A DNA stretch of 64,000 bases from assembly GCF_015644585.1 (NCBI RefSeq), contig NZ_JADOBI010000003.1:372001-436000 (forward strand), written 5' to 3'. The position numbers and the translations under genes were made by a program. Below, in pieces: positions 1-64,000 of this stretch; the first letter of the stretch is position 1, and each line of letters opens with the position of its first letter. Source of the stretch: Rahnella laticis (lineage in GTDB: Bacteria; Pseudomonadota; Gammaproteobacteria; Enterobacterales; Enterobacteriaceae). The notes below the pieces were generated by a model, which was not told the origin of the DNA, did no database searches, and saw only the letters and a list, made by a program, of their open reading frames with translations.

Positions 1-191
1 GCGGCTTTGATTGCCTGTGGATCGCGGTCAATCGCCAGCAAGCGTCCGTCCGGCCCAAGCTGGGACAGAATCAGACGTGAATGGCCACCACGGCCAAAAG
101 TTCCGTCTATGTAAATGCCGTCCTGTCGAATGTTGAGGCCGTTGACGGCTTCATCCAGCAAAACGGAAGTGTGTTTGTAGTTTTCAACCAT
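1..191 (-). CDS. rsmH: RsmH (MraW), 16S rRNA m4C1402 methyltransferase, N-terminal part only
   Basis: Only the first 63 codons are inside the window; the gene continues past the left edge. RsmH uses S-adenosylmethionine to methylate N4 of C1402 in 16S rRNA. The reading starts [16 protein letters not shown], the conserved RsmH N-terminus. It contains the SAM-binding motif [10 protein letters not shown] at residues 29-38 and the acidic AIDRDPQA strand at 53-60. The ATG lies 2 nt downstream of the mraZ stop codon, so the two genes are cotranscribed as the head of the dcw division/cell-wall cluster, as in E. coli. The truncation is an artefact of the window edge. Confidence 0.95.
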
Positions 192-193
192 GC

Positions 194-652
194 TTATAAT
201 GACAAGTCCTGTAATCTCTCAGAAAGCGGTTCCTGAGACGATTGTTCAGTGTCGATGTCTTCCTTAACTTGTTGATACCAGGTCTGTTCATCCCACAGTT
301 CAAACTTGTTGAACTGTCCAACCAGCATCACTTCTTTTGCGAGCCCGGCGTGCTGACGCAGTGTGGTTGCAATCAGTAAACGTCCGGCATTATCCATCTG
401 ACATTCACTGGCATGCCCGAGTAAAAGGCGCTGAATGCGGCGCTCGACGGGATTCATGCTCGACAGACGGGACAATTTTTGTTCGATAACTTCCCATTCA
501 GGGAGGGTGTAAAGGAGAAGACATGGGTGATGGAGGTCTATGGTGCACACCATTTGACCTTGCGATTCTTCGCTCAGCAAATCCCGATAACGGGTGGGTA
601 CGGCAAGTCGCCCTTTGCTGTCGAGGTTAACCATCGTCGCGCCACGAAACAT
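194..652 (-). CDS. mraZ: MraZ, transcriptional repressor of the dcw cluster
   Basis: This 152-residue protein has the full length of the MraZ family and two AbrB/SpoVT-like swapped-hairpin halves, about residues 5-52 and 81-124. Each half carries the family D-x-x-(A/G)-R motif: LDSKGR near residue 10 and MDNAGR near residue 86. MraZ binds DNA as an oligomeric ring and represses its own promoter in front of the division genes. A matching row of TGGGN repeats lies upstream at 681-705. The start [15 protein letters not shown] is supported by an AGAGGGG ribosome-binding site about 8 nt upstream. It is the first gene of the operon and is followed at once by rsmH. Confidence 0.97.
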
Positions 653-680
653 GACCGATCTACCCCTCTATGACCCTTTT

Positions 681-705
681 CACCACTTTCCCCCACAAAT
701 TCCCA
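681..705 (-). promoter_or_regulatory. MraZ operator: TGGGN repeats spaced by 5 nt
   Basis: Read on the minus strand, three pentamers TGGGA, TGGGG and TGGTG follow each other with exactly 5-nt spacers. The third is degenerate. This matches the known MraZ site, direct TGGGN repeats at 10-bp period. The row lies between the -10 of the promoter at 714-743 and the mraZ ribosome-binding site, the place expected for autorepression. Confidence 0.8.
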
Positions 706-713
706 CAGAAAAG

Positions 714-743
714 AGTTTACGGATGGTTTTAAAACCTTGTCAA
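714..743 (-). promoter_or_regulatory. Sigma-70 promoter of the mraZ/dcw operon (Pmra-like)
   Basis: On the minus strand there is a perfect -35 TTGACA (738-743), an 18-nt spacer and a -10 TAAACT (714-719). This predicts a start point near 707, directly before the MraZ repeats. Position and arrangement match the E. coli Pmra promoter. The assignment is by consensus only. Confidence 0.75.
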
Positions 744-1329
744 GCCAGAGCAGAGGCGGTTTGGCAATATTTACGCAGGTAAACGAAAGCACTGCGCATT
801 GTAGTGAGGTGTTTTAGAGGAGGGATAGAAAATAACGTCATGATTAGTTGAAGAAATTTCGCAGGGTTAATAATTTCGTTTAAAAAAAAACCAAACTGAA
901 CATTATTTAACTATTTATATTCTTCTGCTATCTAACTCTCATTTCTTGACCGGTTTGCCATAAAAAAAATCATTCTCAATTTTTTTCTGGCTATCACTGC
1001 TAAATCATCATCATTTTGTATGCCAGCCCGCATGGCATAAGCCTTTGAGGCGTTTTAAAAACCATCAGCGTTCTTCAAAACGCATGCTGAGGGAAATTAA
1101 GCGGGGAATTCTACAGCACTTTTGCAGGCAGCATTAACGTATTTTAGAAATTGATTGGGAGGTTTATATCGGCAACGGAAGCGCGAAAACATTTCTTAAT
1201 AATTCAGTTGTCTGGGAATGCTCCTAAATTACCCATTCATCTCCTATGGGAATTTTCATAATTGTATTATCCGCAAAAATAAGTCGAATAAGCTGGAACA
1301 CAGATTGGGACGTGCGGGGAGGAAAGTGG
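744..1329. other. cra-mraZ intergenic region, AT-rich, no gene recognised
   Basis: No open reading frame here resembles a protein. The stretch is AT-rich and holds a cluster of hairpins: a perfect 7-bp stem TATGCCA/TGGCATA at 1019-1039, a short GCCT/AGGC stem just after it, and a GCGTT/AACGC stem at 1066-1089. Read on the minus strand, the last is followed by five Ts (1057-1061) and could be the distal terminator of cra. Otherwise I see nothing I can name. Confidence 0.4.
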
Positions 1330-1352
1330 CGGGCACTCAGGAAGAATGCCCG
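1330..1352 (-). terminator. Hairpin just downstream of cra, weak terminator candidate
   Basis: A 6-bp GC-rich stem (CGGGCA/TGCCCG) with an 11-nt loop lies 9 nt past the cra stop codon. On the minus strand it is followed by a mixed pyrimidine run and not by a T-tract. It may therefore be an mRNA 3'-end stabiliser or a leaky terminator. Confidence 0.35.
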
Positions 1353-1360
1353 TTGGGGTT

Positions 1361-2365
1361 TTACTTGCGGCTCAGACGGCCACGGCGGAACAGATTACGG
1401 CGGATCCGCGTCAGTCCGGCTTTCGGTTTCTTCGGCTCATCAAGGCAAGCCAGCACCAGTTCAAGCACGCGTTCAGCCACGTCACGATGACGCTGAGCGA
1501 CCGCCAGAACAGGACATTCAAGGAAATCGAGCAGCTCGTTATCGCCGAAAGTCGCAATCGCCAGATCCACCGGCAGACGCCCTTCGGTTTTCAGCGTCAC
1601 GTCCATCACGCCCTGCAACAGCTGGAACGACGTGGTGAACAACGCCTGCGGCATCGGGTTGGTTTTCAGCCACTCGGCGAAAACAACCGCCGCTGATTCG
1701 CGATCGTACGCGTTGGCGTACAGGTATTTTGGCTGACGTGAATCTTCGGCCCACGCCTGGCGGAAGCCCTGCTCACGCAGGAAACTCACGGAAAGCTCAG
1801 GCAGCGCCCCCAGATACAACACCGATTCAGCCGGGAATGTGCGCAGTTCCTGTGCCAGCATCAGGGCGTCGTCTTGATCAGCGCCCACGACGCTGATGAA
1901 ATGCTCAGGATCCAGTGCGCGGTCGAGTGCAATGATCGGGAAATCATCGTTGGCCCAGCGCTGATAGAAAGGATGTTCCGGCGGTAAAGATGTGGAGATA
2001 ATTATCGCATCGACCTGTCGCTGAAGCAGATGTTCGATGCAGCGCATCTCGTTATCCGGCTGATCTTCAGAACAGGCGATCAGCAGCTGATACCCACGCT
2101 GTCTGGCCTGACGCTCAAGGAAATTTGCGATTTTGGTGTAGCTGGTGTTTTCCAGATCGGGGATCACCAGACCAATAGAACGTGTACGGCCGGCACGCAA
2201 ACCTGCTGCCACCGCATTCGGGTGATAGTTATGTTCCTTCACGACAGCCATGACTTTTTCGACTGTCTTATCGCTGACACGATACTGTTTCGCCTTGCCG
2301 TTAATGACATAACTGGCCGTCGTACGCGAAACGCCCGCTAACCTCGCGATCTCATCCAGCTTCAC
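1361..2365 (-). CDS. cra: Cra (FruR), catabolite repressor/activator, LacI family
   Basis: At 334 residues this has exactly the length of E. coli Cra. It begins [20 protein letters not shown]: the LacI-type helix-turn-helix (residues about 3-23) followed by the hinge helix, then a periplasmic-binding-protein-like sensor core to the C-terminus. Cra senses fructose-1-phosphate/fructose-1,6-bisphosphate and switches carbon flow between glycolysis and gluconeogenesis. The start codon is GTG at 2365, as in E. coli, preceded by an AAGGGG ribosome-binding site. It follows ilvH on the same strand but is separated from it by a strong terminator at 2465-2490, so it probably has its own promoter. Confidence 0.98.
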
Positions 2366-2464
2366 TGAGAAAACCCCTTAATAAAGATAATGCTTTATCT
2401 AACCCCAGAAGCCATTGCCGGGCAAGGTGTTTTACCGAATCGCTTCACCTGAGGCGCAAAAAAG

Positions 2465-2490
2465 AAAGCCCAACGAAAAAGTTGGGCTTT
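2465..2490 (-). terminator. Intrinsic terminator of ilvIH
   Basis: A perfect 10-bp stem (AAAGCCCAAC/GTTGGGCTTT) with a 6-nt A-rich loop. On the minus strand it continues into a T-rich run. It lies about 40 nt after the ilvH stop and ahead of cra. Confidence 0.85.
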
Positions 2491-2532
2491 TATGAAGCAG
2501 ATAAATTTTACATCCTGCTGATTATTTACTCT

Positions 2533-3024
2533 TTAGCGCATGATTTTCTCACCGCGGGAAACGCCGACAACGCCGGAACGGGCAACTTCCACAATTTCAG
2601 CCACATCACGAATGCTGGCTAAGAATGCGTCAAGTTTATCGCTGGTTCCCGCCAGCTGAACGGTGTAAAGCGTTGCAGTAACATCCACGATTTGCCCGCG
2701 GAAAATCTCTGTCGAACGCTTCACTTCTTCACGGCCATAACCCGAAGCCTGCACCTTCACCAGCATGATTTCACGCTCAACGTGCGCGCCCTGGATCAGT
2801 TCGGTTACACGCAGTACGTCAACCAGCTTATGCAGCTGCTTTTCGATTTGCTCCAGCACTTTGGCGTCACCCACGGTCTGAATCGTCATGCGGGACAACG
2901 TCGGATCATCGGTCGGGGCCACGGTCAGGCTTTCAATGTTATAGCCACGCTGAGAGAACAGGCCGACTACGCGGGACAACGCGCCCGATTCGTTTTCCAG
3001 TAATACTGATAAAATCCGGCGCAT
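2533..3024 (-). CDS. ilvH: IlvH, regulatory subunit of acetohydroxyacid synthase III
   Basis: This 163-residue protein matches E. coli IlvH in length. It has an N-terminal ACT domain ([19 protein letters not shown], residues 1-19, continuing to about 78) that binds valine for feedback inhibition, and a C-terminal domain ending SRGEKIMR. The small subunit activates IlvI and confers valine sensitivity. I chose the ATG at 3024 over an upstream one at 3054 because it gives the conserved N-terminus and has a GGAGAGGA ribosome-binding site. The gap to ilvI is 2 nt, so translation is probably coupled. A terminator follows at 2465-2490. Confidence 0.97.
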
Positions 3025-3026
3025 GA

Positions 3027-4745
3027 TCAGGTCCTCTCCGTTTTGCTTAACCACATTTCGTCCATCGCACCGCCACGGATGTGCATCGGGTAAACGTGTT
3101 CTGTTTCATCAATGCTGATATCAACAAATACCAGACGATTTTTCTGTTCCAGCGCCAGCGCCAGTTTACTTTCCAGCTCTTCAGGCTTACGGATAGCAAT
3201 ACCCACATGACCGTAAGCTTCCGCCAGTTTGACGAAATCAGGCAGGGACTGCATGTAAGACTGGGAATGGCGGCCGGAATAAATCATGTCCTGCCACTGT
3301 TTCACCATGCCGAGATAACCGTTGTTCAGGTTGACGACAATCACCGGCAAATCGTATTGCAGTGCGGTAGAAAGCTCCTGAATATTCATCTGGATACTGC
3401 CGTCGCCGGTCACACAAATCACCGTTTCGTCTGGCAGGCCCAGTTTCACGCCCAGCGCGGCCGGTAAGCCGAAGCCCATGGTGCCCAGACCGCCGGAGTT
3501 GATCCAGTGGCGCGGTTTGTCGAATTTGTAGTACAGCGCAGCAAACATCTGGTGCTGGCCGACGTCAGACGTCACATACGCTTCGCCTTTGGTCAGACGA
3601 TGCAGCGTTTCGATAACCGCCTGCGGTTTGATGGTGCCGGTATTTTTGTCGTAGCTCAGGCACTCGCGTCCGCGCCAGTTCTCAATATTCTGCCACCAGT
3701 CGCGCAGCGCATCGAACTCCTGCTTCTCATCGCTTTGCGCCAGCAGTTCCAGCATCTGAACCAGTGTCTGCTTCGCATCGCCGACAATCGGGATGTCCGC
3801 ATTGACTGTTTTGGAGATAGAAGTCGGGTCGATATCAATGTGCATGACCGTCGCATTCGGGCAGTACTTCGCCAGATTGTTGGTGGTCCGGTCATCGAAA
3901 CGCACGCCCACACCGAAGATCAGATCCGCATTGTGCATCGCCATATTGGCTTCGTACGTACCGTGCATGCCAAGCATGCCGAGGCTCTGGCGGTGCGTGC
4001 CCGGGAACGCGCCCAGTCCCATCAGGGAACTGGTCACCGGCAGATTCAGTTTCTCGGCCAGTTGCAGTAACTCAGCATCACATTCAGAGTTGATCGCGCC
4101 GCCGCCGACATACAGCACCGGCTTTTTCGCACCCAGCAGAGTCTGAACCGCACGTTTGATTTGCCCGCGATGGCCCTGCACGGTCGGGTTATACGAACGC
4201 ATCGTAACCTGCTCGGGATAGGCGTACGGCAGCTTGATTTGCGGGTTCACCACGTCTTTAGGTAAATCGACCACCACCGGACCAGGTCGGCCGGTTGATG
4301 CCAGATAAAACGCCTTTTTCAATACAGTCGGAATATCTTCCGCGCGTTTTACCAGAAAACTGTGTTTCACCACCGGGCGGGAAATCCCTACCATGTCGCA
4401 TTCCTGAAACGCGTCATACCCAATGAGTGAACTGTGTACCTGGCCGGATAGCACCACAAGTGGAATGGAATCCATATAAGCCGTGGCAATACCGGTGATA
4501 GCATTGGTTGCGCCGGGACCGGAAGTCACCAGCACCACGCCCACATCGCCTGTGGCGCGCGCATAACCGTCAGCCATATGAACAGCACCCTGTTCATGTC
4601 TCACCAGCACATGATCAATCCCACCGACCGTATGCAGGGCATCATAGATATCCAACACCGCTCCGCCGGGATAACCGAATACGTGCTTAACGCCCTGGTC
4701 GATTAACGACCGGACGACCATCTCGGCTCCTGACAACATCTCCAT
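3027..4745 (-). CDS. ilvI: IlvI, catalytic subunit of acetohydroxyacid synthase III
   Basis: IlvI (572 residues) condenses two pyruvates, or pyruvate and 2-oxobutyrate, in the first common step of valine, leucine and isoleucine synthesis. The three-domain ThDP enzyme is intact: an N-terminal pyrimidine-binding domain with the catalytic Glu51 in [15 protein letters not shown], a central FAD/nucleotide domain, and a C-terminal ThDP/Mg domain with the GDGSIQMN...[12 protein letters not shown] signature. The ATG at 4745 has a GGAGG site. It forms the ilvIH operon. In E. coli this operon is Lrp-activated; the palindrome-rich upstream region (4746-4943) is consistent with a complex promoter, but I could not place Lrp sites. 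Confidence 0.98.
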
Positions 4746-4793
4746 GGTTTTGCCTCCAGGCTTTTTGCTTCTTTTATAGGATGACTTTTCTTT

Positions 4794-4943
4794 CAGCTAG
4801 CTGTTCTATCAGGCAACGATTTAATGATAAATCGCTGAATTTTAGGACTTTCTGTCGGGCTTAAAAAACCCTGCTGTTCTTATTGGCGTTCACGAATCTA
4901 ACTCAGTACCTTAGCGTCAGAATCTGAGTCAGGCAAACGCCAA
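4794..4943. promoter_or_regulatory. ilvIH upstream control region with three inverted repeats
   Basis: Three separate palindromes precede ilvI. They are CAGCTAGCTG at 4794-4803, a perfect 7-bp stem CGATTTA/TAAATCG with a 4-nt loop at 4817-4834, and a nested pair at 4883-4943. The nested pair has an outer TTGGCGTT/AACGCCAA and an inner ACTCAG/CTGAGT. The region is AT-rich. Known ilvIH promoters are Lrp-controlled over some 250 bp; assigning these repeats to Lrp, or to RNA structure, is inference. Confidence 0.4.
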
Positions 4944-5103
4944 AAATTGTCCGGAACTGTTGTTTTTTTGCCTCACGCTGCCTTCATTCACCCGTTCGGG
5001 ACAAAACACTGCCTGCGTGCGGGAACCAGTCAGAAATATCAGGAAGGTCGGAAAAATTACAGTATTAAATTATGTCCGGGGCTGACATAAAAATCAGGAA
5101 GAA

Positions 5104-5127
5104 ACCGGCAAACGGGCGTCGGCCGGT
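5104..5127 (-). terminator. Possible terminator of the acyl-CoA synthetase gene
   Basis: The stem ACCGGC/GCCGGT with a 12-nt loop is followed on the minus strand by a T-rich stretch. It lies about 38 nt after the synthetase stop codon. Confidence 0.5.
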
Positions 5128-5164
5128 ATTTCTAGAAGAAAAGCAGCAAACGGCAGGTTCGCCG

Positions 5165-6961
5165 TTACTCGCGATAAAGCTGATCGATTTCCTGCTGATA
5201 GCGGCTGAAAATGATCTTCCGTCGCAGTTTGAGCGTTGGTGTCAGTTCACCGGCTTCCATCGTGAACGGTTTGGTCAGCAGCACGAACTTTTTCACCTGC
5301 TCAAAACCAGCCAGATCGTGCTGGATCTCGCGCAACTGATGCGCAAAGAGCGACAGGATCTGTTCGTTTTTCACCAGCCCGGCGCGGTTGAAATAATCAA
5401 TGTGATGCGCCTGTGCATACATGTTCAGCACATCAAAATCCGGCACGATCAGCGCGGAAACAAAATGCCGCTCATCGGCAATTACCGCCGCCTGTTCAAT
5501 GTAACGATCCTGCACCAGCGTGCCTTCGATCCGTTGCGGCGCGATGTATTTCCCGCCCGACGTTTTCATCAGATCTTTGAGGCGTTCAGTGATGAATACG
5601 TTGCCCTGCTCGTCCATTTTCCCGGCATCGCCGGTTTTGAACCAGCCATCAGCGGTAAAACTGGCGGCAGTTTCTTCCGGCTTATTAAAGTAACCGCGCA
5701 GCAACGTCGGGCCGCGCACCTGGATTTCATTTTCATCCCCGATGCGCACTTCTATCTCCGGTAACGCCGTTCCTACTGAGCCAAATCGAAAATCTTTTTC
5801 TTCCCAGCAGGTCACCGTGGCGCAGGTTTCCGTCAGGCCATAACCGTATTTAATGTGCAGCCCGAGAGATTCGAAAAACAGAATGACATTGTCATCCAGG
5901 CTCGCACCAGCCGCAGGCAGAAAACGCAGATTACCGCCGAGCAGGCCACGCAGTTTTTTCAGCACCAGTTTGTCCGCCAGAAAATGAGCCGGAGAAAGCC
6001 AGAACGAATAACGTTCGCCGCGACGTTCCGTCAGATACTTTTCTTTGCCCTGCGCCACCGCCCAGTGGAAAAGCCGTTTTTTCAGCGAGCCAGAACGCGC
6101 AACTTTATCGTGGATCGCACTGAAGACTTTTTCATAGAAGCGCGGAACGGCGCACATGACCGTTGGTTTAACTGCCTGCAACGCATCGCGAACCAGATCG
6201 GTTTCGCGCAGGAAAACATTCTGCGCGCCGGAGTGGAGCACAAAAAAACTCCAGGCCCGTTCAAAAACGTGCGCCAGCGGCAGAAAACACAGTGAAACAT
6301 CGCTGTCCGAAATGCTCAGGCGTTCTTCATGTTGCCGGAGTTGCGTCGCCATGCTGGTGTAATCGAGCATGACGCCTTTCGCCTCGCCGGTGGTGCCGGA
6401 GGTGTAAATCAGCGTGAACAAATCATCCAGATCGCCGGCGTTCACGCGGGCTTCACGTTCGGCTGCCAGCAGCCGGTCCTGCGGAACGAATTGGGAAACG
6501 TGCCGCGCCATCGCGATACCGCGCAGGTCAACGCTGCTGTCCAGCACCAGGATATGTTTCAGCTGTGGACACAAATCGCGTAGGGCAACTGCCGCGTCAT
6601 ACTGTTTCTGGCCCACAACAAACAGAATGCGGATATCGGCATCATTGAGCACATACGCCGACTGGGAAGGCGTATTCGTGGCATAAATGGGCACGGTCAC
6701 GGCACGTAACTGGAGGATCGCCAGATCGGCGATGGCCCACGCCATGGAGTTATTTCCGCAAATCGCGATGCGTTCCTGAACACTCACCTGTTCCTGCAAT
6801 AACACGTCGGACAGGGCATCCACTTTTTCGCCAAGCTCGCGCCAGGTCAGGGAGGTTTCTGCCGCAGGGGACCATTCACGGAAAGCAACTTGCTCAGCAC
6901 GGGCACTGACTTGCTGGCGAAAACGGGTAATCAGATGATAGTTTTTTAAGGTTGGATTCAT
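5165..6961 (-). CDS. Long-chain acyl-CoA synthetase-like AMP-forming ligase
   Basis: This 598-residue adenylate-forming enzyme belongs to the FAA1/FadD15 branch. Visible motifs are the phosphate-binding loop LIYTSGTTGEAKG (184-196), YGLTET (374-379), GWFKTGD (439-445) and ERLKDLMKTSGGKYIAP (459-475). The last is the long-chain type linker and lid region. It is expected to activate a fatty or similar carboxylic acid with ATP and load it onto CoA at the membrane; chain length cannot be read from sequence. It sits between leuO and ilvI on their strand, a place empty in E. coli, with about 290 bp to leuO and about 420 bp to ilvI. The ATG has no strong ribosome-binding site. Confidence 0.88.
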   Translation of the reverse strand: MNPTLKNYHLITRFRQQVSARAEQVAFREWSPAAETSLTWRELGEKVDALSDVLLQEQVSVQERIAICGNNSMAWAIADLAILQLRAVTVPIYATNTPSQSAYVLNDADIRILFVVGQKQYDAAVALRDLCPQLKHILVLDSSVDLRGIAMARHVSQFVPQDRLLAAEREARVNAGDLDDLFTLIYTSGTTGEAKGVMLDYTSMATQLRQHEERLSISDSDVSLCFLPLAHVFERAWSFFVLHSGAQNVFLRETDLVRDALQAVKPTVMCAVPRFYEKVFSAIHDKVARSGSLKKRLFHWAVAQGKEKYLTERRGERYSFWLSPAHFLADKLVLKKLRGLLGGNLRFLPAAGASLDDNVILFFESLGLHIKYGYGLTETCATVTCWEEKDFRFGSVGTALPEIEVRIGDENEIQVRGPTLLRGYFNKPEETAASFTADGWFKTGDAGKMDEQGNVFITERLKDLMKTSGGKYIAPQRIEGTLVQDRYIEQAAVIADERHFVSALIVPDFDVLNMYAQAHHIDYFNRAGLVKNEQILSLFAHQLREIQHDLAGFEQVKKFVLLTKPFTMEAGELTPTLKLRRKIIFSRYQQEIDQLYRE

Positions 6962-7125
6962 TGAGTGTTTGTACCGGCATCCAGCGTAATCAGGAAAGGA
7001 GGAGGATCTGACTGCATAGCGTCATTACAAAAATTTAACGCAGTCTACCGGCAAACCGTGCACGGTGAAATTAAATTGTGGGTGCGCAACGCGCTTTTGG
7101 AAAGGGGGACGGACGTTTTTTATTG

Positions 7126-7172
7126 CAAAAAAAAACCTGCCAGCTTTTAACGAGGTGAAAAAAACAGGCAGG
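7126..7172 (-). terminator. Intrinsic terminator downstream of leuO
   Basis: The stem CCTGCC/GGCAGG encloses a 25-nt loop and is followed on the minus strand by nine Ts. It lies about 80 nt past leuO and ahead of the synthetase gene, which therefore probably has its own promoter in 6962-7125. Confidence 0.65.
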
Positions 7173-7203
7173 ATAAAAAACTCCAAAGAACTTCATAACC
7201 AGC

Positions 7204-7237
7204 CACTTTTACTTCAGCCTGAGCCTCAGTAAAAGTG
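7204..7237 (-). other. 10-bp-stem hairpin in the leuO 3' region
   Basis: CACTTTTACT and AGTAAAAGTG form a perfect 10-bp stem around a 14-nt loop, 15 nt past the leuO stop. No T-run follows, so it looks like an mRNA-protecting hairpin that works with the terminator at 7126-7172. Confidence 0.5.
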
Positions 7238-7252
7238 TGATTCGTTGGCTTA

Positions 7253-8200
7253 CTACAAGGACAGAACGCATTGGCTTAATAAAGATTTCATCCACATATT
7301 ACCTTTATCTTTGCTGGAAGATTCATGCCAGGAAAGGTAGCAGGTCAGATGATTTTTCATCCACGGCAAAGGGATCACGGATAAATTGAGCATTCCGGCA
7401 TTGGATTGTGCCAGCCAGCGCGGAACCAGAGCGACCATATCGGTCTTCGACACAATTTCCATTACGCTGAAAAGATCGGTTCCCTGATAAGCAATCAGAG
7501 ATTGCAACTCAGGATCGTCGTAATAAGCCGAACTGAATGAATAGAAACGATCCAGAACCATCACGGCGTGTTTTTCTTTCAGATATTTTTCATCTGACAT
7601 ATGCGGGCTAATACGCGGATGATTTTTCGCGGCGACCAGAACGAGTTCGTCATTAAATAATGCCTGATTACAAAAATCAGCACGTTCAAATTTACGATAG
7701 CTGATCATAAATTCAATATTCTGATAACGCAGCTGGTGCTCGATATTATCATTGACGATGGTCTGCAATTTAATGCTGACACCGGTTGATAATGTATCAA
7801 TGGCATTTAAAACCTGAGACGTCAGGCGTTTATCCAGCGGGCTGCAAATTGCCACATTAAACTGGCGCATGCTGATATTGGGATCAAAACCTGCACCCGG
7901 CAACTCATTCATGACCAGCTGCAAAGCCTGACGGACAGGTCCGAAGAGCTGACGGGCGCGCATGGTGGGCTGAATACCGCGGCCATAACGCACAAATAAA
8001 TCATCATTGAACATCACTTTCAGCCGGGCTACGGCATTACTAACTGCGGGCTGGGACATTCCCAGCATATTGGCAGCGCGGGTAATATTCTGTAATTGCA
8101 TTACAGCATCGAATACCGTCAGTAAATTCAAATCCACATTACGAAGATGTGTTTCGGCTTCCGGCTGCTTAGTTTTAATTTCTGTAGTGATATCTGACAT
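7253..8200 (-). CDS. leuO: LeuO, LysR-type global regulator
   Basis: LeuO is a LysR-family activator and H-NS antagonist. The N-terminal winged helix (residues about 20-80; recognition region ITRAANMLGMSQPAVSNAV at 39-57) is almost identical to that of E. coli LeuO, followed by the typical LysR co-inducer domain. I take the ATG at 8200 (MSDITTEIKT, 315 residues, GGAG 6 nt upstream); an ATG at 8212 with its own GGAG is equally possible, while the longer frame to 8329 is not conserved. It is divergent from leuABCD, as in enterobacteria, with a long AT-rich region between. Unlike E. coli, ilvIH is not the next gene. Confidence 0.95.
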   Translation of the reverse strand: MSDITTEIKTKQPEAETHLRNVDLNLLTVFDAVMQLQNITRAANMLGMSQPAVSNAVARLKVMFNDDLFVRYGRGIQPTMRARQLFGPVRQALQLVMNELPGAGFDPNISMRQFNVAICSPLDKRLTSQVLNAIDTLSTGVSIKLQTIVNDNIEHQLRYQNIEFMISYRKFERADFCNQALFNDELVLVAAKNHPRISPHMSDEKYLKEKHAVMVLDRFYSFSSAYYDDPELQSLIAYQGTDLFSVMEIVSKTDMVALVPRWLAQSNAGMLNLSVIPLPWMKNHLTCYLSWHESSSKDKGNMWMKSLLSQCVLSL

Positions 8201-8212
8201 GAAGTTCTCCAT

Positions 8213-8629
8213 CAAAATTACTCCAATAAAAGCAGTAATGACGTTAATAACTTTCTTTATAAAAACAGGACACGGAGGAATATCAGACCTGCAGAAACAA
8301 TGACCGGTAATTCCGTGGAATTTCATCATGTTAATTAGGAAAGGATATAGAAACGCATTTCCTAATAATCATAAAGGGAAATATGAATCTCACTTCCCCC
8401 TTAAAAACTGATGATATAAGACAATAAAATAGTTGGGTAAACAACATGCGAAAAATGAATAATAAGTTAAGCAGAACTACATCATCCCTAATCACCTGTA
8501 TTAGAAAGGTAATTTAGCACGCTGTTTAAAAATGGTGTCTCTTTTTGACCTTTTTATATACGCAGAGTGAGGGAAAAAACCGCAAAAAGCTTTGCGCCGG
8601 ACAGACTCCCGCAACCAGTTTTTTATGCT
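8213..8629. promoter_or_regulatory. AT-rich leuO promoter side of the leuO-leuL intergenic region
   Basis: This stretch of more than 400 bp holds no gene. It is strongly AT-rich, as expected for the H-NS-silenced leuO promoter of enterobacteria. A CGCAAA/TTTGCG palindrome occurs at 8581-8596. I could not fix a -10/-35 pair for leuO. Confidence 0.45.
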
Positions 8630-8650
8630 AAATGAGATAAAATATCATTT
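8630..8650. promoter_or_regulatory. Candidate LysR-type operator upstream of the leu promoter
   Basis: The inverted repeat AAATGA-N9-TCATTT, of the T-N11-A type used by LysR-family regulators, is centred about 80 bp before the predicted leu start point. LeuO encoded next door is the obvious candidate ligand. This is inferred from geometry only. Confidence 0.35.
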
Positions 8651-8683
8651 GCACGGTTTTTAGCGATTTCCACACAGTGAAGG

Positions 8684-8712
8684 TTGACATACAAAGGACA
8701 TTCCCGTATCAC
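8684..8712 (+). promoter_or_regulatory. leuLABCD promoter
   Basis: A perfect -35 TTGACA (8684-8689), a 17-nt spacer and a -10 TATCAC (8707-8712) predict a start near 8719. That is about 50 nt before the leuL leader ORF, as in the E. coli leu operon. Confidence 0.8.
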
Positions 8713-8770
8713 TTTAGGCACTGTTTGAACGATATCCGTTCTGACCACCCGATTATGAGAAGCTGAAAAC

Positions 8771-8854
8771 ATGTTCATGATTACCCGTCTCCTAGGCCTA
8801 CTACTCAACGCAGAAAATTTGCGCGGTAAGCCAGTGGGCGAAAATCAGAACTGA
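8771..8854 (+). CDS. leuL: leu operon leader peptide
   Basis: This 27-codon ORF reads MFMITRLLGLLLNAENLRGK and ends PVGENQN. The R-x-x-G-LLL-NA core and the RGKPVG tail are those of enterobacterial LeuL. Five leucine codons fall in a six-codon stretch (CTC CTA GGC CTA CTA CTC), three of them the rare CTA, so ribosomes stall when leucyl-tRNA is scarce. That lets an antiterminator form and RNA polymerase pass the attenuator at 8875-8904. A second in-frame ATG at 8777 could be the start; the ribosome-binding site is weak for both. Confidence 0.88.
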   Translation: MFMITRLLGLLLNAENLRGKPVGENQN

Positions 8855-8874
8855 TTTCAACTTCCACAGACAAT

Positions 8875-8904
8875 AAACCCGCGCCGATGCGCGGGTTTTT
8901 TTTT
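8875..8904 (+). terminator. leu operon attenuator
   Basis: A perfect 10-bp stem (AAACCCGCGC/GCGCGGGTTT) with a CGAT loop runs into nine Ts, 20 nt after the leuL stop and 45 nt before leuA. A GCGCGG segment at 8821-8826 within leuL could pair with the 5' arm of the stem and thus compete with it. Confidence 0.9.
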
Positions 8905-8948
8905 ATCTCCCCGCAGGGCGCGAAAATAAAACAGACAAGGAATAACCC

Positions 8949-13034
<4,086 letters not shown>

Positions 13035-13044
13035 GGAAAACACC

Positions 13045-13647
13045 ATGGCTAAATTTACCCAACACATCGGTCTGGTGGTTCCGCTGGATGCAGCAAACGT
13101 CGATACCGATGCGATTATCCCGAAACAGTTTTTGCAGAAAGTGACCCGCACCGGTTTCGGCCAGCATCTGTTCAATGACTGGCGTTTTCTGGATGACGCC
13201 GGTCAGGTACCTAACCCGGATTTCGTGCTGAACAAACCGCGCTACAAAGGCGCGAGCATTCTTCTGGCACGCGAAAACTTCGGTTGCGGCTCGTCCCGTG
13301 AACATGCGCCGTGGGCACTGACCGACTACGGTTTCCACGCGGTCATCGCACCGAGCTTTGCCGATATCTTCTACGGTAACTCGTTCAATAACCAGTTGCT
13401 GCCCATCACGCTGAGCGAAGCGGAAGTTGACGAGCTTTTCCAGCTGGTGAAAGACAACGAAGGCATTCAGTTTGAAGTGGATCTGGAAGCGCAAACCGTG
13501 AAAGCCGGTGACAAAAGCTATCCGTTTGTCATCGACAGCTTCCGCCGTCACTGCATGATTAACGGTCTGGACAGCATCGGCCTGACCTTGCAGCACGAAG
13601 AGAACATCTCCGGCTACGAGAAAAATCAGCCTGCATTTATGCACTGA
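13045..13647 (+). CDS. leuD: LeuD, isopropylmalate isomerase small subunit
   Basis: LeuD (200 residues) supplies the swivelling aconitase C-like domain of isopropylmalate isomerase. It has the typical N-terminus [20 protein letters not shown] and the substrate-loop motif [14 protein letters not shown] near residues 80-93. It starts 10 nt after leuC with a GAGGAAA site and is the last gene of the operon. A strong terminator at 13666-13697 ends the transcript. Confidence 0.98.
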
Positions 13648-13665
13648 TGACTATGCTTCAGGCGT

Positions 13666-13697
13666 AAAAAAACCCGCGAACTTCGCGGGTTTTTCTT
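13666..13697. terminator. Bidirectional terminator between leuD and setA
   Basis: The stem AACCCGCG/CGCGGGTT is extended by A and T runs on both sides. It therefore serves leuABCD on the plus strand and the convergent setA gene (stop at 13708) on the minus strand. Confidence 0.9.
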
Positions 13698-13707
13698 TTC
13701 AGTGCGG

Positions 13708-14871
13708 TCAGACGTCTTTGACTTTATACATCAGGCCGAGCGCCAGAACCGCCAGAACGGTCGCCGCCCAATACACCGGATAGTGGCCGAAGTTCTCCAC
13801 GATCACGCCCTGAAGCAAACCTGCGCAAATCACGCCGGTCGAGATACTGTTGGTGAATAACGTGGTCGCCGAACCGGCGCGCCCCGGCATCAGATCCTGA
13901 AAATACAGCATCCCGATACCCGCCACGATACCAATGAAAATCGCGTTAAACAGTTGCAGGATCATCAGCGCGGCTTTGAACGGGAACGCCACCAGACCGG
14001 CATAGAAAATCACCCCGCTCGCCACCGCATAAAGCATCAGTTTGCGTTTACCAAAACGTTTGACCAGATAGCCGGCCACCAGCATCGCCGGGATTTCCAG
14101 CCCTGCCGCCGTACCCATCAGCAAGCCCGCCAGCCCTTCCGGCAAACCTAACTCGCTGGTGATATACAGCGGCATATCAATGATGTACATGATATTGCAC
14201 GTCCACATCAGCAATGATGCGAAAAACAGCAGACGCACATCTTTGTTCCGCCACGCGCTGACCGGCACGACTTTTTCATCCACCGGCTGTTCGAGGCGTG
14301 GCACGGACGGCAGGAAAAACGCAATCATCAGTATGCTGCCGATAAACACCGCGGCCGCACTCAGATACATCGGCGTGAAACCGTAATTCAGCGCCAGCAT
14401 GAATGACAGCGGCGGCCCCAGCACCCACGCCAGCGAGAGCATCGCACGCATCATCGAGCTGAACATGACGACTTCGCTGGATGAACGATCGGCGTGTTCG
14501 CGCGCCAGCGCAAACAGCTGCGGCATTGCCGCATTCCCGATCGCCGCCAGCAAAACCCCGACGGTGATCAGCACCAGATAATCACGGCTGAAAGCAAACA
14601 CCAGACTGTTGCCGATGGCCATCAGGCAGCAGAACATCAGCAACTTGCGGCGGTCGCCTTTGTTATCCGAACGATTCGCCAGCAGAAAGCTGATCGCAAT
14701 CCCGGCAATCGCGTTGACGGTATAAAAGAAACCGACCCACATCGGCCGGACTTTCACTTCATTGGTCAGAAACAGGCTAAGCGTCGGCGCCTGCAACGCG
14801 CCCGCGACACCACACAGCAAGGACACCACCAGAAAGGTGACATAAATTGCATTAATACGAGGTTTAGACAT
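13708..14871 (-). CDS. setA: SetA, major-facilitator sugar efflux transporter
   Basis: This 387-residue, 12-helix MFS transporter matches E. coli SetA closely along its length (GVAGALQAPTLSLFL near the N-terminus, TAAGLEIPAML in the middle, final KVKDV). SetA exports glucosides and lactose-like sugars and is tied to glucose-phosphate stress. I start at the ATG at 14871 (MSKPRINAIYVTF), with AGGGATGG upstream; the longer frame to 15018 would translate an ERIC repeat. It lies downstream of sgrS on the same strand, as in E. coli, but the sgrS-setA gap is mostly filled by the ERIC element at 14918-15044. Confidence 0.93.
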   Translation of the reverse strand: MSKPRINAIYVTFLVVSLLCGVAGALQAPTLSLFLTNEVKVRPMWVGFFYTVNAIAGIAISFLLANRSDNKGDRRKLLMFCCLMAIGNSLVFAFSRDYLVLITVGVLLAAIGNAAMPQLFALAREHADRSSSEVVMFSSMMRAMLSLAWVLGPPLSFMLALNYGFTPMYLSAAAVFIGSILMIAFFLPSVPRLEQPVDEKVVPVSAWRNKDVRLLFFASLLMWTCNIMYIIDMPLYITSELGLPEGLAGLLMGTAAGLEIPAMLVAGYLVKRFGKRKLMLYAVASGVIFYAGLVAFPFKAALMILQLFNAIFIGIVAGIGMLYFQDLMPGRAGSATTLFTNSISTGVICAGLLQGVIVENFGHYPVYWAATVLAVLALGLMYKVKDV

Positions 14872-14917
14872 AACGCCATCCCTGAGAAATGAAAGTCTTA
14901 CAAAGAAACATACAGTG

Positions 14918-15044
14918 TATACCCAAAACAATTCGAGTTGCAGGAAGGCGGCAATCGCGCGAATCCCGATGAGCTGACATGAGTCAGTGATTCGGGTGAG
15001 CAAGAGCGGCCAACGCATCTGCGGCTCGAAGTGTGAAGGGGATA
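14918..15044. repeat. ERIC element (enterobacterial repetitive intergenic consensus), 127 bp
   Basis: The block starts TATACCC and ends GGGGATA. It contains the ERIC landmarks: a TTCGAGTTGCAGG left arm, a GAATCCC...GATTCGGGTGAGC core around a TGAC/GTCA loop, and a GCGGCTCGAAG right arm. Length is the canonical 127 bp. The element is an imperfect palindrome that folds into a long hairpin when transcribed. It lies between the SgrS terminator and the setA start codon (47 bp away), so it would be in the 5' leader of any setA transcript from upstream. Confidence 0.9.
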
Positions 15045-15052
15045 ATCAATAG

Positions 15053-15351
15053 AAAAAAACCAGTGAGTTACCCCACTGGCTGGTGACATTACACCATTAC
15101 TCAGAAAATCGAATCTGGCCGCGACTGCGGGTTATAAATGACGGCGGTATTGTTCATCATCCTGCGAGGCGATGTCCCACTGCGTCAGGCGGGAGAGAAT
15201 GTCTAAACGGTATTCCACCGGAACCCATGACAGCCAGTCAGCATGATTTCTGGCCGCATTTCTGCTGATGGCAGCGAAGTAGCGCTGATAGAAACGGGCG
15301 GTTAGCGTGTTTTTCATGATGACCTCCTGACCTTCATGACTGGCTTTCGTT
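15053..15351 (-). ncRNA. sgrS: SgrS, Hfq-dependent small RNA of glucose-phosphate stress
   Basis: SgrS base-pairs with ptsG mRNA to block glucose-transporter synthesis. The 3' part matches E. coli SgrS. It has the pairing seed CUGAGUAAUGGUG (15092-15104 on the minus strand), a small GGUG/CACC hairpin, then a CCAGTG/CACTGG terminator hairpin (15060-15079) and seven Us for Hfq. The 5' part encodes SgrT. The 5' end is approximate, taken from a GATACT -10-like box at 15359-15364. The RNA is longer than the ~227 nt of E. coli. It is divergent from sgrR, its activator. Confidence 0.88.
15132..15317 (-). CDS. sgrT: SgrT, small inhibitor of PtsG encoded within SgrS
   Basis: This 61-residue ORF lies inside the SgrS RNA, preceded by a strong AGGAGG ribosome-binding site. 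Its centre, RFYQRYFAAISR (8-19) and WLSWVPVEYRLDILSRLTQW (28-47), has the aromatic and WL..RL....WD pattern of E. coli SgrT, which is only about 43 residues. SgrT binds the EIIC-Glc transporter and blocks glucose uptake during sugar-phosphate stress. Extra residues lie at both ends and in the middle. The position within sgrS makes the call firm despite weak overall identity. Confidence 0.82.
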   Translation of the reverse strand: MKNTLTARFYQRYFAAISRNAARNHADWLSWVPVEYRLDILSRLTQWDIASQDDEQYRRHL

Positions 15352-15418
15352 GGAGATCAGTATCGGGGTAATATGAGGAAAGATAAATTGATGAGATTTC
15401 CTCCGGAGTTCCTCTTTT

Positions 15419-17080
15419 ATGACCTCGTCCCGTTTGCAACAGCAGTTCATCAGATTGTGGCAAAGCTGCCACGGCGAAGAAACCGAAACCACTTTGCTGG
15501 CGTTATCGGAAATCCTGAACTGCTCGCGGCGGCATATGCGGTCCCTGCTCAGCACCATGCAGGATCAGGGGTGGCTCAGCTGGGATGCCGAAGCCGGGCG
15601 CGGTAAGCGGTCAAAGCTGACTTTTTTGTACACCGGCCTTGCGCTCCAGCAACAACGCGCCGAAGAACTGCTTGAACAGGACCGGATCGATCAGCTGGTA
15701 CAGCTGGTTGGCGATAAAAGCATGGTGCGCCAGATGCTGTTATCCCAGCTGGGGCGCAGCTTCCGTCAGGGCAAACATATTCTGCGCGTGCTGTACTATC
15801 GCCCGCTGTTTAACCTGCTGCCTGGTACTATGTTACGCCGCTCGGAAACGCACATCGCGCGACAGATTTTCAGCGGACTGACGCGCATAAATGAGGAAAA
15901 AGGGGAAGTAGAAGGTGATCTGGCCCATCACTGGCAGGAAATCTCTCCGTTGCACTGGCGGTTTTATCTGCGTCCGGCCATTCATTTTCATCATGGTCGT
16001 GAGCTGGAAATGGCCGATATTATTACCACCTTCGCTCGTCTCAAAACACACCGCTTATTCGGCAATATCGTCTCAGTGATCTCGCCGACGCCAAACGTCA
16101 TCGACATCCATCTGAACGCGCCCGACCACTGGCTGCCGTGGCTGTTCGGGAATATTCACGCAACAATCCTGCCGCAGGAATGGGAGTCATTGCCCGATTT
16201 TGCCCGCCATCCGGTGGGAACCGGCCCGTATGCCGTGGTACGGAATCAGAAAACGCAGCTGCGGATCCGCGCGTTTGACGAATATTTTGGATTCCGGGCG
16301 CTGATCGATGAGGTCAATATCTGGGTTTTACCTGAACTCAGTGAGGAACTGGTGCATTCCGGCGTCCAGCTTCAGGCTGACGAATCCGGCAAGAGTGAGC
16401 TTGAAAGCCGCCTTGAGGAAGGTTGTTATTTTCTGCTTTTCGACCAGCGTTCGCCGGTCGGCCAAAACGCACAAACGCGCCAGTGGCTGTGCGATTTGTT
16501 CAATCCGATTGCGCTGCTCAACGCCGCCGAGCCGGTTTACCAGCGTTACTGGTCACCGGCGTACGGCCTGTTGCCGCGCTGGCATCATAAAGCGCTGCTG
16601 CCTCGCCCGCCCAAACCTGACGGTCTCACGCAGGTCACGCTGACGTTTTATAACGAGCACTCGGAACATCACGCCATCTGCAATGCACTGCGTCCGCTGC
16701 TGGCAGCAGAAGGCATTGAGCTGGTGATTCAGATTGTCGATTATGCGGTGTGGTATCGCGGCGGCGTGAAAACTGATCTGTGGCTGGGCAGTGCCAACTT
16801 CACGTTGCCGCTCGAGTTTTCGCTGTTTGCCTCGTTCTTCGAACTGCCGCTGCTGGCGTATTGCTTCCCGCAAACAATGGATGAAGACGCCGCGTTATGG
16901 CACGCCGGAAAGCTCTCGATTGCCGACTGGAGCCAGAAGCAGATCGCCAGCCACCATATTCATCCGCTGTTTCATCACTGGCTGGTTTTGCAAGGCCAGC
17001 GCAGTATGCGCGGCGTGCGGATGAACACCCTCGGCTGGTTCGACTTCAAATCTGCCTGGTTCGCGCCGCCCGACAGCTAA
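15419..17080 (+). CDS. sgrR: SgrR, transcriptional activator of sgrS
   Basis: SgrR (553 residues) pairs an N-terminal winged-helix DNA-binding region (about 1-115, with [15 protein letters not shown] and a [19 protein letters not shown] helix-turn-helix) with a C-terminal periplasmic solute-binding (SBP_bac_5) domain. That domain presumably senses a sugar phosphate in the cytoplasm. It ends [15 protein letters not shown], as in E. coli. It is transcribed divergently from sgrS, about 70 bp apart, the classic arrangement for activation of sgrS and autoregulation. It has no signal peptide, consistent with a cytoplasmic sensor. Confidence 0.97.
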
Positions 17081-17123
17081 TCGGACTATCGCATTGCGCC
17101 GTTAATCTCTAGAATGACATCCG

Positions 17124-17364
17124 TTCTCAACGGGGTGCCCGAGAGACTTCTTTTGTAATAAAGAATGACCTCGATTTTTAAACGCCGCGAGCGCGTGTTC
17201 AGCGGGTGAAGTCCAGCGCACAGAAAGCGGAGCGTACACAAAGTACGTGAGCATTTCGAGCACTGCACGACGCCCGATCAACACACGCGCAGCACGTTTA
17301 AATATGGCTGAGACCTGATACCCGTCGAACCTGATCCGGTTAACCCCGGCGGAGGGATTTGAGA
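17124..17364 (+). ncRNA. TPP (THI-box) riboswitch of thiBPQ with an expanded P3 arm
   Basis: All conserved aptamer parts are present in order. P1 strands are TCTCAA (17125-17130) and TTGAGA (17359-17364); the P2 strand and core are CGGGGTGC (17131-17138). The T-loop motif CTGAGA is at 17308-17313, ACCCG at about 17320-17324, and the P4/P5 arm ends GGCGGAGGGA. Thiamine pyrophosphate binding would shut off thiBPQ. Unusually, about 170 nt separate the two sides of P3. These include a TTCTTT/AAAGAA hairpin and a ~131-nt palindrome at 17174-17305. In E. coli this RNA is also known as SroA. Confidence 0.92.
17174..17305. repeat. Palindromic element inside the P3 arm of the TPP riboswitch
   Basis: The element begins TTTTTAAACGCCGCG and ends CGCGCAGCACGTTTAAATA. 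Its ends are near-perfect inverted repeats, and the whole can fold as one long imperfect hairpin with a short ACAAA loop between GTAC and GTAC (near 17238-17252). Length (~131 bp) and architecture resemble ERIC-type non-autonomous repeats, but its sequence differs from the ERIC copy at 14918-15044. It encodes no protein. That it is a mobile or repeated family is inference from one copy. Confidence 0.65.
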
Positions 17365-17418
17365 CTGTGCGATGCTCACTCAAAATCCTTTGCCCCTTTT
17401 CTTTTTTGGAGCGCAAAG

Positions 17419-18402
17419 TTGAAAAAATTATTGTCCTGCCTGCTGTTACTTTCTGCACCTGCCTTTGCTGCAAAACCCGTTCTGACGGTATATACCTACG
17501 ATTCCTTCTCTGCCGACTGGGGCCCCGGCCCGGCGATCAAAAAAGCCTTTGAGGCACAGTGCGGCTGCGAACTGAAATATGTCGCGCTGGAAGACGGCGT
17601 ATCTCTGCTGAACCGTCTGCGGATGGAAGGCAAAAACACGAAAGCGGACGTGGTGCTCGGTCTGGATAACAACCTGTTGCAGGCCGCTGAGCAAACCGGC
17701 CTGTTTGCCAAAGCGCCGAAAACCGATGCTAAACTGACGGTGCCGGGTGGCTGGAATAACACGACGTTTGTGCCTTACGACTACGGTTATTTCGCGTTCG
17801 TGTATGACAAAAATAAACTGAAAAACCCGCCAAAAAGCCTTGATGAGCTGATCAACAGCGACCAGAAATGGAAAGTGATTTACGAAGATCCGCGCACCAG
17901 CACGCCGGGTCTCGGCCTGATGCTGTGGATGCAAAAAGTCTATGGCGACAAAGCGCCTGAAGCGTGGCAAAAACTGGCAGCGAAAACCGTGACCGTCACC
18001 AAAGGCTGGAGCGAGGCTTACGGCCTGTTCCTCAAAGGCGAAAGCGATCTGGTGCTGAGCTACACCACTTCTCCGGCGTATCACATTGTCGAAGAGAAGA
18101 AAGACAATTATGCCGCCGCTGACTTCACCGAAGGTCATTACATGCAGGTGGAAGTCGCGGGCCAACTGGCCAGCAGCAAACAGCCAAAACTGGCTGAACA
18201 GTTCATGAAATTCGTCACTACTGAAGATTTCCAGAAAGTCATTCCGACCGGCAACTGGATGTATCCGGTGATCAGCACGCCACTGCCTGATGCCTTTAAA
18301 CAGCTGACTGTACCGGCAAAATCCTTGCAATACAGCGCACAGGATGTGGCTTCTCACCGCAGCGAATGGATTCAGGCATGGCAGAACGCCGTCAGCCGTT
18401 GA
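17419..18402 (+). CDS. thiB: ThiB (TbpA), periplasmic thiamine-binding protein
   Basis: ThiB captures thiamine, thiamine phosphate and TPP in the periplasm for the ThiPQ importer. With a TTG start at 17419 the protein is 327 residues, exactly the E. coli length. It begins with a signal peptide (LKKLLSCLLLLSAPAFA), then AKPVLTVYTYDSFSADWGPG. GGAG stands 7 nt upstream of the TTG; the in-frame codon at 17359 lies inside the riboswitch and is rejected. The solute-binding fold is complete, with the family signature GWSEAYGLFLKGESDLVLSY. It is the first gene of thiBPQ, controlled by the TPP riboswitch. Confidence 0.97.
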   Translation: MKKLLSCLLLLSAPAFAAKPVLTVYTYDSFSADWGPGPAIKKAFEAQCGCELKYVALEDGVSLLNRLRMEGKNTKADVVLGLDNNLLQAAEQTGLFAKAPKTDAKLTVPGGWNNTTFVPYDYGYFAFVYDKNKLKNPPKSLDELINSDQKWKVIYEDPRTSTPGLGLMLWMQKVYGDKAPEAWQKLAAKTVTVTKGWSEAYGLFLKGESDLVLSYTTSPAYHIVEEKKDNYAAADFTEGHYMQVEVAGQLASSKQPKLAEQFMKFVTTEDFQKVIPTGNWMYPVISTPLPDAFKQLTVPAKSLQYSAQDVASHRSEWIQAWQNAVSR

Positions 18403-19988
18403 TCCCCCGCTGGCTGTGGCCGGGCGCGGTGGCGTCACTGGCGATGCTGCTGGTCGCCGCGCTGGCATTAGGCTCGCTGTGGCGTCATGCGCCACAAATG
18501 AGCGGTGCGTCCGCGTGGCAGGATCCGTATCTCTGGCACGTTATCCGCTTCACTTTCTGGCAGGCGCTGCTTTCGGCGCTCTGCTCGGTGCTGCCCGCCA
18601 TTTTACTGGCCCGCGCCCTCTTCCGCCGCCGTTTTCCCGGCCGTCAGCTGTTATTACGATTGTGCGCGATGACGCTGGTATTGCCGGTTTTAGTCGCGGT
18701 GTTCGGCATTCTCAGCGTATACGGAAGACAGGGCTGGCTGGCGCAGATTTGCGGCTGGCTGGGCGTGGATTACCATTTTTCGCCGTATGGTTTACAGGGC
18801 ATTTTGCTGGCGCACGTATTTTTCAATCTGCCGCTGGCAACCCGTCTTTTATTACAGGCGCTGGAAAATATCGCAGTTGAGCAGCGTCAGCTGGCGGCTC
18901 AGCTGGGGATGAACGCGTGGCAGCAGTTTCGCTTTGTCGAATGGCCCGCGCTGCGTCGTCAGATTTTCCCGGCGGCAGCGCTGATTTTTATGCTGTGCTT
19001 CGCCAGCTTTGCGACCGTCCTTTCCCTTGGCGGCGGCCCGCAGGCGACCACCATTGAGCTGGCGATCTTTCAGGCGCTGAGTTACGACTATGATTTAGGC
19101 CGTGCCGCCACGCTGGCGCTGATCCAGTTGTTTTGCTGTCTGGCGCTGGTCTTGCTCAGTCAGAAACTGAGTCAGGCGCTGCCGGTCGGGCAAACGCAGG
19201 CTCAGCGCTGGCGCAATCCGGACGACTCCCCGCTGCGCCGCATTACCGACGGCCTGCTGATTGGTCTGGCTTTACTGCTGATCCTGCCGCCGCTGCTGGC
19301 CGTGGTTTTCGATGGTATAAATCGCGCCGCCGTCAGCGTGCTGCAACAGCCCGCGCTGTGGCAGGCTTTATGGACGTCAGTCCGCATCGCGCTGGGCAGC
19401 GGATTATTGTGCGTGTTGCTGACGATGATGTTGCTGTGGAGCAGCCGCGAGCTGCGTTTGCGCCAGAAAAATGGCTGGGCGCAGGCAATGGATCTCAGCG
19501 GAATGCTGATCCTCGCGATGCCGGGCATCGTGCTGGCCACGGGCTTTTTCCTGCTGCTCAGTGACACCACCGGATTGCCGCAATCGCCGTGGCCGCTGGT
19601 CATTTTAACCAACGCACTGATGGCCGTACCTTACGCTTTAAAAGTGCTGGATAACCCGATGCGCGACGTGGCCGAACGCTACAATCCGCTGTGCCTTTCG
19701 CTGGATATGCACGGCTGGCAGCGGTTGCGCCGCGTCGAACTCAGTGCGCTGAAACGCCCGATTGCGCAGGCACTGGCGTTCGCCTGTGTGCTGTCGCTCG
19801 GGGATTTCGGTGTAATAGCGCTGTTTGGCAATGAGAATTTCCGCACGTTGCCGTTTTATCTGTATCAGCAGATAGGTTCCTATCGCAGCCAGGACGGTGC
19901 GGTCACGGCGCTTTTACTCCTGCTGCTATGCTTCCTGTTATTTACCCTGATTGAGAAATTGCCGGGCCGCCATGCTGACGCTGAATAA
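18378..19988 (+). CDS. thiP: ThiP, thiamine ABC transporter permease
   Basis: ThiP (536 residues) is a fused permease with two six-helix halves, each with a binding-protein-dependent transport (EAA-type) loop, and forms the membrane channel with ThiQ. I use the ATG at 18378 ([16 protein letters not shown]), which matches E. coli ThiP and overlaps thiB by 25 nt, so translation is likely coupled. Conserved stretches include [19 protein letters not shown] and the C-terminal [20 protein letters not shown]. It overlaps thiQ by 17 nt. Confidence 0.97.
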
Positions 19989-20685
19989 ACTGACCTATCT
20001 GTACGAGCATTTGCCGATGCGCTTTGATTTGCGCGTCGCGGCGGGTGAACGTGTGGCGATCCTCGGCCCGAGCGGCGCGGGGAAAAGTACCCTGCTCAGC
20101 CTGGTGGCGGGTTTTCTGACGCCGGTCAGCGGGCAAATTTTACTGAACGGTGCCGATCACAGCGCAACACCCCCGGCGAAACGTCCGGTGTCGATGCTGT
20201 TTCAGGAAAACAATCTGTTCTCGCATCTGACCGTACGCCAGAACATGGGGCTGGGGCTGCATCCGGGGCTGAAACTCAGCGCACAACAAAAGCAGGCATT
20301 AGAAGAAATCGCCCGGCAGGTCGGGCTGGAAGATTGTCTGGAGCGTCTGCCGTCGCAACTTTCCGGCGGGCAGCGTCAGCGCGTGGCACTGGCGCGTTGC
20401 CTGTTACGCAGTCAGCCGGTTTTGCTGCTCGACGAACCGTTTTCTGCGCTCGACCCTGCGCTGCGCAGCGAAATGCTGAGTTTGCTGGATAAAGTGTGCG
20501 GGCAGCGTAATCTCACGCTGCTGATGGTGTCGCACAATCTGGACGATGCGGCGCGGATTGCGCCGCGCACCTTGCTGATTGTGGACGGCAGGATTTTCTA
20601 CGATGGCCCGACGCAGGCGCTGGCTGACGGCACCGCGCCGGAAGCCAAAGTGCTGGGCATCCGGCGGCCGGATATCAGTGGCTGA
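19972..20685 (+). CDS. thiQ: ThiQ, thiamine ABC transporter ATPase
   Basis: ThiQ (237 residues) is the cytoplasmic ATPase of the thiamine importer. It has Walker [10 protein letters not shown] (32-40), the ABC signature LSGGQRQR (130-137), Walker B LLLDEP (151-156) and the H-loop in MVSHNLDDA. The ATG at 19972 gives [18 protein letters not shown], matching the family. It overlaps thiP by 17 nt. Its stop overlaps the stop of the convergent nucleoside-transporter gene by 11 bp, so there is no room for a terminator between them. Confidence 0.97.
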
Positions 20686-21931
20686 GAACCGGTTTGGCGA
20701 ATTCTGCCGGGTTATGTTTGTACTTAAACGTGCAGGCAAACACGATCACCAGAGCCACGGTATAAGCGGCAAAGGAAAGCCAGATACTTTGCCAGTCTTT
20801 CACGCCATCCACCGTAAAGTGATCAACTACATGCCCGCTGGCTATGGCGCCGACATACGCCCCGACGCCGTTCACCATTGTCATAAATAAGCCCTGAGCG
20901 CTGGCACGGATGTTATGCGCCACTTCTTTTTCAACAAAAATCGCCCCTGAAATATTGAAGAAGTCGAACGCGCAGCCGTACACCAGCATCGACAGCAACA
21001 GGAAAACCATCCCGCCAAACGACGGATCGCCGAAAGCGAACAGTGCGAAGCGCAGCGTCCAGGCCGCCATGCTGATCATCATGACCCGCTTGATCCCAAA
21101 CCGGGACAGGAAGAACGGGATGGTCAGAATAAAGAAGACTTCGGCGATCTGGGACATCGACAACAGAATGGACGGATACTTCACCACCAGGCTGTCGTGG
21201 AACAGCGGATTACGGTAGAAATCATGCATAAACGGGCTGGCAAATGTGTTGCTGATTTGCAGGGAAACACCCAGCAGCATGGCGAACAGGAAGAAAACGG
21301 CCATCTTCTTCTGGCGGAACAACACAAACGCGTCAAGCCCCAGCAAGCTCACCCACGAGCTGCCTTTTTTCACGCCGGATGTCGGGCAAGCCGGCAGCGT
21401 TAACGCGTACAGAGCCAGCGCCACCGAGATGCCCGACGCGATATACAGCTGAATATTGCTGAGCTCAAAACCGGAAAGGCTGATAACCCACATTGCAAAA
21501 ATAAACCCGACCGTGCCAAACACGCGCACCAGAGGGAAGTTTTTCACCGTATCCAGCCCGGCTTTCTCAAGGCAAATATAGGAAATGGTATTGGATAACG
21601 CGATGGTCGGCATATATACCATGGCATTAAATAGCATCGCAAAGAACATCAGATGGGGATCAGCAATGCCGGCCGCCGTAAATAAAGCAAGCGCACCCAA
21701 GAAATGACACAGCGCATACAGTTTATTGGCCTTTACCCAGCGGTCCGCAATAATACCGACGATGCCGGGCATAATAATACAGGCAATACCTTTAGCGCCG
21801 TAAACTAAACCCACCTGCGCTCCGGTAAAATGCAATGTGTTGATCATATAAGAACCCAGCGTCACCAGCCAGGAACCCCAGATAAAGAACTGAAGGAAGA
21901 ACATAATTTTCAGCCGGATTTGTATTGTCAT
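20675..21931 (-). CDS. NupG/XapB-like nucleoside:H+ symporter
   Basis: This 418-residue major-facilitator protein has 12 predicted helices and follows E. coli NupG along its length: [18 protein letters not shown] at the start, the [14 protein letters not shown] helix, and [20 protein letters not shown] with RASAQG in the C-terminal half. It should import nucleosides with protons across the inner membrane. NupG, XapB and YegT are paralogues, so substrate range is uncertain. The gene lies 44 nt downstream of a Tsx/OmpK-like outer-membrane channel on the same strand, suggesting a two-gene uptake operon. Its 3' end overlaps thiQ tail to tail. Confidence 0.88.
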
Positions 21932-21975
21932 TTTATTTCCTTTCAGAAGAGCATGAGCAATGCGATGCGAGCAGA

Positions 21976-22740
21976 TCAGAAGTTATATTTTATGGAGTAG
22001 ATAATTCCGTCCTGGAGGAAACTTTCACCCAATTTATTATCCGCATAGCGATATTGTAATCCGATCGTCAGGCTGGGATTGGGCTTCCACCAGAAGCCTG
22101 CGCCACCGTTGACGCCCTCTTTACCGCCGTTGCCGGCAGCATATTGATCGGCGCGGTCAAACTCATATTCCGTCCAGTTGGTCAGGCTGAAATTCTCGCC
22201 CCATGCGGTGAAGTCATATCCGGCGACCCAGCCAAATACATAGCCATTATCGCCGGTGTAATACGTCTGATCGGTATAACGTTTGGCGATAAAAGGCTTG
22301 TACCAGAAGTTACCCGCTTTAATGTTGTAGCCTATTCCGTATAACGCCATGACATCATGGAAATGCACGCCGAGCGGCGCACCGTAGGTGCCATATAAAT
22401 GGCCGTAAAGATTAAAACCTGAATTACCCAGATAGAACCGGTTGGTGCTTTTAAAGGTATAGCGCTGTTCATCTCCCGGCTGGTCATGTTCTTTATTCAG
22501 CGGATTTTCCAGATCGAAGAAACCGTAAGTTTCACCCCAGGTAAATCCCGCACCGCCTTCCAGTTCAAGATAGAAAAAGTCATCTTTATGCGATTTCATT
22601 CCGGTCCGGTGCGTGGTGTTTTGTGTCCAGTCCAGATAATGCAAACCGGTATCAAAGAAGCCCCATAAATATTCAGCCTGAGCGCCGGGCGCTAAAAATA
22701 TTAATGCCAGAGGTAATGTATATTTAATTAATTTCTTCAT
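21976..22740 (-). CDS. Tsx/OmpK-family outer-membrane nucleoside channel
   Basis: This 254-residue protein has a signal peptide (MKKLIKYTLPLALIFLAPGA, cleavage after AQA near residue 22). An aromatic-rich beta-barrel sequence follows, starting EYLWGFFDTGLHYLDW and ending in Phe (SIKYNF), the usual barrel C-terminus. It resembles the Tsx/OmpK (Channel_Tsx) family more than general porins. The ATG at 22740 has an AGGGA site; the longer frame to 22800 lacks a signal peptide. Being first in an operon with a NupG-like symporter supports nucleoside passage across the outer membrane. Identity to E. coli Tsx itself is low, so I give no gene name. Confidence 0.8.
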   Translation of the reverse strand: MKKLIKYTLPLALIFLAPGAQAEYLWGFFDTGLHYLDWTQNTTHRTGMKSHKDDFFYLELEGGAGFTWGETYGFFDLENPLNKEHDQPGDEQRYTFKSTNRFYLGNSGFNLYGHLYGTYGAPLGVHFHDVMALYGIGYNIKAGNFWYKPFIAKRYTDQTYYTGDNGYVFGWVAGYDFTAWGENFSLTNWTEYEFDRADQYAAGNGGKEGVNGGAGFWWKPNPSLTIGLQYRYADNKLGESFLQDGIIYSIKYNF

Positions 22741-22864
22741 CGCGCTTAATTCCCTTAGCCAGAAATGCACATTCCTGAAAACTGTGCATATTAGATTCAA
22801 AAGTCCGAGCGCTGGGAGTATTCACGATGAGGAAAGGGCTAAACCAATATTGATTTAGCGGGGC

Positions 22865-22887
22865 ATTTATAGCTTTTATCTATAAAT
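22865..22887. promoter_or_regulatory. Candidate operator upstream of the nucleoside-uptake pair
   Basis: A perfect 8-bp inverted repeat, ATTTATAG-N7-CTATAAAT, lies about 125 bp before the Tsx-like gene. It is a plausible repressor or activator site, but I cannot assign it to DeoR, CytR or another known regulator. The rest of 22741-23102 is AT-rich and holds no gene. Confidence 0.3.
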
Positions 22888-23102
22888 AGCCAAAAAAGGA
22901 TTTTTATCTATACAAAACAACTCATTATAAAAAATCGCAAAGCAGTAAAACCGAAAGAAAAAATAAACTATCGGTCAGATATGAGAGTGAGTTCAAATTA
23001 AGGAAATAAAGTCAATATTAACAGTAAGGCGAGCGGTTTACGGGGACACGTTATCACGAACAATTAGCAGACGATATTATTTTCACGCAAACCGAAATAA
23101 TG

Positions 23103-23142
23103 CGGCAATATCCTGCACAAGACTTTTTGCAGGATATTGCCG
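23103..23142 (-). terminator. Long hairpin terminator of yabI
   Basis: A perfect 15-bp inverted repeat, CGGCAATATCCTGCA and its complement, surrounds a 10-nt loop 6 nt past the yabI stop. The sequence that follows on the minus strand is T-rich but without a clean run. Confidence 0.6.
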
Positions 23143-23148
23143 TTCCCG

Positions 23149-23916
23149 TTAGCGGGTAATCACTTTCCACAGCAAATGACCGTAGACCGGCATCATCGGC
23201 TGTTTGCTGAGCATCACGATGCTCACCGCCGTCGCGACCAGACTCAGCACACAAACCACGCGCAGGCGCGGCAGCGGTAACCATTTTGTCATCGCGTCCG
23301 GCGTGGCTTTTCCGGCACGGAACCAGCGCCAGAGAAGCCAGGCGCTCAGCCAGATCAGCACGAAGGCCGCAAACAGCATCCATTTGAAGACCGCGCTGTT
23401 GTGGCCGGTCGGAATGTCGATCGCGACGCCGGCCAGAATTCCCGGCAGGAAGTAGACCGGCGGCCAGGTGATGCAGCCGATGATATTCGGCGGCGCAAAT
23501 TTATACGGCGGCAGGTTCAGCATACCGGCAGCCAGCGGCACCAGCGGACGCGTCGGGCCAATGAAGCGGCCAATAATCACCGTTGCAAAGCTGTGACGAT
23601 CAAGCGCGTGCCCGGTTTTATCAAGCAATGACTGATAGCGTTGCAGGAATTTCCACTGATGCAGCGGTTCTTTAAAACGCCGCCCGATGAAGTAAGACGC
23701 CCAGTCGCCAAAGAAGCAACCGAGCCCGGCGGCCAGCCACGCTTCGTACAAGCCGACCTGACCGCTGCCGATCAGCGTCCCGAGTGTCGCCATCATCACC
23801 GTGCCGGGCAGAATCAGCCCGACCAGCGCCAGCGATTCGAAAAAAGCCACTACGGCGACAATAATTAAAGCAAAGCCCACCGACTGAGCGACCAGATGTT
23901 GTAAATAGGCTTCCAT
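23149..23916 (-). CDS. yabI: YabI, DedA-family inner-membrane protein
   Basis: This 255-residue DedA/SNARE-associated-type membrane protein matches E. coli YabI (about 254). Several transmembrane segments are visible, with the DedA signatures FFESLALVGLILPGTVMM near the start and FIGPTRPLVPLAAGML in the middle. DedA proteins support membrane-potential homeostasis and lipid-carrier recycling; the exact role of YabI is unknown. The ATG at 23916 (MEAYLQHLVAQSVGF) has a GGGA site and removes an unconserved 34-residue extension. It neighbours polB divergently; in E. coli it lies next to thiQ, here separated by the nucleoside pair. Confidence 0.92.
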   Translation of the reverse strand: MEAYLQHLVAQSVGFALIIVAVVAFFESLALVGLILPGTVMMATLGTLIGSGQVGLYEAWLAAGLGCFFGDWASYFIGRRFKEPLHQWKFLQRYQSLLDKTGHALDRHSFATVIIGRFIGPTRPLVPLAAGMLNLPPYKFAPPNIIGCITWPPVYFLPGILAGVAIDIPTGHNSAVFKWMLFAAFVLIWLSAWLLWRWFRAGKATPDAMTKWLPLPRLRVVCVLSLVATAVSIVMLSKQPMMPVYGHLLWKVITR

Positions 23917-24094
23917 AAATTCCCAGTAATTGTGACGCAAAAGGCATAGAGCATCAGTACGGATAAATAATGAGACTAGTGTCAGTTTTCTGAACTTTGA
24001 TTGTAGTAAATACATCAAGCGGCTGAATTGTCAGCGCCTGAAGTATTGCCGTCAACCCAGTAATTGTATGCGTATTTGGCAGAATCCAGAGTCG

Positions 24095-24123
24095 TGGACA
24101 AAGACTGTATAAATAACCATACT
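24095..24123 (+). promoter_or_regulatory. polB promoter with overlapping LexA-like SOS box
   Basis: TGGACA (24095-24100), a 17-nt spacer and CATACT (24118-24123) form a plausible promoter. Between and over the -10 lies CTGTATAAATAACCAT (24105-24120). This is close to the LexA consensus CTGT-N8-ACAG and resembles the CCAG-ending box of dinB. E. coli polB is SOS-induced with a similar site. The second half-site is imperfect, so repression strength is uncertain. Confidence 0.6.
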
Positions 24124-24159
24124 CTGTCATTGATTTTTCATTCCGCTTGCGAGGCGCTT

Positions 24160-26565
24160 ATTAACGCACAATCCACTCCCTCCGCCGCACGCACCACTGA
24201 CACCTCGCCGCGTCAGGGATTCGTACTGACCCGCCACTGGCGCGACACGCCGCGTGGCACGGAAGTGGAATTGTGGCTGGCGACTGACGATGGCCCGCAG
24301 AAAGTTCGTCTGCCGTTGCAGGAGTCGGTGGCCTTTATTCCGGCGGAACAGCGTACGCAGGCTGAACGTCTGCTGACCGGTGAAAAAAATGTCAGTTTGC
24401 GCGAATTACCGTTGCAGGATTTCCATTCCCGGCCGGTTCTCGGCCTGTATTGCCCGCAACACCGGCAGTTAATGCGCATTGAAAAGCTGTTAAAAGAGAA
24501 CGGCGTCAGGGTCTATGAAGCCGATATCCGCCCGCCGGAACGTTTTCTGATGGAGCGTTATATCACCGCGCCGGTGTGGTTCAGCGGCAAGCCGGGGGCG
24601 GGCAATCTGCTGCTCGACACGAAGATGAAACCGGCGCAGGAATACCGCCCGCCGCTGAAACTCTGTTCTCTGGATATCGAAACCAGCGGTAACGGCGAGT
24701 TGTATTGCATCGGGCTGGAAGGCTGCGGGCAGCGCCACGTTTATATGCTCGGGCCGCCGAACGGTGACCGGGACAGTCAGTTCGATTTCAATCTCGAATA
24801 CGTCGACAGCCGTCCGCAACTGCTGCAAAAGCTCAACGAGTGGCTGGAAACTTACGATCCGGATGCGATTATCGGCTGGAGCGTCATACAGTTCGATCTG
24901 CGCGTTTTACAAAAGCATGCCGACCGCTACAAAATCCCGCTCAAATTCGGGCGTGGCGGCAGTGAGCTGGAATGGCGCGAGCACGGCTTCAAACAGGGGC
25001 ATTTTTTTGCCGCCGCCGCTGGCCGCCTGATTATCGACGGCATTGAGGCCCTGAAATCCGCCTTCTGGAACTTCAATTCCTTCAGTCTTGAATTCGTCTC
25101 GCAAAGTTTATTAGGCGAAGGGAAATCCAGCGATAACCCGTATCAGCGTCTGGCCGAAATCGAACAACGTTTTCGTGAAAACAAACCCGCGCTGGCGCGT
25201 TACAACCTGAAAGACTGCGAGCTGGTCACGCGTATTTTTGCCAAAACCGAGCTGATGCCGTTTCTTCTCGAGCGCGCGTCGGTAACCGGGCTGGCCGCCG
25301 ACCGCAGCGGCGGTTCAGTCGCCGCCTTTACCCACCTTTATTTACCGCGCATGCACCGCGCCGGTTATGTCGCGCCAAATCTGGGCGAGCTGGAAGGTGA
25401 AATGAGCCCCGGCGGATTCGTGATGGATTCCCGCCCCGGCCTATACGATTCCGTGCTGGTGCTCGATTACAAAAGTCTGTACCCGTCGATTATCCGCACA
25501 TTCCTGATCGACCCGGTCGGGCTGGTGGCCGGGCTGCAACAGCCGGACGATGAACATTCTGTTCCCGGCTACCGCAACGCCCGTTTCTCAAGGGAAAAAC
25601 ATTGCCTGCCGGAAATCGTCAGCCAGATCTGGCAGGGGCGCGAAGCCGCGAAAAAACACAACAACAAACCGCTGTCGCAGGCGCTGAAAATCATCATGAA
25701 CGCCTTTTATGGCGTGCTCGGCTCGAGCGGCTGCCGGTTCTTCGATCCGCGTCTGGCTTCTTCTATTACGCTGCGCGGGCACGACATCATGCGCCAGACC
25801 CGCGAGCTGATTGAGGCCGAAGGTTATCAGGTGATTTACGGCGATACGGACTCCACCTTTGTCTGGCTCAATAAAGCGCATACGCAGGAAGACGCCAATG
25901 TCATTGGCCGCCGTCTGGTGGAGCAGGTGAATGCCTGGTGGAAACAGCATTTGCAGCAGGAATACGGGCTGGAAAGCGCGCTGGAGCTGGAATTCGAAAC
26001 GCATTATCAACGCTTTCTGATGCCGACGATCCGCGGTTCCGAAACCGGCAGTAAAAAGCGTTATGCTGGGCTGGTGAAAGACGCAGACGGCGAACACATC
26101 GTTTATAAGGGGCTGGAAACGGTGCGCACCGACTGGACGCCGCTGGCGCAGGAGTTTCAGCAGGAGCTGTATCAGCGGATTTTCCATCAGAAACCGTATC
26201 AGGATTATGTCCGCGATTATGTGGCGCGCACGCTCAACGGCGAGCTGGACGACAAGGTGGTGTACCGCAAACGCCTGCGCCGTAAGCTCAGTGATTACGA
26301 AAAAAATGTGCCGCCGCACGTCCGCGCTGCCCGGCTGGCGGATGAGTATAATGTGCAGCATGGCCGCGCAAAGCAGTACCAGAACGGCGGGTGGATAAGC
26401 TACGTGATGACCACTTCCGGGCCGGAACCGCTGGAGAACCGCCAGTCACCGGTCGATTACGATCACTACATCGAACGCCAGCTGGAACCGGTGGCCGATG
26501 GCATTTTGCCTTTCCTTCATGACGATTTTGCTACACTCATTACAGGTCAGATGGGGTTATTTTAA
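24160..26565 (+). CDS. polB: PolB, DNA polymerase II
   Basis: PolB is the SOS-induced family-B polymerase used in replication restart and repair. The conserved part starts at [14 protein letters not shown]. The 3'-5' exonuclease Exo I motif LDIETSG (Asp about 172), polymerase motif [11 protein letters not shown] (Asp436) and motif C YGDTDST (560-566) are intact, and it ends in a clamp-binding-like QMGLF. The start is uncertain: there is no in-frame ATG near the conserved N-terminus. TTG 24064 and GTG 24094 lie upstream of the predicted transcription start. I list an ATT at 24160 with GAGG 5 nt before it (802 residues); TTG at 24130 is an alternative. Confidence 0.93.
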
Positions 26566-26788
26566 GCAAAAGAAGGCGCTGCGGATGTGATTCTAAGGTG
26601 ACGAATCGCTTACCTTCCATTACCATAGCGCCCTTTCCCATTTCTGAATCATCCTCACACAGTGAATCACTTCCCGCCTGCTGACGGGAAAAGAAAACTA
26701 TTGCCCAAGCATTATCAGAGGCATGGCGAGCAATGCGCAGTCGCTGCCGCAGTTGTCGTACACAGAGCAAATAACACAGAGAGAGATT

Positions 26789-29686
26789 ATGCCGTTTACA
26801 TTGGGTCAACGCTGGATAAGCGATACGGAAAGCGAATTAGGATTAGGAACCGTGGTTGCGCTGGATGTGCGCATGGTTACCCTGCTTTTCCCCGCCACCG
26901 GTGAAAACCGTTTGTATGCCCGAAATGATTCCCCGATCACCCGCGTGATGTTCAATCCCGGTGATACCATCAGTTGCCACGAAGGCTGGCAGCTGCAAGT
27001 CGATGAAGTCATTGAAGACAAAGGTTTACTGACCTATATCGGTACCCGTCTGGATACAGAAGAAACCGGCGTTGCCATGCGTGAAGTGCTGCTCGACAGC
27101 AAACTGACATTCAGCAAACCTCAGGATCGTCTGTTCGCCGGTCAGATTGACCGCATGGATCGTTTTGCCCTGCGTTTCCGCGCACGTAAATATCAGCGCG
27201 AGCAGTTCCGTCTGGAATTCGGCGGCCTGCGCGGTATGCGCGCCAGCCTGATCCCGCACCAGTTGCACATTGCTTACGAAGTTGGGCAGCGCCATGCGCC
27301 GCGCGTTTTACTGGCCGATGAAGTCGGTCTGGGTAAAACCATCGAAGCCGGCATGATTATTCATCAGCAATTGCTGTCCGGCCGCGCCGAACGCGTGCTG
27401 ATCGTGGTGCCTGAAACCCTGCAACATCAGTGGCTGGTTGAGATGCTGCGCCGCTTCAACCTGCGTTTCTCTCTGTTTGATGACGACCGCTATGCCGAAT
27501 CCGTGCATGAAGCAACGAACCCGTTTGAAACCGAGCAGCTGGTTATCTGTTCTCTTGATTTCGTGCGCCGCAATAAGTCCCGCCTCGAGCAGTTGTCCGA
27601 TGCGTCCTGGGACATGCTGGTCGTCGACGAAGCGCACCATCTGGTGTGGAGCGAAGACGCGCCAAGCCGCGAATATCAGGTTATCGAGCAGCTTTCTCAG
27701 CAAATCCCGAGCGTCCTGCTGCTGACCGCCACGCCGGAGCAACTGGGCCAGGAAAGTCACTTTGCGCGTCTGCGCCTGCTGGATCCGGATCGTTTCCACG
27801 ATTACGAAGAATTCATTGAAGAACAGCAGCAATATCAGCCGGTCGCGGATGCCGTGACGCTGCTGCTTAATAAAGAGCCGCTGACGCCGGAAGCGCTGGC
27901 CTTGCTGGGCGAAAGCGTTGGTAATGCAGACACCGACGCGCTGCTGACCGCCGCCAATAAAGGTGATGAAGCCGCCGCGAAACAGCTGGTTTCCATGCTG
28001 ATGGATCGCCACGGCACCAGCCGCGTGCTGTTCCGTAACACCCGTAACGGCGTAAAAGGTTTCCCGGAGCGCCATCTGCATTCGGTGAAACTGCCGCTGC
28101 CGACGCAGTATCAGACCGCGATTAAAGTCTCCGGCATTATGGGCGCGAAGAAAACCGCCGAAGCCCGTGCGCACGACATGCTGTATCCGGAGCAGATTTA
28201 TCAGGAATTTGAAGGCGAAAACGCCACCTGGTGGAACTTCGATCCGCGCGTGGAATGGCTGCTCGGTTATCTGACCGCCAACCGTGACGAAAAGGTGCTG
28301 GTGATTTGCGCCAAAGCCGCCACCGCGCTGCAACTGGAGCAGGTTCTGCGTGAACGCGAAGCGATCCGCGCCGCCGTGTTCCACGAAGGTTTGTCGATCA
28401 TCGAACGTGACCGCGCCGCCGCGTACTTCGCTTCGCAGGAAGAAGGCGCGCAGGTTCTTCTGTGTTCTGAAATCGGCTCCGAAGGCCGTAACTTCCAGTT
28501 CGCCAGCAAGATGGTGATGTTCGATCTGCCGTTCAACCCGGATCTGCTTGAGCAGCGTATTGGCCGTCTGGACCGTATCGGCCAGCAAAATAATATCGAC
28601 ATCATGGTGCCTTACCTTGAGCAAACCGCGCAGTCCGTGCTGGTCCGCTGGTTCCATGAAGGGCTGGATGCGTTCGAACATACCTGCCCGACCGGCCGGA
28701 CGATTTATGACAGCGCTTACGATCAGCTGATTACGTTCCTCGCCACACCGGCTGAGCAGGAAGGTCTGGACGACTTTATTCTCAAATGCCGTGCGGAACA
28801 TGACGCGCTGAAAGAGAAGCTGGAAAATGGCCGCGACCGTCTGCTGGAGATGCATTCCAACGGCGGCGAACGTGCGCAGCAGCTGGCGAAAGAGATTGGC
28901 GAGCAGGATAACGACGTCAATCTGGTGAATTTCGCACTGAATCTGTTCGATATCGTCGGCATCAATCAGGACGATCGCAGCGATAATATGATCGTTCTGA
29001 CGCCATCCGATCACATGCTGGTGCCGGATTTCCCGGGCCTGCCGGAAGACGGTTGTACGGTGACGTTTGACCGTGAACAGGCGCTGTCGCGTGAAGATGC
29101 GCAGTTTATCAGCTGGGAACATCCGATCGTACGCAACGGTCTGGATCTGATCCTGTCCGGTGATACCGGCAGCTGTGCGGTGTCGATCCTGAAAAACAAA
29201 GCGCTGCCGGTCGGTACACTGCTGGCAGAGCTGATTTACGTGGTCGAATGTCAGGCGCCGAAACACCTGCAACTGACCCGCTTCCTGCCGCCAACGCCGG
29301 TGCGCATGCTGATGGATCGCAAAGGCACTAACCTTGCCGCGCAGGTGGAATTCGAGAGCTTTAACCGCCAGTTGAACGCCATCAACCGTCATAACTCCAG
29401 CAAGCTGGTCAATGCTGTGCAGCAGGACGTTCACGCCATGTTGCAGCAAGCTGAAGCGGAAATTGCTGAGCAGGCGCGTGCGCTGATTGAAGCGGCGAAA
29501 GTCGAAGCGGACGAGCAACTGACGAAAGAGCTGGATCGTCTGAAAGCGCTGAAAGAAGTGAACCCGAACATTCGCGATGACGAACTGGAATCGGTAGACT
29601 CAAACCGTAAGCAGGTGCTGGCCAATCTGAACGACGCCAGCTGGCGTCTGGATGCGATCCGTCTGGTGGTCGTCAGCCACCAGTAA
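26789..29686 (+). CDS. rapA: RapA (HepA), RNA polymerase-associated Swi2/Snf2 ATPase
   Basis: RapA recycles RNA polymerase stalled on DNA. This 965-residue protein follows E. coli RapA throughout: N-terminal Tudor-like domains from [18 protein letters not shown], Walker A DEVGLGKT (about 177-184), the DEAH box in [10 protein letters not shown] (about 279), helicase motif [11 protein letters not shown], and a C-terminal coiled-coil-rich spacer. The ATG at 26789 has an AGAGAGAG site and is preferred over a start at 26723 that adds 22 unconserved residues. It follows polB by about 220 bp and precedes rluA on the same strand. Confidence 0.98.
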
Positions 29687-29754
29687 GCCTGTCGGGATGC
29701 AGCCGCTTCTGCCTCCCTTCTTTTATTTCACCCTGAATGCAGACTGAAACCGCT

Positions 29755-30456
29755 ATGAGCGAACATCAACCGACAATGCCTGAGCCGTCCAAAACCCGGC
29801 CGCTGGAGAATTACAATCCGCCGACCGATCCCTGGTTGCAGGTGATTTTCCAGGATGAACACATCATGGTGGTGAATAAACCAAGCGGGTTGCTTTCGGT
29901 GCCGGGGAAATTAGCCGAGCATCAGGACAGCCTGATGACGCGCATTCAGCAGCAATATCCGGAAGCGGAATCGGTGCATCGTCTGGATATGTCGACCAGT
30001 GGCGTGATTGTGGTGGCGCTGACCAAAGAAGCTGAGCGTGAGCTTAAACGCCAGTTCCGCGAACGCGAAACCAAGAAAGTGTATATCGCACGCGTCTGGG
30101 GACGGGTTGAAGAAGATTACGGCATTATTGATTTGCCGCTGATTTGCGATTATCCCAACCGGCCTAAGCAGAAGGTTTGCCATGAGACCGGGAAGAAAGC
30201 GCTGACGCAGTATGAAGTGATGTCCTGGGATGAAGACGGCACGACGCGCGTCAAACTCCGGCCGATTACCGGGCGTTCGCACCAGCTGCGCGTGCATTTA
30301 CTGGCGCTCGGGCATCCGATTCTGGGCGATAAGTTTTACGCACATCCGCAGGCGCTGGCCGCCGCTGACCGTCTGCAACTGCATGCGCAGGAGCTGTCGT
30401 TTTACCATCCGATCACTGATGCGCCGCTGGTATTTAACTGCGAGCCGGATTTTTAA
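29755..30456 (+). CDS. rluA: RluA, dual-specificity 23S rRNA/tRNA pseudouridine synthase
   Basis: RluA makes pseudouridine 746 in 23S rRNA and 32 in several tRNAs. The catalytic motif HRLDMSTSG with its Asp is present, as are the family stretches HIMVVNKPSGLLSVPG and PITGRSHQLRVHLLALGHPI. Homology to the 219-residue E. coli protein begins at LENYNPPTDPW, so the N-terminal ~18 residues are a local extension. I list the ATG at 29755; an ATG at 29737 is also in frame, and neither has a strong ribosome-binding site. It is followed by a bidirectional terminator shared with djlA. Confidence 0.95.
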   Translation: MSEHQPTMPEPSKTRPLENYNPPTDPWLQVIFQDEHIMVVNKPSGLLSVPGKLAEHQDSLMTRIQQQYPEAESVHRLDMSTSGVIVVALTKEAERELKRQFRERETKKVYIARVWGRVEEDYGIIDLPLICDYPNRPKQKVCHETGKKALTQYEVMSWDEDGTTRVKLRPITGRSHQLRVHLLALGHPILGDKFYAHPQALAAADRLQLHAQELSFYHPITDAPLVFNCEPDF

Positions 30457-30471
30457 GTTTCCGGCAGTTAC

Positions 30472-30502
30472 AAAAAAGGCGCTGAATTCAGCGCCTTTTA
30501 CT
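30472..30502. terminator. Bidirectional terminator between rluA and djlA
   Basis: AAAAGGCGCTGAA and its exact complement form a fully symmetric hairpin with A and T runs on both sides. It serves rluA on the plus strand and djlA on the minus strand. Confidence 0.9.
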
Positions 30503-30518
30503 TTTGCGTCGGAGAAGA

Positions 30519-31340
30519 TTACTTAAAACCTTTCTCTCTTTTGATCAGGTCATATGCGGCCTGAATCGACTGCGCTTTCTCTTTCGCCATTTCCATCATT
30601 TCCGGCGGCAAACCCTTCGCAACCAGTTTATCCGGGTGATGTTCGCCCATCAGTTTGCGGTACGCCCGTTTGATGGTGGTCGCGTCATCCGTGGCATTCA
30701 CACCCAGCACTTTACAGGCATCGGCCAGTGTCGGGCCTTGCTGTGTCTGGTGATAACCGCCGCGATAAGAGTGACCACCCTGCTGATTTCCGCCGAACTG
30801 TTGTCCGCCTTCCATCATGCGCAGGAACTGTTCGAACTGCATGCGGGAGATCCCGAGTTCTTCGGCAATCACATACAGCACTTCGCGCTCGTTCGGGTGT
30901 AAAGAGCCGTCGGCATACGCCGCCTGGATCTGGATTTCCAGAAAAGTCCGGATCAGATCAAAGCGGCCAAAACATGCAGTACGCAATGCCCGCATTTTTT
31001 CCCGCAACGGGTAATTCGCATCTTTCCCGTCGCGGAAGGCACGCTGGGCGGCTTCACGCTGCTCACCGTGCAACTGCATACGTTCCATGTAAAGACTGGC
31101 GATTTGTATATCCGCCTCGGTCACTCTGCCTTTTGATTTAGTCAGATTCCCCATCACTTCGAATGTGGTGCGGAAAAAGATGGTTTGACGTGTCTGTTGA
31201 TCGGCGAAATATCCCCGGCGTTTCGCGGAACGCGCGGTATCAAACATATGCCCTATCAACACCCCTGAAACAATTCCCCAGAAGCCTAAACCGGACCATA
31301 AGCCCAGGATAAGTCCGAGCAGTTTTCCCCAATACTGCAT
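30519..31340 (-). CDS. djlA: DjlA, membrane-anchored DnaK co-chaperone
   Basis: DjlA is a type III inner-membrane J-protein that stimulates DnaK and modulates the Rcs envelope-stress pathway. The 273 residues contain one N-terminal transmembrane segment ([20 protein letters not shown] onward), a central TerB-like helical domain, a Gly/Gln-rich linker, and a C-terminal J domain with the HPD motif in [16 protein letters not shown]. It ends KGFK, as in E. coli. It is divergent from lptD, with about 180 bp between the two start codons. Confidence 0.97.
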
Positions 31341-31521
31341 ATACTCCTCAATTCGCCATGCCGTCGCTTAAAAATTGCTTTATCATAACCGGCATTTATC
31401 GTTGTGCCTAACGGCGGCAACGTAACAGGTTGGATTTAACACTAGCGCAACCATGATGAGTGAGATAGTCTCTGACCGTTTGCCGGCATGATGCCTCTGA
31501 TGACGGAACACCATTTTACGT

Positions 31522-33897
31522 ATGAAAAACAGACGTCTGAAAACACGCTTACCCACAGTGCTGGCTGCCACAATCTGGTCAGTATTGTACAGTCACGGCG
31601 CAATGGCCGACCTCGCGCAACAATGTATGCTCGGCGTTCCGACCTATGACAAACCTTTGGTGCAGGGTGATCCTAATTCACTGCCTGTGACCATCAATGC
31701 CGACAAGGCCACCGGAAATTATCCTGACAGCGCGCTTTTCAGCGGCAACGTGAATATCGTTCAGGGTAACAGTACGCTCGATGCCGATCATGTTCAGCTC
31801 AACCAAATTGCCAACCCGAATCAGCCCACTCCGACCCGTACCGCCACGGCGACCGGGAACGTGCGTTATAACGATAACCAGATCAAGCTGAACGGGCCAA
31901 AAGGCTTTGCAAACCTGACCACCAAAGATACCGATGTTCAGAACGGCGATTACCAGATGGTAGGCCGTCAGGGCCGCGGTAATGCCGACAAGATGAAGCA
32001 GCGTGACAACAACCGCTACACCATCATGGATAACGGCACTTTCACAACCTGTCTGCCTGGCGATAACAGCTGGAGCGTGGTGGGTTCAGAAGTGATTCAG
32101 GATCGCCAGGAAGAAGTGGCTGAAATCTGGAACGCGCGTTTCCATATTGGCCCGGTTCCGGTGTTCTATAGCCCGTATATGCAGTTGCCGATCGGTGATA
32201 AACGCCGCTCGGGCTTCCTTATTCCGAACGCCAAATACAGCAGCAACAACGGTTTCGGCCTGACCGTTCCCTGGTACTGGAACATCGCGCCAAACTACGA
32301 TGCCACGATCACGCCGAACTACATGAGCAACCGTGGTCTGCAATTGCAGAACGAATTCCGCTATCTGACCGTGGCCGGTGCAGGTCTGATGGAGTTCGAT
32401 TATCTGGGCAACGATAAGAAAATCGATCAGCAGTACGTGGATGATGAGAACCGGACCAGCGATAAGACTAAGCGCTGGATGTACTACTGGCGCCATGCCG
32501 GTGTATACGATCAGGTGTGGCGCTTCAACGTCGACTACACCAAGGTCAGTGATCCGTACTACTTCACCGATTTCGATTCGAAATACGGTTCAAGTACTGA
32601 CGGCTATTCTACCCAGAAGTTTAGCGTGGGCTATGCCAACGAAAACTGGGATGTGACGCTGGCCAGCAAACAATTCCAGGTGTTCTCGGACTACGGTAAC
32701 AGCAATGCTTACCGCGCCCAGCCACAGCTGGACATCAACTATTACAAAAACGATGTGGGTCCTTTTGACCTGCATCTTTATGGTCAGGCGGTGAAATTCA
32801 CCAGCGTTAACCCTGATAACCCGGAAGCGGTGCGTACGCACTTCGAACCGACCCTGAGCCTGCCACTGAGTAACGGCTGGGGAAGTCTGGATAACGAAGT
32901 GAAGCTGATGGCGACCCACTATCAGCAGGATATTCCGGATGCGTATTACGATGCGAACCCGGATACCAAACTGCGTTCTTCAGTAAACCGCGTTATGCCT
33001 GAGTTCAAAACCGACGGCAAAATGGTCTTCGACCGGACGATGGACTGGAACAGTGATTACACCCAGACCCTCGAACCGCGCGCACAATATTTGTACATTC
33101 CGTATCGTAACCAGAGCGGGATTAATACCTATGACTCGACGCTGTTGCAGTCCGACTATACCGGTCTGTTCCGTGATAAAAGTTACAGCGGCCTGGACCG
33201 TATTGCTTCGGCAAACCAGGTGGCAACCGGTTTAACCACCCGTATTTATGACGAAAATCTGGAAGAGCGCTTCAATGCGTCTGCCGGTCAGATTTACTAC
33301 TTCCAGCCACCGCGCACAGGTGACGTGAACAGTGTTCTGGATAAAAGTGATGACAAAGGCAGCCTGGTTTGGGCCGGTGACAGCTATTACAAAATCAATG
33401 ACTTCTGGGGCGTTCGTGGCGGCGTGCAGTATGACACCCGTTTAGATGCGCTGGCGCTGGGCGATGCCGTTCTGGAATACCGCGCTGACTCAGAAAGAAT
33501 GGTTCAGTTGAGCTACCGTTATGCCAGCCCGGAATATATTCAGGCGACACTGCCGAGCGTGACCAACCCGGGTTATCAGGATGGTATTTCTCAGGTGGGC
33601 GGCATCGCCAGCTGGCCAATTGCTGACCGCTGGGCGATTGTTGCGGCCTATTATTACGACACGAAAGCACAGCAATCTGCCGATCAGCTGATTGGTTTGC
33701 AGTACAACACTTGCTGCTGGGCCATCAACGTGGGCTACGAACGTAAGATCACCAACTACGATACTGTTAAGTCCGAAAGCAAGTATGACAATAAGATTGG
33801 ATTCAACATTGAACTTAGAGGCCTGGGGAACAATCAAACCCTCGGAACGAAAGAAATGTTGGCCAGCGGCATACTGCCTTATCAACGCGCTTTCTAA
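31522..33897 (+). CDS. lptD: LptD (Imp/OstA), LPS-assembly outer-membrane protein
   Basis: LptD with LptE inserts lipopolysaccharide into the outer leaflet. The 791-residue precursor has a signal peptide (ending near GAMA, residue 29), an LptA-like periplasmic domain (about 50-185) and a large 26-strand beta-barrel. The four cysteines needed for the two long-range disulfides are present: Cys35, Cys177, Cys731 and Cys732. It ends in Phe. It is the first gene of lptD-surA-pdxA-rsmA-apaG-apaH. In E. coli it is under sigma-E; I did not find a convincing sigma-E promoter in 31341-31521. Confidence 0.98.
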
Positions 33898-33982
33898 GCC
33901 GATACCACGATTGATGAGTTAAGACTCTACGAACTCAGTGAACTTGAAACCCGCGTTTGCGGATTAGACAAATGGAAAAAGT

Positions 33983-35278
33983 ATGAAGAACTGGAGAACA
34001 CTTCTCCTCGGCGTGACGCTTTGTGCCAGCACTGCGTTTGCAGCCCCTCAGGAAGTTGATAAAGTTGCCGCCGTCGTCAACAACGGCGTCGTATTGCAAA
34101 GTGACGTAGACAGCCTGTATCAGTCAGTCACGCAGCAGGCCAAGCAAGCGAACCAACAGCTGCCCGATGAAGCAACGTTGCGCCACCAGATCCTGGATCG
34201 TCTGATCATGGACCAGATCCAGTTGCAGATGGCGACCCGCATGGGTATCACGCTGACCGATCAGGATGTGGACAAAGCGATTGCTGGCATTGCGCAGCAG
34301 AACAATATCTCCGTTGACCAGCTGCGCAGCCGTCTGGCTTATGACGGTCTTAACTACAGCACTTATCGCGCCCAGATCCGTAAAGAAATGCTGATCAGCG
34401 AAGTCCGTAACAGCGAAGTTCGCCGTCGCGTGACGATCCTGCCTCAGGAAGTGGATCAGCTGTCCAAACAGGTTGCGGCTCAGAACGGCAGCAGCGCTGA
34501 ATTTAACCTCAGCCATATCCTGTTGCCATTGCCGGAAAACCCAACACAGGATCAGGTTGATACAGCTGAACAGCTGGCGAAGAAAATCGTTGCCGATCTG
34601 AACAACGGCGCGGACTTCGGAAAACTGGCTATCACCTACTCTGCCGATTCCCAGGCGCTGAAAGGCGGCAACATGGGTTGGGGCAAATTGCAGGAATTAC
34701 CTTCCCTGTTCGCTCAGGCGCTGAGCACTGCGCAGAAAGGCCAGGTTATCGGTCCGATCCGTTCAGGCGTGGGCTTCCACATCCTGAAAGTGAATGATAT
34801 CCGTGGTGATAACAAAAGCGTTTCCGTCACTGAAGTCCATGCACGCCATATCCTGATCAAGCCATCCGTTGTGATGACCGATGCTCAGGCGCGCGCGAAA
34901 CTGGAACAGGCTGCGGCGGATATTAAGAGCGGCAAAGCAACGTTTGCTGATGAAGCGAAACAGCTTTCTCAGGATCCGGGTTCTGCAAATCAGGGCGGCG
35001 ACTTAGGTTGGGCGTCTCCGGATATGTACGATCCTGCGTTCCGCGATGCGCTGATGAACCTGAAAAAAGGGGAAATCAGTGCGCCAGTTCATTCTTCCTT
35101 CGGCTGGCACCTGATCCAGTTACTGGATACCCGCCAGGTTGATAAAACAGATGCGGCGCAGAAAGAACGTGCTTACCGCATGCTGTTCAACCGTAAATTT
35201 GCGGAAGAAGCCCAGACCTGGATGCAGGAACAACGTGCTGAAGCGTACGTGAAAATTATGGACGGTAATGGACAATAA
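33983..35278 (+). CDS. surA: SurA, periplasmic chaperone and peptidyl-prolyl isomerase
   Basis: SurA escorts outer-membrane proteins, including LptD, to the BAM complex. The 431-residue precursor has a signal peptide ([20 protein letters not shown]), an N-terminal chaperone domain with a SurA-N fold, two parvulin domains (about 172-272 and 282-382, each with the HILL/HILI start and QGGDLGW/GGNMGWG motif) and a C-terminal helix that packs on the chaperone domain. It follows lptD by 85 bp and overlaps pdxA by 11 nt. Confidence 0.98.
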
Positions 35279-36275
35279 AACACTGACAACGAAATCTGTC
35301 GTCATCACCCCCGGCGAACCTGCCGGGGTTGGGCCGGATCTGGTACTGGCGCTGGCTCAGCAGGCATGGCCTGTTGAGCTGGTGGTGTGTGCCGATCCGG
35401 CCCTGCTGCTTGAGCGCGCTGAAAAACTGGGTCTGAAGATCCAGTTGCGCGAATACCAGAAAGACAGCCCGGCAGAACCTCAGGCCGCGGGGACATTAAC
35501 GGTTTTACCGGTCAGCACGGCTGTGCCTGTCACGCCCGGTAAACTGGATGTCGCCAACAGCCAATACGTGGTAGAAACGCTGGCCCGCGCCTGCGATGGC
35601 GCAATCAGCGGTGAGTTTGCCGCGCTGATTACCGGCCCTGTGCAAAAGAGCATCATTAACGATGCCGGAATCCCGTTTATCGGTCATACCGAATTCTTTG
35701 CTGACCGTAGTCACTGCAACCGCGTAGTGATGATGCTGGCAACGGAAGAACTGCGCGTCGCGCTGGCGACTACGCATTTACCGCTGTTAGCCGTACCGGG
35801 TGCGATCACGCGCGAATGTCTGCACGAAGTCATCACCATTTTGAATCATGATCTGAGGACCAAATTCGGCATCGCCGAGCCGCAAATCTACGTGTGCGGT
35901 CTGAATCCGCACGCCGGTGAAGGCGGTCATATGGGTCATGAGGAAATAGACATCATCATCCCTGCGCTGGAAGAACTGCGCCAGCAGGGAATGCATCTTA
36001 TCGGTCCGCTGCCCGCTGATACGTTATTCCAGCCTAAATATCTGCAACACGCCGATGCTGTTTTATCGATGTATCACGATCAGGGCCTTCCGGTGCTAAA
36101 ATATCAGGGATTCGGTCGCGCCGTGAATATCACGCTGGGCCTTCCCTTTATCCGGACTTCCGTTGATCACGGCACCGCCCTTGAACTCGCTGCAACCGGC
36201 ACCGCCGATGCAGGCAGTTTCAAGACAGCAATAAATCTCGCCATTCGTATGGCAAATAACAGCAACGATAAATAA
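35268..36275 (+). CDS. pdxA: PdxA, 4-hydroxythreonine-4-phosphate dehydrogenase
   Basis: PdxA oxidises 4-phosphohydroxy-L-threonine with NAD in the DXP-dependent pathway to pyridoxal phosphate. The 335 residues show the family N-terminus [17 protein letters not shown], the [10 protein letters not shown] substrate motif and the metal-site stretch [13 protein letters not shown]. The ATG at 35268 overlaps the surA 3' end by 11 nt, so the genes are translationally linked. The gap to rsmA is 5 nt. Confidence 0.97.
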
Positions 36276-36280
36276 CAACA

Positions 36281-37108
36281 ATGAATAGTAGAGTCCACCA
36301 AGGTCACTTTGCCCGTAAACGTTTTGGGCAAAACTTCTTAACCGATCAGTTTGTTATCGATAGCATCGTGTCGGCCATTCATCCTATGCCGGGCGAATCT
36401 GTAGTCGAAATCGGTCCTGGCCTGGCTGCATTAACTGAGCCCGTCGCTTCACGTCTGGACAGCATGACGGTCATCGAACTCGACCGCGATCTGGCTACAC
36501 GTCTGGAAAACAATCCGAAGTTTCAGGGCAAGCTGCGCGTCATTCAGTCTGATGCCATGAAAATCAATTTTGGTGAGCTCTCCGAAGAGCTTGGCCAGCC
36601 GCTGCGCGTATTCGGCAACCTGCCGTATAACATTTCCACGCCGCTGATGTTCCACCTGTTCACCTACACCAACGCCATCAAAGACATGCATTTCATGTTG
36701 CAGAAGGAAGTGGTAAACCGCCTGGTTGCAGGCCCGAACAGCAAAGCGTATGGTCGTTTAACGGTGATGGCGCAGTATTACTGCAATGTTATCCCTGTGC
36801 TGGAAGTGCCGCCAGAATCCTTTACACCGGCGCCAAAAGTGGAATCCGCCGTGGTGCGTTTAGTGCCGCATGACGTGATCCCTTATCCGGTTTCTGATAT
36901 CCGCATTCTGAGCCGCCTGACCACCGACGCGTTCAATCAGCGTCGTAAGACTGTGCGTAACAGCCTCGGCCATCTGTTCACTCCTGAGCAAATGACGGAG
37001 CTGGGCTTAGATCTCAGCATGCGTGCTGAAAATATTTCGGTTGAGCAATACTGTAAACTGGCTAACTGGTTGTCCACGCGGCCTAAAACCCCGGAACCTC
37101 AGGAGTAG
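36281..37108 (+). CDS. rsmA: RsmA (KsgA), 16S rRNA dimethyladenosine transferase
   Basis: RsmA dimethylates A1518 and A1519 in helix 45 of 16S rRNA and acts in late 30S assembly. The 275 residues carry the SAM-binding motif [13 protein letters not shown] (about 42-54), the acidic ELDRDL strand and the catalytic NLPYNIST motif, followed by the small C-terminal helical domain with [13 protein letters not shown]. Loss of this protein gives kasugamycin resistance. The ATG is 5 nt after pdxA; apaG follows after 4 nt. Confidence 0.98.
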
Positions 37109-37112
37109 CGTT

Positions 37113-37490
37113 ATGCTTAATTCGCCCCGTGTTTGTGTTCAGGTGCAAAGTATCTACGTAGAGTCACAGTCGATACCGGAAGAAGAACGTTTTGTTTTCG
37201 CCTACACCATCACGATCCGCAATCTGGGGCGTTTTAATGTGCAACTGCTTCGCCGTTACTGGCTGATCACCAACAGTAACGGCCGCCAGACCGAAGTTCA
37301 GGGTGAAGGGGTTATCGGTGAACAACCGCTGATCCTGCCCGGCAATGAATTCCACTACACCAGCGGCGCTGTTTTAGAAACGCCACTGGGCACGATGGAA
37401 GGCCATTACGAAATGGTCGCGCACGACGGTGAAAGCTTCCGCGTGCCGATCCCGGTCTTCCGCCTCGCCATCCCTACGCTGATAAATTAA
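37113..37490 (+). CDS. apaG: ApaG, DUF525/FN3-like protein
   Basis: This 125-residue protein has the E. coli length and the whole ApaG fold, with the family signature YTITIRNLG near residues 30-38 and a glycine-rich loop around GEGVIGEQP. Its biochemical role is unclear; ApaG domains bind phosphate-type ligands, and the gene was linked to cobalt and magnesium phenotypes. I chose the ATG at 37113 with an AGGAGT site over one at 37023 inside rsmA. It sits between rsmA and apaH in the same operon. Confidence 0.95.
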
Positions 37491-37495
37491 TCCAC

Positions 37496-38350
37496 ATGTC
37501 GACATATCTTATTGGTGATGTTCACGGCTGCATCGATGAACTCAAGGCGCTATTGGCGCAGGTAGATTTTGATCCGCAAAATGATGTTCTCTGGCTGACG
37601 GGCGATCTCGTCGCGCGCGGGCCGTCTTCTGTTGAAGTCCTGCGTTTTGTCAGTGGTTTGGGTGATTGCGTGCGAATGGTACTCGGTAATCACGATTTGC
37701 ATCTGCTGGCGGTTTACGCGGGCATCAGCTTTAACAAGCCGAAAGATCGTATTACACCGTTACTCGAAGCAGAAGATGCCGATGAGCTGATCAACTGGCT
37801 GCGTCGTCAGCCGGTATTGCAGGTAGATGAAGATCTGAGACTGGTGATGGCTCATGCCGGGATCACTCCGCAATGGGATCTCGACACTGCAAAAATGTGC
37901 GCCCGCGAAGTTGAAGCCGTGCTGAGCAGCGACACTTACCCGCTGTTTCTCGATGCCATGTACGGCGATATGCCGAACAACTGGCATCCGGAGCTGAGCG
38001 GTCTGGCGCGTTTGCGATTCAGTACCAATGCGTTCACCCGCATGCGCTACTGTTTCCCGAACGGGCAGCTGGATATGATTTGCAAAGATGTGCCCGAGAA
38101 CGCGCCAAAACCCCTCAAACCCTGGTTTGATATTCCGGGTCCGGTGCAGGAAGCAGGTTACAGCATTGCGTTTGGCCACTGGGCATCGCTGGAAGGAAAA
38201 GGCGCACCGGAAGGCATTTACGCGCTGGACACCGGTTGTTGCTGGGGCGGGGATTTAACGATGCTGCGCTGGGAAGATAAAACCTATTTCACCCAGCCGT
38301 CGAACCGTCATAAAGAAAAAGAGCAATCTGAGCTGCCGAAAGCGCTGTAG
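37496..38350 (+). CDS. apaH: ApaH, bis(5'-nucleosyl)-tetraphosphatase (symmetrical)
   Basis: ApaH splits Ap4A into two ADP and removes Np4 caps from RNA. The 284 residues carry the metallophosphoesterase motifs GDVHGC (7-12), GDLVARG (about 41-47) and GNHD (62-65), and the distal histidines in MAHAGI and FGHWASL. It is slightly longer than in E. coli at the charged C-terminus. It starts 5 nt after apaG and is the last gene of the lptD operon, ending at a terminator shared with folA. Confidence 0.97.
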
Positions 38351-38371
38351 TTTTTGGGCGGGATAAAAGTC

Positions 38372-38399
38372 AAAAGGCACCCCTGAAAGGTGCCTTTTT
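38372..38399. terminator. Bidirectional terminator between apaH and folA
   Basis: The stem AAAAGGCACC/GGTGCCTTTT with a 7-nt loop lies between the convergent apaH and folA stop codons. A and T runs on both sides allow it to work in both directions. Confidence 0.9.
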
Positions 38400-38421
38400 G
38401 CTTTACGCGTCAGCCTGAAAA

Positions 38422-38907
38422 TCAGGCGCGACGGTCAAGAATTTCGAAGCAGTAACCGTGAGAGTTTTGCTCATCAGCGTCATGGAATTCGCTGAAAGTG
38501 CTTTCCCAGTCATCCGGCTCGTAGTCAGGGAAATGCGTATCCCCTTCCACTTCCGCATCAATATGGGTCAGGTATAAACGGTTCGCCTTCGGCAATAATT
38601 GCTCGTATACGCGGCCACCGCCCATCACCATCACTTCTTCCACATCACCGGCGGCAGCCAGTGCGGCCTCCACAGACGTCACCCAGGTCACGCCGTCGTG
38701 CTCACCAGGCTTTGAGCTGATGACGATGTTCAGCCGGCCAGGTAACGGTCGCCCAATCGACTCGAACGTCTTGCGCCCCATGATGACAGGTTTGTTGAGC
38801 GTATTACGCTTAAACCAGGCCAGATCACCGGGTAAATGCCAAGGCATTGCGTTTTCCATGCCAATAACGCGATCGGTCGCCAGTGCGGCGATCAGGCTGA
38901 TAATCAT
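38422..38907 (-). CDS. folA: FolA, dihydrofolate reductase (trimethoprim target)
   Basis: FolA reduces dihydrofolate to tetrahydrofolate with NADPH. The 161 residues match E. coli DHFR with one extra residue after Met1, so the catalytic acid is Asp28 (in [13 protein letters not shown]), with Trp23 beside it. NADPH-binding [15 protein letters not shown] and the [11 protein letters not shown] loop are intact. Compared with E. coli, the residue before the catalytic Asp is Gly in place of Ala and the Met20-loop neighbour is His. It is chromosomal and of the normal type, not a transferred dfr resistance gene. Confidence 0.98.
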
Positions 38908-38952
38908 TATGAAGCCCTGTGTTGATTAAAGAGACTCAAAAAAAGAGCCCAC

Positions 38953-38981
38953 ACTATACGGAAAGCCCAATCAACCGTCGA
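38953..38981 (-). promoter_or_regulatory. folA promoter
   Basis: On the minus strand TCGACG (38976-38981), a 17-nt spacer and TATAGT (38953-38958) give a start point about 40 nt before folA. Confidence 0.6.
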
Positions 38982-39324
38982 TAGGGAGACTCACGCTTTA
39001 CAAAGATATAAGAGCGCTCTTACCCTGACGGGATTTTACCCGCCAGATGTGCCAATTTCGGGTCTGAAAGGGGGTTAAAAACCGGAAGAATTTTCATTTG
39101 CCCAGCCGAAAATGCTGGAAACGCGATCTGTAGTTTCGCCTCTCCGATCGCGCTTGTACAACTGCGCTTACACACCGGGGCGATTACGGTACAGTCACCG
39201 CCCTTTCCACCATTAACCGAAATGTCAGTCCGGCAAAAAAAGCCATAAGAGTGATTTATCTTGCCGGGGATTGGCGTATCATGCGGCCTTCATTTTGTTC
39301 TGAACATTAACGACGGTTATTTCC
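38982..39324. other. folA-LysE exporter intergenic region
   Basis: There is no gene here. It contains a perfect 12-bp palindrome AAGAGCGCTCTT at 39010-39021 and a CCGGCAA/TTGCCGG pair around 39231-39268, just before the exporter gene. The function of both is unknown. Confidence 0.35.
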
Positions 39325-39939
39325 ATGCTTGAAACCACCCTTTTTGTTGCCAGTATTGCGTTCCTCGGCATGCTTTCTCCCGGCCCCGATTTCTTTCTGG
39401 TCATCAAAAATGCGGCCCGATACCCGCGCATCGCGGCACTCATGACGTCACTGGGGGTTATTTGCGGTGTCATCACGCACATGTCTTACTGCGTGGCCGG
39501 TCTGGCGGTGGTGATCACGACCACGCCCTGGCTGTTTGATTTGCTGAAATACGTCGGCGCTGCCTATCTGATCTGGGTCGGCATTCAGGCATTGTTCTCA
39601 CGCAGCAACAGCAAAATGAATCTCGACGGGCTGGAACCGCAGCAGGTCAAACTGCGTACCGCGTTTGTGCAGGGTTACTTGTGTAATCTGCTGAACCCGA
39701 AAGCGACGCTGTTTTTCCTGGCGATGTTTACGCAGGTCTTGCAGATCAACTCGACCCTGGGCGAAAAGCTGTGGTACGCGTCGATTATTGTCAGTTTATC
39801 CGTGGTCTGGTGGCCTTCGCTGGCGCTGTTAATCCAGAGCGCGCCGGTTCGCCGGGGTCTGGCGAAAGCGCAGAAGATTATCGATAAACTGCTGGGCGGC
39901 GTGCTGATTGGTTTGGGCATTAAAGTTGCGCTGAGCTGA
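39325..39939 (+). CDS. LysE/RhtB-family amino-acid exporter
   Basis: This 204-residue protein has the five to six transmembrane segments and the N-terminal signature of the LysE/RhtB family (FLGMLSPGPDFFLVIKNAARY near residues 13-33, GAAYLIWVGIQAL near 80, NPKATLFFLAMF near 125). Members export lysine, threonine, homoserine or related metabolites. The substrate cannot be read from sequence, and I do not assign it to rhtA/B/C. It has no counterpart at this locus in E. coli K-12. It ends at a bidirectional terminator shared with kefC. Confidence 0.88.
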   Translation: MLETTLFVASIAFLGMLSPGPDFFLVIKNAARYPRIAALMTSLGVICGVITHMSYCVAGLAVVITTTPWLFDLLKYVGAAYLIWVGIQALFSRSNSKMNLDGLEPQQVKLRTAFVQGYLCNLLNPKATLFFLAMFTQVLQINSTLGEKLWYASIIVSLSVVWWPSLALLIQSAPVRRGLAKAQKIIDKLLGGVLIGLGIKVALS

Positions 39940-39941
39940 TC

Positions 39942-39974
39942 AAAAAAGCCGGCAAATCTGTGCCGGCTTTTTGT
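39942..39974. terminator. Bidirectional terminator between the LysE exporter and kefC
   Basis: The stem AAAAAGCCGGCA/TGCCGGCTTTTT with a 6-nt loop lies between the two convergent stop codons. Confidence 0.9.
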
Positions 39975-39996
39975 TCTCTCTCTGATTCCTCAGAGT

Positions 39997-41847
39997 TTAA
40001 CCTTTTGCTTCTATCACATCCTTTTCCGGCGCTTTACCATCAATACTCCCGCGCCAGCCAGACTGAACCGATGACAGACGCTCCTGATCCTGCTCGATAG
40101 CTGCGGTCAGCATGTCCTTCGCACGTTGCATACTGGCGATACGGAATTCAGTATCCTCGTAATTCTCGATAGTAGCTTCAAGCATTTTCAGGTTATAGCG
40201 ACGGAACAAATCGGCTTTTTCCCGCGCTTCATACGCATCCAGCCCGAGTTCTTCCAGCACGTCACGCCCCACGCGCAGTGAACCTTCAAACAATTCCCGC
40301 TCCGGCGCTTCCACGCCCAACTGACGCAGCTGATACCAGTGGTCAACGTCGCGGGCACGCGCAATCACCTTCAGGTTCGGGAAATGCTCTTTCGCCAGCG
40401 CCGTCAGTTGCAGGTTGGCTTCAACGTCATCGATGGCGTTAATCAGCACTTTGGCCTGCGCGGCGCCTGCCGATTCGAGTAAATCCACGCGGGTCGCGTC
40501 ACCGTAAAACACTTTGGTGCCGAATTTACGCAGCGTTTCGATATGATCAGGATCGTGGTCCAGAACGACGGTATGAACATTATTGGCCAGCAACAAACGG
40601 CCGGCAATCTGCCCGAAACGACCAAACCCGGCGATTATCACCTGCGCATTTTCTTCGTCAATGGTGTCCTGCGGACGGTCATCTTTCGGCGCATTGCGCT
40701 CCATGCGGTTCGCAATCACCAGCAGCAGCGGCGTTACGGCCATTGAGAGCGCAACGGCGAGCGTCAGCGCTTTCGACCATTCGTCAGGCATCACGCCAGC
40801 CATTTTCGCAGCACTGAAAATCACGAAGGCGAATTCACTGCCCTGCCCGATTAAGATCGCAAAAAGACCACGCTGTTTTTTCGGTACGCCCAGCCACGGC
40901 GCAATCAGCCACAACAGCGCCGCCTTGAGCGCCATAAAGCCCACCAGCAAGGTGGCGATCAGCAACGGCTGATGCACCAGCGTGCCGAAGTCGATAGACA
41001 TCCCGACGCCGATAAAGAACAGGCCAAGGAGCAAACCTTTGAACGGCTGAATATCGCTTTCCAGCGCGTGGCGGTATTCCGAACTCGCCAGCAATACGCC
41101 CGCCAGAAACGCGCCCATCGCCATCGACATACCGGCCATTTCAAGCAGAATGCCGAAACCGAACACCAGGAAAAGTGCCACGGCGCTGAACACTTCGCGC
41201 ATGCCGGAACGGGCAACAAAATGCAGCAAAGGCCGTGTAACGTAACGTCCGAGCAACACCACCAGCACCAGCGCACCGGCCACTTTTGCCGCCGACAGAC
41301 CAAAGCTCAGGAGCGTTGTGGCTTCGCCGGTGCTGGCTAGAAGCGGGATCATCGCCACCAGCGGGATCGCCGCAATATCCTGGAATAACAGCACGGCAAA
41401 CGCGCTGCGGCCAATCGGGGACGGCGTCAGGCTGCGTTCGCTCATCGCCTGCATGGCAATTGCGGTAGAAGACAGCGCCAGCGTCATGCCAATCAGCAAG
41501 GCAATTTTCCAGTCCAGACCGAGGAAATAACAAAACGCACTGAGCACAATGCCGCAACCGGCCATCTGAATACTGCCGCCGCCAAAAACGGAGGCGCGCA
41601 TTGTCCACAGCCGTTTCGGATCCAGCTCAAGACCAATCACGAACAGCATCAGCACCACACCAATTTCCGCAAACGTCAGAATCGACTCGGCGTCAGAAAC
41701 CAGTTTCAATCCCCACGGCCCGATAATGCAGCCCGCGATCAGATAACCCAGCACAGAGCCGAGCCCAAGCCGGACAGCTATCGGCACAAACAGCGCCGCG
41801 GAGCCAAGATAAATCAGCCCCTCAATCATCAGGTTATGGTTATCCAT
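39997..41847 (-). CDS. kefC: KefC, glutathione-gated K+/H+ efflux antiporter
   Basis: KefC releases potassium and acidifies the cytoplasm when electrophiles form glutathione adducts. The 616 residues comprise a CPA2-type membrane domain (about 1-380, with [13 protein letters not shown] near 70 and [20 protein letters not shown]) and a C-terminal RCK/KTN domain with the nucleotide-binding motif [17 protein letters not shown], followed by a charged tail. It overlaps kefF by 8 nt; KefF is its activating subunit. The length is close to that of E. coli (about 620). Confidence 0.97.
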
Positions 41848-42394
41848 GATTCACCTCCGGCGGGCAGCCTTCTTTCAGGCTCAGGCAGGCTGTCAGGCGT
41901 TGACGGTATTCTTCACCGGCTGCTTTCAGAGCAACTTCGTCGCAAATGAACGTGTTATGTACCGCAAAGTACGGCAGCCAGTGCATGCCGCAGTAAACCG
42001 CCGTCGCCTGTAACGGCTGCGCAAGAACATCGAAATTCGGATGATCGCCCAGCTCGAAGTGATGTTCATTACCACCGGTCGTCACCGCCCACAGGCAATG
42101 TTTTCCGTTAAGCGCGTTGCCTTCGTGACCATATGCCCAGCCATGTTCCAGCACTTTATCTATCCATAATTTCATCAGCGGCGGCAGGCCGTACCACTGG
42201 ATCGGATGCTGGAAAACCACCAGATCGGCGCGCTCGACGGCTTTCTGTTCTGCGTCAATGTCGATATTGAAATCGGGGTACAGGTCGTAAAGTGAACGGA
42301 CTTCGACGTTGGGTAAATCTGATACTGCCGAGAGCAGTCCCTGGTTGGCCCGCGAATGGCGCGGATAAGGATGAGCGTAAATTATTAATATCAT
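41840..42394 (-). CDS. kefF: KefF, quinone oxidoreductase and KefC activator
   Basis: KefF (184 residues) is a flavodoxin-fold FMN oxidoreductase that binds the KefC RCK domain and is needed for full antiporter activity. It starts [18 protein letters not shown], with the family motifs [20 protein letters not shown] and [14 protein letters not shown] chose the ATG at 42394 with an AGAGAC site; the longer frame to 42511 runs through the carB terminator. Its 3' end overlaps the kefC start by 8 nt, showing coupled translation. Confidence 0.96.
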
Positions 42395-42475
42395 GCAGGT
42401 CTCTTGTCTTATTTCATTTACTTCAGCATACGCAATTTTCGGCTTTCTGGAAAAAAGCCCTGCGTATAAAAGACG

Positions 42476-42502
42476 AAAGGCGCAGCTTTCGCCACGCCTT
42501 TT
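42476..42502 (-). terminator. Terminator of carAB
   Basis: The stem AAAGGCG/CGCCTTT carries an inner GC-GAAA-GC hairpin and is followed on the minus strand by CGTCTTTTAT. It lies 18 nt past carB. Confidence 0.75.
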
Positions 42503-42519
42503 GCCAATCAATTATGCCA

Positions 42520-45500
42520 TTAGCCTTTGATTTTCGCGTGCATTTCCTGCACCGACGTCACCTGCTCTGTCGGGTCAGAAGACAGCGCCATCGCCGTGGC
42601 GAAACCGCCGTTCAGCGTGGTGTCGTAATGCACTTTATATTGCAGCGCACTACGGCGGATCAGCTTGGAGTCTTCAATCGCCTGACGGCCAGCCGTGGTG
42701 TTGACGATGTACACATACTCACCGTTTTTAATGCGGTCCTGAATGTGCGGACGACCTTCATGCACCTTGTTGACCAGGCGCGGGTTAATCCCGGCTTCGC
42801 CCAGCACAACGGCAGTCCCGTGCGTCGCATCCAGCTCGAAGCCGCGTTTCAGCAGTTTCGCGGCCAAATCCACGACGCGGCCTTTGTCGCCTTCACGCAC
42901 TGACAACAGCGCGCGGCCGGCTTTCTTCATGCCGGAGTTGCTGCCCAGCTGCGCTTTCGCGAATGCTTCTGCGAAAGTGCGGCCAACGCCCATGACTTCA
43001 CCGGTAGAACGCATTTCCGGCCCGAGAATCGGGTCAACGCCAGGGAATTTGTTGAACGGCAACACTACTTCTTTGACGGAGTAGTAAGGCGGAATGACTT
43101 CTTCCGTCACGCCTTGCTGCGCCAGCGTCTGGCCTGCCATGACGCGGGCGGCCACTTTCGCCAGTGCCACACCGGTCGCTTTAGACACGAACGGGACGGT
43201 ACGTGCGGCGCGCGGGTTAACTTCAATCAGGTAGACTTCGTTGTTTTTCACCGCGAACTGGACGTTCATCAGGCCGCGAACGCTCAGCTCGAAGGCCAGT
43301 TTCTCGACCTGCTGACGCATCACATCCTGAATTTCCTGGCTCAGCGTGTAACAAGGCAAAGAACATGCGGAGTCACCGGAGTGAACGCCAGCCTGCTCAA
43401 TGTGCTCCATGATGCCGCCAATCAGTACGCGCTCGCCGTCGCAGATTGCATCAACGTCCACTTCAACAGCGTCATCCAGGAAACGGTCGAGCAATACCGG
43501 CGCATCGTTGGACACGCTGACCGCATTCTGGAAGTAACGACGCAGGTCGATTTCGTCGTACACGATTTCCATTGCGCGGCCGCCCAGAACATACGACGGA
43601 CGAACCACCAGCGGATAACCGATGCCTGCTGCTTTTTCGACAGCCTGTTCGATGGTCGCTACCGTGGCGTTAGCCGGTTGTTTCAGGCCCAGACGGTTAA
43701 CCGCCTGCTGGAAACGTTCGCGGTCTTCGGCGCGGTCAATGGCGTCCGGGCTGGTACCGATAATCGGTACGCCAGCGGCTTCAAGCTCACGCGCCAGTTT
43801 CAGCGGAGTCTGGCCGCCGTACTGCACGATGACGCCTTTCGGCTGCTCGATGCGCACGATTTCCAGCACGTCTTCCAGCGTGACCGATTCGAAGTACAGA
43901 CGGTCGGAAGTGTCGTAGTCGGTAGAAACCGTTTCAGGGTTACAGTTGACCATGATGGTTTCGTAACCGTCTTCACGCAGCGCCAGTGAGGCGTGTACGC
44001 AGCAATAGTCGAACTCAATGCCCTGACCGATACGGTTCGGACCGCCGCCCAGCACCATGATTTTTGGCTTGTCGTTAGTCGGGTTGGATTCGCACTCTTC
44101 TTCGTACGTGGAGTACATGTACGCCGTGTCAGTCGAGAATTCCGCCGCGCAGGTATCCACACGTTTGTAAACCGGGTGCAGATTGTATTTGTGGCGCAGT
44201 TTGCGCACTTCGCTTTCGGATACACCTACCAGTTTGGCCAGACGCAGGTCAGCAAAACCTTTGCGTTTGAGCATACGCAGGTAGTCATGGGTCAGGATGT
44301 TGAAACCACCTTCGGCGACTTCATTTTCCAGTTTCACCAGCTCTTCAATTTGCACCAGGAACCAGCGGTCGACGTTGGTCAGGTTGAAGATACCGTCAAC
44401 GGACATCCCGGCGCGGAAGGCGTCAGCGATGTACCAGATACGCTCCGCGCCCGCTTCTTTCAGTTCGCGGCGGATTTTCGTCAGCGCTTCCGGGTCGTCC
44501 AGGCTCACTTTCGGGTCGAAGCCGCTTGCGCCTACTTCCAGACCGCGAAGGGCTTTTTGCAGTGATTCCTGCTGCGTGCGGCCAATCGCCATCACTTCGC
44601 CAACAGATTTCATCTGCGTGGTCAGACGGTCGTTTGCACCGGCAAATTTCTCGAAGTTAAACCGTGGGATTTTCGTCACAACGTAGTCGATGGAAGGTTC
44701 GAACGACGCAGGCGTTTTGCCGCCGGTGATGTCGTTCATCAGTTCATCGAGGGTGTAACCCACCGCCAGTTTCGCGGCGACTTTTGCAATCGGGAAGCCG
44801 GTCGCTTTCGACGCCAGTGCTGATGAACGGGAAACGCGCGGGTTCATTTCGATGACAATCAGACGACCATTTTTCGGGTTCACCGAGAACTGGACATTTG
44901 AACCACCGGTTTCTACGCCGATTTCACGCAGTACCGCCATCGAGGCGTTACGCATGATTTGGTATTCTTTGTCGGTCAGGGTCTGCGCAGGCGCAACGGT
45001 GATGGAGTCACCGGTGTGGATACCCATCGCATCGAAGTTTTCGATTGAGCAGACGATGATGCAGTTGTCGTTTTTATCACGCACCACTTCCATCTCGTAC
45101 TCTTTCCAGCCAATCAGCGACTCATCAATCAGCAGCTCTTTGGTTGGGGAAAGATCCAAACCGCGTTCGCAAATCTCTTCAAACTCTTCACGGTTGTACG
45201 CGATACCGCCACCGGTGCCGCCCATGGTGAATGAAGGACGAATGATGCACGGGAAACCGACGTCAGCCGCGATCACCAGCGCTTCTTCCATGGTATGCGC
45301 AATGCCTGAACGTGCGGTATCAAGGCCGATTTTCTTCATCGCGATATCGAAACGGCGACGGTCTTCGGCTTTATCAATGGCGTCTGCGGTCGCGCCAATC
45401 ATGGTCACGCCGAATTCTGCCAGCACGCCCTGACGTTCCAGTTCCAGTGCACAGTTCAGTGCAGTCTGACCACCCATGGTAGGCAGCACAGCGTCCGGAC

Positions 45501-45744
45501 GTTCTTTCTCAATAATCTTGCGCACAACTTCCCAGTGAATCGGCTCGATGTACGTCGCATCGGCCATTTCCGGGTCAGTCATAATCGTTGCCGGGTTGGA
45601 GTTCACCAGAATGACGCGGTAACCCTCTTCACGCAGCGCTTTACACGCCTGTGCGCCGGAGTAGTCAAACTCACACGCCTGGCCGATGACAATCGGGCCT
45701 GCGCCCAGAATCAGGATGCTTTTTATGTCTGTACGTTTTGGCAT
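42520..45744 (-). CDS. carB: CarB, carbamoyl-phosphate synthase large subunit
   Basis: CarB makes carbamoyl phosphate from bicarbonate, two ATP and ammonia channelled from CarA, feeding arginine and pyrimidine synthesis. The 1074 residues show the duplicated ATP-grasp structure: N-half with [21 protein letters not shown] (22-42), a central oligomerisation domain, a C-half with [19 protein letters not shown] (about 563-581), and a C-terminal MGS-like allosteric domain (about 938-1074) that binds UMP and ornithine. It follows carA after 18 nt in one operon. Confidence 0.99.
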
Positions 45745-45762
45745 TTTTTATTCGCTCCTGAT

Positions 45763-46935
45763 TTATTTGCTTATAAGAGTGGCGTTGTTGTTATGAGAAG
45801 CGCGGTAAGCGTTAATCAGTTCGATGAAATGGTCGAACAATGGCGCCGCATCGTGCGGGCCCGGGCTGGCTTCAGGGTGTCCCTGGAAGCTGAACGCCGC
45901 TTTATCGGTGCGGTGAATGCCCTGAACGGTGTGGTCAAACAGCGATTTGTGCGTCACGCGCAGGTTCGCTGGCAGATTATTTTCATCTACCGCAAAGCCG
46001 TGGTTCTGCGCCGTAATCATCACGACGTTGTTATCGATATCTTTAACCGGGTGGTTACCGCCGTGGTGGCCGAGTTTCATCTTCAGCGTTTTCGCGCCGC
46101 TGGCCAGCGCCAGCAACTGATGGCCGAGGCAGATGCCGAACACCGGAATATCGGTTTCGAGGAAAGTTTTAATCGCGGCGATGGCGTAATCGCAAGGCTC
46201 CGGGTCACCCGGGCCGTTGGACAGGAATATGCCGTCCGGATTGAGTTTCAGCACGTCGGCCGCCGGAGTTTGCGCCGGAACCACCGTCAGGCGGCAACCG
46301 CGATCCACCAGCATGCGCAGGATGTTGCGTTTCGCGCCGTAGTCATAGGCCACAACGTGGAACGGTAATTCTTCATTTTTCTTAGCTTCAGGCAACTCAC
46401 CTTCGAGCGTCCAGCTGCCTTGCTGCCAGCTGTAGGATTCCGCTGTGGTGACTTCTTTTGCCAGATCCATCCCTTTCAGCCCCGGGAATGCTTTGGCTTT
46501 TTGCAGCGCCAGCTGAGCATCCGGTGAATCGCCCGCGATGATGCAGCCATTTTGCGCACCTTTTTCACGAAGCAGGCGGGTCAGTTTACGGGTATCAATA
46601 TCGGCGATGGCCACGATGTTATGGCGCTTAAGGTAATCAGAGAGGTTTTCTTCACTGCGGTAGTTGCTGGCAATCAGAGGTAAATCGCGAATGACCAGAC
46701 CTTGAGCGTGTACTGCGGAGGATTCTTCATCAGCGGCATTGGTGCCGACATTACCGATATGGGGATAAGTGAGAGTGACAATTTGGCGGGAATAGGAAGG
46801 ATCAGTGAGGATTTCTTGATAACCGGTCATCGACGTATTGAAGACCACTTCCCCCACTGCCGACCCTTCTGCCCCGATGGCCCGACCGTGGAATTGGGTT
46901 CCGTCTTCCAGAACCAATAGCGCTGACTTTATCAA
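45763..46935 (-). CDS. carA: CarA, carbamoyl-phosphate synthase small subunit (glutaminase)
   Basis: CarA hydrolyses glutamine and passes ammonia to CarB. The class-I amidotransferase triad is present: Cys269 in [14 protein letters not shown], and His and Glu in [17 protein letters not shown] choose the TTG start at 46935, giving (M)[16 protein letters not shown] and 390 residues. It is preceded by GGAGG, and a rare TTG start is known for E. coli carA. A TTG at 46947 is part of the ribosome-binding site. The C-terminus is about eight residues longer than in E. coli. Tandem ARG boxes lie just upstream. Confidence 0.97.
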
Positions 46936-46944
46936 AGCATCCTC

Positions 46945-46983
46945 CAAGAATAATAAATCACAATATTTGCATATTAATTCAGA
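46945..46983. promoter_or_regulatory. Tandem ARG boxes (ArgR operator) upstream of carA
   Basis: Two ArgR-like sites are AGAATAATAAATCA (46947-46960) and TGCATATTAATTCA (46968-46981). Each is close to the TGAAT-N4-ATTCA core, and their centres are 21 bp apart. This is the two 18-bp boxes plus 3 bp arrangement of ArgR hexamer operators, as at carP2 in E. coli. Confidence 0.7.
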
Positions 46984-47333
46984 TAACGAGATCTAAATCA
47001 ATGCAAAAATCGCTCCCAAAGCCAATTTTTGGCAAACGGCGGCATTTTAGAGAGGGCGATGGGGTTTGTCTACTAAAAGCACCAATATTTCTTTGTTTTT
47101 CGCACAACTCAGCGAAAAGCTCCTGCTACCGCCATAAAAACCTAGCTCAAGTCAGTATAGTAACCGTTTGCGGAAGGGGATGTCTGAAAAAGGGTGATGT
47201 AAACGAGATTATTACAAAACGGAGGAGTCGCGCTGTTTAAAATGCATACAGAAGGAGGTATGTTAAGCAGGAATATTTATAGAAATGGCAATCAGGAAGA
47301 AAATCACAGTCAAAATTTATCTTTTATAATAAA
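46984..47333. promoter_or_regulatory. Upstream part of the car control region
   Basis: This is an AT-rich, gene-free stretch upstream of the ARG boxes, where the pyrimidine-controlled carP1 promoter lies in E. coli. A PurR-like half-site GCAAACG occurs near 47032, but the second half is poor. I cannot place the P1 promoter with confidence. Confidence 0.35.
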
Positions 47334-47366
47334 AAAGAGAAGGGCAATCAAGGAACTGCCCTTTTA
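47334..47366 (-). terminator. Terminator of dapB
   Basis: The stem AAGGGCA/TGCCCTT with a 10-nt loop is followed on the minus strand by TCTCTTTTTT. It lies about 47 nt past dapB. Confidence 0.8.
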
Positions 47367-47412
47367 TCAAAACATTATGACCAAAACAACCACATCACAT
47401 CTAAATCAAATT

Positions 47413-48716
<1,304 letters not shown>

Positions 48717-48744
48717 TTGATAAAATCAATGATTGTGATAATAA
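48717..48744 (+). promoter_or_regulatory. Probable porin promoter
   Basis: TTGATA (48717-48722), a 16-nt spacer and TAATAA (48739-48744) with an upstream TG, an extended -10. The message would have a ~170-nt leader containing a TCCTAAA/TTTAGGA hairpin at 48765-48784. Confidence 0.5.
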
Positions 48745-48923
48745 ATAGCCACCTAATTTTAACCTCCTAAATTTGATTTTAGGATGGATAAAATAAGTAG
48801 CCTGGATCCATGAGGCGCGTCTTCACCCTGACCAGACAGTTACCGGTAAGGGGAAATAATAAAAAACATCGCCAGTTCACATACCGGTTCTTCCGGGTAA
48901 GTATATTGGCGCAGGGACTTAAC

Positions 48924-50069
48924 ATGAAATTCAAACTAAACAAAGTCACGCAAGTGGCGACCGCTGGCCTGTTGTTCGGTCTGGCTTCCTTTGCTTCACA
49001 CGCAGAAATCACCCTGATTAAACAAGACCCACAGCCTAACGATCCGCTGAGCCGTCTGCAATTCCAGGTTGGTGGGAGTATTCGTCCGCAGTTCCAGTTC
49101 CAGAACGGCGTTAAAAACTACAAAACCAACGGTTTTGACGGCGGTACTCGCTTCCGTTTCTCCACTGACTACTATCTGTTTGATGACATCAGCTGGATTA
49201 ACTATTACGAGCTGGGTGTGAATATTCCTGCGCTGACTGGCTGGGATAACCACTATGCTGCCGGCGCACATAACACCACCCGCCGTATGCTGTACACCGG
49301 TCTGAAAAGCAAAACCTACGGTCAGCTGACTTTCGGCCAGCAAAACAGCGTTTATTATGATGTTGTGGGTGCGAAAACCGATATCTGGGACTACGACATG
49401 CTCGCTCAGGCACCAGGCAACGGTGTTAACGGCGACTACGACGGTTCTTACCGTTCACGTAAGATGCTGAAATACAAAAATACCTTCGGCGATGCTGATG
49501 TGTATGCTTCTTACCTGTTCTCAGATAACGATCTGCTGACCGGTAAAAACAGCCTGCGTTACAAACGTAACGGCGGCGGCTCTGTGGGTGTGGATTACCA
49601 CATCACCAAAGAACTGACATGGGGTACTGCGTACAACTACACCGACGCAGAAATGAAAAACCCTAATAACAACACCTCCAAAGACTACAATCAGAGCATC
49701 GTTGGTACCGCTCTGAGCTGGAAACCAGGCAACTGGACAGCGTCCTTCGGTGGCGGTTATTACCATGACTTCCTGACCACGGGCCTGAAAACTGAAGATC
49801 ACTTCTTCGCAGGTGATGCGTACGGTCTGGAATACTTCCTGGGTTACGCTTTCCCAATCAATCAGTTCGCTGTGAAAACCATTCAGCCATACTTCATGGG
49901 TGACCGTCTGACCTATGTGACTGGCCGTAACTATCAGCGCATCGATAACGGTCTGGGTGTGTCCTTCCAGCTCGATTACGGCTTCCGTGTTGATTACGAA
50001 CATGTGTTCACGTCTTCTACCGATAACCTCGGCGACATGAACCTGATCCGTCTGAGATACGACTTCTAA
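48924..50069 (+). CDS. Outer-membrane porin (Gram-negative porin type)
   Basis: This 381-residue precursor has a signal peptide (MKFKLNKVTQVATAGLLFGL, cleavage after SHA near residue 27). A beta-barrel follows, with alternating aromatic strands, the porin-like GGSIRPQFQFQNG start and a C-terminal Phe (LIRLRYDF). The chain resembles sugar- or acid-type specific porins of enterobacteria more than OmpC/OmpF, but I cannot name the substrate. I use the ATG at 48924 with an AGGGAC site; the longer frame to 48810 would hide the signal peptide. It lies at a locus that has no porin in E. coli K-12. Confidence 0.82.
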   Translation: MKFKLNKVTQVATAGLLFGLASFASHAEITLIKQDPQPNDPLSRLQFQVGGSIRPQFQFQNGVKNYKTNGFDGGTRFRFSTDYYLFDDISWINYYELGVNIPALTGWDNHYAAGAHNTTRRMLYTGLKSKTYGQLTFGQQNSVYYDVVGAKTDIWDYDMLAQAPGNGVNGDYDGSYRSRKMLKYKNTFGDADVYASYLFSDNDLLTGKNSLRYKRNGGGSVGVDYHITKELTWGTAYNYTDAEMKNPNNNTSKDYNQSIVGTALSWKPGNWTASFGGGYYHDFLTTGLKTEDHFFAGDAYGLEYFLGYAFPINQFAVKTIQPYFMGDRLTYVTGRNYQRIDNGLGVSFQLDYGFRVDYEHVFTSSTDNLGDMNLIRLRYDF

Positions 50070-50090
50070 GCCTTAACGATTGAACTTCAG

Positions 50091-50133
50091 GGGCCAGCTT
50101 TACGTCTTATTGACGGGCTGGCCCTTTCTTTTT
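50091..50133 (+). terminator. Terminator of the porin gene
   Basis: The stem GGGCCAGC/GCTGGCCC with an 18-nt loop is followed by TTTCTTTTT. It separates the porin from the SMP-30-like gene. Confidence 0.85.
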
Positions 50134-50228
50134 ACACCATTCTTAATCCCTGCGGGCAAAGCCAGACTAGACTGAATACAGACAGTTTTTCGCTATATCC
50201 ACTTTGCAGCCAGCAGGAGAGCTTTGCG

Positions 50229-51104
50229 ATGTCAGCATTTTTCCGGTCCGACATAACAGCCATTGGCGACTATCGAGCCGAATTGGGTGAAACTCCCGTC
50301 TGGTGCCAGCGCACCCAGTCATTATTGTGGGTCGATATCCTGGCTCAGCGCGTATTACGATACTGGCCAGCCTCCGGCCAGACTGAAATTCACGAACTCC
50401 CTTCCCTGACCAGCGGCGTATTGTTAACGCAAAAGCGTAACGTCTTTTTGCTGGTTTCTCAGGACGGTGTTCATCTTTACGATTACGAAGCTCAAACCCG
50501 GCAAAAACTCTGCGATTATCCCGGTGCGGAAGGAACGCGCCCCAACGAAGCCGCTGTCGCACCTGATGGCTCACTTTGGTTTGGCACGATGGATATTGAA
50601 GAAGAAAAAATGACCGGCGCGTGGTTCCGCTTTGAGGCCGGGGCTGAAAAGCCTGAAATCATGCTCGATAACGTGGGGACAACCAATACGCTGGTCTGGT
50701 ATGAAGGCAAAGTTTGGTTTGCAGACAGCCGGAAAAACCGCTTTTATTCCGCTAACGCCCGCCGCATTAATCCTCTGAAAATTTCCTGTTTCTCCTCCGG
50801 CGACAAAATCCCCGACGGTTCGGCGCTGACGCAAAACGGCTGGCTCATCACCGCCTGCTGGGGCTCAAAATGCCTGCTGCGCCAGCAGATCAATCAGGGC
50901 GAACTGCTGACGCTGGACACCCTGCCGGTGCCCGTCACGCAGCCAAGTTGCTGCACTTTTGGTGGCCCGGATATGACCGAGATATTTATTACCTCGGCGC
51001 GTAAAAACCTTGATGCCCCGCACGCGCTGGAGGGAGCGTTGCTTCACGCTAAAACGGCGACGGTCGGCGCTCCGCAGAATCTTTTCAGACTCGAAAACCC
51101 GTAA
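50229..51104 (+). CDS. SMP-30/gluconolactonase-family hydrolase
   Basis: This 291-residue protein has the six-bladed propeller signature of the SMP-30/gluconolaconase/LRE family. It shows LGETPVW near residue 19, with the metal-binding Glu; TRPNEAAVAPDGSLWFGTM near 99; TNTLVWYEGKVWFADS near 144, with the metal Asn; and IPDGSALTQNGWL near 195, with the catalytic Asp. Such enzymes hydrolyse sugar lactones. The RPNE motif has Glu where most members have Asp, and TNTL replaces the common NGL, so the substrate may differ. There is no signal peptide, so it is cytoplasmic. E. coli has rihC in this interval in place of this gene. Confidence 0.85.
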   Translation: MSAFFRSDITAIGDYRAELGETPVWCQRTQSLLWVDILAQRVLRYWPASGQTEIHELPSLTSGVLLTQKRNVFLLVSQDGVHLYDYEAQTRQKLCDYPGAEGTRPNEAAVAPDGSLWFGTMDIEEEKMTGAWFRFEAGAEKPEIMLDNVGTTNTLVWYEGKVWFADSRKNRFYSANARRINPLKISCFSSGDKIPDGSALTQNGWLITACWGSKCLLRQQINQGELLTLDTLPVPVTQPSCCTFGGPDMTEIFITSARKNLDAPHALEGALLHAKTATVGAPQNLFRLENP

Positions 51105-51124
51105 CGGGTGTCAAAAAAGACGTA

Positions 51125-51153
51125 AAAAAACCGGCCACGTGAGCCGGTTTTTT
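51125..51153. terminator. Bidirectional terminator between the SMP-30 gene and ispH
   Basis: The stem AAACCGGC/GCCGGTTT with long A and T runs lies between convergent genes. It ends the ribF-ileS-lspA-fkpB-ispH operon on the minus strand and the SMP-30-like gene on the plus strand. Confidence 0.9.
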
Positions 51154-51169
51154 AATTTTATGCGTTTCG

Positions 51170-52123
51170 TCAGTCGATCTGACGCACATCAACGCGCAGC
51201 TCTTTCGGCACTTCGAAGACAATATTCTCTTCGCGCCCTTCGATATTAATCACATCGAGGCCGCCAAATGCTTTCAGCTTGCTGATCACGTCCTGCACCA
51301 AAATATCCGGTGCCGATGCGCCAGCTGTCACGCCAATGCTTTTCGCATTTTTGAGCCAGCTTTCCTGAATATCTGCCGCAGAGTCGATCAGATAGGAAGG
51401 CACACCGACGCGCTGTGCCAGTTCCGCCAGACGGTTGGAGTTGGAAGAGTTCTTCGACCCGACCACCAGCACGACATCCGCGCCATCCGCCAGCGTACGT
51501 ACGGCTTCCTGACGGTTGGTTGTCGCATAGCAAATATCGTCTTTACGCGGCCCGATAATCTTCGGGAAACGCTCGCGCAGCGCATCAATCACCGCAGACG
51601 TATCATCAACAGAAAGCGTGGTTTGTGTCATAAAGCACAGGTTATTTTCGTCTTTCACCTGCAATTTATAGACATCCTCCGGCGCCTCAACCAGATACAT
51701 TCCCCCGTTCGGGTTGCTGTACTGGCCCATTGTGCCTTCCACTTCCGGGTGACCGGCATGACCAATCAGAATCGCTTCCGTGCCCTTACGGCTGGCACGC
51801 GCAACTTCCATATGGACTTTAGTCACGAGCGGACAAGTGGCGTCAAACAACATGGTCAGATCACGCGCTTTCGCTTCAGCACGGACAGCCTGAGACACAC
51901 CGTGAGCGGAGAAAATCAGAATGGAGCCATCAGGCACTTCACTGATTTGCTCGATAAAAATCGCCCCGCGCTGACGCAGGCTGTCAACCACATAGCGGTT
52001 ATGTACGACTTCATGACGAACGTAAATCGGCGCGCCGTAAATTTCCAGCGCGCGTTCTACGATGCTGATTGCACGGTCAACGCCCGCGCAAAATCCTCGC
52101 GGATTAGCCAGCAATATCTGCAT
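51170..52123 (-). CDS. ispH: IspH (LytB), HMBPP reductase
   Basis: IspH is the iron-sulfur enzyme that makes IPP and DMAPP in the last step of the MEP isoprenoid pathway. The 317 residues keep the three cluster cysteines: Cys12 ([12 protein letters not shown]), Cys97 ([11 protein letters not shown]) and Cys198 ([11 protein letters not shown]). The ATG at 52123 gives [12 protein letters not shown] with a GGAGGAG site; the frame to 52168 lies in fkpB. It overlaps the fkpB 3' end by 20 nt and is the last gene of the operon. Confidence 0.98.
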
Positions 52124-52574
52124 GCTTCTCCTCCAGTTGCGGATCGATTTCCAGCACTTCGATATCAAAATCGATATGCTGTCCCGCCAGCGGATGGTTG
52201 AAATCTACAGTGATAGAATCTTCCGTCACCTCACGCACCACGCCCGGCATTTCGCTGCCGTCACGCCCGGAAAACAGCATAATCGTGCCGACATCCGGCA
52301 CGCCTGTTTCCTGGAAGTCACGACGCGAAAAGAACTGAACCAGATCGGGGCTTTTGCCGCCAAACGCCGATTCAGGTGCGAGGGTAAAGGCGCGCTTGTC
52401 GCCCACCGTCAGGCCTAACAGCTGATTCTCCAGCGCGTCAGACAAGCTGCCATCGCCAAGGCGAAACAGCGCGGGTTTACCATTCGCGCGGGTTGATTCT
52501 GCCGTCGAACCGTCTTCCAGTTTCAACGTAAAATGCACCAGCACGGCGCTGTCATGTTTCACCTGTTGAGACAT
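52104..52574 (-). CDS. fkpB: FkpB (SlpA), FKBP-type peptidyl-prolyl isomerase
   Basis: FkpB (156 residues) is a SlyD-like FKBP with an inserted-flap chaperone domain. It reads [20 protein letters not shown] near the start and [20 protein letters not shown] at the end of the FKBP fold. Its C-terminal tail is several residues longer than in E. coli, which creates the 20-nt overlap with ispH. Two adjacent ATG codons, 52577 and 52574, share an AGGA site; I take the second for spacing. It follows lspA in the ribF operon. Confidence 0.95.
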
Positions 52575-52579
52575 CATAC

Positions 52580-53086
52580 TTATCCTTTGCTCTTTTCCGC
52601 TTCTTTAGGTTTTGCCAGAAAACCCTCCAGCACGACCAGCGCTGCACCGACGCAAATAAAGCTGTCAGCCAGATTGAACGTCGCGAAATGCCAGTTGCCG
52701 ACATAGAAGTCGATAAAGTCGACCACGAAACCGTGATACAGGCGGTCGAACAAATTACCTAACGCCCCGCCGATAATCATCGCAAACGCGATGTTATTGA
52801 GTTTTTGCTTCGCGGTACCACGGTACATCAGTACCACCAGCGCCACGACGATTGCCAGTGCAATCACAGCAAAGAACCAGCGCTGCCAGCCGCCTTTATC
52901 CGCCAGGAAGCTAAACGCTGCCCCGTGGTTTTGCGCATAGAACAGGTTCAAATACGGGATCAGCGGCATGGATTCGCCAAGCTGGAAGTTCCCCATGATG
53001 AGGAACTTACTGCCCAGATCCACGATGATGACCACGACCGCCAGCCAGAGCCAGCGGAGTCCGGTGGAACAGATCGATTTACTCAT
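52580..53086 (-). CDS. lspA: LspA, lipoprotein signal peptidase (signal peptidase II)
   Basis: LspA cleaves lipoprotein signal peptides in the inner membrane and is the globomycin target. The 168 residues show four transmembrane segments and the two aspartyl-protease motifs: the first in [19 protein letters not shown], the second in [12 protein letters not shown]. Its ATG overlaps the ileS stop codon by one base (TAATG), so translation is coupled. fkpB follows within a few nucleotides. Confidence 0.98.
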
Positions 53087-55902
53087 TATGCAAACTTACG
53101 CTCTTCGCCGTCGCCGGCAATGTTGGTCACACAGCGGCCACAGAGTTCGCTGTGTTCCGCGTTCTGGCCGACGTCAGTGGTGTAATGCCAGCAGCGCGGG
53201 CACTTGTCGCCTTCTGCTTTTGCCAGACCAATTTTCAGGCCTTTGAGCAATTCACTTGGCTGAGCGGATTCGTCAGCTTCTGACAGCGCAGCCACTTTAG
53301 CGCCGGAGGTCAGCAGCACGAAGCGCAGTTCATTGCCCAGTGAGCGCAGATCGGCCGCCAGAGCGTCATCGGCATACAGCGTGACCGCCGCTTCCAGAGA
53401 ACCGCCCAGACGTTTATCGGCACGCGCCTGTTCAATCACCTTGTTCACTTCGCCACGAACTTTCAGCAGCTCATCCCAGAACGCATCGTTCATGGATTCG
53501 TTACCGGTCAGGCCAAACAGACCGTCAAACCATTCTTCGGTGAAGACGAATTTCTCACGCTGGCCCGGCAATTCAGCCCAGATTTCATCCGCTGTGAAGG
53601 ACATGATCGGCGCCATCCAACGAACCAGTGCTTCGCTGATGTAATACAGCGCGGTCTGGCAGCTGCGACGTGCAACGCTGTCGCTTTTTGCGGTGTACTG
53701 GCGATCTTTGATGATATCCAGATAGAAAGAACCCATCTCGATGGAACAGAACTGCATCAGACGCTGAACCACACCGTGGAAATCATAGGCTTCATACGCG
53801 GCAATGATCTCTTCTTGTGCAGCTTTCGCGCGGCCAACGGCCCAGCGATCCAGAACGACCATGTCTTCCGGAGCCACGCTGTGCAGCGCCGGATCGAAAC
53901 CGTTAAGGTTCGCCAGCAGGAAGCGCGCGGTGTTACGGATACGGCGGTAAGAATCCGCGGCACGTTTAAGAATTTCGTCGGACACGGCGATTTCACCGGT
54001 GTAATCCGTTGACGCGACCCACAGACGCAGGATGTCGCCACCCAGCTTGTTCATCACGTCCTGAGGCGCGATGGTGTTACCGATGGATTTGGACATTTTG
54101 CGGCCCTGACCATCCACTGTGAAACCGTGCGTCAGAACTTGTTTGTAAGGCGCTTTGCCTTTCATGGCTGTCGAAATCATCAGTGAAGACATGAACCAGC
54201 CGCGATGCTGGTCGGAGCCTTCCAGATACAAATCCGGGGAATGGCCGTTGAACTCAGGGCGCACATCCACAACAGAAGAATGCGTAGAACCGGAGTCGAA
54301 CCACACATCCAGCGTATCCGGCACTTTGACGTAATCGGCGGCGTCCGCACCCAAAATATCTTCCGGGTTCAGATCCCACCACGCCTGAATGCCGTCAACT
54401 TCAACGCGTTTTGCGACTTCTTCCATCAGCTCAAGGCTGCGCGGATGCAGTTGCTCAGTGTCTTTGTGGACAAACAGAGACATCGGTACGCCCCAGGTAC
54501 GCTGACGGGAGATACACCAGTCAGGACGGTTAGCGACCATGTTTTCAATACGCGCCTGACCCCAGTCAGGGATCCACTGAACGCCTTTGATCTCTTCCAG
54601 TGACTGCTTACGCAGGCCTTTCTGATCCATGCTGATGAACCATTGCGGCGTGGCGCGGAAGATGATTGGCGTTTTGTGACGCCAGCAACAAGGGTAGCTG
54701 TGCGTGATTTTCTCAACGTGCAGCAATGCGCCTTTTTCACGCAGCAGTTCGACGATCAAATCATTGGCTTTAAAGACAAACTTGCCGTCCAGCGTCGGGT
54801 AAGTGCCCGGCAGATAACAACCGTTCGGGCCAACCGGGTTAGCCACTTCCAGACCGTATTTCTGGCCGATAACAAAGTCATCAGGACCGTGGCCCGGTGC
54901 GGTATGTACAGCACCCGTACCGGCGTCGAGCGTAACGTGATCGCCCAAAATAGCCGGAACATCGAAGCCCAGGAACGGGTGTTTGAAGCGCAGTAATTCA
55001 AGATCTGCACCTTTGCATTCGCCCAGCACAGTCCATTCTGCGATACCGGCGCGTTTCATGACGCTTTCAACCAGATCGGTTGCCAGAATCAGACACTGGC
55101 CTTCCACCTGAACCAGCTGATAAGAGAATTCAGGATTCAGGGAAATTGCGCGGTTTGCAGGCATGGTCCACGGCGTGGTGGTCCAGATGACCAGAGAGAT
55201 CGGGCCATTAAAGGAAGCCGCACCGAATTTCGCTGCCACAGCCGCTGCGTCAGTGGCGTTAAACGTCACATCGATAGACGGGGACGTTTTGTCGTAATAC
55301 TCAACTTCCGCTTCAGCCAGTGAAGAGCCGCAATCGGTACACCAGTGAACAGGTTTCGCACCTTTATGCAGGTGACCGTTACCGATGATTTTGCCCAGCG
55401 CACGGATGATGTTGGCTTCAGTTTTGAAGTCCATGGTCAGGTACGGGTGATCCCAGTCGCCCAACACGCCCAGACGGATGAAGTCTTTCTTCTGGCCTTC
55501 AACCTGCTCTGCGGCATATTTACGGCACGCTTCACGGAACTCAGCCGCCGTCACTTTCTCACCCGGCTTGCCGATCAGTTGCTCAACTTTCAGCTCAATC
55601 GGCAGACCATGACAATCCCAGCCCGGAACATACGGCGCATCGAAGCCCGCAAGCCCTTTGGACTTGATAATCATGTCTTTAAGAATTTTGTTTACTGAGT
55701 GACCAATATGAATGCTGCCGTTCGCATACGGAGGGCCGTCATGCAAAATAAAGGTTTTTTTGCCTTTCTTGGCAGCACGAATAATCCCGTACAGATCCTG
55801 GTCATACCAATTTTTCAGCATGTCAGGTTCACGCTTGGCCAGATCGCCACGCATCGGGAACCCTGTTTCCGGCAAATTCAGGGTGTTCTTGTAGTCACTC
55901 AT
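53086..55902 (-). CDS. ileS: IleS, isoleucyl-tRNA synthetase
   Basis: IleS charges tRNA-Ile and edits misactivated valine. The 938 residues match E. coli. They include the HIGH motif (65-68, in [19 protein letters not shown]), the CP1 editing domain, KMSKS near 602, and a C-terminal zinc site with CPRC and CGRC motifs near 902-925. It is of the normal bacterial, mupirocin-sensitive type. It follows ribF after 62 bp and overlaps lspA by one base. Confidence 0.99.
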
Positions 55903-55964
55903 AGATTCTCGGTTCCGTTTTTCGGCTGGATTCCAGGCTTTGTTACACGCCTGTCAGTACATGT

Positions 55965-56903
55965 TTAGCGTGGTGTCTTTAACCCAAAGAATTCCCGGGC
56001 CGTCACCTCATCGTTCGCAATTTGTTGCTTCAAAGCATCAAGCGAGGAAAAACGCTGTTCGTTGCGCAATTTCGCGCGAAGCACCACGTCAATGTGGCGC
56101 CCGTATAGATCTAATGTGGTGTCGAGAAGGTGCACTTCCAACTGCTTGCGCACACCGCCGACCGTCGGGCGTATACCAATATTGGCCACGCCCGGCAAAG
56201 GCTCAGGCCCGAGGCCTAAAACGTCCACGGCATAAACACCGCGCACGGGTGAAACCACGCGTTTGAGCGGCACGTTGGCCGTTGGGAAACCGATGGTACG
56301 CCCCAGTTTATCGCCGTGAACAACGCGGCCGGAAATACTGAACGGATGGCCCAGTAAATTTTCGGCCAGCGCCAGATCGTCATCGCGCAGCGCATCGCGA
56401 ATTGCGGTGCTGCTGATACGATTGCCGCCTTCGCGGAAGGTTTGTGTGCTGATCACTTCAAAGCCATATTCTTCACCGGCTTTCTGTAACAGCTCAAAAT
56501 CTCCCAGACGGCGCGCGCCAAAGCGGAAATCATCCCCGACAGTCAGGAATCTGACGCCCAGTTTCTCCACCAGCAATTTAGAGATAAATTCCTGTGCAAT
56601 ATGCGCTGCGAACCGGGGTTCGAAGCGTACGCATAACAGATAATCAACTCCGCACTCGGCCAGATACTTGGCTTTGTCACGCAAACTGGTCAGGCGCGCA
56701 GGTGCTTTATCACCGGCGAACAGTTCCAGCGGCTGTGGCTCAAAAATCATTACCATCACCGGCAGCCCCAGACGTTGACCTTCCAGCTTTAGCTGTTTAA
56801 TCAGGGCCTGATGACCACGGTGTACACCATCAAAATTGCCAATAGTCAGCACACATCCATGATGACGTGCTCGAATATTGTGTATTCCGCGAATTAGCTC
56901 CAT
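55965..56903 (-). CDS. ribF: RibF, bifunctional riboflavin kinase/FAD synthetase
   Basis: RibF converts riboflavin to FMN and then FAD. The 312 residues have an N-terminal FMN adenylyltransferase domain with GNFDGVHRGH (22-31) and the VGDDFRFGARR motif near 125, and a C-terminal flavokinase domain with GRTIGFPTANV (about 199-209). It is the first gene of ribF-ileS-lspA-fkpB-ispH. Its promoter must lie in 56904-57000 and diverges from rpsT. Confidence 0.98.
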   Translation of the reverse strand: MELIRGIHNIRARHHGCVLTIGNFDGVHRGHQALIKQLKLEGQRLGLPVMVMIFEPQPLELFAGDKAPARLTSLRDKAKYLAECGVDYLLCVRFEPRFAAHIAQEFISKLLVEKLGVRFLTVGDDFRFGARRLGDFELLQKAGEEYGFEVISTQTFREGGNRISSTAIRDALRDDDLALAENLLGHPFSISGRVVHGDKLGRTIGFPTANVPLKRVVSPVRGVYAVDVLGLGPEPLPGVANIGIRPTVGGVRKQLEVHLLDTTLDLYGRHIDVVLRAKLRNEQRFSSLDALKQQIANDEVTAREFFGLKTPR

Positions 56904-57264
56904 AGCTGGCTCAAATCCAATGCTGACTCATAAAGATGGAAATCGGCGGATTATACCTTGTACAGCCTCCAAGGTTAACCAGCGATTCACAGGATCACAC
57001 CATTCTCCCTTGCATACGGCAGATATTGCGGTTCAAATGGACGAGTGGCGATGAAAATCTTTCGTTGCACACAGGGAATGCGTGACTTTTCGCATAAACA
57101 AGGCGTTAATGGCCGCAGTGGGCAGTTTGTACACTCTCCTGTCGATTTTTCTCGCGAAAGACTGTATTCCGATGCCGGAAGCTGTTAAAATCCTGCGCCA
57201 TCACAACGTAACAAGCGACGATTAAAGTTTACGCTTAAAAGCGCCGCTTATTTGCACAAATCCG
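56904..57264. promoter_or_regulatory. ribF-rpsT divergent promoter region
   Basis: There is no gene in this stretch. It should contain the ribF promoter and the upstream rpsT P1 promoter. A TAAAAT -10-like box at 57186-57191 is the best P1 candidate, but its -35 is poor. Confidence 0.4.
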
Positions 57265-57293
57265 TTGACAAAAGAAGACCGAAAAGGCATATT
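57265..57293 (+). promoter_or_regulatory. rpsT promoter P2
   Basis: A perfect TTGACA (57265-57270), a 17-nt spacer and CATATT (57288-57293) are followed by a CCTCGGCC discriminator. A GC-rich discriminator is typical of stringently controlled ribosomal promoters. Confidence 0.8.
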
Positions 57294-57342
57294 CCTCGGC
57301 CTTTGAATTGTTCATCAATAGAAAAATATTTGGGAGTTGGCC

Positions 57343-57606
57343 TTGGCTAATATCAAATCAGCTAAGAAACGCGCCGTACAGTCAGAAAAACGCCGTAAGC
57401 ACAACGCGAGCCGTCGTTCAATGATGCGTACCTTTATCAAAAAGGTACACGCGGCTATCGCAGCAGGCGACAAAACTGCTGCACAAAATGCATTTAACGA
57501 AATGCAACCAATTGTGGACCGTCAGTCTTGCAAAGGCCTGATCCACAAAAACAAAGCAGCGCGTCATAAGTCAAACCTGACTGCGCAAATCAACGCAATG
57601 CAATAA
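57343..57606 (+). CDS. rpsT: Ribosomal protein bS20
   Basis: S20 binds 16S rRNA early in 30S assembly. With the TTG start at 57343 the protein is 87 residues, (M)[19 protein letters not shown], exactly the E. coli length, and E. coli rpsT also uses a TTG start. The GGGAG site lies 6 nt before it; a second TTG at 57337 sits too close to that site. It is lysine- and arginine-rich throughout. One substitution worth noting is DRQSCKG where E. coli has DRQAAKG, giving a cysteine. It is monocistronic, with promoter and terminator visible. Confidence 0.98.
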
Positions 57607-57631
57607 TCGCATTACGCTGAAATGCTTTGAT

Positions 57632-57659
57632 AAAAAAACCGGCCTTGGCCGGTTTTTTT
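57632..57659. terminator. Bidirectional terminator between rpsT and nhaR
   Basis: AAAAAACCGGCC-TT-GGCCGGTTTTTT is almost perfectly symmetric. It lies between the convergent rpsT and nhaR genes. Confidence 0.9.
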
Positions 57660-57687
57660 ATATCTGAAATTTGAGTCGTTTCAGGTT

Positions 57688-58575
57688 TCAGGTAAATAGC
57701 GCCGAAAAGTCAGTGTGACAAATCCGCTGTACCGAAGGATGCTGAATCATCCTTTCCGCAAAAATCACGTAGTACTCTTCCATGATCCCTTCTACCCGCC
57801 CGACCTCTTCAATTTTCTCGTCCTGAAACTCCGTCGAGGAGTAGATAGCCGGTGCGACAAAAATGGCATCGTTGTTCATTCCGAATGCTTTCATCAGTGC
57901 CGCGTCATCGAATTCCCCGAGGATATTGACGTTCAGCCCCTGCGTCGTAAACCAGTTCAGCAATTTACGTCCTAACATCGAACGGCGACCGGGAATAAGC
58001 AGCGGGCGTTGCTCAAGGCAGGCCGGAAAATCCGCGCCATCCAGCGGTTTGCAACAAAAGAAGCTGATCGGGCTTTCACCCAGCTTGACTGAAAATAGCC
58101 CTTCCTGCTGGGTAGAATCCACCGGGCAATCGGACAAAATCATATCCAGCTTATGCAAACTTAGCTGTTCGAGCAGCATTTCGTGCGTCGATTCAAAACA
58201 GCGTAAATGAATTTGGGCATTTTCAGGTACGGCGGCTTCCAGCACACGGCTGACCAGACGTTTAGACAACGCATCCGCAACGCCCACATCAAACAGCAGG
58301 CTCGACTCTTTGCGGTAATTCACGATATCCAGCATTTCCTGGCTCAGGGTGAACATTTTATCCGCATAGCGATAGACCAGCTGACCCAGCTCTGAAGGTA
58401 TCAGCCCGCGCCCTTGCCGCTTAAAAAGTTTTCCGCCAAGCCTTTCTTCCAATGATTTGATCTGGCCGGTGATTGTCTGCGGGGTCAGATACAACGCCTC
58501 GGCGGCTCCCACAACAGAACCTGATTTACACACGTGCCAAAAATAATACAAATGGTTGTAATTAATATGAGGCAT
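57688..58575 (-). CDS. nhaR: NhaR, LysR-type activator of nhaA
   Basis: NhaR senses sodium and activates nhaA and, in E. coli, the pga biofilm operon. The 295 residues begin [20 protein letters not shown], with a LysR helix-turn-helix (about 17-36, [20 protein letters not shown]), and continue with the family core [20 protein letters not shown]. It lies 66 bp downstream of nhaA on the same strand, as in E. coli nhaAR. Confidence 0.97.
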
Positions 58576-58641
58576 GTTTTCATCCTTTTCTGAAGCACGA
58601 GATTGCTATCAGGTTGCGCGACTCAGCGCGCAACCTGCCGG

Positions 58642-59820
58642 TCAATGTTTAACAACTTTCTTTGGTAAAGCACGGCTCAACAGCACATATCCCAACAGAG
58701 CCGAAGCCACTGACCCCATCAGGATGCCCATTTTCGCGTAAGTCAGCAGTGCCGGATCCCTCAGGGCGAAGGCCAGTGAACCAATGAAAATCGACATGGT
58801 GAAGCCAATGCCGCAAAGCACGGAAACGGCTGAAATCTGGCCGAATGAAATCCCTGACGGTAAACGGGTGATGCCCAATTTGAGCGCCACACTGCTGAAC
58901 AACATGATGCCGAGCGGTTTACCCAGCAGCAGGCCCGCCGCAATCCCCATCGGCAGCAGGGAAAATGCCCCGGAAGCCGTCACGCCCTGCAAAGAAATCC
59001 CCGCATTCGCAAAAGCAAAAATTGGCAAAATAAACCAGGCCACGTACGGATGAATACCGTGCTCCAGGCGGCGTGCCGGCGAAGCCTTATTTTCTTTGGT
59101 ATTCAGCGGGATCAGGAAGCCAAGGATCACGCCCGCTAATGTCGCATGAATACCTGATTTCAGAACGCATACCCAGAAAATTGCGCCAATCAGCAGGTAT
59201 GGCGTCAGTTTAGTGACCCCGCGCCAGTTAAGGCAGGCCAGCGCGGCGATGCAAACTGCCGACAACCCCAGCGCCATCATCGAAATATCATGGCTGTAGA
59301 ACAGCGCGATAATCACGATGGCACCCAGATCATCAATGATGGCCAGTGCCAGCAGGAAAACTTTCAGCCCGGTCGGTACACGTGATCCCAACAGCGCCAT
59401 AACACCCAGTGCAAAAGCGATATCCGTTGCAGCCGGGATTGCCCAGCCCTGACGCGCAATTTCGTCATTGCCGTTGAACAGCAAATAAATCAGCGCCGGA
59501 ACGATCATACCGCCCAGCGCGGCGATAGCCGGGAACAGCGCCTGCTCGCGATTGGCCAGTGCGCCTTCACACATCTCCCGCTTAACTTCCAGACCAATCA
59601 TCAGGAAAAACACCGCCATCAGACCGTCGTTAATCCACAGCAAAAGCGGTTTGTCGATCAGCAACTCAGAAAAGCGCAGCGTGACCGGAATATCTAAAAA
59701 CGCCTGATAAGCGCCCTGCAACGGGCTGTTTGCCATAACCAGTGCCACGACGGCGGCAATGATGAGCACAATTCCGCCCGCAGCTTCCATACGCAAAAAA
59801 CGACGAATTAAATTCGACAT
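58642..59820 (-). CDS. nhaA: NhaA, Na+/H+ antiporter
   Basis: NhaA exchanges two protons for one sodium ion and is central to pH and salt homeostasis. The 392 residues have 12 transmembrane segments. The ion-binding pair of aspartates is in [19 protein letters not shown], the assembly aspartate in [17 protein letters not shown], and the functional lysine in [12 protein letters not shown] use the ATG at 59820 ([16 protein letters not shown]) with an AGGAGAG site. NhaR follows in the same operon. Confidence 0.97.
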
Positions 59821-59989
59821 TCTGACTCTCCTGTTAATTAAGCGTGGCTGAAAACGGGACGCCACAATCGGATGCGCGAATTGTACGCAGTGATTCACTT
59901 CGTAAAAACTCGTTTATTTCTGGAGTATACCTCGGTTTTTACGAATTATTTATTCGACGCTTTCACCGTTTTTTTAAAAAAATCCCATA

Positions 59990-60024
59990 AAAAAATCCCC
60001 GGCGCGAATTGCTGCCGGGGATTT
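59990..60024 (-). terminator. Terminator of dnaKJ
   Basis: The stem AAATCCCCGGC/GCCGGGGATTT with a 10-nt loop is followed on the minus strand by seven Ts and then a second T-run. It lies about 36 nt past dnaJ. Confidence 0.9.
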
Positions 60025-60059
60025 GTCTGGAGTATACCGTTCCTTTTTGCAGGAACCGG

Positions 60060-61193
60060 TTAACGTGTCAGATCATCGAAAAACTTTTTCACGCCGTCCA
60101 GAAAGCTTTTAGAGCGCGGGCTATTTTTTTCGCCCGATACGCCACCAAAGCTTTCTTCCAGATCACGCAGCAATTGTTTTTGCTTTTCGCTCAGGCTGAC
60201 CGGTGTTTCGACTACAACACGGCACATTAAGTCGCCCTGTGCGCCGCCACGTACGGATTTCACACCGCGTCCGCGCATACGGAACATCTTACCGGTTTGC
60301 GTTTCGGCTGGGATCTTCAGGCTCACGCGACCATCAAGCGTAGGAACCTCAATTTCGCCACCCAGTGCAGCCATCGCAAAGTTGATTGGCACTTCGCAGT
60401 ACAGGTTGTTGCCTTCGCGCTCGAAGATTTTGTGCGCTTTGACCTGAACCTGAACGTACAGATCGCCTGACGGTGCGCCATGCTCGCCCGCTTCGCCTTC
60501 ACCTTCCAGACGAATACGGTCGCCGGTGTCAACACCCGCAGGAATTTTCACGGACAGCGTTTTCGAACGTTCTACGCGGCCATGACCGTGACATTTGTTG
60601 CACGGATCTTTGATCACTTTACCGCGGCCCTGACAGGTCGGACACGCCTGTTGCACAGTAAAGAAGCCCTGACGCATCTGCACCTGGCCCGCACCGTGAC
60701 AGGTTGGACAGGTCGTTGGTGAGCTACCCGCTTTCGCGCCGCTGCCGTGGCAAACGTCACATTCATCCAGTGTCGGGATGCGGATTTCTTTGGTGACACC
60801 ACGAACGGCCTCTTCCAGAGTCAGATCCATGTTGTAACGCAGATCTGAACCCCGGCTGGCACGCTGACGGCGACCGCCGCCAAAGATGTCGCCAAAGACG
60901 TCACCAAAGATGTCGCTGAAATCTGCACCGCCGCCGCCGTAACCACCGCCACCGCCCATGCCGCCCTGTTCAAAGGCTGCATGACCGTACTGGTCATAGG
61001 CCGCGCGCTTTTGCGCATCGGTCAGAATTTCGTAAGCTTCTTTAATTTCTTTAAATTTGCTTTCAGACTCTTTATCGCCCTGATTACGGTCAGGGTGATG
61101 CTTCATTGCCAGGCGCTTGTAGGCCTTTTTGATTTCGCGCTCATCGGCCGTTTTGGAAACGCCCAACAGCTCGTAATAATCTTGCTTCGCCAT
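60060..61193 (-). CDS. dnaJ: DnaJ, Hsp40 co-chaperone
   Basis: DnaJ delivers unfolded substrates to DnaK and stimulates its ATPase. The 377 residues show, in order, the J domain with HPD (about 33-35), a Gly/Phe-rich linker with repeated GGGG and DIFGD units, a zinc domain with four CxxCxGxG repeats ([32 protein letters not shown]), and the C-terminal substrate-binding domains. I start at ATG 61193 ([14 protein letters not shown]). It is cotranscribed with dnaK, 100 nt downstream. Confidence 0.98.
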
Positions 61194-61218
61194 GCTTTTT
61201 CCTGCCCTCAACATGCGT

Positions 61219-61250
61219 GCACGGGCGTAGAGTTTCCTCGACGCCCGTGC
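61219..61250 (-). other. Hairpin in the dnaK-dnaJ gap
   Basis: A perfect 10-bp stem GCACGGGCGT/ACGCCCGTGC with a 12-nt loop and no T-run. It may stabilise the dnaK message or set the DnaK:DnaJ ratio. From memory, E. coli has a small RNA, tpke11, annotated in the same gap; I cannot show that one exists here. Confidence 0.5.
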
Positions 61251-61293
61251 TGGTTTTCAGTAATGAACTCTTACTGTGCCCGCTAAAGGGCGA

Positions 61294-63195
61294 TTATTTC
61301 TTGTCTTTAACTTCTTCGAATTCAGCATCAACAACGTCGTCATCTTTCTTCGCGCTGTCATCGCTGCCTTCGGTCTGGCCTTGCTGCTGAGCCATTTCCA
61401 TCAGTTTGCCGGAAACCTGAACCAGCGCCTGGATTTTCGCTTCGATATCAGCCTTGTCTTCACCTTTAGCAGAAACTTCCAGTGCTTTCAGGGCTTCTTC
61501 AACCGCAGTTTTGTCTTCAGCTGGCAGTTTGTCGCCGGCTTCTTCCAGTTGCTTACGGGTTCCGTGGATCAGGTGGTCCGCCTGGTTGCGGGTCTGAACC
61601 AGTTCTTCAAACTTACGGTCAGCTTCAGCATTCGCTTCAGCATCGTTGACCATTTGCTGGATCTCTTCTTCCGTCAGACCAGAAGATGCCTTGATGGTGA
61701 TCTTCTGCTCACGGCCGGTATTTTTGTCTTTCGCAGACACATGCAGGATACCGTCGGCGTCAAGGTCGAAGGTCACTTCGATCTGTGCCTGACCGCGTGG
61801 CGCTGCCTGAATACCGTCCAGGTTGAACTGACCCAGAGATTTGTTATCACTTGAACGTTTACGCTCACCCTGCAACACATGGATGGTTACTGCAGACTGG
61901 TTGTCTTCCGCAGTAGAGAACACCTGGCTGTGTTTCGTCGGGATAGTGGTGTTTTTGGTGATGAGCGGAGTCATCACGCTGCCCATGGTTTCGATACCCA
62001 GAGACAACGGAGTCACGTCCAGCAACAGAACGTCTTTAACATCACCTGCCAACACACCACCCTGAACTGCTGCACCGATTGCCACAGCTTCGTCCGGGTT
62101 CACGTCTTTACGTGGTTCTTTACCAAAGAATTCAGCCACTTTCTTCTGAACCATTGGCATACGCGTCTGACCACCGACCAGGATCACGTCCTGAACGTCA
62201 GAGACAGACAGACCTGCGTCTTTCAGAGCCACTTTCAGTGGTTCAATACAACGGTTAACCAGGTCTTCCACCAAAGATTCCAGTTTTGCACGGGTCACCT
62301 TGATGTTCATGTGTTTTGGACCGGTTGCATCCGCAGTGATATACGGCAGGTTAACGTCGGTCTGCTGAGCAGAAGACAATTCAATCTTCGCTTTTTCAGC
62401 CGCTTCTTTCAGACGTTGCATTGCCAGCGGATCATTACGCAGATCCATACCTTGTTCTTTCTTAAACTCTTCAACCAGATAGTTGATAAGACGGCTGTCG
62501 AAGTCTTCACCACCGAGGTGAGTATCACCGTTGGTTGCCAGAACTTCGAAGGTTTTTTCACCGTCAACTTCGTCGATTTCGATAATAGAGATATCGAAAG
62601 TACCACCACCGAGGTCGTATACCGCGATAGTGCGGTTACCGATTTCGCGATCCAGGCCGTAAGCCAGTGCCGCAGCGGTGGGTTCGTTGATGATACGTTT
62701 GACTTCCAGACCTGCGATACGGCCGGCGTCTTTCGTTGCCTGACGCTGTGCATCGTTGAAGTATGCAGGTACGGTGATAACAGCTTCAGTTACTGGTTCG
62801 CCCAGATAATCTTCAGCAGTTTTCTTCATTTTCTTCAACACTTCAGCAGAGATCTGCGGAGGTGCAATTTTCTGACCTTTAATGTCGATCCAGGCGTCGC
62901 CGTTGTCGGAGCCTACGATCTGGTAAGGCATAATGCCTTTATCGCGTTGTACTTCTTCATCCTGGAAGCGACGGCCAATCAGGCGTTTGATCGCAAACAA
63001 GGTGTTCTGCGGGTTGGTCACTGCCTGACGTTTAGCCGGAGAACCTACCAGAGTCTCGCCATCTGCCGCATAAGCGATGATGGAAGGAGTGGTGCGGTCG
63101 CCTTCAGCATTCTCCAGTACACGAGCAGTCGTGCCATCCATGATAGCTACACAAGAGTTGGTGGTGCCCAGGTCGATCCCAATAATTTTACCCAT
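61294..63195 (-). CDS. dnaK: DnaK, Hsp70 chaperone
   Basis: DnaK (633 residues) is the main Hsp70. It has the N-terminal ATPase with [16 protein letters not shown] (5-20), the [20 protein letters not shown] and [13 protein letters not shown] signatures, the interdomain linker [15 protein letters not shown] (about 388-402), the peptide-binding domain, a helical lid, and a C-terminal EEVKDKK tail. It is a few residues shorter than in E. coli within the Gln/Gly-rich lid end. Two heat-shock promoters lie upstream (63242-63348), and dnaJ follows. Confidence 0.99.
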
Positions 63196-63241
63196 CTAAC
63201 ACGTCTCCACTTAAATTCATATTCGTTCAGGTTGCTACTGT

Positions 63242-63268
63242 ATATGAGGACGATCTTTTCGATTTCAA
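63242..63268 (-). promoter_or_regulatory. dnaK promoter P2 (sigma-32-like)
   Basis: Read on the minus strand, GTTGAAA, 13 nt and CCTCATAT align with the E. coli dnaK P2 heat-shock promoter. The match is less perfect than P1. Confidence 0.55.
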
Positions 63269-63319
63269 CAGCCCCATATTACGGTTTTACCGACGGTAAC
63301 AACTGCGGTTGAGGATAAG

Positions 63320-63348
63320 ATGGGGCCATGACGCTCAGCATCAAGGGG
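63320..63348 (-). promoter_or_regulatory. dnaK promoter P1 (sigma-32)
   Basis: On the minus strand CCCCTTGATG, then after a 14-nt spacer from CTTGAT, CCCCATCT. This closely matches the sigma-32 consensus CTTGAA/CCCCAT and the E. coli dnaK P1 sequence. The start point falls near 63313. Confidence 0.88.
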
Positions 63349-63418
63349 CAAAGTGAAAAAAAATCTTCAATTGCTGTTACGCCAGATCAATGTTTACTGA
63401 CGCAACCCTCCTTATGAT

Positions 63419-63450
63419 GCCGCGCGCTTCCAAAGATATGCGGCTTTTTT
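63419..63450 (+). terminator. Terminator-like hairpin upstream of satP
   Basis: The stem GCCGC/GCGGC with a 16-nt loop is followed by six Ts, 65 nt before the satP start. With no gene upstream on this strand, it may be an attenuator in the satP leader or end a short RNA; the loop is large, so it may be weak. Confidence 0.4.
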
Positions 63451-63514
63451 ACCCATTTCCCAAGCGTTTCTTCCCCCGATTATCAATTAATAATAATTCT
63501 GATACAGAGGATCT

Positions 63515-64000
63515 ATGCAGACCAAAACGTTGGCAAATCCAGGCCCGCTCGGGTTAATGGGATTTGGTATGACTACTATCTTGTTGAATTTACACAACGC
63601 AGGCTTTTTCCCGTTGACCGCTGTTATTGTCAGCATGGGCATTTTTTATGGTGGTTTGATTCAAATTCTTGCAGGGATGATGGAATTTAAAAAAGGGAAT
63701 ACCTTCGGCACCACGGCGTTTACCTCCTACGGTGCGTTCTGGCTGAGCCTGGTCGGTATTCTGATGCTGCCACGCATGGGCATGGCCGATGCCAGCAGCG
63801 AAAGTTTCCTGGGCGCTTATCTGGGCATCTGGGGCGTTTTCACTCTCTTCATGTTTTTTGGCACGTTGAAAGCAAACCGTGGTTTACAGGTCGTTTTCGG
63901 CAGCCTGACCATTTTGTTTGCCCTGCTGTGTTTCGGCAACATGACCGGCAATACGGCGGTTCTGCATTTTGCCGGTTTTGAAGGTATCTTCTGTGGCGCC
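63515..64000 (+). CDS. satP: SatP (YaaH), acetate/succinate:H+ symporter, partial
   Basis: The gene runs off the right edge after 162 codons. SatP takes up acetate and succinate with protons. The AceTr/GPR1-FUN34-YaaH signature is clear: [20 protein letters not shown] near residues 8-27, then [25 protein letters not shown]. The ATG at 63515 has GAGGATCT just before it. It is divergent from dnaK, as in E. coli. The truncation is only the window edge. Confidence 0.96.

Follow-up and report, generated by a model that had tools for sequence, protein, structure and literature searches.

The thiB leader of Rahnella laticis appears to be a TPP riboswitch that acts on translation, with a P3 arm formed by a resident, self-folding and tolerated copy of a dispersed palindromic repeat, a reading that we hold with a probability of about 0.73. 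The computed part of this explanation comprises a family of repeats, a single origin of the thiB copies in their outer sequences, conserved pairing, an allele with an exact 101-nt deletion and tandem alleles. The leader would be a clear case of a dispersed repeat turned into part of a ligand-sensing RNA. Long, deleted, halved, doubled and fourfold alleles exist in nature, so what P3 does can be tested directly.

The thiB leader and its extended P3 arm

The leader lies between sgrR and thiB in the 64,000-nt stretch of DNA that was analysed (the window; Table 1), and the ThiB protein encoded there is 100% identical to that of Rahnella sp. AA. As the earlier note on this sequence had stated, every THI-box core part is there in the right order, both in the sequence and in a constrained fold. 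The conserved core letters, the P1, P2 and P4/P5 pairings and the position before the thiamine gene thiB with a switchable platform, whose OFF hairpin is weak, assign the leader to the TPP riboswitches; those of the RF00059 family in Enterobacterales thiB leaders have the same core motifs, order, gene and platform. The difference is in P3. Its two sides, described earlier as about 170 nt apart, measure 168-169 nt apart in the window, compared with 7-42 nt in the short class, which makes up 56 of the 76 leaders measured, and long-arm thiB leaders as a group have repeat-made P3 arms of 134-525 nt. The long palindrome proposed at 17174-17305 folds at -56.7 kcal/mol (z -6.58, 0/200 shuffles equally stable), and within it 126 nt form one long hairpin. 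The small TTCTTT/AAAGAA hairpin of the earlier note corresponds to a side hairpin closed by CGAG and CTCG, which has no counterpart in the 145-nt Rahnella arms L037 and L044.

Table 1. Features of the thiB region and of the second repeat in Serratia leaders (window positions unless a locus is named)
Feature	Position	Strand	Basis or detail
TPP riboswitch aptamer of thiB, extended P3	17125..17364	+	core motifs, constrained fold, partial RF00059 match
P1 5' side, TCTCAA	17125..17130	+	sequence; pairs with TTGAGA 17359-17364
P2 5' side, CGGG	17131..17134	+	sequence; pairs with CCCG 17321-17324
P3 arm including base GCC 17137-17139 / GGC 17306-17308	17137..17308	+	sequence, P3 measurement, constrained fold
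Side hairpin within P3 (CGAG/CTCG, CTTCTTT/AAAGAA)	17140..17173	+	predicted folds
Long P3 hairpin formed by the palindromic repeat element, TTTAAACG/CGTTTAAA ends	17177..17302	+	fold, homologous covarying arms, element tree
59-nt core common to dispersed repeat copies	17211..17269	+	sole R1 match of the window, 85.9 bits
Conserved CTGAGA junction	17308..17313	+	sequence
P4/P5, CCGG 17336-17339 / 17346-17349	17330..17355	+	sequence, constrained fold
Expression platform hairpin, would exclude P1 and free the ribosome site (putative ON state)	17348..17394	+	inverted repeat, fold
CTTTGC/GCAAAG hairpin over GGAG ribosome site 17408-17411 (putative OFF state)	17388..17418	+	fold
thiB, thiamine ABC transporter substrate-binding protein, TTG start	17419..18402	+	ORF; NCBIfam TIGR01276 526.9 bits, cut-off 317
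sgrR, gene 5' of the thiB leader	15419-17080		NCBIfam 985.3 bits
Serratia second repeat	L106:1218-1342, L109:1206-1329, L112:1204-1328

The Rfam model RF00059 did not reach its gathering score (54.3 bits) in a scan of the 64-kb window. A smaller search matched just 17276-17374 at 39.9 bits, with the 5' half of the model falling inside the P3 arm, so the covariance check proposed earlier gave a partial match and not a passing one. Among 20 loci searched at the cut-off, 6/6 leaders with a P3 of at most 44 nt passed compared with 2/14 long ones, and the orthologues with a 44-nt P3 scored 58.3 (R. bruchi), 63.8 (R. inusitata) and 60.8 bits (G001). Since the score follows P3 length, we treat the low window score as a detection limit. 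Fungal TPP riboswitches, in which P3 averages ~150 nt, are likewise reported incompletely by RF00059 when P3 is long (PMC11683625). They share the long P3 and the incomplete matches with the present leaders, and a repeat origin is not known for them. With 12/14 of the scanned long-arm leaders below the cut-off, inventories miss TPP switches in bacteria just as they do in fungi.

Because the element folds on itself, it would close P3 and leave P1, P2, P4, P5 and the CTGAGA junction free; the earlier expectation that the aptamer core can still form despite the element holds in structure prediction. The median cost of forcing P1 and P2 was 1.37 kcal/mol in 29 distinct long leaders and 1.40 kcal/mol in 53 shorter ones (p 0.24), in a set without five rows lacking exact motifs (L037 included) and with the remnant arms counted among the shorter. 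Forcing P1 and P2 in the window leader takes 2.48 kcal/mol, more than in any of the 53 shorter leaders (maximum 2.19), and the leaders of Yersinia similis (7.66) and L136 (4.11 kcal/mol) are still costlier outliers. The Y. similis arm (L108:1151-1423) looks decayed and, at that cost, is predicted to compete with the aptamer. When arms of 100-200 nt were shuffled in 27 leaders, the mean cost was 2.75 compared with 1.38 kcal/mol for native arms, and 71/324 shuffles matched the native arm. As the median costs are equal and 71/324 shuffles do as well, the arm is predicted to be compatible with the aptamer core, while tuning of the arm for the core is not supported.

The two platform hairpins are mutually exclusive, and the OFF hairpin forms once the 5' side of the ON hairpin is removed. 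Folding 17340-17430, which forms the hairpin at 17348-17394, gave -26.4 kcal/mol, with 3/200 shuffles equally stable; folding 17365-17430, which forms the CTTTGC/GCAAAG hairpin, gave -9.4 kcal/mol and did no better than shuffles (105/200 equally stable). A strict platform motif is found in 84/109 leader rows (34/46 long, 50/63 shorter), and 22 of the 25 rows in which it is absent are Yersinia, Serratia or Erwinia variants. On these predictions, TPP most likely still turns thiB translation off: binding would close P1, releasing CTTTGC to cover the ribosome site and shut thiB.

A dispersed palindromic repeat family

The earlier note had called for a search for other genomic copies of 17174-17305, and BLAST of the element against the window's genome returned the full copy and two core copies (58 and 52 nt). 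The dispersed copies of this genome are found in the gap from nrdD to nrdG (L005) and next to the uvrD end (L006), the latter a piece truncated by the locus boundary and below the model cut-off. Across 14 genomes of the genus Rahnella, a near-full copy is present once in 11, core-only matches in two and none in G006. Core matches occur in 78/198 genomes of the bacterial family. At a loose E-value, places covering 80% of the core query occur in 5375/5426 E. coli genomes, with a median of 5 and a maximum of 8 per genome; the best match in E. coli K-12 is between pyrH and frr. Core copies within housekeeping operons (L139, L140, L054) were seen at dnaN/recF, where the genes were identified by eye, and at pyrH/frr, where they are annotated.

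A covariance model of the core, R1, was built from 49 copies that partly included thiB arms. R1 searches were limited to 150 scored candidates in each genome, which may make the copy numbers too low: at least 3 core matches in the window's genome, at least 3-11 in each of the 14 Rahnella-genus genomes, and at least 23, 12, 15, 9, 0, 9, 17, 4, 9 and 9 in ten other genomes. In all, 23/24 genomes carry at least 3-23 copies, and one Serratia carries 0. The window's arm belongs to this family, with two further core copies in the same genome. Matches at dispersed loci reach 86.6 bits, some of these copies having been used in R1, and many dispersed copies have longer flanks in common (CAGTTTGG...CCAAAATGG) and repeat core loop letters such as GGA/GA.

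RSA/BEE95 is 152 bp long and has 6 copies in E. coli, a number that the core copy number there (median 5) fits. RSA/BEE95 and the RSA-like SPED repeats are described as low-copy elements scattered between enterobacterial genes (PMC5604773, PMC3751351) and, likened by these descriptions, resemble the present repeat in dispersal, intergenic place and copy number. RSA/BEE95 is therefore a likely candidate name for the family, judged by copy number and kind. BoxC, with 56 bp and 32 copies in E. coli (PMC2267715), was compared by length and copy number only; its length fits the core, and its copy number does not (median 5, highest 8, versus 32). As a candidate name it was dropped, on copy number and the longer shared flanks, in favour of a putative RSA-like family.

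Some thiB arms also match, on the minus strand, the Xanthomonas sRNA sX9 (RF02228; PMC9029176, PMC10924375, PMC6337395), with three over the cut-off of 44 bits: Hafnia L131 at 48.0, L138 at 47.5 and Yersinia aleksiciae L098 at 44.6. In contrast, nothing over the cut-off was found in the window, its genome or the 14 Rahnella-genus genomes (three weaker matches in the genus), and 14 control genomes gave no sX9 match. Set against the features of MITEs, the element has inverted ends, and AGCAAGT repeats flank 101 nt absent from the short alleles, which keep the left end of the element. A review raises the possibility of MITEs forming riboswitches (PMC10969869), and a pneumococcal BOX element lies between two T-box riboswitches of trp (PMC3049150). 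The latter, as described, is also a small repeat embedded in a riboswitch leader with apparently preserved function, although it sits between aptamers and not inside one. Among the titles listed in searches of the open-access literature, none concerned a repeat within the aptamer of a bacterial TPP riboswitch, and the core strings and box C gave no paper.

Alleles and conserved pairing of the arm

The leaders of 80 named thiB loci were collected and 76 measured, leaving out L105, which has no motifs, and L106, L109 and L112, which carry another insert. Sixteen have a long P3 (145-285 nt), four carry remnants (44 or 58 nt) and 56 are short. Long arms occur in Rahnella, Hafnia alvei, 7/11 named Yersinia, Erwinia rhapontici and two further genera, as well as in a record named Hafnia psychrotolerans whose thiB groups among Rahnella in the gene tree. 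A pattern for the arm's right end matched 18/392 family genomes, of which 15 are thiB arms from six genera and three (L234, L236, L237) are chance matches outside leaders; being exact, the pattern undercounts and misses the long arms of G003, G008 and G013. In the thiB leader of Erwinia aphidicola (L105), none of the TPP riboswitch motifs is present, so this leader has probably lost the switch.

Within Rahnella, 11/14 genomes have the long arm and the other three a 44-nt remnant, which led us to reject a recent, strain-private insertion. The insertion proposed in the earlier note thus stands as a palindromic repeat element inside P3, but not as a recent or private event, given these counts and the single clade across genera described below. 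Removing the 101 nt between two AGCAAGT copies from the 145-nt arm yields the three 44-nt arms, with 2, 3 and 3 mismatches of 44; in a control with one 44-nt arm, 2000 shuffled long arms never fell below 21 mismatches. These arms were considered as empty sites that predate the insertion, which was rejected because they retain the left end of the element and are therefore remnants. The genomes that carry them hold separate places in the Rahnella thiB tree, and all three alleles have a 5' part of the 145-nt type, so one deletion that recombination carried to all three is just as possible as three separate events. Four short Yersinia arms showed no fit to a remnant in three comparisons (14-17 mismatches of 25-26).

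Other alleles are halved or multiplied. The arm of two E. persicina genomes is cut down to its right half, with 36/44 letters matching the E. rhapontici end. In E. rhapontici, P3 holds two 119-nt tandem units in a 285-nt arm (L085:1125-1362), and in G183 it holds four in a 525-nt arm (L137:1126-1720), both as assembled. The element could be removed by slippage between the short direct repeats found at its foot, and unequal exchange could multiply it.

Conservation of the hairpin was measured over 37 pairs in 24 aligned arms, where 96.8% of 885 cells are paired compared with at most 41.3% for slid pairing partners. Two-sided changes occur in 15/37 pairs versus 11.2 in shuffles (3/500 reach 15) and in 102 cells versus 33.4 (0/500 reach 102); the covariation score was reached by 0/500 shuffles, and further pair types numbered 36 versus 32.7 (50/500 reach 36). 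The shuffles ignore relatedness and the structure was derived from the same sequences, and two of the measures, two-sided pairs and further pair types, are weak against shuffles. Selection may have kept the hairpin pairing. Unpaired and paired columns are conserved to the same degree (entropy 0.578 vs 0.528, p 0.28), which is more than a spacer would need.

The conservation of unpaired columns across genera raises the question of whether the arm is a functional module, its internal loops bound by protein or cut by RNase, or a stable leader RNA, adding a second layer of thiB control. The recurrence of the loop letters GGA/GA in dispersed copies and the presence of the arm in six genera are in keeping with such a role. 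However, loop conservation belongs to the entire repeat family, the arm is truncated in three genomes of Rahnella and two of E. persicina, and it is absent in Pantoea/Mixta, Serratia and some Yersinia with a recognisably similar platform; we consider this role unlikely. A related and comparably doubtful idea is that a mobile palindromic repeat was domesticated as a riboswitch arm, with loops that recruit a factor or RNase and with long, tandem and deleted alleles that tune thiamine uptake differently among species.

Origin of the arm and a second repeat in Serratia

In a tree of 112 repeat copies, the 32 thiB copies fall on one side of a branch and 80 dispersed copies on the other with support 100/100, in an alignment of few columns whose bootstrap had not settled and in which some genomes appear twice (named and G copies) or contribute several tandem units; the decayed Y. 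similis arm was left out of the 32. The outer 36 nt of each side alone gave the same single thiB clade. The dispersed copies nearest to it are L203 and L212, both from a Yersinia proxima genome, and L173; these copies share GTAGCGAGC-type ends. A tree of the core alone did not recover the thiB clade and needed 7 changes, although one clade was not rejected (p-AU 0.12); conversion of cores is thus possible. On the thiB gene tree, arm presence and absence take 6 changes, and 24 rows of Enterobacteriaceae s.s. and 24 of Pantoea/Mixta are all short. The Erwinia arms nest among the Rahnella arms, but the Erwinia thiB genes do not, which suggests leader transfer or convergence.

The 6 changes on the gene tree and the core-only tree that lacks a single thiB clade could also be read as independent insertions of the repeat into a P3 hot spot, genus by genus, and Serratia leaders do show repeats entering a TPP riboswitch. 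We regard this as improbable, since the 32 thiB copies group by their outer stems in a single clade, with support 100, against the 80 dispersed copies collected, and all 24 aligned arms share one orientation. The simplest reading of the arm distribution is one entry and repeated loss, with change counts that cannot separate gain from loss. The repeat may have come into P3 a single time, ahead of the split of the genera, or into one lineage from which it then spread partly by leader transfer. A long ancestral arm unrelated to any repeat is very improbable, for although the arm is widespread and covarying, matches to the core of up to 86.6 bits at dispersed loci (some copies in the model) and the GTAGCGAGC-type ends of L203, L212 and L173 next to the thiB clade refute it unless all dispersed copies derive from thiB. 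The earlier note had named an ancestral arm in relatives, with covarying stems unrelated to any repeat, as the finding that would overturn it; relatives do carry the arm with covarying stems, but the arm is repeat-related.

Contrary to the earlier note, P3 is not the sole tolerant loop: in three leaders from Serratia, a different repeat occupies the P3a region. In L106, L109 and L112, an insert of ~125 nt with TATACCC/GGGTATA-type ends lies between CTGAGA and ACCCG (Table 1). It is a dispersed repeat in its own right, with 36 matches in the L106 genome and 21 in the L103 genome, in which the R1 search found no core. The insert resembles Rfam V_AS5 below the cut-off (52-67 of 96 bits). R1 matched the Serratia-type repeat weakly in L245, L246, L247 and L249 (12.4-18 bits, best E 0.042), and judging by these sequence matches the two repeats may be distantly related.

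Elsewhere in the window, Rfam searches identified a leucine operon leader at 8757-8902 (RF00512, 89 bits) and a tpke11 sRNA at 61192-61262 on the minus strand (RF02031, 71.4 bits).
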